From positions 1 to 39,954 of IMG/VR virus record IMGVR_UViG_3300020442_002391: 39,954 nucleotides of DNA; one strand, 5' to 3'. The position numbers and the translations under genes were made by a program. The DNA comes from a virus. Numbering within the stretch: position 1 is the stretch's first letter; the number at the start of each line of letters is the position of its first letter. The notes below the pieces were generated by a model. The model made no database searches and was not told the DNA's origin. It saw only the letters and a program-made list of their open reading frames with translations. Shown here in pieces: positions 1-39,954 of the stretch.

Positions 1-969
1 ACTATCGCTATAGATGAGGTCCAAACTGTCAAGAATCCCACGAAGTTCCTTGATGCGAACAGAGATAACTTTCAACAATTCGTCACCATCGGAGACATTG
101 CTGGTATTCACATAAAAATTCAAGCGAGTCTTGATACCTTCGGCAGCACAAGCAAGGAAGGTAGGAAGAAAGTCACGAATCCACACACTCTGCGATGCTT
201 CGTGCAAACGATCGACAATATCAGTAGTAACAGTAGCACCAGAATTAAGAATAGTAATACCATGCTTTCTGTAAACCCCAACAATACCGTTAGCACCAGT
301 GCGATCAGTGTAGTTGGTCAGGAACGAATCTTTAACCTCTTTCTTGAAAAGATTTCGTTTGAGATTGGTACGGTTGATAGCAATTTCATGAACTGCAAAA
401 GTTTCAACCCAATCATCAATCATTTCCTCAGTAACATCAATACCCTTCTCTTTTTTACGGCGAATGTATGCCTTTCCACGGGCAAAGTAGTCATCGTAGT
501 TAGATTCAGTGCCGTCAGGTTGTGGTTGGTGAAGAAGACCAACCTCATCAATTACATCACCGTCATCATAACCATCATTGGCAGCATAAACATCAACAAG
601 CATCCACTCGTAGTTGTTGGCAACATACCACATCCAGCGGTGGTTGCCATTCACCAACCAGTTTTCCAGTTGGTTGGTGTCTTCATTCAGAAGAATCGCA
701 GGGGGCAGTTTGCCAATCTTGTAACCCTTCTCCAAGGAACGTGCTACACGGTCGTACACTTTGCGGTCATTACCACGCTTACGACCCACGTTTTTGCGGA
801 GTTTGATGTCTTTGGTATTCACGATTGCAGTATAAAGATACCTGCAACTTGCATACTCAGGGCGAACATAACCCTCAACTTCACGCTTCAGATGAAGCAT
901 CTCGTCCGTATCTTTCGGATGTGCAATATAATCCGAAGGAATTTGGATTCCAAAACCCTTAACAGTCAT
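1..969 (-). CDS. ParB/sulfiredoxin-like domain protein, 3' end outside window
   Basis: The reading frame opens with ATG at 969 and runs without a stop through base 1, giving at least 323 residues; the C-terminus lies outside the window. Residues 60-130 look like a ParB/Srx-type domain: a basic stretch, then LPPAILLNE and the box NGNHRW (residues 107-112), which matches the G-x-HR-x signature of ParB N-terminal domains. The rest (acidic 130-165, basic helix near 170, mixed alpha/beta after 210) I do not recognise. In phages, ParB-like domains occur in DNA-modification loci and as nucleases or CTPases, so a role at DNA is inferred, not shown. It lies directly downstream of a split adenine methyltransferase in the same direction but has its own sigma70-type promoter. 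The family call is moderately sure; the activity is unknown. Confidence 0.7.
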   Translation of the reverse strand, partial: MTVKGFGIQIPSDYIAHPKDTDEMLHLKREVEGYVRPEYASCRYLYTAIVNTKDIKLRKNVGRKRGNDRKVYDRVARSLEKGYKIGKLPPAILLNEDTNQLENWLVNGNHRWMWYVANNYEWMLVDVYAANDGYDDGDVIDEVGLLHQPQPDGTESNYDDYFARGKAYIRRKKEKGIDVTEEMIDDWVETFAVHEIAINRTNLKRNLFKKEVKDSFLTNYTDRTGANGIVGVYRKHGITILNSGATVTTDIVDRLHEASQSVWIRDFLPTFLACAAEGIKTRLNFYVNTSNVSDGDELLKVISVRIKELRGILDSLDLIYSDS

Positions 970-1027
970 AATTTAGTAGTTAATGCAATATGCAACATGG
1001 TGAGGCGATCCCCCCAACCACTCATGC

Positions 1028-1056
1028 AATATACAATGAATCTACTGCCTTGTCAA
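1028..1056 (-). promoter_or_regulatory. sigma70-type promoter of the ParB-like gene
   Basis: On the minus strand, TTGACA (1051-1056) is followed after exactly 17 bases by TATATT (1028-1033). The predicted start site is about 50 bases upstream of the ATG at 969. The -35 lies just beyond the stop codon of the methyltransferase downstream gene (1069). Confidence 0.75.
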
Positions 1057-1068
1057 CCCTCTGTGCCA

Positions 1069-1470
1069 CTAGAAAAACTGTTCCAACCCCACTGGATTTC
1101 CGAAAGAATAGTCGTATTCTAGTGCATCAGCGCAAACATAATGAGGGTGAGTTACATCAACTCCAAGATTAGCGCACAGTTCTTTATGATTATCTTCCAT
1201 ATATTCGACTGCATATAACATATTATCCAAAACATACGTCTCATCATGATACTTGCAGAGACGATTCTTAAGAGCAATCAAAAAATTACCACATCCCGCA
1301 GAGTTATCGATGAACGTACTCTCGGGATCTTTTAGTAGATCTAGATCAATATCATCTATCATACTCTCAACGAGATCCATCGGAGTAAAAACTTCTTGAG
1401 TTTCCTTGATTCTCTCGTCGGAACGATCAATCGAAGATCCTACATCTAGATTGTGCTTGTTCTTTGCCAT
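1069..1470 (-). CDS. DNA N6-adenine methyltransferase, SAM-binding half (motifs X and I-III)
   Basis: The 133-residue protein carries the front half of an N6-adenine methyltransferase. TQEVFTP (residues 24-30) is the usual lead-in; DNSAGCGNF (55-63) is the glycine-rich motif I that binds S-adenosylmethionine; AVEY (87-90) fits the acidic motif II, and CADALEYD (113-120) fits motif III. The protein stops where the catalytic NPPY motif would follow in the common gamma-type order. That motif is instead at the start of the gene just upstream (1427-2041), so the two products together would make one enzyme. The start overlaps that gene by 44 bases in another frame and has its own Shine-Dalgarno (AGAGG, about 8 bases before ATG), which favours two separate polypeptides. 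An in-frame TAG four codons before the ATG confirms the start. Target site unknown. Confidence 0.8.
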   Translation of the reverse strand: MAKNKHNLDVGSSIDRSDERIKETQEVFTPMDLVESMIDDIDLDLLKDPESTFIDNSAGCGNFLIALKNRLCKYHDETYVLDNMLYAVEYMEDNHKELCANLGVDVTHPHYVCADALEYDYSFGNPVGLEQFF

Positions 1471-2041
1471 ACTTTTCCTCTAGACATTTATTATAGGTCG
1501 AGATCAAATCGTTCTTACCGAAATGGTATCTTCCATTACACTGGGTAGCAGCTTCTCGAAATCTACTACTAAATTCTACCATATCTTTAACTACGAGAAA
1601 ATCTCGTACCTTTAAAAAATGGTGTCCCTCGGCATAGTGGGTAAAGTTTTCTGTTTTGACTCTACCACTGGGTCCACAACCGTACTCACCAATGAATACA
1701 TCTGCTTCTTCTCTTCTATCATAAGGAAGAAACTCAAAATCTGGATGTTGATTTAGCATTGGAATCTCTCCAACACCAACAGCAAACCTTGATGTATTCT
1801 TTACTTTCCAGTATTGTTTTACTGCACTAATTCCATTTGGAAAAGTTGATGGATCTAAATCTTCATCAACATCACAATGGAGATGTCCTACAATCTTATT
1901 AAGAGACGAAGGTTTCCGTACAGAAGTAGGAAGAACTGCACGAATATCATCTGTAAGTTCTGAAGTCTTGTTGAGGAACTTGATTGCAAGGTTTCCACCC
2001 ACCCCGTAAGGTGGATTTATAATAGCCAAGCTAAACTTCAT
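1427..2041 (-). CDS. DNA N6-adenine methyltransferase, catalytic and target-recognition half
   Basis: The 204-residue protein begins with the catalytic motif IV of adenine methyltransferases, AIINPPYG, at residues 6-13. ELTDDIRAVLPTS (28-40) fits the strand and helix that follow motif IV. The remaining ~160 residues have no further methyltransferase signature and probably hold the target-recognition domain. There is no SAM-binding motif I in this protein; it is found in the next gene (1069-1470), which overlaps the 3' end by 44 bases. The gene order is therefore IV, recognition, X, I-III, the circularly permuted order of beta-class enzymes, but on two polypeptides. The normal FD-type residues that precede NPPY are reduced to the eight residues before it, so the split falls at the III/IV boundary. 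A strong sigma70-type promoter lies upstream (2068-2096). Confidence 0.8.
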   Translation of the reverse strand: MKFSLAIINPPYGVGGNLAIKFLNKTSELTDDIRAVLPTSVRKPSSLNKIVGHLHCDVDEDLDPSTFPNGISAVKQYWKVKNTSRFAVGVGEIPMLNQHPDFEFLPYDRREEADVFIGEYGCGPSGRVKTENFTHYAEGHHFLKVRDFLVVKDMVEFSSRFREAATQCNGRYHFGKNDLISTYNKCLEEKYGKEQAQSRCRIFD

Positions 2042-2067
2042 ACAATCTCATTAACCTCAACAAAGGT

Positions 2068-2096
2068 ATTCTAGCAATACTATAGAATACTGTCAA
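2068..2096 (-). promoter_or_regulatory. sigma70-type promoter of the methyltransferase pair
   Basis: On the minus strand TTGACA (2091-2096) and TAGAAT (2068-2073) are separated by exactly 17 bases, about 20 bases before the methyltransferase start at 2041. It lies in the gap after the stop of the fibre gene, so the methyltransferase can be expressed independently of the late structural genes. Confidence 0.75.
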
Positions 2097-2102
2097 GCCC
2101 CC

Positions 2103-5100
2103 TTAGTGGAGATTATCCCAACTACCGTCACTTCTGACTTGTAATTTATTATCAGTTGTGTTATAAATGATAGAACCATCTGGAATATTACCACCAGAAT
2201 ACATTGTATTTCTTTCGGTGGTTGACATTCTTGGGAATGTAACTGCATTCAGTCCAGTTCCATTGTAAGTAGTAGTAACAACCCCACAGAAGACACCAGT
2301 TGTGCCAATACCAACTTCTAATCTTTCTTCATCCTGGTTGAAGATCATTGCCCCAGGCATGATTTGTCCTGTGCTTCCACCAATGTCCATGATTGTTTGC
2401 AATCCTGGATTATCGATGAAGTATTGCTTAGAGGTTGCATCATGAACTGGTGGTAAGAAGTAATCACCAGAAGAACCTAAATCTAAACTACAACGTGCAA
2501 CGAAGGTGTTAATACCAACCTTCATCATGTAGTCTGGGTTTCTTGCTGCAACATTAGAATTAGATGCAACAGCAGGTTTTACACTATCATCATTATCACT
2601 TGCAACAAAAATTACACTACCGCCACCATCTTTGATGACTGCCATATCACCAAATACTTGGAACTGTCCATAGTTAATTGCTGGTAGGTTATCCGCACTA
2701 ACCAGAGGTCTGAGATCATTTGATAAATTGGTCGAAGCCACTGCAATCGCACTGCTGGTATTTCTCATAAACAGAGAACCAGTTATCTGCTGATTACCAT
2801 GTACGGTTACAATTTCTCCATCAAAACTATTGGAATTGCCACCGAATGTAGCACTTGCAAAAGAACTTACTCCAACGGCAGCAAGTGATGAACCAACAGA
2901 AACGTTTCCTTGTGCAATTACATTTTGGAATGTACTAAATCCAGCATTAGCAACTACATTACCAATTAAAGTTCCATTAATTTGTGCATTGGTTGTTCCA
3001 AATGTTACTTGCTCTGCTCCTTGTCCAATGGTTAGGACACCAACGACTCTACCATCACCAGAAACAGCAAGATCTCCATTTACATCCATTGCAACGGATG
3101 GATCTTCTTTGTTGATTCCAACAACTCCACTGTATCCAGCAGAAATTATGGAATCACCTTTATGTACAACCTTAAATGCACCAGTAGTGTTAATACCAGT
3201 TCCTGCATTTAAGAGGACTTTAATATCACCCTCATCTCTGTTTTGAATTGAGAGTTCTTTGTTGTTAAATGATATTGTTCCAGAATCATTACCAATGCCT
3301 AGAGTTTCTCCAAGAGCAAGTTGTGCTGTTGTTCCAATAATCTCCGTTGTTGTAACACCACCACCAAATACTGTTAGTGTGCTTGATAATGATCCTGTGG
3401 ATCCAATACCAATTCTATTATTAGCAGTGTCAACATAAAGGTCAGTGCCACCAACGTATACATCAGATGTAAATCTTGATTGTCCAGTTACTTCAAATTG
3501 ATGAGTTGCCTTTACAATTTCTGTGGTTGCTGTTAGTTCTAAATCACCACTTTGTGTCTCAAGTGTCTGATTAGATAGTTTTAGTTCACCAACATAGAGT
3601 TCACGGTAAGATTTTGATGAGGATCCAAGATCCAGAGTTTTATTACCATCTGGGAGTATATTACCAGTAAAAGTAACAACACCAACTGGACTGAAGTTCT
3701 CAATAGTTACGGAAGAACCAGGTGCTTTTAGAATCAGGGATGTACCACCGACTGATGCTATTACATTATCATCAGTAACGCCAATAGTAACATCATCAAT
3801 GTGTATAGCACCAAATCTTCTAGAACCGTCACCAAGATCTGCACCCTTATCTGTATCTGGATATAGACCCTGATTAACCGTTGCAAGACCAGTAACAATT
3901 AAATCAGACGAAACAGTGACATTACCAACAGAATCTAAAATTAAATTACCAGATGTGGAATCAACGGTATTACCATCGATTCTTACATTATCAACAGTAA
4001 GAGAATCACTAGATGCGGATGTTGCTACCAGTGTTGTTACAGTACCAACTCCAGTAACAAACAAGTCTGAGGTTGTAGTAACACCGGTTACTTGTAAACT
4101 AGACCCATCAAAGGTAAGATTATTATTACCCTCAATTGTTCCAGTGGAAGTTGCATGAAGAACTTGATTGTCTGCTAGACCAGGAACTTTAATATTACCA
4201 TCTGCGTTAATTTGCCCAACAAAATCAGATGTATCAGATACAGTTAAGTTTGTAGTGCTAGTGATACCAGTAACTGTGACACCATATCCAGTTGTTTCAA
4301 TCTTTTTAAGGTTGTTGTGGTAGAGTTCTACAGAACCATTTTCATTGAAGACTGCATAATCATCACCACTGTTCTGATGCTTGATCTTAACATTAGTGCT
4401 AGATCTAATTTCTACATCACCTGTTGTACCTTCAATAATATTCAGCGTATTGCTAGAATCGTGATAAATCTGTAGGTCATTACCAGCACCAAACATTACT
4501 TTGTTATTATCACCAAGCAATACTGAAGATGCTATAGAAACATTAGCATTAAATGTAGATACACCACTAGCGGTAGTGTTAGTAACACTTAACGAATGAA
4601 TATTAGTTTCAGAAAGTGTGGTAATACCAGTAACAAATAGTTCTTGTAAGTCGAGACCAGTTAAAGAGAAGTCTTGTGGTAATCTGGCAGTAGGGATAGT
4701 ACCAGATGTGAAGTTGGATGCATTGAGACTTGTTAATCCTGCACCAGATCCAACAAATGATGATGCTGTTATAATACCGCTTGCTTTGATATCTCCAACA
4801 CTGTTTATACCTACACCAAGTTCTACCGAACTATCTGGGCTTCCAGCAACTTGGAAAACAAATGATGGATTTGTGGTTGCAACACCCACATTTCCTGCAG
4901 AATAAATGCTCGTAAATCCTAAACCAGGATCTACATCAATCCACTGTGATGTTGGTAGATTAGATAGTTGTGATCCATCACCAGAGAAGGTTGCACTGAT
5001 AATTCCAGTATTTCCAAAAAACTGAATACCAGTACCAATCGCAACCTGATTAAAGGTCGCGATTCCAGTAACGAAAACATTTGTTGTGGTAACTACACCA

Positions 5101-5243
5101 GTTGATTTAATATCACCACGGACGTCCAGTTCACTCCTTGGAACAGTAGTTCCAATACCTACCAGACTACTCCTAACGATCAGATCGTCTTCATCAACCT
5201 GGACGCCATTCCTGAAATTAAATGACTTATTATAATTGGGCAT
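2103..5243 (-). CDS. giant repetitive tail-fibre / virion structural protein
   Basis: This 1046-residue protein opens with FNFRNGVQVDEDDLIVRSSL followed by a VGIGTT module, an N-terminus I associate with cyanophage fibre-like structural proteins. Most of it is built from imperfect beta-rich repeats: segments such as VTGITTL, VTGVTTTS, VTGVGTVT and SGNLILDSVGNVTVSSDL recur, and VGIGTT or GIGSTG boxes appear several times. Cysteine is nearly absent and Gly, Ser, Thr and Val dominate, as in trimeric beta-helical fibres. The C-terminal ~60 residues (from about TFPRMSTTERN to WDNLH) look like a small compact end domain, not the S74 chaperone. It follows the 2109-residue fibre by 16 bases and a late-promoter-like box lies at that junction, so the two probably form one adsorption apparatus. 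Receptor and exact position on the virion cannot be read from the sequence. Confidence 0.75.
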   Translation of the reverse strand: MPNYNKSFNFRNGVQVDEDDLIVRSSLVGIGTTVPRSELDVRGDIKSTGVVTTTNVFVTGIATFNQVAIGTGIQFFGNTGIISATFSGDGSQLSNLPTSQWIDVDPGLGFTSIYSAGNVGVATTNPSFVFQVAGSPDSSVELGVGINSVGDIKASGIITASSFVGSGAGLTSLNASNFTSGTIPTARLPQDFSLTGLDLQELFVTGITTLSETNIHSLSVTNTTASGVSTFNANVSIASSVLLGDNNKVMFGAGNDLQIYHDSSNTLNIIEGTTGDVEIRSSTNVKIKHQNSGDDYAVFNENGSVELYHNNLKKIETTGYGVTVTGITSTTNLTVSDTSDFVGQINADGNIKVPGLADNQVLHATSTGTIEGNNNLTFDGSSLQVTGVTTTSDLFVTGVGTVTTLVATSASSDSLTVDNVRIDGNTVDSTSGNLILDSVGNVTVSSDLIVTGLATVNQGLYPDTDKGADLGDGSRRFGAIHIDDVTIGVTDDNVIASVGGTSLILKAPGSSVTIENFSPVGVVTFTGNILPDGNKTLDLGSSSKSYRELYVGELKLSNQTLETQSGDLELTATTEIVKATHQFEVTGQSRFTSDVYVGGTDLYVDTANNRIGIGSTGSLSSTLTVFGGGVTTTEIIGTTAQLALGETLGIGNDSGTISFNNKELSIQNRDEGDIKVLLNAGTGINTTGAFKVVHKGDSIISAGYSGVVGINKEDPSVAMDVNGDLAVSGDGRVVGVLTIGQGAEQVTFGTTNAQINGTLIGNVVANAGFSTFQNVIAQGNVSVGSSLAAVGVSSFASATFGGNSNSFDGEIVTVHGNQQITGSLFMRNTSSAIAVASTNLSNDLRPLVSADNLPAINYGQFQVFGDMAVIKDGGGSVIFVASDNDDSVKPAVASNSNVAARNPDYMMKVGINTFVARCSLDLGSSGDYFLPPVHDATSKQYFIDNPGLQTIMDIGGSTGQIMPGAMIFNQDEERLEVGIGTTGVFCGVVTTTYNGTGLNAVTFPRMSTTERNTMYSGGNIPDGSIIYNTTDNKLQVRSDGSWDNLH

Positions 5244-5259
5244 TTCCCTACTTTTTTAG

Positions 5260-8200
5260 TTATTTATCGGATAACTTATCCTCCAATTCCTCAACCTTAG
5301 CATTCAGTTCTTTGATTGCCTCGATGAGTAGAGGAACAAGTCTTTCATACTTAACTGCAAGGTAACCATTAGATCTTTCGGTAACGAGACCAGGTAATCC
5401 AAGTTCCTTAACTTCTTGTGCAATTACACCTGTATCAGGACCACTATGTGAAGAAGCATCATTCCATTCGAAAGTATTTCCACTAATACCTAAGATTTTC
5501 GCGAGAGCACCTTCGATTGGTTTGATGTTGTTCTTCAGTCTGCTATCAGAACTATGGAATGCGATGATATCACCATCACATCTGAAAGTTTCATCACTTG
5601 GTCTATATTGCAAACCACTGTTTTGGTCTGCTCTGAGTTGAGCATTTACAGTATCACCATTGTTATTACCTAGTGCTGTTGCAGTGAATATAATATCTTG
5701 GAATGAATTAGCACCAGCATTAGACTCAACCTCAACTAGAGAAGAACTAGCAGCATTACCTGTAAGAGAACCTGTTATACCACCACAAACATGTAGAGCA
5801 CCGTTAATACCAACACCACCATCAACCATAAATGCACCACTATCACAAGATGATGAGGCAGTGGTATTTTTTACATGAGTAACACCTTCGAAGTTAGCAG
5901 TTTTTTCGAAGTCTACATTCTCTTTAAAAGTAGCGATGCCAGCAATGACAGTATTACCATCAATGTCTACGGTATTGTTAAACTCAGCATGACCATCGAC
6001 ATCGAGTGTTCCTGTAATATCAACATCATCTTGCAGATTGATGTGTCCAGTGCCTGGGGCGGTCTGATTTCCCGTAATGTTGACATGACCACCTGAGGTA
6101 TTATTAGTAATTAAATTTCCATTAATTCTGATGTTATCAATGTTTGCTTCACCACTAACGGTAAGAGTTCCATCAACAGTTGTTCCATCAAGTGTTGTGT
6201 TGCCATCAACATTTAGATCGTTATCAACATCTAGTTGATCAGCAGCAACTCTTACATTACTGGTTCCATTAGCATCGAGAACTAATTCACCAGATGATGT
6301 ATCAATAGTATTTGCACTAGCAACAGCAATGCGAATGTTCTTAAAGATACCACCATTACTTGTTGCTGGTAAGATGAATGATCCATTAACACGTAAGTTA
6401 TCATCAACAACTACAGTGCCAGCAGCAGAATCAAGAGTCAGATTACCAGAAGCAGTATCAATCTCAGTTGCACTGTTAACACCGACCTGAATATCCTGAT
6501 GACGACTTCCAACTGCAAATGTGGCAAGTCCAGCAACGTGTAGTTTATCTAGAATACGTACTAAACCACCATCAGCACCGAAGTTACCATTTAATCTCAG
6601 AGGTCCAGTAAGACCATTGATCAATCTATCCGCAGGTTCTGTACCGCCAGGAACACCCTCAGTTGCAATACCAACACCAGCAATCCATGCTTCCGACCAC
6701 TCTTTACCAGCCTCACCAAGTTTTGCACCCTCAGTGGAATCTGCTGTAAGTGCTGTATTAAATCTAACCGCACTTTCGAAGGTAGTTACACCAGCAACGT
6801 TCATGGTTCCACAAACGTTGAGATTCTTCTCAATACCAACACCACCAGCAACTTGTAGTGCTCCACTAGTGCAATTTGTTGATTGAGTGTCGTTGGTTAT
6901 TCTAGTTACACCAGCGATCGTTACATCATCGTTGAGTTTAACCTCATCATTGATAGTAATGTTCTCGTTAAAGGTAACAGGTCCATCAAACTGTGATAGA
7001 ATCTGGTTTGATTTACCACCCTCAACAAGGATTCTTTCTTTAACAATAACTTCATCGAATACAACAGATAGTCTAGAAGGATCCTGACCAGTAATTGTGG
7101 AAACAGGAATATCAAATGTTTGTTGTGTACCAGTAGAAGCAGAATACTTAGTATTACCGATGAAGAAGTCTCCATCGCTGTTCATACCAGTATAAACAAC
7201 CTGTCCACCAGATCTTTCTTGTGCCTGTGCAAGGAAGTCTTCTCTTTCGGATAGAGTTCTTACCTGAACCTGTGGTAAACCAGTTGAGTAGTTGCCAGGT
7301 CCATAACCAAGATATTCGAAAGTTTGACCAGATGCACGGAGAATAGATGGTCTACGAAGTTCTACTGGAAGTGGAGTAATTCTCTTGATCAGAGAATTTT
7401 CTAGGTGATTTTCCTTAACCGTTCCAAGATAACCACGAATAACAACTAGTTCGTTGTTTCCAGCACCCTTGAGGTTGCTATCTGCAACCTTCATGATTTC
7501 ATTATTGATTTGGATGTAAGATCCTAGTGGGAATCTTGCCGTGGTTCCTACACCAACACCACCAACCTGGTTTTGAGCACTAACAATAATTGTAGAAATA
7601 CCAACAGTATCTCCTGTTAGATCTTCACCAAGAATTGCAGATTCATTCCCATAGAAGGAAACGCCTCTTGCACCTAAGTTTTCTGCTGCAACATCTGATG
7701 ATGCATTGTTTGCAGCAAATGCATACTTAAGAACTCTGTGTGCATTAGAATTAACTATGTTGGCAACCACAATAGTAGTTACGCCAACAGTATCATTCAC
7801 AATGAAATCACCAAGATTGTTATCACTGCTATCAAGAACCTTAAACTTATTACCAACTACGAGACCATGAGCAGATGTGCAAGTAAGTGTTGAGATTCCA
7901 GTTGAACCAGCTGAACTGGTTTCGATACCACTAACTTCTGCGGTTGGACCATTATTAAACAGATATTGACCAGCATAAATTGCTGGATCACCATCAGTTT
8001 TTGCAATAGCAATTTGATTTTCTGCACCAACACTAGTAACTCTATACAGACCATCTGATGCTGTGCCAATACCAGTAATTTGTAATGCACAGTTAACAGG
8101 TGATGCAAGAACTTCTGAAGTAATTCCGATTGATGCACCAGAGAATCCATCGAGATTCAGTGTTGCTCCTGCCTGATATCCAGAACCAGGTGCAGTAACC

Positions 8201-11200
8201 TCAAGTGAAGTGACAGAATTTCCAGCACCAGAAATTACAACCTTAGCAGATGCACCACTCCAAGAAGCATCAGAATTTAGTAGTTTGATATTATAATAAG
8301 TTCCATCAACAAAACCTGAACCAGGTGTTAAAGAACCAAATCCTCTAATACCAGAGAATCCGTGCTCAAGTTCTGTTGTAATTGATGCAACACCAACTGA
8401 AGGTGCAGTAACACTACTTACAACAGGAGCACCAAACTTCTTGATTAGTTTATCAATCGTTTCTCTAGTTGTACTCTTCTTCAGATCATTGGTTACAACT
8501 TCACCGATTGGCGATCTCTTGGCAAATGTTTTTGCTGCTGGTGGGTTATCATTGTAGTTGTCTCTATCCAACTGAGGATACAAGTCTACAACGTTCTGAT
8601 CATACTCATAATCAAAGTGCTCAGTCATCTGGTTAGATGAGTTGATCACATACAAGTGATAGATACCATCCTGAACACCTTCTTCATATGGTGCAATTAC
8701 ATCAGTTCTATAAACCTGAAGATTGCTCTGAAGATCATTTCTCTCAAATCTTGGGATATTTACAGTTCTTGTATCAGTTGCAGTTCCAGAGAAAATACCA
8801 ACATTGTGAGTTATACCATCAACATCAGTGGTATCATACTCAAATGTGCTTGCATCAGGAACAGCGGTTACTAAGAAATCACCATTAAATCCAGTTACAC
8901 CTACACCAGTTTCATTGGTTGATGACCTAACATTTTTGATGATAACTCTATCACCAACATTAAGATTGTGTCTTTGCTCCGCAATAACAGTGACGGTGTT
9001 GGTACTTACAGAACAAGTACTGATAAATCTTGGATTTCTGTTATACTCAAAGTCACTCTTATCGATTGTTTCTAGGGTGAAATCACCAACGTTTCTAACA
9101 CCAGTCGTGCTGGATTCCTGAATAATGAAGTTATCGCCAGGATCTTTAGAGTTGGAAACTTCCTTAGGAATTACAAGACGTACTTTATAGATCTTGTCAT
9201 CAATACTTCTATTATCAGCAATTCTCTTAAAGTAAGTAACATCAGTTCTTGCCTCACCAAATCCAGCAACACCTTGTGATTCTAGTTCAGTGTAGATATC
9301 ATTAGTCGTATCAACGTGAACAAACCAGTTGTTGTTATTCGGGTCAAACTGGATTGGTGATCCTACATCACCAGAATCTCTATCCGATACTCTACTTAGA
9401 ATTCTAAGTTTAGATCCACCATAGAATTTCAGAGCAGTTTCATTAGTAGCATTTGTTAGTGAAGATGCTAACTTAATTCTAGTAGGATCAGAAGTTGTAA
9501 TTACAAAGTAAGTTCTGTTCTCTACAATATTTTCTGGTAGATCACCATCATCACTGATCATGATGACTTTTTCACCAGTTTGGAAATTATGATTCGATGC
9601 AAAACCAATTTCATCAAAGTCTGGTGAGAAAGAAGTTAAGTTAACTGCTCTTTCTTTAAATCCAGATGTTGTTCCAACAATACCAACTACAGTAGAACTG
9701 AGAGTATTGTCTGCCATCAAGACCTTTGCAGATCTTGTTTGACCATTATCGAGATCTAGGTAGATAGAATCCTGATTTCTTGCACCAACCCTATAACCAG
9801 CAATGAGGTTAGGTGGTACATTATCCTTACTATTAAATCCAAATAGATATAGATGACTGGAAATACCAATCTGAGTTGTTAGACCAACGTCGATCGAGAT
9901 CCAATCAACATTAGTTTCTCGTGGAAGTACTGCTTTTGGTGAGATAATGGAGGTAATATATCCATGATTATCCTTTCCAAATGAATCTCTCTTAAATCCA
10001 GTTCCACCTAGAGCGAATTGACCAAAGTTGGAGTTTGAGTTAGTAATAGAAGCATCACCACCACTTTCCGCGAGGAAGTGCATGTTGTAACCGATGGCAA
10101 ACACAGAAACAATCTGTAGAATTGCATCGTTTGTAATTTTAATATGTGTCTGTGACCAGTCTTTTCTGTAAACTGCGTTAGAATCTAAGTGGTAAACAGT
10201 ATCAGAATTGGTAGATGCAGAACCTGCTGATAGATCTGTACCAGTTACTTTAGCAACACTTAGACCACTATAAGTTCTTGTTTGTGGATTATACTTGACG
10301 AATGCACGGTCATCCTTCTGAAGTGAAATACCGGTAAACTGGGCAACAACCATGGATTTAAATCCAGCTGCCTTTTTACCATCAGCGTGCATACCGTTCA
10401 TACCCCAAACGGAACGCAAGGAGCAGTTAAAGATGTATGGAGATGCACCCTTAACAGTATCAGTCTCAATGGTAACAGTTGCGGCACCACCAGGAGATGC
10501 GTTTAGGTTTTGTGGTACGCTAGGTAAGAGATATGTAAATTGTTTAGTACCAGTTACAGTCGCAACAATTGTCGAGATATTATACTCACTAACATTAACA
10601 CCACGAATCTTGATTGGTGTTCCAACAGTTAGACCATGCTCTGCATTAGTTGCAACGGAAACAACAGCACTAGGTGTTGCACCATCACCAGAACTAATGG
10701 AAGAAATGCTAATAGGATCAGCGGCAAATGCACCAACAATTTCCCATTCTGGTCTTTCCTTAGTAAATGCATCTGGTGCAAGTGGGAACTTCTGTGCGGA
10801 AGGAATTTGTCTGCCAGAACCTTCATTAAATGCGTTTGATAACTTGGCATAGTACATGTCCAAGTCAGTTTCATTGTATCCCGAAGGAACATTTACACCA
10901 TCAGCATACTCAAAACAGGTGAGTTTGTGGTGAGAGAATGTTGGTAGTGATAAGTTACCAGAACCAGAAGTAAATACTGCGTTATTGGTATATGCTAGTT
11001 CTGATTCATCTGCATCAAAAATACTGAACTGCCAGAAGTAGCAAAGACCTGTAATTCTGAACAGAGCAGAATATGGAACATCATCATCAGTTGGGTTTGG
11101 AACATATTTTGGTCTAATCTTAGTCTTTCTTAGATCCAGACCAACCAGTGATGTACCACGAGGAATAATTACACCACCATTAACACTATTAAACTTATAT

Positions 11201-11589
11201 AAATCGTTATCTTCTTGTGTTAAATCGAAGTTTGATTCTAATGTTAGAGTAAATTCGTCTTGAGCATTAGCGATTGTATTTCCGTTAGGCTCTACTGCTT
11301 CAGCAACGGCAGTTCCAGTCTTACGGATACCATAACCAGGTCTATTATCGATTACATGATCACCAGGGAAAACAAGAATAGTTGTTCTTGCACTGAGGTC
11401 ATTATTATCACCAACGAGATATGAAAATCTAGCGGACTCAATGAGTGCCCTCTGGATCGTCTTAAATGGTTTGGTTAACGAATTACCTTGGTTGCTGATG
11501 CTGTCAGTTGCATCAAGATCATTTGAGTTGACATATAGAATTCTACCCTCAAAATTCTTGATAAAATTCTCTAACTTATTAAGAGGCAT
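5260..11589 (-). CDS. giant tail-fibre protein with C-terminal S74 intramolecular chaperone
   Basis: At 2109 residues this is the largest gene here. The N-terminus (RILYVNSNDLDATDSISNQG, then a KPFKTIQRALIESA segment) resembles the start of right-handed beta-helix proteins. The middle holds loops and beta-sandwich-like modules (several GGSGY/GSGYQAG segments and TVGTPIKI-type turns). Residues ~1450-1950 are tandem fibre repeats such as SGNLTLDSAAGTVVVDDN and SGELVLDANGTSNVRVAADQ, which match repeats in the 1046-residue neighbour. The last 97 residues, from SSDSRLKNNI, form a peptidase S74 (endosialidase-type) chaperone: the SDSRLK serine-lysine site, NTFEW, GVIAQEV and a terminal coiled coil. 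In that family the domain trimerises the fibre and then cleaves itself off at the serine. Host-recognition fibre is the likely role. Confidence 0.85.
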   Translation of the reverse strand: MPLNKLENFIKNFEGRILYVNSNDLDATDSISNQGNSLTKPFKTIQRALIESARFSYLVGDNNDLSARTTILVFPGDHVIDNRPGYGIRKTGTAVAEAVEPNGNTIANAQDEFTLTLESNFDLTQEDNDLYKFNSVNGGVIIPRGTSLVGLDLRKTKIRPKYVPNPTDDDVPYSALFRITGLCYFWQFSIFDADESELAYTNNAVFTSGSGNLSLPTFSHHKLTCFEYADGVNVPSGYNETDLDMYYAKLSNAFNEGSGRQIPSAQKFPLAPDAFTKERPEWEIVGAFAADPISISSISSGDGATPSAVVSVATNAEHGLTVGTPIKIRGVNVSEYNISTIVATVTGTKQFTYLLPSVPQNLNASPGGAATVTIETDTVKGASPYIFNCSLRSVWGMNGMHADGKKAAGFKSMVVAQFTGISLQKDDRAFVKYNPQTRTYSGLSVAKVTGTDLSAGSASTNSDTVYHLDSNAVYRKDWSQTHIKITNDAILQIVSVFAIGYNMHFLAESGGDASITNSNSNFGQFALGGTGFKRDSFGKDNHGYITSIISPKAVLPRETNVDWISIDVGLTTQIGISSHLYLFGFNSKDNVPPNLIAGYRVGARNQDSIYLDLDNGQTRSAKVLMADNTLSSTVVGIVGTTSGFKERAVNLTSFSPDFDEIGFASNHNFQTGEKVIMISDDGDLPENIVENRTYFVITTSDPTRIKLASSLTNATNETALKFYGGSKLRILSRVSDRDSGDVGSPIQFDPNNNNWFVHVDTTNDIYTELESQGVAGFGEARTDVTYFKRIADNRSIDDKIYKVRLVIPKEVSNSKDPGDNFIIQESSTTGVRNVGDFTLETIDKSDFEYNRNPRFISTCSVSTNTVTVIAEQRHNLNVGDRVIIKNVRSSTNETGVGVTGFNGDFLVTAVPDASTFEYDTTDVDGITHNVGIFSGTATDTRTVNIPRFERNDLQSNLQVYRTDVIAPYEEGVQDGIYHLYVINSSNQMTEHFDYEYDQNVVDLYPQLDRDNYNDNPPAAKTFAKRSPIGEVVTNDLKKSTTRETIDKLIKKFGAPVVSSVTAPSVGVASITTELEHGFSGIRGFGSLTPGSGFVDGTYYNIKLLNSDASWSGASAKVVISGAGNSVTSLEVTAPGSGYQAGATLNLDGFSGASIGITSEVLASPVNCALQITGIGTASDGLYRVTSVGAENQIAIAKTDGDPAIYAGQYLFNNGPTAEVSGIETSSAGSTGISTLTCTSAHGLVVGNKFKVLDSSDNNLGDFIVNDTVGVTTIVVANIVNSNAHRVLKYAFAANNASSDVAAENLGARGVSFYGNESAILGEDLTGDTVGISTIIVSAQNQVGGVGVGTTARFPLGSYIQINNEIMKVADSNLKGAGNNELVVIRGYLGTVKENHLENSLIKRITPLPVELRRPSILRASGQTFEYLGYGPGNYSTGLPQVQVRTLSEREDFLAQAQERSGGQVVYTGMNSDGDFFIGNTKYSASTGTQQTFDIPVSTITGQDPSRLSVVFDEVIVKERILVEGGKSNQILSQFDGPVTFNENITINDEVKLNDDVTIAGVTRITNDTQSTNCTSGALQVAGGVGIEKNLNVCGTMNVAGVTTFESAVRFNTALTADSTEGAKLGEAGKEWSEAWIAGVGIATEGVPGGTEPADRLINGLTGPLRLNGNFGADGGLVRILDKLHVAGLATFAVGSRHQDIQVGVNSATEIDTASGNLTLDSAAGTVVVDDNLRVNGSFILPATSNGGIFKNIRIAVASANTIDTSSGELVLDANGTSNVRVAADQLDVDNDLNVDGNTTLDGTTVDGTLTVSGEANIDNIRINGNLITNNTSGGHVNITGNQTAPGTGHINLQDDVDITGTLDVDGHAEFNNTVDIDGNTVIAGIATFKENVDFEKTANFEGVTHVKNTTASSSCDSGAFMVDGGVGINGALHVCGGITGSLTGNAASSSLVEVESNAGANSFQDIIFTATALGNNNGDTVNAQLRADQNSGLQYRPSDETFRCDGDIIAFHSSDSRLKNNIKPIEGALAKILGISGNTFEWNDASSHSGPDTGVIAQEVKELGLPGLVTERSNGYLAVKYERLVPLLIEAIKELNAKVEELEDKLSDK
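5261..5268 (-). promoter_or_regulatory. late-promoter-like box before the 1046-residue fibre gene
   Basis: Minus-strand GATAAATA overlaps the stop codon of the upstream fibre gene and sits about 20 bases before the next start. It resembles the T4 late -10 box TATAAATA. Short AT-rich matches arise by chance, so support comes mainly from its repetition before other structural genes. Confidence 0.45.
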
Positions 11590-11622
11590 CGGATTATTTT
11601 CGCCAGAAATATTTCTATGTTT

Positions 11623-11630
11623 TATTTATC
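11623..11630 (-). promoter_or_regulatory. late-promoter-like box before the S74 fibre gene
   Basis: Minus-strand GATAAATA lies 34 bases before the fibre start at 11589 and overlaps the stop of the small gene upstream. It is identical to the box at 5261-5268 before the other fibre gene. Confidence 0.5.
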
Positions 11631-11940
11631 CCAGTAAATCTTCCTCATCAAAGTAGGGAATTAGGTCATCTGGCAACTCGTCTTTGTTTGTTATTTCTAT
11701 ATTATCAAAGCATGGATGGCATTCTTCCATGACTAGGTAACTTGATCCTCTATAAACATCCTCTATATTATAACTTTGCGACTTACTTGCAATTTCTATA
11801 AGATCTTTATCATACAGATGACCGACTGGTAACTCATCAAATGTAAACGGTATATTATTAAGAAAATACATTCTAACAATCATACTACCTTCGTTGAACC
11901 AGGTGTATGCTCTGTCTACTGTATATGATTCTGCAGTCAT
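11626..11940 (-). CDS. hypothetical acidic protein, 104 aa
   Basis: I do not recognise this 104-residue protein. It is acidic, with a run of Asp and Glu at the C-terminus (PDDLIPYFDEEDLLG) and no membrane segment or known motif. The N-terminal half contains YTWFNEGSMIVRMYFLNN, which reads like a small alpha/beta fold. It lies between the tRNA cluster and the giant S74 fibre, in the same direction. A late-promoter-like AAATAAATA box lies just upstream, at the 3' end of the leucine tRNA, so it may be the first gene of the late fibre transcript. Two cysteines in EECHPCFDN (a C-x-x-C pair) are the only notable spacing; one pair alone is too little to call a metal site. Confidence 0.65.
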   Translation of the reverse strand: MTAESYTVDRAYTWFNEGSMIVRMYFLNNIPFTFDELPVGHLYDKDLIEIASKSQSYNIEDVYRGSSYLVMEECHPCFDNIEITNKDELPDDLIPYFDEEDLLG

Positions 11941-11957
11941 AAGCCTTTTACTTTGAC

Positions 11958-11966
11958 TTATTTATT
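11958..11966 (-). promoter_or_regulatory. late-promoter-like box after the tRNA cluster
   Basis: Minus-strand AAATAAATA begins a few bases beyond the 3' end of the tRNA-Leu and lies about 18 bases before the ATG at 11940. It could start late transcription of the fibre operon separately from the tRNA operon. Evidence is the motif only. Confidence 0.4.
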
Positions 11967-11969
11967 TTA

Positions 11970-12053
11970 TAGGACGAGAGGGACTTGAACCCTCACGAGA
12001 AAAATCTCAACAGATTTTAAGTCTGGTGCGTCTACCGATTCCGCCACCGTCCC
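11970..12053 (-). tRNA. tRNA-Leu (anticodon UAA)
   Basis: On the minus strand an 84-base cloverleaf folds with acceptor GGGACGG pairing TCGTCCT (two G-U pairs), a class II variable arm, T-arm GAGGG-TTCAAGT-CCCTC, and an anticodon loop CTTAAAA whose anticodon TAA reads UUA leucine codons. The discriminator base is A and CCA is not encoded. It is the last of three tightly spaced tRNAs and ends next to a late-promoter-like box. Confidence 0.92.
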
Positions 12054-12058
12054 GTAGG

Positions 12059-12131
12059 TGCTCCTTGTGAGGATCGAACTCACCTTAGCCGAATTATGAG
12101 TTCGGTGCATTCACCAGATTGCTAAAGGAGC
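12059..12131 (-). tRNA. tRNA with CAU anticodon (elongator Met, or Ile2 if modified)
   Basis: The 73-base minus-strand cloverleaf has acceptor GCTCCTT pairing AAGGAGC, T-arm GTGAG-TTCGATC-CTCAC and anticodon loop CTCATAA, anticodon CAT. The first acceptor pair is a normal G-C, so it is not an initiator tRNA. CAU tRNAs may be methionine elongators or, with lysidine at C34, isoleucine tRNAs reading AUA; sequence reading alone does not settle this. CCA is not encoded. Confidence 0.88.
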
Positions 12132-12134
12132 AAA

Positions 12135-12206
12135 TAGGAATGTCGGGAATTGAACCCGATTCACTCCGTTATAAGCAGAGGGCCTTAACCATTAGGCGAC
12201 ATTCCC
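12135..12206 (-). tRNA. tRNA-Ile (anticodon UAU)
   Basis: The 72-base minus-strand cloverleaf has acceptor GGGAATG pairing CATTCCT (one G-U), anticodon stem CTCTG/CGGAG around loop CTTATAA with anticodon TAT, and T-arm TCGGG-TTCAATT-CCCGA. It reads AUA isoleucine codons without needing a lysidine-modified CAU tRNA. It is separated by 3 bases from the CAU tRNA and lies 10 bases after the stop of the antitoxin-like gene, so it is probably in the same transcript. Confidence 0.87.
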
Positions 12207-12215
12207 GCAGATGAA

Positions 12216-12389
12216 CTACTGAGCTTCGTTGTTATTGTCAGTGTATATTCGTATAAGTTCATCATCTGCGGGCATCATTACTGCTGCTGTACCATCTTCT
12301 TTGACGATACCAATGTGCTCTCCGTTTTCTACTCTTTCTAGAAGATCATCGAAGTTTTCTTCCCATTCTTTGATTGTAAATACTTCCAT
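12216..12389 (-). CDS. Phd/YefM-type antitoxin-like protein, 57 aa
   Basis: This 57-residue protein matches the DNA-binding N-terminal fold of Phd/YefM antitoxins. It starts MEVFTIKEWEENFDDLLERV, continues with NGEHIGIVKEDGTAAVMMP (compare the family pattern: helix, helix, then NG-x-x-I-x-I-x-x-x-G-x-x-AV-x-x-P), and ends with a short acidic tail (DDELIRIYTDNNEAQ). Full antitoxins carry a longer C-terminal toxin-binding arm; here it is very short. No toxin gene lies nearby. Its ATG overlaps the stop of the upstream 67-residue gene (TAATG), so the two are translationally coupled. It is in the transcript that carries the three tRNAs. A role in blocking a host toxin or in regulating its own promoter is possible but is inference. 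Confidence 0.8.
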   Translation of the reverse strand: MEVFTIKEWEENFDDLLERVENGEHIGIVKEDGTAAVMMPADDELIRIYTDNNNEAQ

Positions 12390-12592
12390 TAAGATTTTTT
12401 CCCATAGATGGCGAGATCAGCATACTCAATCTGATCTTCGTTAAGGTGTGAGGTGCAAACCTCAAGAACATTCATAAACTCTTCGGTAGTACTGCATTCT
12501 ACTACCTTTTCGTCTCCTTGATCACTCATCAGAAGAAAAGTGCGGGTGCAAACATCAATCAGCACGCCTTCGACGAAAGTTTCGGTGTTCAT
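12389..12592 (-). CDS. hypothetical acidic protein, 67 aa
   Basis: I do not recognise a known fold in this 67-residue acidic protein. It has a beta-rich N-terminal half (TFVEGVLIDVCTRTFLLMSD) and helical second half (TTEEFMNVLEVCTSHLNEDQ). It is the first gene after a consensus sigma70 promoter, and its stop codon overlaps the start of the Phd/YefM-like gene, so the two are co-expressed. Because antitoxins are often paired with toxins I looked for RelE, Doc or PIN residues and saw none, so I do not call it a toxin. No good Shine-Dalgarno precedes the ATG (upstream is AACACCCCCA). Confidence 0.75.
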   Translation of the reverse strand: MNTETFVEGVLIDVCTRTFLLMSDQGDEKVVECSTTEEFMNVLEVCTSHLNEDQIEYADLAIYGKKS

Positions 12593-12619
12593 TGGGGGTG
12601 TTCCCTTGATTACCTTAGT

Positions 12620-12648
12620 ATTATAAGGTATCTAGTGTCCCCTGTCAA
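12620..12648 (-). promoter_or_regulatory. consensus sigma70 promoter of the antitoxin-tRNA operon
   Basis: The minus strand reads TTGACA (12643-12648), 17 bases, TATAAT (12620-12625): a perfect match to both consensus hexamers at the ideal spacing. The leader to the ATG at 12592 is about 20 bases. It should be one of the strongest early promoters in the window. Confidence 0.85.
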
Positions 12649-12659
12649 GTGTGCCACTA

Positions 12660-14468
12660 TTAGAAGCGGTCCTTGACTTCGTTGTAGTTGTCTAGTACTT
12701 CCTGCTGGGTAAGTGCTTTATTGTAGACACGGAACATTGCAACATCCATTCGTGCTCTGTAATTGTTATCATGTTGCCATCCAGCAATTCTACCAACACC
12801 ACCATTAAACTCTCTATTTGTTGCATTTTCTCCACTTCCTGCTGGTCTAACCTGACTAAAACCAACCTGTTGGACTCCATCAATATACATCTTATTATTT
12901 GTATAAGATACATCACTTCTCATCTCAAATACATAGTGTTTCCAGTTATTATTGAGACCAAGAGATTCGAATTGATTTCCATCTATTCCATAGATATCAC
13001 CATTACCAGTATTAAATCCCAATCCTTGTACATTAGTTGTACTTCCAACAGCAACGGTTCCACCAAGAACAACATCATACTGATTAAATCCAAATATTAT
13101 GTTTGCTCCAGACCCAGGAAAAGCAGGATCTCCAAGATTATCTGAAAGAAAACCAGAGTTTGGTTTTAGTCTGGCAAGAATTTCTACAGTAACTGTTGTT
13201 GTGTTGCCATCAATGTTACCGGCATCAAAATCTACATGATCATTAGAACCATCAAAACTAAAATAATTTCCAGTTTCTAATAAAGCCTGAACAAACTGTG
13301 GTCCTGTTGCGGCATCTGGTTCAATATCAGCATCCGAATCTCCCCTATCACTAAGATCATACCAGATATCTCCAGATCCAAAGTAAGATGAATTACTAGC
13401 AGCATCGAGATACATTTGTAATCCCTCTTCTACCTCAACAACTTCGTTAGTATCTAATTTTTCGATAGAAGCAATAGCAGAAGCATTGGAAGTTTTTCTT
13501 CTAGATGCTTCAGTTTTCATGTTCTGATATCCCCAGTGTCCCAGTTCCTTCTCTTTTTTCTTATCCTTTACACCATTGAGTGATCCACGTAGAGAATCTC
13601 TTTCTGTGCGTAATGCACGAATTTCATCGTAAATTGTAGTAATACTGTTTGCAATACCAACACATTGTGCATCTGTTACACTGGTATCAGATGCCTCTAG
13701 TGGTTGTCCTGCACCAGCATACCAAAATCCAGTATTAAGACCTACTGTTGCAACCAATTTTGGACCCTGATGATCTGTTAGAGTTGTTGATATATCAAAT
13801 CTTGCACCACCAATATTAGATCCACTCCCATCTACAGTAGATCCAGTTAGAACATTGGAGTTTGATCTAAATTTTATCGGATCTGGTAAATTTTTATATC
13901 CATATCCAGAATTACTTGGTGATAGAGTTTTAACAGTATCTGGTTCAAATGGATTTGATGCTCCAGGATTGAATCCAGGACCTGCCATAGGAACATAAGT
14001 TTTCACTCTCTCAATATCATTGTTAATTGTTGTGGTTACAACAAAGGTTGTTGTTAGTGTTCCAACTCGTGTTGATGATGCTTGTGTTCCACTGTATGCA
14101 ATACCTGGCCAACAATTACCATTATTAGCAGTTGTTGATAGATTTACAATTTGTCCTTTCTTAAAGTTAATGAGATTATTTAAAGAGATTATCTTGTTAT
14201 CGACTCTCCTACAAAGTTCTTGTAAAACTTCTGCTTCTTCCTTAAATTCCTTTTCCTTTTGGGGAACTACATCTTCATCATAAATTCTTTCTTTTTGATC
14301 AACTTTTTTTCTTGCCCAGGATCCATCTGGTTGTTGTGAGATTTCATCAAGTTGATACTTATCAGGTGCTTTTTCTTTCGCTTGCCTCTTAAAAGCACCA
14401 TCTAGAGCATTCTGATCTTTCTTCAGAATATCAATTCCTTGTCTTTTCAGTGAATTTTCAATAGTCAT
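12660..14468 (-). CDS. virion structural protein with coiled coil and C-terminal LamG-like domain
   Basis: The 602-residue protein has a charged, helical N-terminus (residues ~1-110, many Lys/Glu, with AEVLQELCRRVDNKIISLNN fitting a coiled coil), a central region with a second helical stretch (YDEIRALRTERDSLRGSL), and a C-terminal concanavalin/LamG-type jelly roll of about 250 residues. The latter is shown by GLQMYLDAASNSS, the pair NYFSFDGSNDHVDF and VTVEILARLKP, later KHYVFEMRSD, KMYIDGVQQVG and a terminal MFRVYNKALTQQEVLDNYN. LamG domains often bind sugars, so it may contact the host surface. It starts 8 or so bases after an AGAGGGAT Shine-Dalgarno and follows the S74 protein by one base, in the baseplate-proximal late operon. 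A similar domain is in the protein at 38066-39954. Confidence 0.75.
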   Translation of the reverse strand: MTIENSLKRQGIDILKKDQNALDGAFKRQAKEKAPDKYQLDEISQQPDGSWARKKVDQKERIYDEDVVPQKEKEFKEEAEVLQELCRRVDNKIISLNNLINFKKGQIVNLSTTANNGNCWPGIAYSGTQASSTRVGTLTTTFVVTTTINNDIERVKTYVPMAGPGFNPGASNPFEPDTVKTLSPSNSGYGYKNLPDPIKFRSNSNVLTGSTVDGSGSNIGGARFDISTTLTDHQGPKLVATVGLNTGFWYAGAGQPLEASDTSVTDAQCVGIANSITTIYDEIRALRTERDSLRGSLNGVKDKKKEKELGHWGYQNMKTEASRRKTSNASAIASIEKLDTNEVVEVEEGLQMYLDAASNSSYFGSGDIWYDLSDRGDSDADIEPDAATGPQFVQALLETGNYFSFDGSNDHVDFDAGNIDGNTTTVTVEILARLKPNSGFLSDNLGDPAFPGSGANIIFGFNQYDVVLGGTVAVGSTTNVQGLGFNTGNGDIYGIDGNQFESLGLNNNWKHYVFEMRSDVSYTNNKMYIDGVQQVGFSQVRPAGSGENATNREFNGGVGRIAGWQHDNNYRARMDVAMFRVYNKALTQQEVLDNYNEVKDRF

Positions 14469-14469
14469 A

Positions 14470-15279
14470 TTATGATCCCTCTAATGCCTCAATTCTTGTT
14501 TTTAATGAGTCTATTTCTTTTTGTTGTTCTTGGACAGCACCAACTATCAATGCAGCAAGTTTACCATACCTGATAGATTTATATGGAATATCATTAAATT
14601 TTTTGGTTCCAGTTACTTCTGGAATGTATTTTTCCACTTCTTGTGCGATAAAACCCATTTCTCTCTTCAGCATCTCATTTTCATCACGATGCTCGTTTAA
14701 AAATGATGTTGGCAATTTATCTTCTTTCCATTCATAAGATACTGGGTTTAACTTCATCAACCTAGCCAAACAATCAGAATCTTCCAATCTCCTAATATTC
14801 TTTTTAAGTCTAATATCAGAACCAGTTAAATCAGGTTCTACAGAGATTAGTAACCCATTAAAAGTCCAAACCCCATTTAATGATCCAATGGCGGCAGCAT
14901 TGGAAGATGCTGGAGTTACTTCTAAAATTTTAGGAGTAATCTTAGCAAATAATGCACTTAATTTGTTTGAGATTGCAGTAACAGTAGAATCTAGAGCACC
15001 CAAACTCAGATTTGAACCAATTTTAATATGTGCTCCAGTTACATTGTAGATACCAATGTGATTGTTAAGACCAATACTATTAATACTTAATGGTGACGTT
15101 ACTGATGGACCAACTGAAAGTGCTGCGCTAGAAATAAGTGCTGTTGCACCTATACCAAAATGACCTTTATGTGCCGAGAGAGATCCTGGTTCCCAGAATG
15201 TAGATGGCACAACTAATGCTCCCCCAAAAAGAGGACTCATTACATCTATTTTTCCAAATTCTACTTGTTCTAATGCCAT
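14470..15279 (-). CDS. structural protein with S74 intramolecular chaperone domain
   Basis: The first ~150 of 269 residues (start MALEQVEFGKIDVMSPLFGG) are beta-rich and unrecognised, with SPLSINSIGLNNHIGIYNV suggesting a short beta-helix. From residue ~154 the protein is an S74 chaperone: SDIRLKKNIRRL (serine-lysine site), NPVSYEW, EMGFIAQEVEKYIPEV, IPYKSIRYGKLAALIVGAVQ, then a coiled coil (QEQQKEIDSLKTRIEALEG). In this family the domain makes a homotrimer and cuts itself off. It is the second S74 domain in the window but the passenger is far smaller than the 2109-residue fibre, so it may form a short spike or tip. Its ATG is 1-4 bases from the stop of the upstream gene. Confidence 0.8.
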   Translation of the reverse strand: MALEQVEFGKIDVMSPLFGGALVVPSTFWEPGSLSAHKGHFGIGATALISSAALSVGPSVTSPLSINSIGLNNHIGIYNVTGAHIKIGSNLSLGALDSTVTAISNKLSALFAKITPKILEVTPASSNAAAIGSLNGVWTFNGLLISVEPDLTGSDIRLKKNIRRLEDSDCLARLMKLNPVSYEWKEDKLPTSFLNEHRDENEMLKREMGFIAQEVEKYIPEVTGTKKFNDIPYKSIRYGKLAALIVGAVQEQQKEIDSLKTRIEALEGS

Positions 15280-15280
15280 T

Positions 15281-15871
15281 TTAGTTTCTACAAGAATTAC
15301 CTACTGCTGATATAATACTTAGCCAGTTTCCACCAAGTAGTGCTTTAATTATTCCAAGACTTGATAGAGAATCTGCTCCTTGGATATCTCCAACCAATCT
15401 TACATCAGCATTGACTGTTAAACTTTTTGCTGCGGCAACACATATATCATCAGATGCCATTCTTATATGATCACCACCATTGATAATCACTTGCCCATTT
15501 CCCTTGGCGATGATGTTACCATCTTCACCATCATCTGTTGATGCTCCTTCTGCTTCGAAGTAAATATTCTTACCCTTAAATCTAATGTTGCCATTTTCAG
15601 CAAGAATAATAATATCACCAGCAGGAGCAACAATTGCCTTTGCAATTGCTTCTTTTTGTGATGGATCTAAATTACCACCACATATTTCTCCACTTGCCCC
15701 TGGTATTACCTCAGTCTTATTGCCACTTTTAGCATAAACACACTGTGCTCCGCCAGAAGTTACAATAGTGAGATCTCTTTTATCATCATATTCTTCTGTT
15801 GCAACTGGTCCACATTGTATAAACGCATGTGGATTATTAGTAATCGTAATTTCAGGTGCTTGTTTTGCCAT
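15281..15871 (-). CDS. beta-helix-like baseplate or spike protein, 196 aa
   Basis: The middle of this 196-residue protein (residues ~85-155) is a series of short beta strands ending in Gly or Asn turns: GDIIILAENGNIRFKGKNIY, GNIIAKGNGQVIINGGDHIR, KSLTVNADVRLVGDI. This resembles the triple-stranded beta-helix of gp5 C-terminal needles and VgrG spikes. Because the gp5 gene in this window has no needle of its own, this could supply it, but that is inference. The C-terminus (IKALLGGNWLSIISAVGN) is hydrophobic. The start overlaps the stop of the 777-residue upstream gene (TAATG), and the next gene is the small S74 protein, so these look like one assembly unit. Confidence 0.65.
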   Translation of the reverse strand: MAKQAPEITITNNPHAFIQCGPVATEEYDDKRDLTIVTSGGAQCVYAKSGNKTEVIPGASGEICGGNLDPSQKEAIAKAIVAPAGDIIILAENGNIRFKGKNIYFEAEGASTDDGEDGNIIAKGNGQVIINGGDHIRMASDDICVAAAKSLTVNADVRLVGDIQGADSLSSLGIIKALLGGNWLSIISAVGNSCRN

Positions 15872-18204
15872 TATTGTGATACGCAGTCGATAACTTGTAC
15901 TAGTTTGTTAGGATCAATTACGAATCCTAATTCTTTCTGTCTCTGATCTTCTAAGAAGTCATTCAATGGAATAAACTTTAAGTTTACTCTAAATTCTGCA
16001 CCTACACCAGTGGAACTATTTATTGTCAAATTAGGAATGGTTGTGAATCCATAACCACCTTCATTTACGTTCAGACCAACAATTTGTCCTGAAGGATTAA
16101 TCTCAAATCCTATATCCGAACCATCACCATCACTGATACTAACAGTATCTCCAGATGTATATCCAATACCAGTATTGATAATATCAATATCATCAATTAC
16201 TGCAATACCATCATTAGGACTGCCACCATCACCACTTCCAACTAGTCCATCAGTGCCATCACCTGTTCCTGTTGAATTACCATCTGTTGGATCATCACCT
16301 CCTCCTGTTGAATCACTATCTTTGGGAGTAACAAAAATCTGTATGGTACTACTTACTTCTTTAATGGGACTTTCTTTATTAAATTCTGTGAGTGCATTAG
16401 CATTTTTTGCTGTCAAAGTATATTCCAGTATGGCATTAGATCCATCTGGAGGAAATTGTAAGTCTGAAGGTGCAACCAAACTTACAGCACCATCTTCTGG
16501 TAGTGATTCATATCCTGGGGTATTGAGAGTAACATTAGTAATATTTGAGGTCTGCCATGACAGTGTGAAGATTTCTCCTTCTTCTACAGTTCCTGGAGAT
16601 GCAGTAAATGAATCAATTACTGGGGTATTGATATTTGGACCTTCTTCATCAGCATTTTTATCTTTCTTAATCGTTAGAATAAATGTTTTACTTACTTCTT
16701 GTGTTTGAGATTTTTTATTTGTTTTCTTAGCAGTTAAAGTAAATTGTTGAGTTGTTGTAGTCTCACCTGGTCCAAAGTAAATATCTGGTGAAATTGGAAA
16801 ACTTGCGTTTCCTATCAGTGGTAGAACATCATATCCAGGCATGTCCATAGAAACGATATCTGCATTAGAAACATTCCAACTTAAATTAATTGTTCCACCA
16901 GGAACTGCTGGATTCGGAGATCCAACAAAAGTATTAATGATTGGAGATCCACCACCAAAACCTGAACTATATTGACTTCCAGGATTATTGATTTTAATAG
17001 CAACAACCTTTCCAATATTATCACCAGAATCTCCAAGAACAGCAGAGGCAGAAGCATTATTACCACAACCTGCTGGATCTTCAACAGAAACAAATGGAGT
17101 TGATGTGTATCCACTTCCTCCACTAAGTAGATTGGATCCTATGACTTGTCCTATTTTATTAATAACAACTTGTGCTGCAGCACCAGATCCACCACCACCA
17201 AACAGTACAATCTGAGGAATTCCACACTCAAAAGATCCAGTGTAACAATTTCCTGGAGATACTGATGTCTGACTATCTTCGCCAAAGAAATCATCTAATG
17301 CATCATTTGCACCTTTAGTAATTTCACCAGGGAAATTTGGTGAAATTCCAAAGTTAAAGTTATTAAATGCGTCTACCTGTGCTGGTGATGGACCTCCCCA
17401 TGGTCCCAATTTAAACTCTTTAATATCTGGACAGTTTGGTTCTCCACACAAGAATCCTTGGAATCCCAAGATCTTATTAATTGCTGATGCCACAGATCCA
17501 TATATCTTCGCAACACCACCTAGTATATCATTAATAGTATCAAATATTGGTCCCAATGCTTTGTCAATGTCACTAACAAGACGATTAATCAATGCATTTG
17601 CCCATCTTTCTGCAGCACAAAATGGTGTATTGATGACTTGACCAATTAGAGAGTACAAAAAGTCACCAACTAAATCTACTAATCCTTTGATTATCTTTTT
17701 AATACCGCAAAATATTTGGTCTAAAATTTGTGCAACAATACCTTTCTTAATCTGTCTTGCCCAGTTTGGCAGTAAATTCTCAATGGCATTCTGAATAAGT
17801 GCTTTAATATGATTAAGTAACCAATTACGAAATCTTTGTATTACAACTCTCAGAACAGATGCAATTGCTGCTGTTGTTGCCTTAATTGTATTTTGTAAGT
17901 TCTGAACTTTACTAATTGTGCCATTAATGTATAAATCTCCATACTTTTTAATTCCTTTTAGAAAAGTAAAAAACTTATGGAGTGATCGATGGATCTTTGC
18001 CATTTGCCCATCACCACATGGATCACCAATTTCCCATGAAGTGTTTACAATATCAATCCACTGTGCATTTGCTGCAGATTTCCAGTAAGTTGGTGCATCT
18101 TCATCCAGTTCATATTCACCATAAGAACTATAGAGATTCCAATTATTTGCGGCACCAGGCCATTTCAGGTTAAAAGCAGATGAGTTAAATGCTGAATCAG
18201 TCAT
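15871..18204 (-). CDS. large baseplate or tail structural protein with two Ig-like domains
   Basis: The 777-residue protein has three parts. Residues ~1-240 are helical with repeated hydrophobic stretches (RVVIQRFRNWLLNHIKALIQ, IAQILDQIF, VDLVGDFLYSLIGQVI). Residues ~320-420 and ~670-760 contain GGSGYTSTPFVSV and GGYGFTTIPNLTI modules, also seen in the giant fibre. Between them are two tandem Ig-like repeats, each starting with a P-x-I-x-x-F-x-x-SP pattern (INTFVGSPNPAVPGGTINLS and IDSFTASPGTVEEGEIFTLS) followed by W-x-x-SN and ending in LTAK. A Gly/Asp/Ser/Thr-rich linker follows. Position directly after gp27 and gp5 suggests a baseplate-associated role. I do not recognise a T4 counterpart. 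Confidence 0.65.
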   Translation of the reverse strand: MTDSAFNSSAFNLKWPGAANNWNLYSSYGEYELDEDAPTYWKSAANAQWIDIVNTSWEIGDPCGDGQMAKIHRSLHKFFTFLKGIKKYGDLYINGTISKVQNLQNTIKATTAAIASVLRVVIQRFRNWLLNHIKALIQNAIENLLPNWARQIKKGIVAQILDQIFCGIKKIIKGLVDLVGDFLYSLIGQVINTPFCAAERWANALINRLVSDIDKALGPIFDTINDILGGVAKIYGSVASAINKILGFQGFLCGEPNCPDIKEFKLGPWGGPSPAQVDAFNNFNFGISPNFPGEITKGANDALDDFFGEDSQTSVSPGNCYTGSFECGIPQIVLFGGGGSGAAAQVVINKIGQVIGSNLLSGGSGYTSTPFVSVEDPAGCGNNASASAVLGDSGDNIGKVVAIKINNPGSQYSSGFGGGSPIINTFVGSPNPAVPGGTINLSWNVSNADIVSMDMPGYDVLPLIGNASFPISPDIYFGPGETTTTQQFTLTAKKTNKKSQTQEVSKTFILTIKKDKNADEEGPNINTPVIDSFTASPGTVEEGEIFTLSWQTSNITNVTLNTPGYESLPEDGAVSLVAPSDLQFPPDGSNAILEYTLTAKNANALTEFNKESPIKEVSSTIQIFVTPKDSDSTGGGDDPTDGNSTGTGDGTDGLVGSGDGGSPNDGIAVIDDIDIINTGIGYTSGDTVSISDGDGSDIGFEINPSGQIVGLNVNEGGYGFTTIPNLTINSSTGVGAEFRVNLKFIPLNDFLEDQRQKELGFVIDPNKLVQVIDCVSQ

Positions 18205-18207
18205 CGA

Positions 18208-18735
18208 TTAGTTCTTGGGTACTTTGTTAAATGCTTTATTGTAGTCTTGTATATCTATATTAGAAACACTAGTTGCTTGTGGACCTGGAGATTTAGGACC
18301 ACCAACAAGTTGATATGGAGCTGGTTGAATGGCATCAAAATAATCAAGAGTTTTCATAAATTCTGTACTCTTGAGATTTTTTGTTTCATTTTCAGTAACC
18401 TGATATCTTGGATCAGTTCTAGAAAAACTACCAAGAATGAGTGGTTCCTCAAACTTTTCATCCAAGAAAATACCCATAACCCATTCACCACCAACTAAAC
18501 CACTAGATCCCATACTTAAAGATCCTTGCGATGTTGGTCTTAAAACTAGTGCCCAACGAAGTTTAGCATCCTCAAGTTTTGCTCCAGTTTTTGGATCTAA
18601 TCCTAGAATTCTAACTTGTACACGATCACCCCATCTTCCTTCGTCTACTTTATTTGCTACTTGATTTAGTGCGACTTGTCCAATAAACCAAGATCTTGCT
18701 GATTTACCGAAAAATGCTGGTTTAAAAGTTGACAT
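18208..18735 (-). CDS. gp5: gp5-like baseplate hub OB-fold protein
   Basis: This 175-residue protein matches the N-terminal OB-fold of T4 gp5 (the hub and spike protein): WFIGQVALNQV, then VQVRILGLDP, LRWALVLRPTSQGS, SSGLVGGEWVMGIFLDE and EEPLILGSF follow the gp5 pattern of WAQVMxP, GLxxGxWVxGFFLDG and EPIIxGT. T4 gp5 has 575 residues with a lysozyme domain and a beta-helical needle; both are absent here. The lytic function is probably met by the M23 peptidase two genes upstream, and the needle perhaps by the protein at 15281-15871. It follows the gp27-like gene by one base. In T4, gp5 and gp27 form the (gp5)3-(gp27)3 hub, which this adjacency supports. Confidence 0.85.
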   Translation of the reverse strand: MSTFKPAFFGKSARSWFIGQVALNQVANKVDEGRWGDRVQVRILGLDPKTGAKLEDAKLRWALVLRPTSQGSLSMGSSGLVGGEWVMGIFLDEKFEEPLILGSFSRTDPRYQVTENETKNLKSTEFMKTLDYFDAIQPAPYQLVGGPKSPGPQATSVSNIDIQDYNKAFNKVPKN

Positions 18736-18736
18736 A

Positions 18737-20011
18737 TTATTCTACTCCGTTATGCAAACCGCTTGTATCTCTGATTAAAGTCAAGTGAGTTACAGATCCA
18801 ACTTGTGGTGTACTATCAAACTTATGTGATAAGTGTAATATTAAGTATTTACCACTCTTAGATTGGTCAAGTACACCTTCCTCAATTTTTTCTTCGGAAA
18901 TTCTTGGGAAGTTGACGTTCATAGTTTGCCCTGCCCTGAGTCTCAAATTCAGGGGAACTGCAATCTCAATTTCCTGATTAAAGAGGGAGTTATATCTCAT
19001 CGTAGAAAGTGCAGACCACTTTATAGGATCATTATTTCTTGCAGTAGAAAGACCAGTAGTAGAGTTTCCATCATTCGTTAAAAATGACATAAATCTAGGT
19101 TGGATATCAGCAGATTCCGACCAGGCAACGAAAGGTTCAGATCCCATAGTTTCAAAATTTGTATTTGATAATGTGTATGATGCCTCAGTCAACTCAAATG
19201 TATATGGACTCCAAGTCAATACATCAGTTTTAAATGCACCAGCAGAAACAGAAGATAATGTATCAAACTCTCGTACTTCATTTGTTTCTAGTATTCTATT
19301 ATTACCAGTATCTGTGTCTGGATTTCCATTACCATAGAAATAATCCGAAGATGCTCCAGCATTCATTATTTCCTGAACAGATCTAAAATTCATACCACTT
19401 GCTGATTCCCAGAAAAAATATCCAGGAACACCATTTGAGTTTACTGAAATTGATTGTGTTGCCAAATCAATAATCTTATCAAAAGGACGATCTGTCTGCG
19501 TCCCCTTAAATGCCAAAGAATTTGATGTTGGATCAATAAAACTTTGTCTTTCAGGAACAAGATTTGTCAAAATCTTTTGTACTGAGTTTGATATCAATCC
19601 CTCAAATGGTGATGCGAGAAATGTTTGCTTATTCTTTACTGCAACTGGGGTTACCAGTTTTAAATTAATAATTTTTTTACCCTGATCAAGTCCAAGAGAT
19701 GAAACTTTTTTTACTTTTAATGGATAGGGTGCGCCAAAAGTTAATCTTCCTGTTGGGTGGCAAAATATTACACTTACATCATCATTACCTCTAATTGGTA
19801 GTGCTGATATAATATCTGCTGGTCTTTCTTGCGTATCAGTATTAGATTTAACAGAACCAGTATCGATAATATTGAGAGATGCTGTTATATGTGGTGAAAA
19901 TAAACTCTCAAAATAATCAAACGAGATAAAACCCCCACTCAAATCTGTAGATTCACCATTTGCTGGAGTTATTTCTAATGTATCTAATGTTGCTGATAAT
20001 TGATTTTGCAT
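18737..20011 (-). CDS. gp27: gp27-like baseplate hub protein
   Basis: The 424-residue protein has the layout of T4 gp27 (391 residues): an N-terminal beta domain describing a strain-type fold (LEITPANG, SFDYFESLFSPHITASLNII), a middle with FDKIIDLATQSI and a segment on recognition of a displayed face (GYFFWESASGMNFRSVQEIM), and a C-terminal beta domain with LRLRAGQTMNVNFPRI, then YLILHLSHKFD and SVTHLTLIRD, which resemble the gp27 ending (a phrase like EVIHELS... VTHLYMFT). The immediately following gene is gp5-like. In T4, gp27 trimers form the ring that joins the tail tube to the spike. The name rests on fold-like pattern and context more than on identity. Confidence 0.75.
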   Translation of the reverse strand: MQNQLSATLDTLEITPANGESTDLSGGFISFDYFESLFSPHITASLNIIDTGSVKSNTDTQERPADIISALPIRGNDDVSVIFCHPTGRLTFGAPYPLKVKKVSSLGLDQGKKIINLKLVTPVAVKNKQTFLASPFEGLISNSVQKILTNLVPERQSFIDPTSNSLAFKGTQTDRPFDKIIDLATQSISVNSNGVPGYFFWESASGMNFRSVQEIMNAGASSDYFYGNGNPDTDTGNNRILETNEVREFDTLSSVSAGAFKTDVLTWSPYTFELTEASYTLSNTNFETMGSEPFVAWSESADIQPRFMSFLTNDGNSTTGLSTARNNDPIKWSALSTMRYNSLFNQEIEIAVPLNLRLRAGQTMNVNFPRISEEKIEEGVLDQSKSGKYLILHLSHKFDSTPQVGSVTHLTLIRDTSGLHNGVE

Positions 20012-20018
20012 TATTTTT

Positions 20019-21812
20019 TTACGCTAAACTTGGTCTCTTTAGATTAGATTTAGACCTCATTACTGTAGGTCTATCTATATTCCTAATCAGAATAGTATCT
20101 CTACCACTCTGTACCATGGGTTGTATTATGTAAACAACTTCCATGCCATCATCCATGGATTGACTAATGTTACCACTACGATCCCTACTAAGAGGACGCA
20201 TTGGTCCTCCCTCACCATCACCATTATTCGAAGATTCCCCTTTACCAAAAACAAAATACTTATCTGCTACTGGATATGGATCTGCATATCTTGCTGTTGT
20301 ACTAGGATAGTACTCAAGGTGTAAGTGTGGTCCTGAAGATCTTCCTGCACCTCTAGTTCCTGGGTCTCCTCCAGTTTTTGCAATAATATCATTAGGTTTT
20401 ACTTCCTGACCAGGATCTACAAATATTTCACTTAAGTGCCCATATCTAGTTTGTGTTCCATCATCATGTGTAATAAGAACTTGTCCACCAATAGCACCGC
20501 CTCCAAAACCATAATATCCACTATGAACTACTCCACCCTTTAACAGTCTAATTGCAGTTCCTTGTGCAATTGGATAGTCCTCACCATGATGCTTATATCC
20601 ACTTCTTTGTTCTTGGAAGTCTCTGGTATTAACAAATTTACTAGGTGCTCCAGCAGCATCACTAAAAGTTGCATTCTCTAGATCACTTACAGTATCCTCA
20701 GGATTTCTGGGATCAATCTCTGGATGATCGGGATCTCTTCCAAAAGAAGAATATTTACCAAGACTATGTACTTTTTGGTAATTTTCTAAGAACTTCTCGA
20801 AAGACTCATTATTTTCACTTTGCTTATCATCAAGAGATGATGCTAGTTTCATATTCTCAAAGAATCTTCCATAAGAACTCAATCGTTCTCTTGCTTTTCT
20901 TTGTACTCCAGTTTCCTGGACCATTCTTCTTCTTTGCCTTCTAGTTCTAATCGGTGTTGACCCTCCACCACCAAGTTTTGGAATTGATCCTCCAAACTTA
21001 AATTGGTCTAATGTGGGACCTTTTGGTTTTGGTGCAGATACTGGAGATTGTGGTGCTGGAGATAGAGATGATGAATCTGGAGTTGATGCTGTTGATTCTA
21101 CTGCATCTGGTCCTGGTCCTGGTGCTTCTGGAGAACTACTTACTGGTGTAATTGATGCTGCTGGAATATCTGGATTTGATTGTACTGGTATTGGACCTTC
21201 ACCTGTTGGTTGCATTTCTTCTGCAGGTGTTTCATTTTCTTCAGTCTGTGTTGCAGCAATTGCTTCATCTACAGATTGCTCTGCTGATTTCATATCTTCG
21301 CCCATCAGAGCATCAGTCTCAATTCCAAAAAGATTCAGGGCAGAAATAACGGCATCTCTAGATTTCTCGAAGGCAGTAATTACGGCAGGTTTAATAATAT
21401 TGACAAGATCAATCATTCCCATCAAGGTGTTACCCAAGAATTTAAATATGTTTTTAACAGTTGGTATAATCCAAGGATTATCCTCAAAGAATTTTTCTGC
21501 TGCTGCTATTGCTTTCGGAAGTTCCTCTAAAAGAACACCAAGTAAAATATTACCAAAAAATTCTAGTAGTTTATCAAAAACACTCATAACAGGTTTTGCT
21601 ACCTTACCAAGCATTCCTTTGCCAGGAAAACTCATCTTACCTCTACTTTCTACTTTCTTTTCTTCTGTTTTTTTCTTCCTTTCATCGGCAATTCTCAAAA
21701 GCAAATTATTTTCGTCTGCTCTTAATTTTTTTACATTACTGTTTCCTCGGATCAATACACTATTGATCTTCTTTGCATTTAGTTTTAAAGAATTAACCTG
21801 TTTTACTTCCAT
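20019..21812 (-). CDS. tail-associated protein with M23 zinc endopeptidase domain
   Basis: The 597-residue protein ends in a lysostaphin-type M23 peptidase. Zinc and catalytic residues are visible: HHGED (H408 and D412 of the H-x-G-x-D motif), YGHL (H459) and GPHLHLE (H496, H498). Such enzymes cut peptide cross-links in peptidoglycan. Residues 68-138 share a module with the tape measure (VAKPVMSVFDKLLEFFGNIL), 140-260 are a Pro/Ser/Glu-rich linker, and ~290-310 is very basic (RTRRQRRRM). The N-terminus is basic and helical. Placed between tape measure and gp27-like hub, it likely takes the place of the gp5 lysozyme and helps the tail tube through the cell wall. About 90 C-terminal residues after the HLH are unrecognised. 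Confidence 0.85.
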   Translation of the reverse strand: MEVKQVNSLKLNAKKINSVLIRGNSNVKKLRADENNLLLRIADERKKKTEEKKVESRGKMSFPGKGMLGKVAKPVMSVFDKLLEFFGNILLGVLLEELPKAIAAAEKFFEDNPWIIPTVKNIFKFLGNTLMGMIDLVNIIKPAVITAFEKSRDAVISALNLFGIETDALMGEDMKSAEQSVDEAIAATQTEENETPAEEMQPTGEGPIPVQSNPDIPAASITPVSSSPEAPGPGPDAVESTASTPDSSSLSPAPQSPVSAPKPKGPTLDQFKFGGSIPKLGGGGSTPIRTRRQRRRMVQETGVQRKARERLSSYGRFFENMKLASSLDDKQSENNESFEKFLENYQKVHSLGKYSSFGRDPDHPEIDPRNPEDTVSDLENATFSDAAGAPSKFVNTRDFQEQRSGYKHHGEDYPIAQGTAIRLLKGGVVHSGYYGFGGGAIGGQVLITHDDGTQTRYGHLSEIFVDPGQEVKPNDIIAKTGGDPGTRGAGRSSGPHLHLEYYPSTTARYADPYPVADKYFVFGKGESSNNGDGEGGPMRPLSRDRSGNISQSMDDGMEVVYIIQPMVQSGRDTILIRNIDRPTVMRSKSNLKRPSLA

Positions 21813-21823
21813 TGTTCAGTACC

Positions 21824-24241
21824 TCACAAGAAAATTCCGTATCTTTCATATGCCTCAATAATATATTCATTAGTTTCATCGTAAGAATCAATCTCAATTG
21901 TGTTTTCGGGATTACCACTTTCAGACTGCTGTAAAACAGCAGGTGCTGATTTTGGTTCTACAACAGGAGCAGCATTAATTACTGTTGTTCCACTACTAGG
22001 TCTTGATCTTTGAAGAGATCTTTCTCTAGGAGAGAGTGGTATTACCTGTAAGGACATTGGACCAGGAGGAACTCTATCTCCATGAAGTGGTTCCCCACCA
22101 CCCATGGGTGGATTTTTTGGAGTATCTTTTTTATTTTTTAATTCTTCTTGTTTTCTAATTTTTTCTTTCAGAATATCATTAAATTCTTTTGTTACTTCCT
22201 CAAATTTATTAACATTATCAAGTTGAATTCCTAAAGACTTTTGTTGCTGAGAAACTCCTTTTGCAAACTTTGCTAATTGCTTACCTTGGTTAAAGTTTTC
22301 ATCATCCAAGAATGCTCTATTTTTAGATGCTGCATATCTGTTTAAGATATATCCTTCACCACCTTCTGCCTCAATTTTAACTCCCCCAGCACCGTGCCCA
22401 GGACCTTGGATCATTCCACCAAACTTTTTACCTTCTACTGGTTCTTCTTCACTACCAAAATTCATTGGATCATAAGAACTAGAGAATAGTGGAGCACCAT
22501 TAGGACTGAGATTCATATTCCAAGATGCGCCAGATTCCTCAACTTGAGAACCTATAGCAGAAGCAATTTGGCGGAATAAAAGTTCTCCACCAACACCACC
22601 TGCCATAGCACCAATCAATGCTCCAGGAGGACCAGCAAAAGAACCGATTGTCGTACCAGCAGCAGATCCTAATACACCACCAAGTGCTCCCAATAATGCA
22701 TTACCAGCAGGAGCACCTGTTCCAATTTCCACTGCTGCAATCAAAGATGAAATAAGAACATCAACACCAGGAATTTTAAATGGAACTGCTTTCCTAGCAT
22801 CCTTAATACCCTTTACGGCAGGTTTTGCTTTAGATACCAAATCTGCCAATAAAGTCATAAAATCTTTTGGATTTTTGATGAAACTCATCAACTTTTTAAA
22901 TATTGGCGATCCTTTCTTTAACTTATCAATTTCTCCCTTAACTGCATTCTGAATAACTTCTGGCAACTTACGTGGATCTAAATTGGCAACTGTCTTGCCA
23001 ATATTGTCCCATGTTGATTTTAAACCACTAACAGCTGCACCACCTGCATCCATCAGTCCTTTACCAACTGTTCTACCAAGGTCCATCACATTTGATCCGA
23101 ACCCTTTTATACCTCTATATGCACCACCTATTAATTCTTGACCTTGAGATACTATTCCTCTACCAAGATTACGTCCTTGAGCAAAAATTCCACCAATATT
23201 TTGGCGAAGATTACCCAATATTCCAGTATTCTTTCTTGCAATATCTAATGCTTGTGTTTCACTTAATTGCCCTGCTAAGACTCTAGCACGGTTTGCATTA
23301 CTAACACCAGCATTTTTTAAGTTACCGAGAACATCAACTGCTTTGTTTGCACCGAGCATCCTCGTTGCTTGTCCAGTAGATTCATTGATAAGACTACCCA
23401 TTCTACCGATGGGTGCTTGATTTGCTCCTGCCTTGAAGAATCTAGAGAATTGAGTTCCACCACCTCTTGGAGTTCTAAATCCGCGAGGTATTCTATTTCT
23501 ACCTCTACCAGGTAGATCAGAGCAACCACAAATACCTTTATTCTTTAATAATCCAACTCTTCTAAGGAGACCTCTTAAAGCTTTCGCTGCACCAACTAAC
23601 TTTAAAATTCCACCAAGTATCTTTCCACCAATAAAAATACCAGCAAGTATTTTCCAATTATCAGTTAGAAAAGTAAAAACTTTTTCTAAGTTCTTTCTAT
23701 TCTCTTTGTCAGAGAACCATTTAAATGCTTCTTCTACAAGTATTCCAGTTCCAATTAAAGATAAAAATTCAATTATTTTATCAAAAATGTTTTTAGTGGG
23801 TGCCATCACCTTATTCAGGACACCACTGGATTTTTTAGATATTTTTGATAAAGGAGATTCTACAGATGACTCTCTAGCCATCTTTTTCTGAGCATCTCTT
23901 TGCTTCTTAATCGAAGATATTCTATCTTTTCTTTCTACGATTCTATTAGCAAAATCTAGTGCTAATTGTTTTTGTATTTCTACAAGAACGGTATTAGTCT
24001 CTTCTAGTGAAGCAGCAATGTCACTATTCTTCTCAAGTTTTAGACTACTACTCGCATCCTGAAGACCAATTTTAGATGTTTTTAAACCACCCGCGTTCTG
24101 AAAACTAATTTTGGATGTTTTTAACTTTGGATTACCAGAACCAATTTTACCAGCACCAGAAATAACGGAAGAAGCAATGGTACTTCTTCCCATTTTGGGT
24201 AGAGATGGTGCTGTAAAAGATGGTTGGTTTTCTAATGCCAC
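21824..24241 (-). CDS. tape measure protein (likely)
   Basis: The 805-residue protein is the best tape-measure candidate: it directly follows the tail-assembly chaperone (gp26 and its frameshift partner), the usual order in tailed phages. It has a basic, helical N-terminus (residues 1-130, with a duplicated LKTSKI-x-x-Q-(N/D)A motif near 40-62), a module shared with the M23 protein (140-215, with FDKIIEFLSLIGTGILVEEA), a long helical middle, and a glycine/alanine-rich hydrophobic stretch (near 540-620, GGVLGSAAGTTIGSFAG) typical of tape measures. Its GTG start abuts the stop of the chaperone partner (TAAGTGG). By the common rule of about 0.15 nm per residue, 805 residues would span about 120 nm, plausible for a cyanomyovirus tail. 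T4 gp29 is its functional counterpart, but I see no clear sequence identity. Confidence 0.7.
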   Translation of the reverse strand: MALENQPSFTAPSLPKMGRSTIASSVISGAGKIGSGNPKLKTSKISFQNAGGLKTSKIGLQDASSSLKLEKNSDIAASLEETNTVLVEIQKQLALDFANRIVERKDRISSIKKQRDAQKKMARESSVESPLSKISKKSSGVLNKVMAPTKNIFDKIIEFLSLIGTGILVEEAFKWFSDKENRKNLEKVFTFLTDNWKILAGIFIGGKILGGILKLVGAAKALRGLLRRVGLLKNKGICGCSDLPGRGRNRIPRGFRTPRGGGTQFSRFFKAGANQAPIGRMGSLINESTGQATRMLGANKAVDVLGNLKNAGVSNANRARVLAGQLSETQALDIARKNTGILGNLRQNIGGIFAQGRNLGRGIVSQGQELIGGAYRGIKGFGSNVMDLGRTVGKGLMDAGGAAVSGLKSTWDNIGKTVANLDPRKLPEVIQNAVKGEIDKLKKGSPIFKKLMSFIKNPKDFMTLLADLVSKAKPAVKGIKDARKAVPFKIPGVDVLISSLIAAVEIGTGAPAGNALLGALGGVLGSAAGTTIGSFAGPPGALIGAMAGGVGGELLFRQIASAIGSQVEESGASWNMNLSPNGAPLFSSSYDPMNFGSEEEPVEGKKFGGMIQGPGHGAGGVKIEAEGGEGYILNRYAASKNRAFLDDENFNQGKQLAKFAKGVSQQQKSLGIQLDNVNKFEEVTKEFNDILKEKIRKQEELKNKKDTPKNPPMGGGEPLHGDRVPPGPMSLQVIPLSPRERSLQRSRPSSGTTVINAAPVVEPKSAPAVLQQSESGNPENTIEIDSYDETNEYIIEAYERYGIFL

Positions 24242-24409
24242 TTACTGTTGTTGTTTTGCGTTTTCTTCCTCAATATATTGTTGGAGCAAAGTAACGTATA
24301 CTTCTCTCTCCCACGGCATCATATTTTCTAACTCGGTCAAAGAGTATTTATGGTACTGCATCAAGGCAAAATTTGTCTTGTAGTAAGACTCAAGACTAGT
24401 ATGCGACAT
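24242..24409 (-). CDS. tail assembly chaperone C-terminal extension, 55 aa (frameshift partner)
   Basis: This small ORF lies between gp26 and the tape measure. It encodes MSHTSLESYYKTNFALMQYH, then YSLTELENMMPWEREVYVTL and a short LQQYIEEENAKQQQ. The PWERE-x-Y box with a following helix is like the C-terminal parts of frameshifted tail chaperones (lambda GT type). The ATG is only 2 bases after the gp26 stop and has no Shine-Dalgarno. Its frame is the -1 frame of gp26 and is open back through the slippery heptamer TTTTTTC at 24418-24424, giving a fusion that reads R-L-T-M after gp26 residue 239. It may be made mainly as the 297-residue fusion. Tape-measure chaperones bind the tape measure before tail assembly. 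Confidence 0.8.
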   Translation of the reverse strand: MSHTSLESYYKTNFALMQYHKYSLTELENMMPWEREVYVTLLQQYIEEENAKQQQ

Positions 24410-24411
24410 TG

Positions 24412-25134
24412 TCAAGCGAAAAAAGATGCTAATCCCTCAAGCACAACTTCATTAGATTTCTTTGTGTTTGGGTTTTTAACCTTCACAGTATGTGAAAGTT
24501 TAGGCATCGTAGAGAAGAAAGATTCAATTTGTTTAAATTGTCTGGTATTCATTTGTTCAACAAATCCTTCCATTTCTTCTTTGGTGCAATCGCTTGCAGA
24601 CCAACACTCATCCGCATTATATACCATATCAATACATGAAATAATAACATCTAGTGATTTATCAACACCAGGTTGAGCATCTTGATACTCAAAGTTATTC
24701 TCGATGAACTGATTAACTGATGGATACTTCATCTTCATTGATAAGGTATCATCAATTTTAATAATGTTAGTATGTTCCTTATTAGTCTGTACCTTGATAT
24801 CATCAATGTTGATATCCAGTTTGACCTGGGTTTCACCATCATCAGGGCAGGTTACATTAACCTCAATAACTTCACCAACAGACTTTCCACGAATGTTGAG
24901 GAAAAGATACTCAATATCAAATGTAGAAAGTTCTGCGACCTTCACACCTCGTGTACTAATACAATCTGAAAGAATTTCTATAACAGCATTTGTAATTTGA
25001 GCCATGTCTTCAGACTCTAATGCCATAACAAGAATTTTTTCTTCTCGTACCAGAAAAGGACGATATTTTACTTTCTTCCCATTAGAAGGAATCTCCAACT
25101 CATATGTTGGAGTATTAATTTTTGGTAAAGGCAT
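24412..25134 (-). CDS. gp26: gp26-like baseplate/tail assembly protein (tape-measure chaperone, short form)
   Basis: The 240-residue protein matches the T4 gp26 family (T4 base plate protein). It starts MPLPKINTPTYELEIPSNGK with the classic KVKYRPFLVREEKILVMALE segment following. The C-terminal half is helical (VDKSLDVIISCIDMVYNAD, FVEQMNTRQFKQIESFF). T4 gp26 is 208 residues. It ends ASFFA at a TGA. The last codons contain the T-TTT-TTC slippery heptamer, and an internal GAGGG lies about 10 bases upstream of it, which fits a stimulatory Shine-Dalgarno for -1 frameshifting. A Shine-Dalgarno (CGGAGA) and a late-promoter-like box precede the gene. It is the first gene of the chaperone, tape measure, peptidase, hub series, after gp54. 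Confidence 0.85.
   Translation of the reverse strand: MPLPKINTPTYELEIPSNGKKVKYRPFLVREEKILVMALESEDMAQITNAVIEILSDCISTRGVKVAELSTFDIEYLFLNIRGKSVGEVIEVNVTCPDDGETQVKLDINIDDIKVQTNKEHTNIIKIDDTLSMKMKYPSVNQFIENNFEYQDAQPGVDKSLDVIISCIDMVYNADECWSASDCTKEEMEGFVEQMNTRQFKQIESFFSTMPKLSHTVKVKNPNTKKSNEVVLEGLASFFA
24418..24424 (-). promoter_or_regulatory. candidate -1 programmed frameshift slippery site in gp26
   Basis: The minus-strand heptamer T TTT TTC is in the correct phase: gp26 codons TCT TTT TTC GCT TGA. A -1 slip gives TTT TTT CGC TTG ACA ATG and runs into the 55-residue ORF, which ends at 24242. An internal SD-like GAGGG lies about 10 bases upstream, as in dnaX-type sites. I did not look for a downstream stem-loop in detail. 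Confidence 0.75.
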
Positions 25135-25160
25135 AATCTCCGATACAATTCAGTTATTTT

Positions 25161-25169
25161 TATTTATTA
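25161..25169 (-). promoter_or_regulatory. late-promoter-like box before gp26
   Basis: Minus-strand AATAAATA lies about 30 bases before the gp26 ATG at 25134, in the 67-base gap after gp54. It has the same core as the boxes before gp54, gp4 and the fibre genes. Confidence 0.5.
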
Positions 25170-25201
25170 TGGTATATTTAACTATTAATCAGGTGCTACA
25201 G

Positions 25202-25894
25202 TTATGCTGCAGCAGAATTTGCTGCTGCAGGTCCTGATCCACTATTTCTATAAACTCTATATCTATCATAATTCATCGTCACAGATACTTTTACAATTTC
25301 TGCTTCACCATATTGCAGTGGAATAGATGCAATAGATTTTGGAAATGCATTAATTAATTGATAGGTTATGTTTCTGGCACTAGGAGTATTCCAGTTTTTC
25401 TCAAACTTCGTAATCCAAACTCCCGTTTCATTCTTATATTGTTTTGGATATGCAAACCTTCTGTAATATCCAGGACCAGTTGATTGTGGAGCACCAGTTC
25501 CAGAAATATAATCAATCCATGCCTCAAACAATGTCAATATTTCATAGTTTGAGTCAAGGTAAAATGTGAAATCAATATCAGTATTAACTCTGGTGTGTGC
25601 ATACTCTTGCCCAACACCCATATAGTTATCTTTTACTTCTCCAGTGGCATATGTCGATGATGGAAGATTTGCCTCAGCACATGAAATGGATAGTTTTTCT
25701 TGCAATGTAGCATTCCAGGTTAAATCATAATACTGTTGTACATGGTTTATAAAGGGTGTTGATGTTCCGTCAGCACTCAGTCCCCAACCATTAGAAATCC
25801 AAACCTGATATTGATTTGCTCTAGAAAGTCCACCCTCCGCACTGGAGAGTATCTTGTCCATCGTGAGATGGGTTATATTAGGAACGCTAGGCAT
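25202..25894 (-). CDS. gp54: gp54-like tail tube initiator / tail tube-fold protein
   Basis: The 230-residue protein has a gp19-type tail-tube fold. Signs are the N-terminal SRANQYQVWISNGWGL, central SISCAEANLPSSTYATGEVK and DNYMGVGQEYAHTRVNTDID, FTFYLDSNYEILTLFEAWID, and the C-terminal ITYQLINAFPKSIASIPLQY followed by EIVKVSVTMNYDRY, which is the typical tube ending (in T4 gp19 and gp54, a line about strain on YE/YD before the end). The C-terminus ends in Ala/Ser/Gly repeats (SGPAAANSAAA). I favour gp54, which seeds the tube on the baseplate, over gp19 because it is beside gp48, gp53 and gp26 rather than the sheath gene; T4 gp54 has 320 residues, so this one is short. gp19 itself is not excluded. 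Confidence 0.65.
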   Translation of the reverse strand: MPSVPNITHLTMDKILSSAEGGLSRANQYQVWISNGWGLSADGTSTPFINHVQQYYDLTWNATLQEKLSISCAEANLPSSTYATGEVKDNYMGVGQEYAHTRVNTDIDFTFYLDSNYEILTLFEAWIDYISGTGAPQSTGPGYYRRFAYPKQYKNETGVWITKFEKNWNTPSARNITYQLINAFPKSIASIPLQYGEAEIVKVSVTMNYDRYRVYRNSGSGPAAANSAAA

Positions 25895-25896
25895 CT

Positions 25897-25903
25897 CTAA
25901 ATA
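25897..25903 (+). promoter_or_regulatory. late-promoter-like box for gp4 (plus strand)
   Basis: CTAAATA on the plus strand begins 3 bases after the gp54 start codon on the other strand and lies 31 bases before the gp4 ATG at 25935. Its counterpart on the minus strand is at 25928-25934. Confidence 0.5.
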
Positions 25904-25927
25904 TTACTATTAAGTCTTTGTTATTTC

Positions 25928-25934
25928 TATTTAG
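25928..25934 (-). promoter_or_regulatory. late-promoter-like box for gp54 (minus strand)
   Basis: CTAAATA on the minus strand ends just before the gp4 ATG and lies 34 bases before the gp54 start at 25894. Two identical 7-mers in opposite directions in a 40-base gap, at nearly equal distance from their genes, support real divergent late promoters. Confidence 0.55.
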
Positions 25935-26372
25935 ATGTCATATAAGGGAAAATATCAACCATCTTACCCAAAGAAATATAAAGGAGATCCAACAAACATC
26001 ATATACAGATCTCTCTGGGAAAGAAAATTTATGGTTTATTGTGATTTAAATGAAAACATTCTTGAGTGGGGATCAGAAGAAATAGCACTACCATATCGTT
26101 CTCCATTAGATAATCGCATTCATCGTTACTTTCCAGACTTTTATATTAAGGTAAAAGAAAGCAATGGTTCACTTAAAAAATATTTGATTGAGGTAAAACC
26201 CAAAAAACAAACTAGAGAACCAAAAGTTCAGAAAAGGAAAACAAAAGCATATATCTACGAAGTCACAGAGTATGCCAAAAACATGGCAAAGTGGAAAGCA
26301 GCAGAAGAATTTTGTAAAGATCGTATGTGGGAGTTTAAAGTTCTAACAGAAGATGAACTAGGTATCAAGTAA
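25935..26372 (+). CDS. gp4: gp4-like head completion protein (PD-(D/E)XK fold)
   Basis: The 145-residue protein matches T4 gp4 (150 residues, also called gp50 and gp65 in old maps). YRSLWERKFMVYCD (residues 24-37), ILEWGSEEI, IALPYRSP, HRYFPDFYI (63-71) and KKYLIEVKPKKQT (81-93) are all present. PDF (67-69) and EVK (86-88) form the D...E-x-K core of restriction-endonuclease folds, with E29 as a further acidic residue. T4 gp4 is needed to finish the head so it can join the tail. It is the first plus-strand gene of a four-gene block (gp4, unknown, gp48, gp53) and its stop and the next ATG share TAATG. Confidence 0.9.
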   Translation: MSYKGKYQPSYPKKYKGDPTNIIYRSLWERKFMVYCDLNENILEWGSEEIALPYRSPLDNRIHRYFPDFYIKVKESNGSLKKYLIEVKPKKQTREPKVQKRKTKAYIYEVTEYAKNMAKWKAAEEFCKDRMWEFKVLTEDELGIK

Positions 26373-26743
26373 TGGCATATCCAACAGACGATAAAGAAAA
26401 TAGAATTCGTTCTGTAATGAATAACGTTGTTGGGACCGAAGATCCTGATGATGTAATGCTTGAATTATTGAGTGTGCTCGAAGAAGGTGGTAAAGTTCCA
26501 GAATCTGGTAGATACTATGTCTTCGTGTATAATCCCAAAACACCTAATATCAAATATGACCAAAACCCTCTCGTGGCAGTGAGTGATGTATTCACCTGGG
26601 GATTTAGGGGGATTAATTTACATTGGGGTAAAGTAAGGCAGTATACCTGGAGTGAGATTGTTGGGCAGATCTATGAAATTTACACAGATGAACTTGCTGA
26701 TGCAAAAGAGATTCCTTTTGCAAAATTCCGCCTAAATAGTTAA
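26372..26743 (+). CDS. conserved T4-like phage protein of unknown function, 123 aa
   Basis: The 123-residue protein sits between gp4 and gp48 with an ATG overlapping the gp4 stop, so it should be co-translated with gp4. It has a helical acidic N-terminus (residues 1-45, DDVMLELLSVLEEGGKVP) and a beta core with YYVFVYNPKTPNIKYDQNPL, VAVSDVFTWGFRGINLHWGK and VRQYTWSEIVGQIYEI. The aromatic-rich KTP-x-I-x-YDQ, WGF-x-G-x-N-x-HW pattern is one I believe is shared by other T4-like marine phages, but I cannot attach a function. Context suggests a structural or assembly role. No catalytic residues stand out. Confidence 0.8.
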   Translation: MAYPTDDKENRIRSVMNNVVGTEDPDDVMLELLSVLEEGGKVPESGRYYVFVYNPKTPNIKYDQNPLVAVSDVFTWGFRGINLHWGKVRQYTWSEIVGQIYEIYTDELADAKEIPFAKFRLNS

Positions 26744-26746
26744 ATA
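26732..26746 (+). promoter_or_regulatory. late-promoter-like boxes before gp48
   Basis: Two overlapping-phase boxes, CTAAATA (26732-26738) and TTAAATA (26740-26746), lie across the stop of the upstream gene and about 45 bases before the gp48 ATG at 26790. Either could serve as a late -10 element. Confidence 0.4.
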
Positions 26747-26789
26747 AAGTAGGTCAATATTTAATGACAAACGTAAATGTTGTAATACT

Positions 26790-27905
26790 ATGACTATACA
26801 AGCTTATTCAAATCCTGCACAAAATGAAGCATATAATGCTGCCATTTCAGCAGGGAAAACTCCCGCACAAGCTAAAGAAGCTGCTGTAGCAGTAGCAGAT
26901 GCACAAGCAACTGCATCGGCTGTGGAGTACAGTAATAATCTTAATAGTAGTATTAATGACGTCAATACTTCTGACGTAAATGCACCTACTGGTATTTTAA
27001 GATATCCATACGAAGCACTAACTGAAAATACTGATTATCTTCGCATTATTATTAAAGAACGCAAAAATACTGGATTGATAGAAAACGCTGGTTTCTTTAA
27101 TAATACTGGTTTTGGTGGTAATACTAAAGGTGCTAGTTCAATTAATGGAAATAAAGTTGGTTTAGCACAAAATACTTTATCAAAAGGCGGTGTTATATTA
27201 CTACCAATTCCATCAAATGTAACTGATAGTAATTCAGTTTCATATAATGGTGGAGCAATGAATTCTGTTGCAGCAACTGCACTGGTAGGCTCTGAAGAAG
27301 TTATGAGAGGTGGTTTAGGGGGTTTAGTAGATGGTTCTGCTACTAAAATTTTAAATAGAACTGTTAATGAGGGTGGAGGTTCTACAAACATCAAGAATTT
27401 ATTACAAAAACAACTTGCTATTAATGCCGTTAATATCTTTGGGGCAAATGTAAGTCTGGATCAAGTTATTGCCAGATCTCAAGGAAAGATTTTTAACCCA
27501 AACATGGAATTATTATTCGATGGGGTAAAGTTGAGATCGTTTAACTTCTCATTTAAATTAACTCCTAGAGATAAAAATGAAAGTACTCAAATAAAATATA
27601 TTATTCGATCACTAAAAAAGAACATGGCAGCAAAAACTGTCGAACAAGGAAACTTATATCTAAAAACACCAAATGTTTTTGAGTTGTCATATATGAGAGG
27701 TAATGCATTACATCCATTCCTCAATAAGTTTAAACAAGCAGCACTAACTGATATTAAAGTTAATTATACTGCTGAAAATGTTTATGCTACATATGATGAT
27801 TCCACCCCAATCTCTATGATGTTAGATCTATCATTCCAAGAGATACAACCAGTTTATGAAGGTGATTATGATGAGGGTGATGGCACAATCGGAGTAGGAT
27901 ACTAA
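26790..27905 (+). CDS. gp48: gp48-like baseplate tail-tube cap protein
   Basis: The 371-residue protein (T4 gp48 is 364) has an Ala-rich N-terminus (NEAYNAAISAGKTPAQAKEA), a variable middle with Asn/Gly-rich segments, and a conserved C-terminal half: GKIFNPNMELLFDGVKLRSF, FNFSFKLTPRDKNES, IKYIIRSLKKNMAAK, YLKTPNVFELSYM, LHPFLNKFKQAALTDIKVNY, TAENVYATYDDSTPISMMLD, LSFQEIQPVYEGDYD. This series of tube-like strands (FxFKLTPR, KTPxVFxL, TDIKVNYTAENVYATY) matches the T4 gp48 C-terminus, where it starts the tail tube on the baseplate. Its TAATG junction with gp53 shares bases. It belongs with gp54 on the opposite strand. Confidence 0.85.
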   Translation: MTIQAYSNPAQNEAYNAAISAGKTPAQAKEAAVAVADAQATASAVEYSNNLNSSINDVNTSDVNAPTGILRYPYEALTENTDYLRIIIKERKNTGLIENAGFFNNTGFGGNTKGASSINGNKVGLAQNTLSKGGVILLPIPSNVTDSNSVSYNGGAMNSVAATALVGSEEVMRGGLGGLVDGSATKILNRTVNEGGGSTNIKNLLQKQLAINAVNIFGANVSLDQVIARSQGKIFNPNMELLFDGVKLRSFNFSFKLTPRDKNESTQIKYIIRSLKKNMAAKTVEQGNLYLKTPNVFELSYMRGNALHPFLNKFKQAALTDIKVNYTAENVYATYDDSTPISMMLDLSFQEIQPVYEGDYDEGDGTIGVGY

Positions 27906-28618
27906 TGGGTTATTTCAGAGAACTACCGAATATAGAATATCTTTCACCTCTTCTGGATCGTAACACCTCAGAAGAGTATGTTGCAGCAAAAAATCTTTTT
28001 AAGAGAATAAAACTCAGAGAAGATGTACAAAATAATCTCACTAGTTTTGAGAGGTATCAAATTAGTGACGGAATGAGACCAGATCAAGTTGCTGATGAAT
28101 TATATGGATCAGTTGGTCTTGATTGGGTTGTTTTGATTACTGCTGGTATTACAAATGTAAGAGATCAATGGCCACTATCAAGTCGTGATATTTACGAATA
28201 TTCTTATGATAAGTATGGAAGTGATTTAAATGCGACTCTTTATTATGAAACTATAGAGGTAAAAGATAGTAAAGGCAGAATCGTTTTACCTAAAGGTCAA
28301 GTCGTTGATTATAACTTTAAATCACCAAAACCAAAAGTTGATACGGCAGTAACATCGTCCTATGTAAGATTCTGGGACAGTGGTCTAGATCAGATGGTTA
28401 CAAAGACAAATATAACAAGATCAGTTTCTAATTTCGAATATGAAACTGAAGAGAATGAAAAGAAAAGGGCAATATACGTTCTTAGAAAATCTTATCTGCA
28501 ACAATTCCTAAATGATACTCGTGATTTATTGCAATACGGTAAGTCATCACAATACGTTAGAATGACTTCAGGTGAAGTAATTAAAAGATCTGATAATATT
28601 CGTACCAAGTCACCATAA
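27905..28618 (+). CDS. gp53: gp53-like baseplate wedge protein
   Basis: The 237-residue protein (T4 gp53 is 196) has the conserved gp53 core: FERYQISDGMRPDQVADELY, GSVGLDWVVLITAGITNVRD, QWPLSSRDIYEYSYDKYGS. In T4 the matching text is a G-x-RPEELANAIYG then a WVLLMCND line, so the fold is clear. The middle ~60 residues (EVKDSKGRIVLPKGQVVDYN) are inserted compared with T4. The C-terminus (KKRAIYVLRKSYLQQFLNDT) is helical, as in T4. gp53 joins baseplate wedges during assembly. It ends tail to tail with the Mom-like gene, overlapping it by 9 bases, with no terminator between. Confidence 0.88.
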   Translation: MGYFRELPNIEYLSPLLDRNTSEEYVAAKNLFKRIKLREDVQNNLTSFERYQISDGMRPDQVADELYGSVGLDWVVLITAGITNVRDQWPLSSRDIYEYSYDKYGSDLNATLYYETIEVKDSKGRIVLPKGQVVDYNFKSPKPKVDTAVTSSYVRFWDSGLDQMVTKTNITRSVSNFEYETEENEKKRAIYVLRKSYLQQFLNDTRDLLQYGKSSQYVRMTSGEVIKRSDNIRTKSP

Positions 28619-29197
28619 GAGATCTAGTTTCTTATCAAAGATCATCACATATCGGTGTTTTTGGGATCTATCTCTCCATTCACCTTCTGATCCTTTGACA
28701 CTCCCTCTAGAGTGTTTAGTTCCGTCTGCAAAATAGAAATCTTTCTTTGGTTCTGATAAACCGCAATACCGAAAGTTGCAAGCGCGATAAATTGTACCAG
28801 AATGATGGTCACTATCAGCGTATGAGATAATCCCCCTAACGTTGGTCTCTTTTCTAAGGCGTCTAATCGCTTTTGATACAAACCAAGAAGTGATATTATA
28901 CTCGCTCTGCTGAGTATTCGGGTGGATGCAGAGTCGTGATAATTCAAAGAGTCCATCCTGTTCATGACGTTCTAAACCAAAAGCACCTTTTGCAATTTCA
29001 GGAACAGGGAGACCTGTAAAGATACAGACTCCCTGAATACCACCAATGTTTAGTGGGCAAAAATCATTATTTTTGTATAGACCGTAATTATATCCAGACT
29101 TAAAGGTTTTAGATATATCCTTAAGATAGTGAAACCGCAGAAGTAACTCTGCGGCTTCGGATTTACTTACACGATCAATGTAGTAGTCAGATTTCAC
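28610..29197 (-). CDS. Mom-like DNA-modifying GNAT acyltransferase
   Basis: The 195-residue protein looks like the Mom family (phage Mu Mom makes N6-carbamoylmethyl-adenine in DNA). Key segments: AAELLLRFHYLKDISKTFKS, a strand reading GVCIFTGLPVPEIAKGAFG, ELSRLCIHPN (residues 85-94), the helix WFVSKAIRRLRKE, and ISYADSDHHSGTIYRACNF (124-142), which parallels the Mom pattern ISYAD...H-x-G-x-IY-x-A-x-NF. The C-terminal HSRG (162-165) and EGEWRDRSQKHRYVMIFD follow. The gene begins with GTG, and the 106-residue ORF in another frame inside it is a shadow. Position next to gp32 suggests early or middle expression. The chemistry made by marine phage Mom-like enzymes is not known from the sequence. 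Confidence 0.75.
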   Translation of the reverse strand: MKSDYYIDRVSKSEAAELLLRFHYLKDISKTFKSGYNYGLYKNNDFCPLNIGGIQGVCIFTGLPVPEIAKGAFGLERHEQDGLFELSRLCIHPNTQQSEYNITSWFVSKAIRRLRKETNVRGIISYADSDHHSGTIYRACNFRYCGLSEPKKDFYFADGTKHSRGSVKGSEGEWRDRSQKHRYVMIFDKKLDLLW

Positions 29198-29258
29198 TTA
29201 AATATAAGATTAAAATATGCCGCCACTACTAACAGAGTGAGGCAGATCTGATTGTACT

Positions 29259-30182
29259 TCACTCTTCAGCAAGTTTTGCGAAGTAGGAGAGAGTGTCATC
29301 ATCTTCATCCTCTACAGCAGGTGCTGCAGAACGGGTGGGTTTCAGTTCCTCCAGTTCAGTGCGGAGATCAGAAGTGAGTTCGCGGGTAGAACCACGAGTA
29401 TCATCTTCATCATCAACCTCAGGATCCAGACGGGGAGCACTCTTAGCACCAAGAACATAGTCAAGGCGCTTCTTCAGCACTTCATACTCTTTAAACTGAT
29501 CATTACCAACAAACTCAGAAAGAGAGAATTGCTTCTTCCAGATTGCTTCCATTGCGTCATCGTCGTCCAAGAGTGCGCTCTGGGCAGCGAACTCAGAAGA
29601 ATCGTAGTTACGATAACCAGCAACGTTCTTTGCTTTCAGTTTAAAGTTAGCACCCTGCCAGAAGTCGAACGGATCGATTGCTTCCTCATCCTCAAACTCA
29701 GGTTGCATAGCAGCAGTGAGTTTATCAAAGATCTTCTTGCCAAACTTGTAGAGCATGACTTTGCCCTCATTCTCAGGATTGGCAGGATCCTTCACAACAT
29801 AGATGTTGCTGATGTAGGTGAGTTTACGCTTCTGTTTGCGTGCTTGCTCTTTACCAGCATCCGTGCCGTTGTTCCACAGCATGGAGTTGTATTCAGAGAC
29901 AGGATCTTTCTGACCGAGAGTGGTGAGTGAGTTCTCGATGTACCAACCACCAGGTCCTTGGAAGGCGTGGGAGTACAGTTTCACGAACGGCAGATCCTCA
30001 CCGTTCGGAGCAGGCAGGAAACGGATAACGGCATAACCATTGCCGCTCTTATCACATTCCAGTTTCCAGAGACGATCATCGCCAGATGATGCGCCATTGT
30101 TATTCATTTTTTCTACTTCTTTAACCAGTTTGGCGGTCAAAGAGCCCAGTTTAGATTGCTTCTTAAGGTCAGCAAAAGACAT
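29259..30182 (-). CDS. gp32: gp32 single-stranded DNA-binding protein
   Basis: The 307-residue protein matches T4 gp32 (301). The basic N-terminal region (LKKQSKLGSLTAKL) fits the cooperativity domain with a LAST-like SLTAKL. The OB-fold core is present: WKLECDKSGNGYAVIRFLPA, LPFVKLYSHAFQGPGGWYIE, YISNIYVVKDPANPENEGKV and YKFGKKIFDKL. Residues ~250-307 are an acidic tail (EVDDEDDTRG, VEDEDDDTLSYFAKLAEE) that in T4 recruits replication proteins. T4 binds a zinc ion with three Cys and one His in the region after GWYIE; here that stretch reads NSLTTLGQKDPVSEYNSMLW with no Cys, so no zinc is expected. The gene has its own sigma70-type promoter overlapping the DUF1825-like stop. Shine-Dalgarno: CGAGG. 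Confidence 0.93.
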   Translation of the reverse strand: MSFADLKKQSKLGSLTAKLVKEVEKMNNNGASSGDDRLWKLECDKSGNGYAVIRFLPAPNGEDLPFVKLYSHAFQGPGGWYIENSLTTLGQKDPVSEYNSMLWNNGTDAGKEQARKQKRKLTYISNIYVVKDPANPENEGKVMLYKFGKKIFDKLTAAMQPEFEDEEAIDPFDFWQGANFKLKAKNVAGYRNYDSSEFAAQSALLDDDDAMEAIWKKQFSLSEFVGNDQFKEYEVLKKRLDYVLGAKSAPRLDPEVDDEDDTRGSTRELTSDLRTELEELKPTRSAAPAVEDEDDDTLSYFAKLAEE

Positions 30183-30227
30183 TAGGATTACCTCGGATTA
30201 GTTTGGATTCGGGGGATTTACTTGGAT

Positions 30228-30256
30228 AGTATAGCAAGGAAAGCACTAAGCGTCAA
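30228..30256 (-). promoter_or_regulatory. sigma70-type promoter of gp32
   Basis: Minus-strand TTGACG (30251-30256) and TATACT (30228-30233) are 17 bases apart. The -35 lies over the last codons and stop of the DUF1825-like gene. The start site would be about 40 bases before the gp32 ATG at 30182. Confidence 0.75.
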
Positions 30257-30578
30257 TGTTTTGTTTGAGTGCTTCGATTGTTTTCATCATACTATCAAAT
30301 AAGACATTCACATCAGTGTCGGGTGAAAAACCCATCATCTGAATAGATTTACGAAGATTCTCTTTCATCTCAACCGCTTGTGGGTCATCTGAAAGGGAAA
30401 GTCTAGTATACATCACACGCTGCTTTTCTAGCAACGTTGCCAGCATTTCAACATGTTCCAATTTTGTTTCACGGTCCATGATACCGAAAGTGAGAACACT
30501 TCCGTAGATATCTTCTTGTAATTTATTAATTTCTTTCAGTTCTTCCTGAATGATTTCAGAGTCGAAAAAATTACTCAT
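30246..30578 (-). CDS. DUF1825-like protein, 110 aa
   Basis: The 110-residue protein resembles DUF1825, a family I know from cyanobacteria and cyanophages: FFDSEIIQEELKEINKLQED near the start, a helical middle MDRETKLEHVEMLATLLEKQ, RVMYTRLSLSDDPQAVEMKE and an end LFDSMMKTIEALKQN. It is almost all alpha-helix, with coiled-coil potential. The function is not known to me. It lies between gp59 and gp32, the place where T4 carries gp33, but a better gp33 match is encoded upstream at 31345-31605. The start overlaps the gp59 stop by 8 bases. Its 3' end holds the -35 of the gp32 promoter. Confidence 0.8.
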   Translation of the reverse strand: MSNFFDSEIIQEELKEINKLQEDIYGSVLTFGIMDRETKLEHVEMLATLLEKQRVMYTRLSLSDDPQAVEMKENLRKSIQMMGFSPDTDVNVLFDSMMKTIEALKQNIDA

Positions 30579-31170
30579 TTACAAGTGCCCTTAAAACTTT
30601 TTTAAATTGGAATACATCAATATTTATGAAGGGATCATATTTTTTAAGTTTTAAACTTACGGTTTCCCACACGGGATCTTTTAACTTCTTATCGAAATTT
30701 TTTGAGAAACGGAATATTTTTTCGTAGATCACTAAGGTTTCTAGCGATATACTCCCGCTTAGAAATTTTTTTAGAATTTTCGGGTGTCCTCTCGAACAAT
30801 CGAATAGACTCTCTAATTCGTTCTCCGAGAGCAATTCGTTGCTTTGCTCTCTGAACAAGTACGTCAAACTCTGTTGACGTTTCATCCACTCGGCGTATGT
30901 TCTTTCGCCAGAATTGATAATTTCTCCAATCCATAGGTTTTGTGGGTTATCGGTGGAAGCAAAATTGGATACAAGAAAATCAACGACTTCTTTGTCGCTG
31001 TATTTTCTAGAGGTTTTCTCAAACCAATACTTATCTTTCCTCTTATTAAAGGAGGTTACACTAGCACGGGTTTTTGCACCGTACTTAAAAAAATCATATT
31101 TTGGATTGGTAAAATGATTCTTTAATGAAAGATAATGTTGATAGGTCTCAAACGGTGTCACTTTCGGCAT
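30571..31170 (-). CDS. gp59: gp59-like loader of replicative helicase gp41
   Basis: The 199-residue protein (T4 gp59 is 217) keeps the helical gp59 signatures: TYQHYLSLKNHFTNPKYDFF and KYGAKTRASVTSFNKRKDKY then WFEKTSRKYSDKEVVDFLVS, NLWIGEI, and late in the protein ILKKFLSGSISLETLVIYEK, VWETVSLKLKKYDPFINID. T4 gp59 has KYD..KYN, QKRRDKYFFQKLSEKY and WIGDI at the same places. gp59 binds fork DNA and gp32 and loads the gp41 helicase. The N-terminus overlaps the upstream 66-residue gene by 23 bases. It lies with gp32 in the T4 order 59 then 32. Confidence 0.9.
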   Translation of the reverse strand: MPKVTPFETYQHYLSLKNHFTNPKYDFFKYGAKTRASVTSFNKRKDKYWFEKTSRKYSDKEVVDFLVSNFASTDNPQNLWIGEIINSGERTYAEWMKRQQSLTYLFREQSNELLSENELESLFDCSRGHPKILKKFLSGSISLETLVIYEKIFRFSKNFDKKLKDPVWETVSLKLKKYDPFINIDVFQFKKVLRALVNE

Positions 31171-31348
31171 CTACTAAATCAATTCCTTCAATACAATCAA
31201 CTGTTACTTCATGTTCGGCAATACGATACCAATGACGATCGATACCATAAGTATCTGGATAAAAACCAAGGTACTCTAGATCATCACATTTGTTCTCACG
31301 CAACCATGCTTGTAAGCGATGGTGCATTAAATCATCACGAGAAATCAT
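31148..31348 (-). CDS. hypothetical protein, 66 aa
   Basis: This small 66-residue protein starts with ATGA shared with the gp33 stop (31345-31348), and its 3' end overlaps the gp59 start by 23 bases, so it fits between them as a coupled gene. The sequence MISRDDLMHHRLQAWLRENK then LEYLGFYPDTYGIDRHWYRI and AEHEVTVDCIEGIDLVDAES reads like a compact alpha/beta protein with an acidic end. I recognise no family. It is short, but the overlaps at both ends and the absence of another candidate favour a real gene. Confidence 0.6.
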   Translation of the reverse strand: MISRDDLMHHRLQAWLRENKCDDLEYLGFYPDTYGIDRHWYRIAEHEVTVDCIEGIDLVDAESDTV

Positions 31349-31605
31349 AGAGGAAGTTTTGCACGAGAAGTTTTCTTCATGAAATTAAGACGAATTGCGT
31401 CCCACTTCAGACGCTCTTTCAGTGGTTTAGAAATGAGCTTCGTTACCGAGTCTACCTCAAGATTGTTAATTTCGCAATAGTGAACAATAGCATCGATGTA
31501 GTTAAATTTTTCTTCGGCAACGATTTTCTCAATTTCAATTGCGAATTTCGAAGGTGTTAAAAATTTACTTTCAATTACCTGTTCTAGTTCTTTATTCTTT
31601 TCCAT
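31345..31605 (-). CDS. gp33: gp33-like late-transcription coactivator, 86 aa
   Basis: From ATG at 31605 the 86-residue protein reads MEKNKELEQVIESKFLTPSK then FAIEIEKIVAEEKFNYIDAI, VHYCEINNLEVDSVTKLISK and PLKERLKWDAIRLNFMKK. This follows T4 gp33 (112 residues), which has FIIEKMVEEFGMSYLEA, ENSIPETQFAKFI. gp33 bridges RNA polymerase and the sliding clamp at late promoters. I chose 31605 because a GGAG Shine-Dalgarno lies about 6 bases upstream; the frame remains open to 31710, but the extra 35 residues overlap the exonuclease gene deeply and look random. The start overlaps the exonuclease end by 14 bases. Confidence 0.8.
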   Translation of the reverse strand: MEKNKELEQVIESKFLTPSKFAIEIEKIVAEEKFNYIDAIVHYCEINNLEVDSVTKLISKPLKERLKWDAIRLNFMKKTSRAKLPL

Positions 31606-32272
31606 AGAGCTCCAGTTTATCTCTAACAAATTTTCTAATATATTTGCTGAGCAGTTTGATGTACTTTGATTTGTCTCGTTCTTCATAGACGACGCATTCT
31701 CCATTTTCACATGCCATGATGATTACAAGTTTTTTGACTGAAATACCAGTCAATTCGTACAGCATACAACCATATGCCATGCACTGTACAAAATAGTGAT
31801 CGATCCACTCTCGTGGTTTCGGTTTTGCAGATGTTTTAAAATCGATTATTGCTAACTCACCGTTATATTCGGCAATACAATCAACTGTTCCAGCAATACC
31901 AAGTTCCTTACTATATAGGGAACCTTCTAAAGCGTATATATTATTTATATTTTTTAGTTTTCCTTTAGAGATCTTAAAGAGAAAATCGGAGATGGGTTGA
32001 ACTGTAGGAAGTTCCTCGTTCTTTAGAAAGTGTTCAGTAAGAGTATGCATATCAGTACCACGACTAGTAGCACGTTTAGTGATACGATCTGCTTCTTCAT
32101 TACCAACTTTCTTACGCCACTTAACAAAGATTTCCTTATTAAAATGACTGGTCACCGATGTAATGGAGACCAGTCGGAGGAGTTCTTCTTCATCGGGAAC
32201 TGAGTAATATCTTACTCCATCAATAGTCTCCCTCTCAAGTTGAGGGAGATTAATATCAACGTGATTGAACAT
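31592..32272 (-). CDS. PD-(D/E)XK exonuclease
   Basis: The 226-residue protein has the motifs of RecB/Cas4-type nucleases: RGTDMH (residues 71-76), GTVDCIAEYNGELAIIDFKT with D131, D144 and K146 as the D...D-x-K metal site, and Q163-x-x-x-Y167 at the start of a helix. Enzymes of this family cut single- or double-stranded DNA ends. I know similar genes in T4-like cyanophages annotated as exonuclease; the partner and exact role are unknown. The gene sits between phoH and gp33. Its ATG overlaps the phoH stop (TAATG), so translation is coupled to phoH. Confidence 0.88.
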   Translation of the reverse strand: MFNHVDINLPQLERETIDGVRYYSVPDEEELLRLVSITSVTSHFNKEIFVKWRKKVGNEEADRITKRATSRGTDMHTLTEHFLKNEELPTVQPISDFLFKISKGKLKNINNIYALEGSLYSKELGIAGTVDCIAEYNGELAIIDFKTSAKPKPREWIDHYFVQCMAYGCMLYELTGISVKKLVIIMACENGECVVYEERDKSKYIKLLSKYIRKFVRDKLELYGKE

Positions 32273-33027
32273 TAAAAACCTGCATCAAGTTTAGCAACAA
32301 TATATTCTTTGACCAAACCTGAGCGAACGATATCATCAAGACCAAATTCGATAACATCAAACGAAGGCATAGACCTAAGAATTCTCATAAAGTCAATGAT
32401 ACCATTTCTCTCATTTGTTTTAATAAGATCAGATTGAGTTGCGTCTCCACAGAAACAAATCCTGGTATTTTCACCAACTCTTGTAATTATACTATCAAGT
32501 TCATGAAAATTCAAGTTTTGGAATTCATCAACGATAACAATTGCATTATCAAGAGTAGTTCCCCGAAGGAACGAAGTAGACCAAAACTTAATAGTTTCCT
32601 GTGCTTTCAGATTACCATAGAGCATTTCAAAGTCTGCATCTGATGGCATCTGGAACATATACTTAACCATATTCTTATATGGAATCTGATAGATATCAGA
32701 CTTATCTTCATAAGTTCCAGGAAGGAATCCAATTTCTCTAGTAGAAACAAGAGAACGTACCAGATAGATTCTCTCGTAAGGAGTATCTGGATTTAATACG
32801 TCATTTAGAGCATTATAGAGAGTGATGAATGTTTTACCTGTTCCAGCACAACCATAGGCAATTAAGTGTTTTCCTTCATCATATGATTCGAACAACTTCC
32901 TTTGATTTTCTGTCAGGGGATCAATATCTATGAGAAAGTCCGTATTGATCGGTTTTTTCCTTTTCATCTGTTTGGCAGTCATGCCAATTCCAATTGGGGA
33001 GTCGTTCTTTCTTTTTCTAGATGCCAT
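32272..33027 (-). CDS. phoH: PhoH-like P-loop ATPase
   Basis: The 251-residue protein is PhoH-like: Walker A GCAGTGKT (residues 59-66), preceded by PLTENQRKLFESYDEGKHLI, Walker B VIVDEFQN (164-171), and a GDATQSDL motif (194-201). This is the PhoH domain with a lysine-rich N-terminal extension (residues 1-28) that may be basic DNA- or RNA-contacting. PhoH genes are common in marine phages; PhoH is a Pho-regulon member in E. coli, but no Pho box is visible here. The exonuclease starts at its stop codon, suggesting a joint function in nucleic-acid processing. The biochemical role in phages is not established. Confidence 0.92.
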   Translation of the reverse strand: MASRKRKNDSPIGIGMTAKQMKRKKPINTDFLIDIDPLTENQRKLFESYDEGKHLIAYGCAGTGKTFITLYNALNDVLNPDTPYERIYLVRSLVSTREIGFLPGTYEDKSDIYQIPYKNMVKYMFQMPSDADFEMLYGNLKAQETIKFWSTSFLRGTTLDNAIVIVDEFQNLNFHELDSIITRVGENTRICFCGDATQSDLIKTNERNGIIDFMRILRSMPSFDVIEFGLDDIVRSGLVKEYIVAKLDAGF

Positions 33028-33034
33028 AGGTTGC

Positions 33035-33280
33035 TTAAATCTTTTTTACACGAGAGCGAGGGGCTTTAGATGCTTTTTCAAGCACATCATTCCAACCAGG
33101 ATTTTTAGCGACGAGTTTATCTCGCCACTCACCAACTTCACCAACACCTGGTGCGTTTTCTGGAGTGTAGTATCGTTCCCAATCGGGATTATCGATTTTC
33201 CACTGATCCCAATCATGAACGCTCATTACAACGTCCTTCATTTCACCTGTTTTTATATTCTTTACTGGATATGTTGCCAT
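33035..33280 (-). CDS. hypothetical protein, 81 aa
   Basis: From the ATG at 33280 the protein has 81 residues. It begins MATYPVKNIKTGEMKDVVMS, continues with VHDWDQWKIDNPDWERYYTP and ends in a basic tail (KAPRSRVKKI). I believe related small proteins occur in other T4-like cyanophages, some annotated as regulatory, but I see no zinc-binding cysteines to support that. The open frame extends to 33313; I use the internal ATG because the upstream part lies over the late-promoter-like box at 33301-33307 and adds improbable residues. No strong Shine-Dalgarno. It lies between thyX and phoH. Confidence 0.7.
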   Translation of the reverse strand: MATYPVKNIKTGEMKDVVMSVHDWDQWKIDNPDWERYYTPENAPGVGEVGEWRDKLVAKNPGWNDVLEKASKAPRSRVKKI

Positions 33281-33300
33281 AGTTATAAATGATATATTTT

Positions 33301-33307
33301 TATTTAG
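33301..33307 (-). promoter_or_regulatory. late-promoter-like box after thyX
   Basis: Minus-strand CTAAATA overlaps the thyX stop codon and lies about 21 bases before the ATG at 33280. It is the same 7-mer as in the gp4/gp54 divergent region. Confidence 0.4.
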
Positions 33308-33939
33308 ACCCACTCAAGTGCTTCTGCACAGGTCGGGAATTGCTCTATGAATACTTTCTTACAACCCTCTGCGAGATCCATATGCTCCTTCTGAGTGCCG
33401 TTAGCAGTCCTCAGATTGATATAATGGATCCATGACCTGCAAGAACCTGACATATAGATTCTGGTGGGCGTGGCGAGGGGCAGCACAAAACGAGAACACT
33501 CCTTTGCAATTCCAGCATCAAGCATAGATTGATACAAGACCATTGCCTCATCAAAGTGACGACGGATCTTGATCTCAAACTCCTGCTTCACAAAGGGATC
33601 AATGTCATCAATAGAGTTCTGACGATTCTTTGTATCCTGACGACGCAAGTCAAACATAGGAATCTGATCTGCCAACATAGAACTGTCAGCATACCGTTGC
33701 GAAAATTCTTGATATGTGAACGAACGATGCCGGAGCACTTGAGCTGCCACACCTCGGGTAGTCTCTAGTTCCAGAGTCATAAATGCTTGCTCAAACACAG
33801 ACCAGTGGTTGTGCTTAATACAGTAACCCAACAGTTTTGCATAGTTGGGGTTTTCCTGGTTATTGGGATTTGACACACGCGCAACGTATGCCATCATTTT
33901 CTCCGCATCGGGAGTTACGCTAATTAGTTTTACACTCAT
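33304..33939 (-). CDS. thyX: flavin-dependent thymidylate synthase ThyX
   Basis: The 211-residue protein carries the ThyX signature: RHRSFTYQEFSQRY at residues 70-83, matching RHR-x(7)-S-x-RY with the FAD- and dUMP-binding RHR. Other ThyX features are present: KHNHWSVFEQAFMTLELETT near 42-61, CSRFVLPLATPTRIYMSGSC and RTANGTQKEHMDLAEGC. ThyX methylates dUMP to dTMP using FAD, NADPH and methylenetetrahydrofolate. It supplies thymidine nucleotides for phage DNA. Its ATG overlaps the stop of the 59-residue gene upstream (ATGA). Length is typical (200-250). Confidence 0.95.
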   Translation of the reverse strand: MSVKLISVTPDAEKMMAYVARVSNPNNQENPNYAKLLGYCIKHNHWSVFEQAFMTLELETTRGVAAQVLRHRSFTYQEFSQRYADSSMLADQIPMFDLRRQDTKNRQNSIDDIDPFVKQEFEIKIRRHFDEAMVLYQSMLDAGIAKECSRFVLPLATPTRIYMSGSCRSWIHYINLRTANGTQKEHMDLAEGCKKVFIEQFPTCAEALEWV

Positions 33940-34115
33940 TCTTCGTTCAGATCACTGTCTTCAAAAACTTCATCATAGTCATGGAGATACCTCGCAACTT
34001 CATCATACTCCACTTTCTTTGTATATGCATCTACATCGGAATAAACTTCCGCTTTGAGTCCATCTACTAGAAGTTCTAGATTGCGGACGATGAGTTTGAG
34101 TCTTTCTTTGTCCAT
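33936..34115 (-). CDS. hypothetical acidic protein, 59 aa
   Basis: From ATG at 34115 the 59-residue product begins MDKERLKLIVRNLELLVDGL, is helical, then ends in an acidic tail (YLHDYDEVFEDSDLNEE). It overlaps the thyX start by 4 bases (ATGA) and so is co-translated with it. The frame is open to 34166, but the extra N-terminus lies in the terminator hairpin and T-run, so the later ATG is preferred. It is preceded by a sigma70-type promoter (34137-34166). I recognise no family. Confidence 0.65.
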   Translation of the reverse strand: MDKERLKLIVRNLELLVDGLKAEVYSDVDAYTKKVEYDEVARYLHDYDEVFEDSDLNEE

Positions 34116-34136
34116 AAGATGATTTTGTTTGACACT

Positions 34137-34166
34137 ATTATAGCATAAAAAAAGGGGGGTGATCAA
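34137..34166 (-). promoter_or_regulatory. candidate sigma70 promoter embedded in a terminator
   Basis: Minus-strand TATAAT (34137-34142) is 18 bases downstream of TTGATC (34161-34166). The -35 is in the loop of the terminator hairpin and the spacer contains its C-run and T-run. It would restart transcription into the thyX operon. Confidence 0.55.
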
Positions 34167-34171
34167 CCCCC
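34147..34171 (-). terminator. rho-independent terminator after the 59-aa gene
   Basis: The minus strand reads GGGGGTTGATCACCCCCC followed by seven T. The stem of five G-C pairs plus one T-A and the U-tract fit an intrinsic terminator. It overlaps the stop of the gene at 34163-34342 (GATGGGGGTTGA). Confidence 0.8.
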
Positions 34172-34342
34172 ATCGTCTAATAGAATTCTGCAGATTCGCT
34201 TACATGTACTTTGGTCTTCGTCGCACTCAATTAGACAATCGAAATAATCGTTAACCAGATCTAATTCGTCATTACATCGGTCTAAGTTTGCCTCAATGTG
34301 TACCCATCCTGCTAATTGATTGCGAGATAGTAGATTGTGCAT
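34163..34342 (-). CDS. hypothetical acidic protein, 59 aa
   Basis: From ATG at 34342 the 59-residue product is MHNLLSRNQLAGWVHIEANL then DRCNDELDLVNDYFDCLIEC, DEDQSTCKRICRILLDDGG. It is acidic and has four cysteines in the second half (DRC, DC, EC, TC-KRIC), spaced irregularly. An excellent GGAGG Shine-Dalgarno lies 7 bases before the ATG, which decides this start over the GTG two codons upstream. A terminator overlaps the stop codon. I recognise no family. The upstream open stretch (34345-34476) ends inside this Shine-Dalgarno. Confidence 0.7.
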   Translation of the reverse strand: MHNLLSRNQLAGWVHIEANLDRCNDELDLVNDYFDCLIECDEDQSTCKRICRILLDDGG

Positions 34343-34344
34343 TA

Positions 34345-34476
34345 TCACACCTCCAACGCAATTTTAGAAATATTGTAGAAGTCATAGTATAGGGAGAATT
34401 TCAGAGCATAAGCGAGATCCTTAATTCTAGGGTATCTAGGTAAGTTATGGTATCGTAATATACAATTGTAAATTAT
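34345..34476 (-). pseudogene. small open stretch without a start codon, possible gene remnant
   Basis: This is a 43-codon open stretch on the minus strand with no ATG, GTG or TTG after the TAA that opens it. The translation (IIYNCILRYHNLPRYPRIKD then LAYALKFSLYYDFYNISKIA and LEV) is rich in Leu, Tyr and Lys and reads like protein rather than random sequence, ending inside the GGAGG Shine-Dalgarno of the next gene. It may be the tail of a decayed gene or a gene with an ATT/ATA start. It may also be chance; I hold it weakly. Otherwise the 170-base gap holds nothing else I can support. Confidence 0.25.
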
Positions 34477-34488
34477 TTACATAAAGAC

Positions 34489-34521
34489 AAAAAAATGAGA
34501 GGTTTCTTAGCCTCTCATTTT
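34489..34521 (-). terminator. rho-independent terminator after the DUF4278-like gene at 34515
   Basis: The minus strand has AAAATGAGAGG, an eight-base loop, CCTCTCATTTTTTT: a stem of about ten pairs with a T-run of seven. The stop codon of the 51-residue gene (AAATGA) lies in the left arm of the stem. Confidence 0.8.
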
Positions 34522-34670
34522 ACTTTCCAGTTGTTTATGCCTTTGGATTTCATATCAACCCATTTGGCATAATGGACTCCACGATACGTTAAAAATCCAA
34601 AGACTTTATCTGGATCGTGTTTTTGGGGGTCATATGCTGGAAGATCATAATGAAAACTGATCTTCAGCAT
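34515..34670 (-). CDS. DUF4278-like small protein, 51 aa
   Basis: From ATG at 34670 the 51-residue protein is MLKISFHYDLPAYDPQKHDP then DKVFGFLTYRGVHYAKWVDM and KSKGINNWKVK. The LTYRGVHYAK box is the DUF4278 type (a YRG-V-x-Y motif found mainly in cyanobacteria and their phages). The frame extends to 34706; the internal ATG is chosen because it follows a GATAAT-like region and the extension is basic and random (MGKSFFYRRGDN). It ends in a terminator. It is one of two YRG-box proteins here (the other at 34778-34945). Function unknown. Confidence 0.6.
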   Translation of the reverse strand: MLKISFHYDLPAYDPQKHDPDKVFGFLTYRGVHYAKWVDMKSKGINNWKVK

Positions 34671-34674
34671 ATTA

Positions 34675-34770
34675 TCACCTCTTCGATAGAAGAAGGATTT
34701 CCCCATAAATCAAACCGATAAATGCTGCACTAAACAAGGTGCCAAAACCTGCTACTTGCAATGCTTGCAT
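34675..34770 (-). CDS. 31-aa single-span membrane peptide
   Basis: From ATG at 34770 the 31-residue product is MQALQVAGFGTLFSAAFIGL followed by IYGEILLLSKR: one hydrophobic helix (about residues 5-26) with a short basic tail, so N-out/C-in by the positive-inside rule. A GAGG Shine-Dalgarno lies 6 bases before this ATG, and it begins just after the TGA of the DUF4278-like gene upstream (34778). The frame is open upstream to 34863, but that part lies over the DUF4278 gene. Tiny single-span peptides of cytochrome b6f and photosystems (PetM, PetL, PsbM) have this size, but I see no identity that would let me name one. Confidence 0.55.
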   Translation of the reverse strand: MQALQVAGFGTLFSAAFIGLIYGEILLLSKR

Positions 34771-34777
34771 AATTGCC

Positions 34778-34945
34778 TCACTTATTGTAAGTGTGGCCAC
34801 GATAGCAGAAAGTGCCATGCACTTCATCAGCATCGCCTTGCTTGCACTCAAACTTAACGCCACGATAAGTGGTCATTGCGATTTGTGCGTCGTGCAGTGC
34901 TGCTGCCTTGTCGATTTGCTTTTTGATGAGATTAAGTGTGTTCAT
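34778..34945 (-). CDS. DUF4278-like small protein, 55 aa
   Basis: The 55-residue protein MNTLNLIKKQIDKAAALHDA then QIAMTTYRGVKFECKQGDAD and EVHGTFCYRGHTYNK has two YRG boxes (TTYRGVKF and FCYRGHTY), the DUF4278 hallmark known from cyanobacteria and cyanophages. The helical N-terminus (residues 1-20) is extra. A good Shine-Dalgarno (AGGAG, 7 bases) decides the ATG at 34945. It is too short to appear in a list of ORFs over 60 codons. It starts a group of small genes ending at the 34489 terminator. Confidence 0.75.
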   Translation of the reverse strand: MNTLNLIKKQIDKAAALHDAQIAMTTYRGVKFECKQGDADEVHGTFCYRGHTYNK

Positions 34946-35015
34946 TTGTTTACTCCTGAAGTTGGGTGAAAATTAACCTTCTCTGCTTTCGCAGGATCCG
35001 TTTTTTCCCGTTCCT

Positions 35016-35180
35016 TCAGTCGTTTGCGTCCCATTCACACTCAATTTCGGTTGCTTCCCTTACGGTCTCAACCAACTCAACCCTTACCACAGGTGGTACA
35101 GAGTCATTCTTAACGATCCTGAGCATTAATGCTTCAGCATCCCTACAACTGAGTGTAGCGTATAGAAGTAAATCTAACAT
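35016..35180 (-). CDS. small conserved cyanophage protein, 54 aa
   Basis: The 54-residue protein starts MLDLLLYATLSCRDAEALML and ends RIVKNDSVPPVVRVELVETV then REATEIECEWDAND. I recall similar small proteins in cyanophages beginning with a hydrophobic MLDLLL-type segment and ending near ECxWDAND, but I know no function. The N-terminus may be a signal or membrane-anchor segment. The start codon is in a leader (CGTTCATCC then ATGTTA) that is repeated before the gene at 35216-35416. No strong Shine-Dalgarno is seen (GGAG lies 11 bases upstream). Confidence 0.65.
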   Translation of the reverse strand: MLDLLLYATLSCRDAEALMLRIVKNDSVPPVVRVELVETVREATEIECEWDAND

Positions 35181-35215
35181 GGGATGAACGCTCCGTTCCG
35201 CGACTTACTTGCGTC

Positions 35216-35416
35216 CTATGTAAACATTCCTTCACATTGACCTTCCACTTTTGTCTTTAGATATCCAATTAGATTCCACTTAGATCGTTGATCTAGGTTG
35301 GGATCCATCTGAATTTCTACTCGACGCTGGAGGAACCTTTCACAAGACATGTGCCAACCGTAAGGATTAGCGTCATTATGATGGGCAAGGGTCAATGCCA
35401 GTAGAACACTTAACAT
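35216..35416 (-). CDS. small protein with hydrophobic N-terminus, 66 aa
   Basis: The 66-residue protein reads MLSVLLALTLAHHNDANPYG then WHMSCERFLQRRVEIQMDPN and LDQRSKWNLIGYLKTKVEGQ, CEGMFT. The first 11 residues could be a signal peptide or anchor. The MLxxLLxxTL start and the leader before it match those of the 54-residue gene downstream, so the two may share a control signal or be related. A strong sigma70 promoter lies just upstream (35434-35462). Function unknown. Confidence 0.65.
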   Translation of the reverse strand: MLSVLLALTLAHHNDANPYGWHMSCERFLQRRVEIQMDPNLDQRSKWNLIGYLKTKVEGQCEGMFT

Positions 35417-35433
35417 TGGATGAACGTAGGTCT

Positions 35434-35462
35434 AGTATAGACCTTATGTTCTATATAGTCAA
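35434..35462 (-). promoter_or_regulatory. sigma70-type promoter of the 35416 gene cluster
   Basis: Minus-strand TTGACT (35457-35462) and TATACT (35434-35439) are 17 bases apart. The predicted start is about 10 bases before the ATG of the 66-residue gene, so the leader is very short. It would drive the small genes down to the 34489 terminator. Confidence 0.75.
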
Positions 35463-35508
35463 GTACTATGGTATAACGCGATACAATTTTATAAAATCTT
35501 AAGGAGTC

Positions 35509-35537
35509 AAAAAATTTGCCGGAAAAATTATCCGGCA
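35509..35537 (-). terminator. rho-independent terminator after the 35554 gene
   Basis: Minus-strand TGCCGGA, a loop, TCCGGCA (35517-35537), then AAA and six T. It ends the 36637 to 35554 gene series, in the 137-base gap before the promoter at 35434. Confidence 0.8.
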
Positions 35538-35553
35538 TATTTTGATTAAAAGG

Positions 35554-35739
35554 TCAATTTTGATTTTGCTCGTCGTAATCACTCAGCAAATCTTTAATTA
35601 TTTTTTCTTTGCCATCCATTTCACGAATCTCGTAGAGGGGTGAACGCATGTACTTTTTAAGTTTCTTATATTCTTTCACCAACTTTTTTACTTCGTCGGG
35701 ATCAATATTGACGTTTAACTTACCGAGATCATCTTTCAT
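35554..35739 (-). CDS. hypothetical acidic helical protein, 61 aa
   Basis: This 61-residue protein (MKDDLGKLNVNIDPDEVKKL then VKEYKKLKKYMRSPLYEIRE and MDGKEKIIKDLLSDYDEQNQ) is alpha-helical and highly charged. Its start overlaps the stop of the 114-residue gene upstream by four bases (ATGA), and it is followed by a terminator, so it is the last gene of the unit. I recognise no family. Confidence 0.7.
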   Translation of the reverse strand: MKDDLGKLNVNIDPDEVKKLVKEYKKLKKYMRSPLYEIREMDGKEKIIKDLLSDYDEQNQN

Positions 35740-36077
35740 TTTCTTTTCTTTTTATCTTCTTTTGGTTTGTATCCCCAGAGTTTAGGTGGAACCGTTCCAT
35801 ACCCAAAGTCAATCTTTTGTACGGCACCTTTTCCGTATCTATCATAATACATGTCAAATAGTTTGGATAACTTACCACAGCGAGTAAGATCCAAATGAAC
35901 TACACCATCAACCCGATACCAAACTAGTTTGGCATCATTAGGGAATGACTTATCATTAGCACACTCAATTGTTGTCTTTTCCAAGAGAATTTCGCAACCA
36001 TAATTTGAAGGTACGATGTCTTTTCTCAATTGACTTTCTTCCTCTGCTAGTTGTTCCTTATCAACCGCAACAGTCAT
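35736..36077 (-). CDS. conserved cyanophage protein of unknown function, 113 aa
   Basis: From ATG at 36077 the protein has 113 residues: MTVAVDKEQLAEEESQLRKD then IVPSNYGCEILLEKTTIECA, YRVDGVVHLDLTRCGKLSKL, FDMYYDRYGKGAVQKIDFGY, and a Pro/Lys-rich basic end (GTVPPKLWGYKPKEDKKKRK). The start shares ATGA with the stop of the 187-residue gene. The open frame begins five codons earlier, but the overlap and a better context favour this ATG. The alpha/beta core with two cysteines is unfamiliar. I believe homologs exist in T4-like cyanophages with unknown function. Confidence 0.7.
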   Translation of the reverse strand: MTVAVDKEQLAEEESQLRKDIVPSNYGCEILLEKTTIECANDKSFPNDAKLVWYRVDGVVHLDLTRCGKLSKLFDMYYDRYGKGAVQKIDFGYGTVPPKLWGYKPKEDKKKRK

Positions 36078-36637
36078 GAGCGTCCTCCCCACTTGATATC
36101 GGGATATGCTTGACTGACGATCTCTTTTGAAATTTTGTATTTAGTTTCTAGTTGTTTATCCTTGATCAAACAAACAATTTCTGCATCAAGGGGATGCAAT
36201 CCTTGTAAGATGTTGATAAACATGGTTTCACGGCGGAGATTAGTCAAACTATCGTTTCCGCCCTTGATAAAATTATAAAAACGCTTAAATTCTTTACGGA
36301 TAGAAGAACGACCTTGATCTTGTGATCCAAGAGAATTAGATCCCAACTCGTCCATCATACCAACAGCATCTTTAATATTGCCAGATACTGTTCCCGTAAA
36401 AGACCCTTGTTCACCCACACTTGCATATGGAACTTCACCTTCGGGTAGAAGTGAAATTACACTCTCATCAAAATTCCAAATGAATACTGCTTTTAATGAT
36501 GGGTGTTCGTATTTCTTAAGAACCTCTACTTTTTTTGCTTTGCTTCTTTGTTTGGAAGCAAGTTGTAAAACCTCAAAAGTAAAGGGGTTTGCAGGCAAAT
36601 CAAGTGAAGGTGATGATTTAGTCTTTGTCGTAGCCAT
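36074..36637 (-). CDS. conserved T4-like cyanophage protein, 187 aa
   Basis: The 187-residue protein has a Thr/Ser/Lys-rich N-terminus, then FTFEVLQLASKQRSKAKKVE and VLKKYEHPSLKAVFIWNFDE (residues 19-58), a linker, and a C-terminal helical part with LRRETMFINILQGLHPLDAE, IVCLIKDKQLETKYKISKEI and VSQAYPDIKWGG (about 135-185). The pattern KYEHPSLKAVFIWNF... LQGLHPLDAEIVCLIKDKQL... YKISKEIVSQAYP is one I know from cyanophage genomes as a conserved protein of unknown function. It heads a three-gene unit ending at the 35509 terminator, with a late-promoter-like CTAAATA box upstream. Confidence 0.75.
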   Translation of the reverse strand: MATTKTKSSPSLDLPANPFTFEVLQLASKQRSKAKKVEVLKKYEHPSLKAVFIWNFDESVISLLPEGEVPYASVGEQGSFTGTVSGNIKDAVGMMDELGSNSLGSQDQGRSSIRKEFKRFYNFIKGGNDSLTNLRRETMFINILQGLHPLDAEIVCLIKDKQLETKYKISKEIVSQAYPDIKWGGRS

Positions 36638-36671
36638 AATTTATAAAAACAAAATTAATAATATTTTTGGT

Positions 36672-36678
36672 TATTTAG
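36672..36678 (-). promoter_or_regulatory. late-promoter-like box before the 187-aa gene
   Basis: Minus-strand CTAAATA, 35 bases before the ATG at 36637 and next to the stop of the 75-residue gene. The distance to the start matches that of the gp54 and gp4 boxes. Confidence 0.45.
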
Positions 36679-36680
36679 TT

Positions 36681-36908
36681 TTATGCATCCTCGTCTTCTT
36701 CATTATCATCGAAGTAACCTTCTTCGAAACGAACAGCAAGAACTTCATCTGGAATTACATTACCATTATCATCAAAGAATTCTGGATGTAACCTAGGAGC
36801 ATCATGATAGTTCATAATATATTCTCTCGCAACCCAACCTCCGATCACTCCCACAATCATAAAAAGAACGGTCATAAAAGAACCGAAAACTAAACTAGCT
36901 GCTAACAT
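36681..36908 (-). CDS. single-span membrane protein with acidic tail, 75 aa
   Basis: The 75-residue protein starts MLAASLVFGSFMTVLFMIVG with a membrane helix (residues ~5-27, ending VIGGW), followed by VAREYIMNYHDAPRLHPEFF and an acidic cytoplasmic tail (DDNGNVIPDEVLAVRFEEGY then FDDNEEDEDA). A GGAG Shine-Dalgarno lies about 8 bases before ATG. I think similar proteins occur in other cyanophages. No catalytic motif is visible; a role at the membrane is inferred from the helix alone. Confidence 0.7.
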   Translation of the reverse strand: MLAASLVFGSFMTVLFMIVGVIGGWVAREYIMNYHDAPRLHPEFFDDNGNVIPDEVLAVRFEEGYFDDNEEDEDA

Positions 36909-36925
36909 TTTTCTACTCCGTTAGA

Positions 36926-37144
36926 TTAATTGATTTTCCTAACTCTCAAGGAAAACTCGAAATAGATGTTTAGCTCCTTACGAAAGAAGCGAACCATCTT
37001 TTCGAAACTGATACGAAATGGTTTTGGTTGCTTCTTTCTACCTCCATTAAGAATAAATTCAATTCCACGATTAGGTGTGGATTTGCAATTATTTATGTCG
37101 TTATTGAACGATTTGTTGCTCTCTGAGGAATTTGATAGTGTCAA
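36926..37144 (-). CDS. hypothetical basic protein, 72 aa, TTG start
   Basis: The frame starts with TTG at 37144 five bases after an AGGAGG Shine-Dalgarno and overlaps the end of the glutaredoxin gene by 44 bases. The 72-residue product is Ser/Asn-rich at the start and basic at the end (NGGRKKQPKPFRISFEKMVR then FFRKELNIYFEFSLRVRKIN). The AGGAGG also encodes Gly-Gly of the glutaredoxin, so it may be chance. An alternative is a short ATG start near residue 50. The basic C-terminus looks real. Function unknown. Confidence 0.5.
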   Translation of the reverse strand: MTLSNSSESNKSFNNDINNCKSTPNRGIEFILNGGRKKQPKPFRISFEKMVRFFRKELNIYFEFSLRVRKIN

Positions 37145-37340
37145 CTGACCCTCCTAACTTTTTGTCATCACATAATACTTGAGGAAAGGTAGATCCCTGA
37201 CCAAACTGTGAATAAAATTCTTCTCTTGTGAAGTCCTCGTCAAGAGTATAGATCTTAAAGTTACTTCCTGTCAATTCTAGCACCTGTTTTACTTTATAGC
37301 AATAGGGGCAATTTTCTTTAGAGTAAACTTGAAAAATCAT
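37101..37340 (-). CDS. glutaredoxin
   Basis: From ATG at 37340 the 79-residue protein is MIFQVYSKENCPYCYKVKQV then LELTGSNFKIYTLDEDFTRE, EFYSQFGQGSTFPQVLCDDK and KLGGSVDTIKFLREQQIVQ. The CPYC redox site (residues 11-14), TFPQV cis-proline and GGSVD glutathione-binding turn define a glutaredoxin. It may reduce the phage or host ribonucleotide reductase. A start five codons upstream (37355) is also open; I prefer 37340 because glutaredoxins start this way and a late-promoter-like box at 37367-37374 would leave no leader for the longer form. It may be translated from the readthrough of the 37377 terminator or from that box. Confidence 0.93.
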   Translation of the reverse strand: MIFQVYSKENCPYCYKVKQVLELTGSNFKIYTLDEDFTREEFYSQFGQGSTFPQVLCDDKKLGGSVDTIKFLREQQIVQ

Positions 37341-37366
37341 AGATCGGTCAAACATAACACAGAATT

Positions 37367-37374
37367 AATTTATA
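37367..37374 (-). promoter_or_regulatory. late-promoter-like box before glutaredoxin
   Basis: Minus-strand TATAAATT lies just past the terminator T-run and about 27 bases before the preferred glutaredoxin start. It differs from T4 TATAAATA by one base. Confidence 0.45.
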
Positions 37375-37376
37375 AG

Positions 37377-37401
37377 AAAAAAAGGGGGAGGTTTCCCCCC
37401 C
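37377..37401 (-). terminator. rho-independent terminator upstream of glutaredoxin
   Basis: Minus-strand GGGGGGGAAACCTCCCCC followed by seven T: a G-C stem of five or more pairs with a short loop and a U-tract. Confidence 0.8.
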
Positions 37402-37470
37402 ATATTCCACCAACAACCTTTCTCACCACAGAAAGGATCTTCATTCCCAAAGATACAAGGATGATGAAGA
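37377..37470 (-). ncRNA. candidate small RNA between a strong promoter and a terminator
   Basis: A TTGACA-N17-TATACT promoter is followed about 90 bases later by an intrinsic terminator, with no convincing gene between. A 24-codon frame starting at 37444 (MKILSVVRKVVGG...) has a weak Shine-Dalgarno-like GGGA and runs into the hairpin and T-run, so a coding role is unlikely but not excluded. The predicted transcript is about 94 bases. Alternatively this is a leader that attenuates the glutaredoxin transcript. Confidence 0.5.
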
Positions 37471-37477
37471 TGCAAAT

Positions 37478-37506
37478 AGTATAACTTGATATTGCCTAAG
37501 TGTCAA
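37478..37506 (-). promoter_or_regulatory. sigma70-type promoter of the small RNA / glutaredoxin leader
   Basis: Minus-strand TTGACA (37501-37506), 17 bases, TATACT (37478-37483). It overlaps nothing; the structural gene 37510 ends just upstream. Confidence 0.8.
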
Positions 37507-37509
37507 CCC

Positions 37510-38064
37510 CTATTGTTTAATTTCTTGAATAGCTATACTGAATCCTGTACTATGTCTTCCAACAACACAAGTAGAACTGGATGAATTATCTAGTCTTAGA
37601 GTAAGATAATGTTTCATTGTTCCATAAACTGGAACATCTCTAAACATATATGATTGTGTCATGATATCGTGAGCACCTGTTCCTCTTTTACTGAGATATA
37701 AGATTCCATTTTTTCCACGGTCATCTGTTCCACTGTTAGAATTAGTATCTAATCTAGTATTCTCACCATAAGTACTTGATGTTCCCCACCATACCTGCAC
37801 AGAAGTATAGTTATCAGTTCCCCCAGTGACATTTCTAAGATTAAAATCCATCAATACTCTTGAGGTAGGAAGTTTTGGGCAAAACTCCATATTATTTACT
37901 ATTGTTTGGGCACTGTTTCCATTTGTAGAAGTTTCTGCAAACATTTTTGTTTCGGTAGAAATTACACTACCCTCAGGCATCTTCTCATAAGGAACAAGAG
38001 AATAATCTAATGATTTTAGTTTTTCCCTGACGTTAAAGGCAGGCTTGTTTGCTCTTACTGTCAT
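37510..38064 (-). CDS. virion structural protein, 184 aa
   Basis: The 184-residue protein is beta-rich, polar and free of motifs: MTVRANKPAFNVREKLKSLD at the start, NNMEFCPKLPTSRVLMDFNL, VQVWWGTSSTYGENTRLDTN, and GFSIAIQEIKQ at the end. It follows the LamG protein by one base and so is in the same late operon; a tail-fibre or baseplate accessory role is likely by context. I do not recognise a family. A strong sigma70 promoter for the small RNA lies directly after it, with no terminator of its own visible. Confidence 0.6.
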   Translation of the reverse strand: MTVRANKPAFNVREKLKSLDYSLVPYEKMPEGSVISTETKMFAETSTNGNSAQTIVNNMEFCPKLPTSRVLMDFNLRNVTGGTDNYTSVQVWWGTSSTYGENTRLDTNSNSGTDDRGKNGILYLSKRGTGAHDIMTQSYMFRDVPVYGTMKHYLTLRLDNSSSSTCVVGRHSTGFSIAIQEIKQ

Positions 38065-38065
38065 A

Positions 38066-39954
38066 TTACTGTTCTACTATAAATCCATCATGAGTGGAAA
38101 TTGCAGTCGTAACTGCTGTGGTCGTATTATTTATTCTGCGTAGTCCTTGGAAATCAGAACGACCAGAAGAAGTTCCAACGTGAAGTCTGTCGGTGACTTC
38201 ATCATGAGCAAGTGCCGTTACTGCGTTTGATGAACCATATAAGGTGCAGGCAGCGTTTTCTTGGAAGAGAACCTTCTCGTCCTCATACATCTTCTTGACT
38301 TGTGCCGCTGATGGGATCGATTTGGAGAAACGCATCAAAGCAAATTTTGCTTGTGTTGCAGCACCTGAGTCTACACTATGTCTAATTCCAATAAACAACT
38401 CGGCAGAAGTATTTGTTAAATCTCTTGTAGGTAGACCAGTACTACTTTGTTTTAGTTCTCCATTAATATATATTTGCATCAGTCCACTAGAATTTCTATT
38501 TACTGTATAACAAGCCCATCCATCTTTATAAGAATTAATTCCTGTTGCAATAGTTTCTGATGAAGAACCAGCATTAGTATAGAATGCAAGAGATCCACTA
38601 TTACCACTTGTGTAATAAACAGCGTGTCTATTTCCATTACCACCCTGTCTATCATACACATACTCACTATTAGCAATATCACCTGTGATATACTGCCACC
38701 ATGTAACATTAAAATCACCAGTTCCAAAATCTAGATCTGAATTATATGGTTGTTTTAAGTAATTATCTGGATTAGTATGTTGAAATCCACTATAAGCAAC
38801 CAGTTCGGCACCAGTCGCAACGGCACTCTTGGTGATTGTTCCATAAGTTGTAAGACCCTTCCTGTTTGCTGAACGATCTGCATCACCATCAAAGATAGTA
38901 ATATTATCAAATGATGCTGTTCCATTAACATTTTGGGTTGCACTAAAATCAAGTCTTGTAGAAGTTGTTGTAGCAGTAAATGTCCAATAGTGTGTTCCAG
39001 TGCTGTTAATAGCACCTTGACTCATTGTGATATTTGAAGCTGATGGTGCTTCACCAGCATAAACTTGGAATCCATTACTTACAGCACTTACAAGAACACC
39101 AACTGTATATGTTCTTCCTACTTCTGTCGTAATTGTTTGATAGCATTGACCAGTAGCACCACCACCATTTCTATCAACAGATGCAACACCTCCACCGCTT
39201 ACAGTAAATGTTGGTGTTGCATCATTACTCCAACCAGTTGTTCCATTACTAAAATCTCCATTGGTTATTAAACTTAGGTCAGTAGTAGATAAATTCGTAT
39301 CATCAGTATCAGATAGGAAAGCACCTTGGACTTTTCCAGGCATCCAACCAGTATTATAATCTGATGCAATCTTAGCAACTAATCCTCTTGTTGAAGATTC
39401 TAGATCTTCATTAATGATTGCTATTCCTTCCTCAGCACCCAAAATTAAATTATCATCAGAACCTTCTACCGCATCAATATCAGCAAGACCATGACAAACA
39501 TCTGTTACTTCATTAGTTTCACCATACGGGGCAACTCTATACATTCTTTGACCCGTAAAATCTGCACTTATACCATATACATCTTGCACATAAACCTTAT
39601 TTCCACTTGCTCCACCCCTATAATAGACAACTTTAGTGCCTGAAAATGCACAACCTTCTACACCTGCGCTACTAACTCCTGCACTTGTTGTATCATCAAA
39701 TACACTACCACTATCGGTGATAACACTCAAACCACCATTAGTCGCAACGGCAATAGTAGGAACAGGAAGTCCAGTGGCCTCATCAATCGGTGCATTTGGT
39801 AGCACGGTCATTGCTACATCATTTACCTGAGATACTGCAATTACATAATCATAGTCAACACTTCGATATCCAATAGTTTCGTTTCTTTGTGCAATAGTGC
39901 CCATCCATTCACCACCTTCTCCACCTTGACTATCCATCCTCAAAACTTTTTCGC
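38066..39954 (-). CDS. LamG-domain structural protein, 5' end outside window
   Basis: The frame has no stop up to base 39954, and the first ~200 residues read like the middle of a beta-propeller-like protein (blades such as PTIAVATNGGLSVITD and DNLILGAEEGIAIINED), so the start is probably outside. An internal TTG/ATG near 39943 is a less likely start. The middle (FSNGTTGWSNDATPTFTVSG, DFSATQNVNGTASFDNITIF) resembles a carbohydrate-binding-like beta sandwich. The following ~200 residues form a LamG jelly roll: LDFGTGDFNVTWWQYI, GWACYTVNRNSSGLMQIYIN, GELKQSSTGLPTR, KFALMRFSKSIPSAAQVKKM. The end (DEVTDRLHVGTSSGRSDFQG) returns to a blade-like repeat. Probably a host-contact or baseplate fibre. 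Confidence 0.7.
   Translation of the reverse strand, partial: EKVLRMDSQGGEGGEWMGTIAQRNETIGYRSVDYDYVIAVSQVNDVAMTVLPNAPIDEATGLPVPTIAVATNGGLSVITDSGSVFDDTTSAGVSSAGVEGCAFSGTKVVYYRGGASGNKVYVQDVYGISADFTGQRMYRVAPYGETNEVTDVCHGLADIDAVEGSDDNLILGAEEGIAIINEDLESSTRGLVAKIASDYNTGWMPGKVQGAFLSDTDDTNLSTTDLSLITNGDFSNGTTGWSNDATPTFTVSGGGVASVDRNGGGATGQCYQTITTEVGRTYTVGVLVSAVSNGFQVYAGEAPSASNITMSQGAINSTGTHYWTFTATTTSTRLDFSATQNVNGTASFDNITIFDGDADRSANRKGLTTYGTITKSAVATGAELVAYSGFQHTNPDNYLKQPYNSDLDFGTGDFNVTWWQYITGDIANSEYVYDRQGGNGNRHAVYYTSGNSGSLAFYTNAGSSSETIATGINSYKDGWACYTVNRNSSGLMQIYINGELKQSSTGLPTRDLTNTSAELFIGIRHSVDSGAATQAKFALMRFSKSIPSAAQVKKMYEDEKVLFQENAACTLYGSSNAVTALAHDEVTDRLHVGTSSGRSDFQGLRRINNTTTAVTTAISTHDGFIVEQ

Follow-up and report, generated by a model that had tools for sequence, protein, structure and literature searches.

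A predicted two-subunit gamma-type DNA adenine methyltransferase in T4-like cyanophages, with a conserved SAM-binding module and exchangeable NPP[Y/F] subunits in relatives

Two overlapping genes with complementary methyltransferase motifs

The window analyzed here is an IMG/VR virus record of 39,954 bases, and its gene content is that of a T4-like cyanophage. Two overlapping open reading frames lie on its minus strand: P0001, with motif IV and a presumed target-recognition region (TRD), is followed by P0002, with motifs X and I to III (Table 1). The original prediction had placed the catalytic motif and the recognition region in the upstream gene, and the SAM-binding motif with motifs II and III in the downstream gene; the reading frames and motifs were found as it described. 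It had also regarded the products as separate proteins, and the AGAGG, the ATG and the in-frame TAG of P0002 are all present. The next gene (positions 1-969, minus strand) is open at the window end and resembles PSSM2_038 of P-SSM2, a phage in which genes for a ResIII helicase and an N4/N6 methylase come after PSSM2_038.

Table 1. Features of the P0001-P0002 locus, in window coordinates
Feature	Position	Strand	Description
P0001	1427..2041	-	Predicted catalytic/recognition subunit, 204 aa: second Rossmann half from strand beta-4, and target-recognition region
Motif IV, NPPYG	2003..2017	-	P0001 residues 9-13
Presumed target-recognition region of P0001	1457..1795	-	About residues 83-195 (approximate); M.TaqI/CamA alignment reaches their C-terminal DNA-reading domains
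TAG stop in P0002 frame	1480..1482	-	9 nt before P0002 ATG
AGAGG, Shine-Dalgarno-like, for P0002	1477..1481	-	6 nt before P0002 ATG
P0001/P0002 overlap	1427..1470	-	44 bases; P0002 in +1 frame relative to P0001
P0002	1069..1470	-	Predicted to bind SAM, 133 aa; first half of the Rossmann fold with motifs X and I to III, stops before strand beta-4
Motif X-like EVFTP	1381..1395	-	P0002 residues 26-30; E26, F28, T29, P30 invariant in alignment A2
Motif I DNSAGCGNF, gamma-type SxGxG	1282..1308	-	P0002 residues 55-63; G59, G61, N62 invariant
Motif II region YAVEYMED	1192..1215	-	P0002 residues 86-93; Y86, E89, D93 invariant
Motif III region CADALEYDY	1108..1134	-	P0002 residues 113-121; Y119 invariant, A116, L117 and Y121 nearly so

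The N-terminus of P0001 is MKFSLAIINPPYG, with NPPY at residue 9 directly after strand beta-4, and thus there is no room upstream for SAM. Residues N9, P11, Y12 and G13 are invariant among 24 relatives. No match to P0001 was found in Pfam. The AF2 model of P0001 (pLDDT 85.8) can be aligned, starting at residue 1, with M.TaqI 97-413, CamA 157-577 and M.BseCI 125-570; these segments follow motif III in the three enzymes and include the recognition domain. The alignment to M.TaqI 97-413 covers about 180 residues with a Z of about 7, a value that is weak if taken alone and that agrees with the motif and the model matches. As in gamma-class enzymes, [N/D]PP[Y/F] lies on beta-4 in P0001, and the remaining strands of the sheet and the presumed TRD come after it.

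P0002 carries motif I in the SxGxG form, a gamma-class feature (PMC8187626), with motif X ahead of it, and not the FxGxG of beta-class kin. Its family profile matches regions close to the N-terminus of CamA (3.6e-5) and of M.BseCI (9e-4), and also BsaXI, through motifs X and I; the profile matches among PDB methyltransferases included gamma-type enzymes and no recognised beta-class enzyme. In Pfam, P0002 gives only a sub-threshold N6_Mtase match. The protein ends in a short tail where beta-4 would start, and no catalytic motif is present. On the linear model PDLC03273 (432 positions), P0002 covers positions 41-90, and gp86 of phage Bellamy, the partner of a P0002 relative, covers 105-413. The break had been predicted to fall at the III/IV junction of a gamma-type enzyme, and P0001 indeed starts at beta-4 and P0002 stops after motif III. 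The motif complement of the two halves suggests that both subunits are needed for activity.

Recurrence of the pair and its fused and linear relatives

About 123 retrieved loci, not all of them independent, contain the pair in the same order, and 69 distinct pairs are represented among them. The pair is widespread in cyanophages and T4-like phages and is present in P-SSM2, P-SSM5, S-SKS1, S-CAM7 and many IMG/VR contigs. The median dN/dS over the 69 distinct pairs is 0.096 and 0.102 for the two genes, and both are under purifying selection. Because the two genes are found together in a fixed order across these loci under such selection, the arrangement is not a chance observation. The 44-base overlap that had been predicted holds for the window and not as a general trait, as the overlap in relatives is mostly 14 or 20 nt; the Shine-Dalgarno of P0002 is absent in P-SSM2-type relatives. 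Variants of motif IV were noted, namely NYPY in L002 (S-SKS1) at 3433 and NFPY in L303 and L327 near 6400.

Split pairs also occur in Straboviridae (Shigella phage PSD9, Klebsiella phage KpV477 and Vibrio phage phi-ST2), where a LEM-3-like GIY-YIG domain lies ahead of the NPPY part. A scan of bacterial genomes with alignment A2, whose patterns suit close relatives so that wider bacterial occurrence could escape it, returned one relative, 60% identical, on a Rhodobacteraceae MAG contig (L340, 739-1143), and this contig may be phage DNA.

In the Aeromonas phages Aeh1, PX29, AsFcp_4, phiAS5, 65 and CC2, a single protein begins with the NPPY part and ends with the X-I-II-III part. The predicted motif order of IV, recognition, X and I to III, as in the beta class, is borne out by the gene order in the window and by this natural fused protein; since the Aeromonas phages carry one NPPY-first protein, the swapped order is real. 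The N-terminus of the CC2 protein shows a weak likeness to P0001 (29% in a stretch of about 70 residues). Modelling of the CC2 protein gave a mean pLDDT of 64.5, with both ends good and a low-confidence middle. Its residues 1-364 align with the beta-class enzymes M.BceJIV (Z 10.0) and M1.HpyAVI (9.8), and residues 1-366 with CcrM (9.3). By halves, the same model aligns with gamma-class enzymes, residues 1-119 with M.TaqI 96-244 and residues 288-382 with CamA 10-151 (2.0 A, 24% identity). Z values of this size are moderate, and their weight comes from the agreement with the motifs. Taken together, the alignments and motifs indicate that gamma-type halves in beta order can plausibly build a single-chain Rossmann fold, and the two chains of the window are plausibly the same two halves, unjoined. 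As a fused homolog exists, we infer that P0001 and P0002 are in contact, although the model behind this is of moderate quality. A single-chain relative in gamma order is also known among phages, ORF100 of E. coli phage V5, which matches P0001 residues 2-179 with 26% identity.

One P0002 family and many NPP[Y/F] partners

Among distinct P0002-type genes whose upstream DNA spans 1.7 kb or more, an NPP[Y/F] protein lies directly upstream or is fused in 128 of 133, and downstream in 1 of 125. The five exceptions are two loci with NFPY (L303 and L327), one unlinked pair (ACG-2014f), L307 and one distant gut-phage relative. The P0002-type proteins form one family, and 121 partners fall into eight groups that have no detected similarity after the motif; some partners are fused to helicases, and their lengths reach about 1,100 residues. 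On the P0002 tree, which has few columns and leaves many forks unresolved, no fewer than 16 changes of partner type are needed, the minimum possible being 7, and sister rows with different partners are supported at 100/96 and 99/90.

Many partners carry a degenerate half-Rossmann ahead of NPPY. The gamma motif I was sought in partners with at least 50 residues before NPPY, and it is absent in all 48. The idea that a gamma gene was duplicated and trimmed at both ends fits these relatives, in which the NPPY protein keeps a first Rossmann half and lacks the gamma motif I. For such partners, the degenerate half makes a simple completion of the sheet by P0002 less obvious. Partners in L123, L269, L286, L268 and others share a conserved 'IIGDPxGxHS...WENDPRHIYTI' before NPPY that looks like a degenerate half-Rossmann.

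In ACG-2014f C24, a single P0002-type gene occurs with three NPPY proteins, of which two begin at beta-4, and in ACG-2014f C25 the sole NPPY-only protein found is about 100 kb from P0002. Wherever a relative of the C25 NPPY-only protein was found, a P0002-type gene was also present (35 of 35 phage records, most of them near-identical ACG-2014f isolates). In L352 (1157-2062) and in ACG-2014f records, the NPPY-only gene is labelled hypothetical or DNA methyltransferase, with a doubtful 'cytitidyltransferase' feature under the same match. The overlap and co-translation had been offered as the basis of a heterodimer; they are not required, since the distant halves of ACG-2014f are both kept. Unlinked homologs, which had been put forward as an argument against the pairing, do occur in some relatives (ACG-2014f), but there they point to assembly in trans and do not speak against a complex.

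The relation of P0001 to P0002 may thus be one-to-many rather than a fixed pair, and sharing of P0002 among several partners is plausible. Alternatively, the enzyme could be permanently one-to-one, the partner diversity reflecting different fixed pairs with no sharing. Most loci have a single partner adjoining a single P0002, and in S-CAM7 there are two P0002 genes with a separate NPPY partner close to each, as this alternative would have it; the three NPPY proteins against one P0002 in C24, the wide separation of the one-each halves in C25 and the exchange of partners on the P0002 tree argue the other way, and we regard fixed pairing as possible but somewhat doubtful.

In Synechococcus phage Bellamy (L137, 701-4396), a ResIII helicase, the NPPY protein gp86, the small gp87 and the P0002-type gp88 lie together. 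The gp87 protein contains a GID...QFKFK stretch resembling a nuclease core, with no match in Pfam or PADLOC, and the region is possibly a phage-borne restriction-like cassette. The ResIII helicases, GIY-YIG domains and a possible nuclease near relatives of the pair suggest either self-protection or such a cassette.

A probable two-subunit adenine methyltransferase and its place among known enzymes

The sequence and model data make it very probable that P0001 and P0002 constitute a two-subunit gamma-type DNA adenine-N6 methyltransferase, in which P0002 is a conserved SAM-binding module and the NPP[Y/F] recognition subunits are exchangeable in relatives. P0002 would contribute strands beta-1 to beta-3 with motif X, motif I (the SAM pocket) and motifs II and III, and P0001 would contribute beta-4 with the catalytic NPPY, the remaining sheet and the region for DNA sequence recognition. 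In the putative complex, beta-1 of P0002 would lie beside beta-4 of P0001, which would bring SAM next to the flipped adenine. Methylation specificity could then shift by exchange of the NPP[Y/F] subunit alone. The likely role would be to label phage DNA as protection from host restriction or from a nuclease of the phage itself. It could well be, and we would put it no more strongly, that T4-like phages use one conserved SAM-binding half-enzyme together with several interchangeable catalytic/recognition half-enzymes within a single cell, so that DNA methylation specificity evolves by swapping half an active site.

A target other than adenine in DNA, such as cytosine N4 or RNA, is unlikely: NPPY-like motifs are known in other amino-methyltransferases, and KsgA and Trm proteins match P0001 structurally over its first 80-90 residues, but the full-length matches of P0001 are DNA adenine methyltransferases with recognition domains, and partners adjoin restriction-type helicases and GIY-YIG domains. 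P0002 might instead have a regulatory or structural function, in the manner of METTL14 with METTL3, and bind no SAM for catalysis. Partners with a degenerate N-terminal half do resemble a complete fold that might bind SAM in an unusual way; P0001, however, starts at beta-4 without a place for SAM, and P0002 has invariant core positions in motifs X and I, which makes such a role very unlikely. That the genes are decaying, non-functional halves of a former single-chain methyltransferase is scarcely credible: split genes can signal decay and both products are short, but the same split recurs in many contigs and isolates with dN/dS near 0.1 in both genes and intact motifs, and fused relatives retain both halves.

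The alpha, beta and gamma groups are assigned by motif order (PMC8187626), and the predicted two-subunit enzyme has traits of two of them. With gamma-class enzymes (M.TaqI, CamA, M.BseCI and the M.EcoKI type) it shares motifs X, I (SxGxG) and NPPY, the fold of each half and a recognition domain after the catalytic half, but these have the linear order X-I-IV-TRD in one chain, whereas the window pair consists of two chains, IV-TRD and then X-I-III. Beta-class enzymes (CcrM, M.BceJIV and M1.HpyAVI) have the order IV, TRD, X, I-III that the P0001-P0002 gene order follows, and the fused homolog aligns with them lengthwise; they are single polypeptides, however, whereas there are two ORFs in the window and its relatives (fused in Aeromonas phages), and the phage halves are gamma-type by sequence.

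In Type I systems, HsdS serves only for DNA recognition, and the SAM site and catalytic motif are both located in HsdM. The phage system resembles HsdM/HsdS in having a common subunit and exchangeable specificity subunits, and differs in that the catalytic motif belongs to the exchangeable part. M.AquI and M.EcoHK31I are natural C5-cytosine methyltransferases of two polypeptides and so resemble the window pair in forming one methyltransferase from two chains; unlike the pair, they act on cytosine-C5, are cut in the variable region or have only motif IX apart, and are unpermuted, with no shared subunit reported in the passage cited (PMC3404938). A jumbo-phage review (PMC7824862) mentions circularly permuted EcoKI-like DAMs in one sentence; these are likewise gamma-type phage methylases for which permutation is noted, but no split pair or shared subunit was found in that paper. 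APU01582.1, cited there beside the permuted EcoKI-like version, was considered as a permuted example, and its sequence proved linear. A literature search for a split methyltransferase pair in phages found no description in the journals within its reach, most subscription journals lying outside it.

To our knowledge, modular methyltransferases alter their specificity through a swap of the recognition domain or subunit, with the active site kept whole. The division of the predicted phage enzyme falls inside the Rossmann fold and separates the SAM site from the catalytic motif, and it is the catalytic part that appears exchangeable. Linear, split and fused-permuted forms exist side by side in phages, which makes the route between gamma and beta order by gene permutation, long discussed, directly testable. 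The results also give a likely function to families that are labelled hypothetical in well-studied cyanophages, e.g., PSSM2_036 and 037 of P-SSM2.
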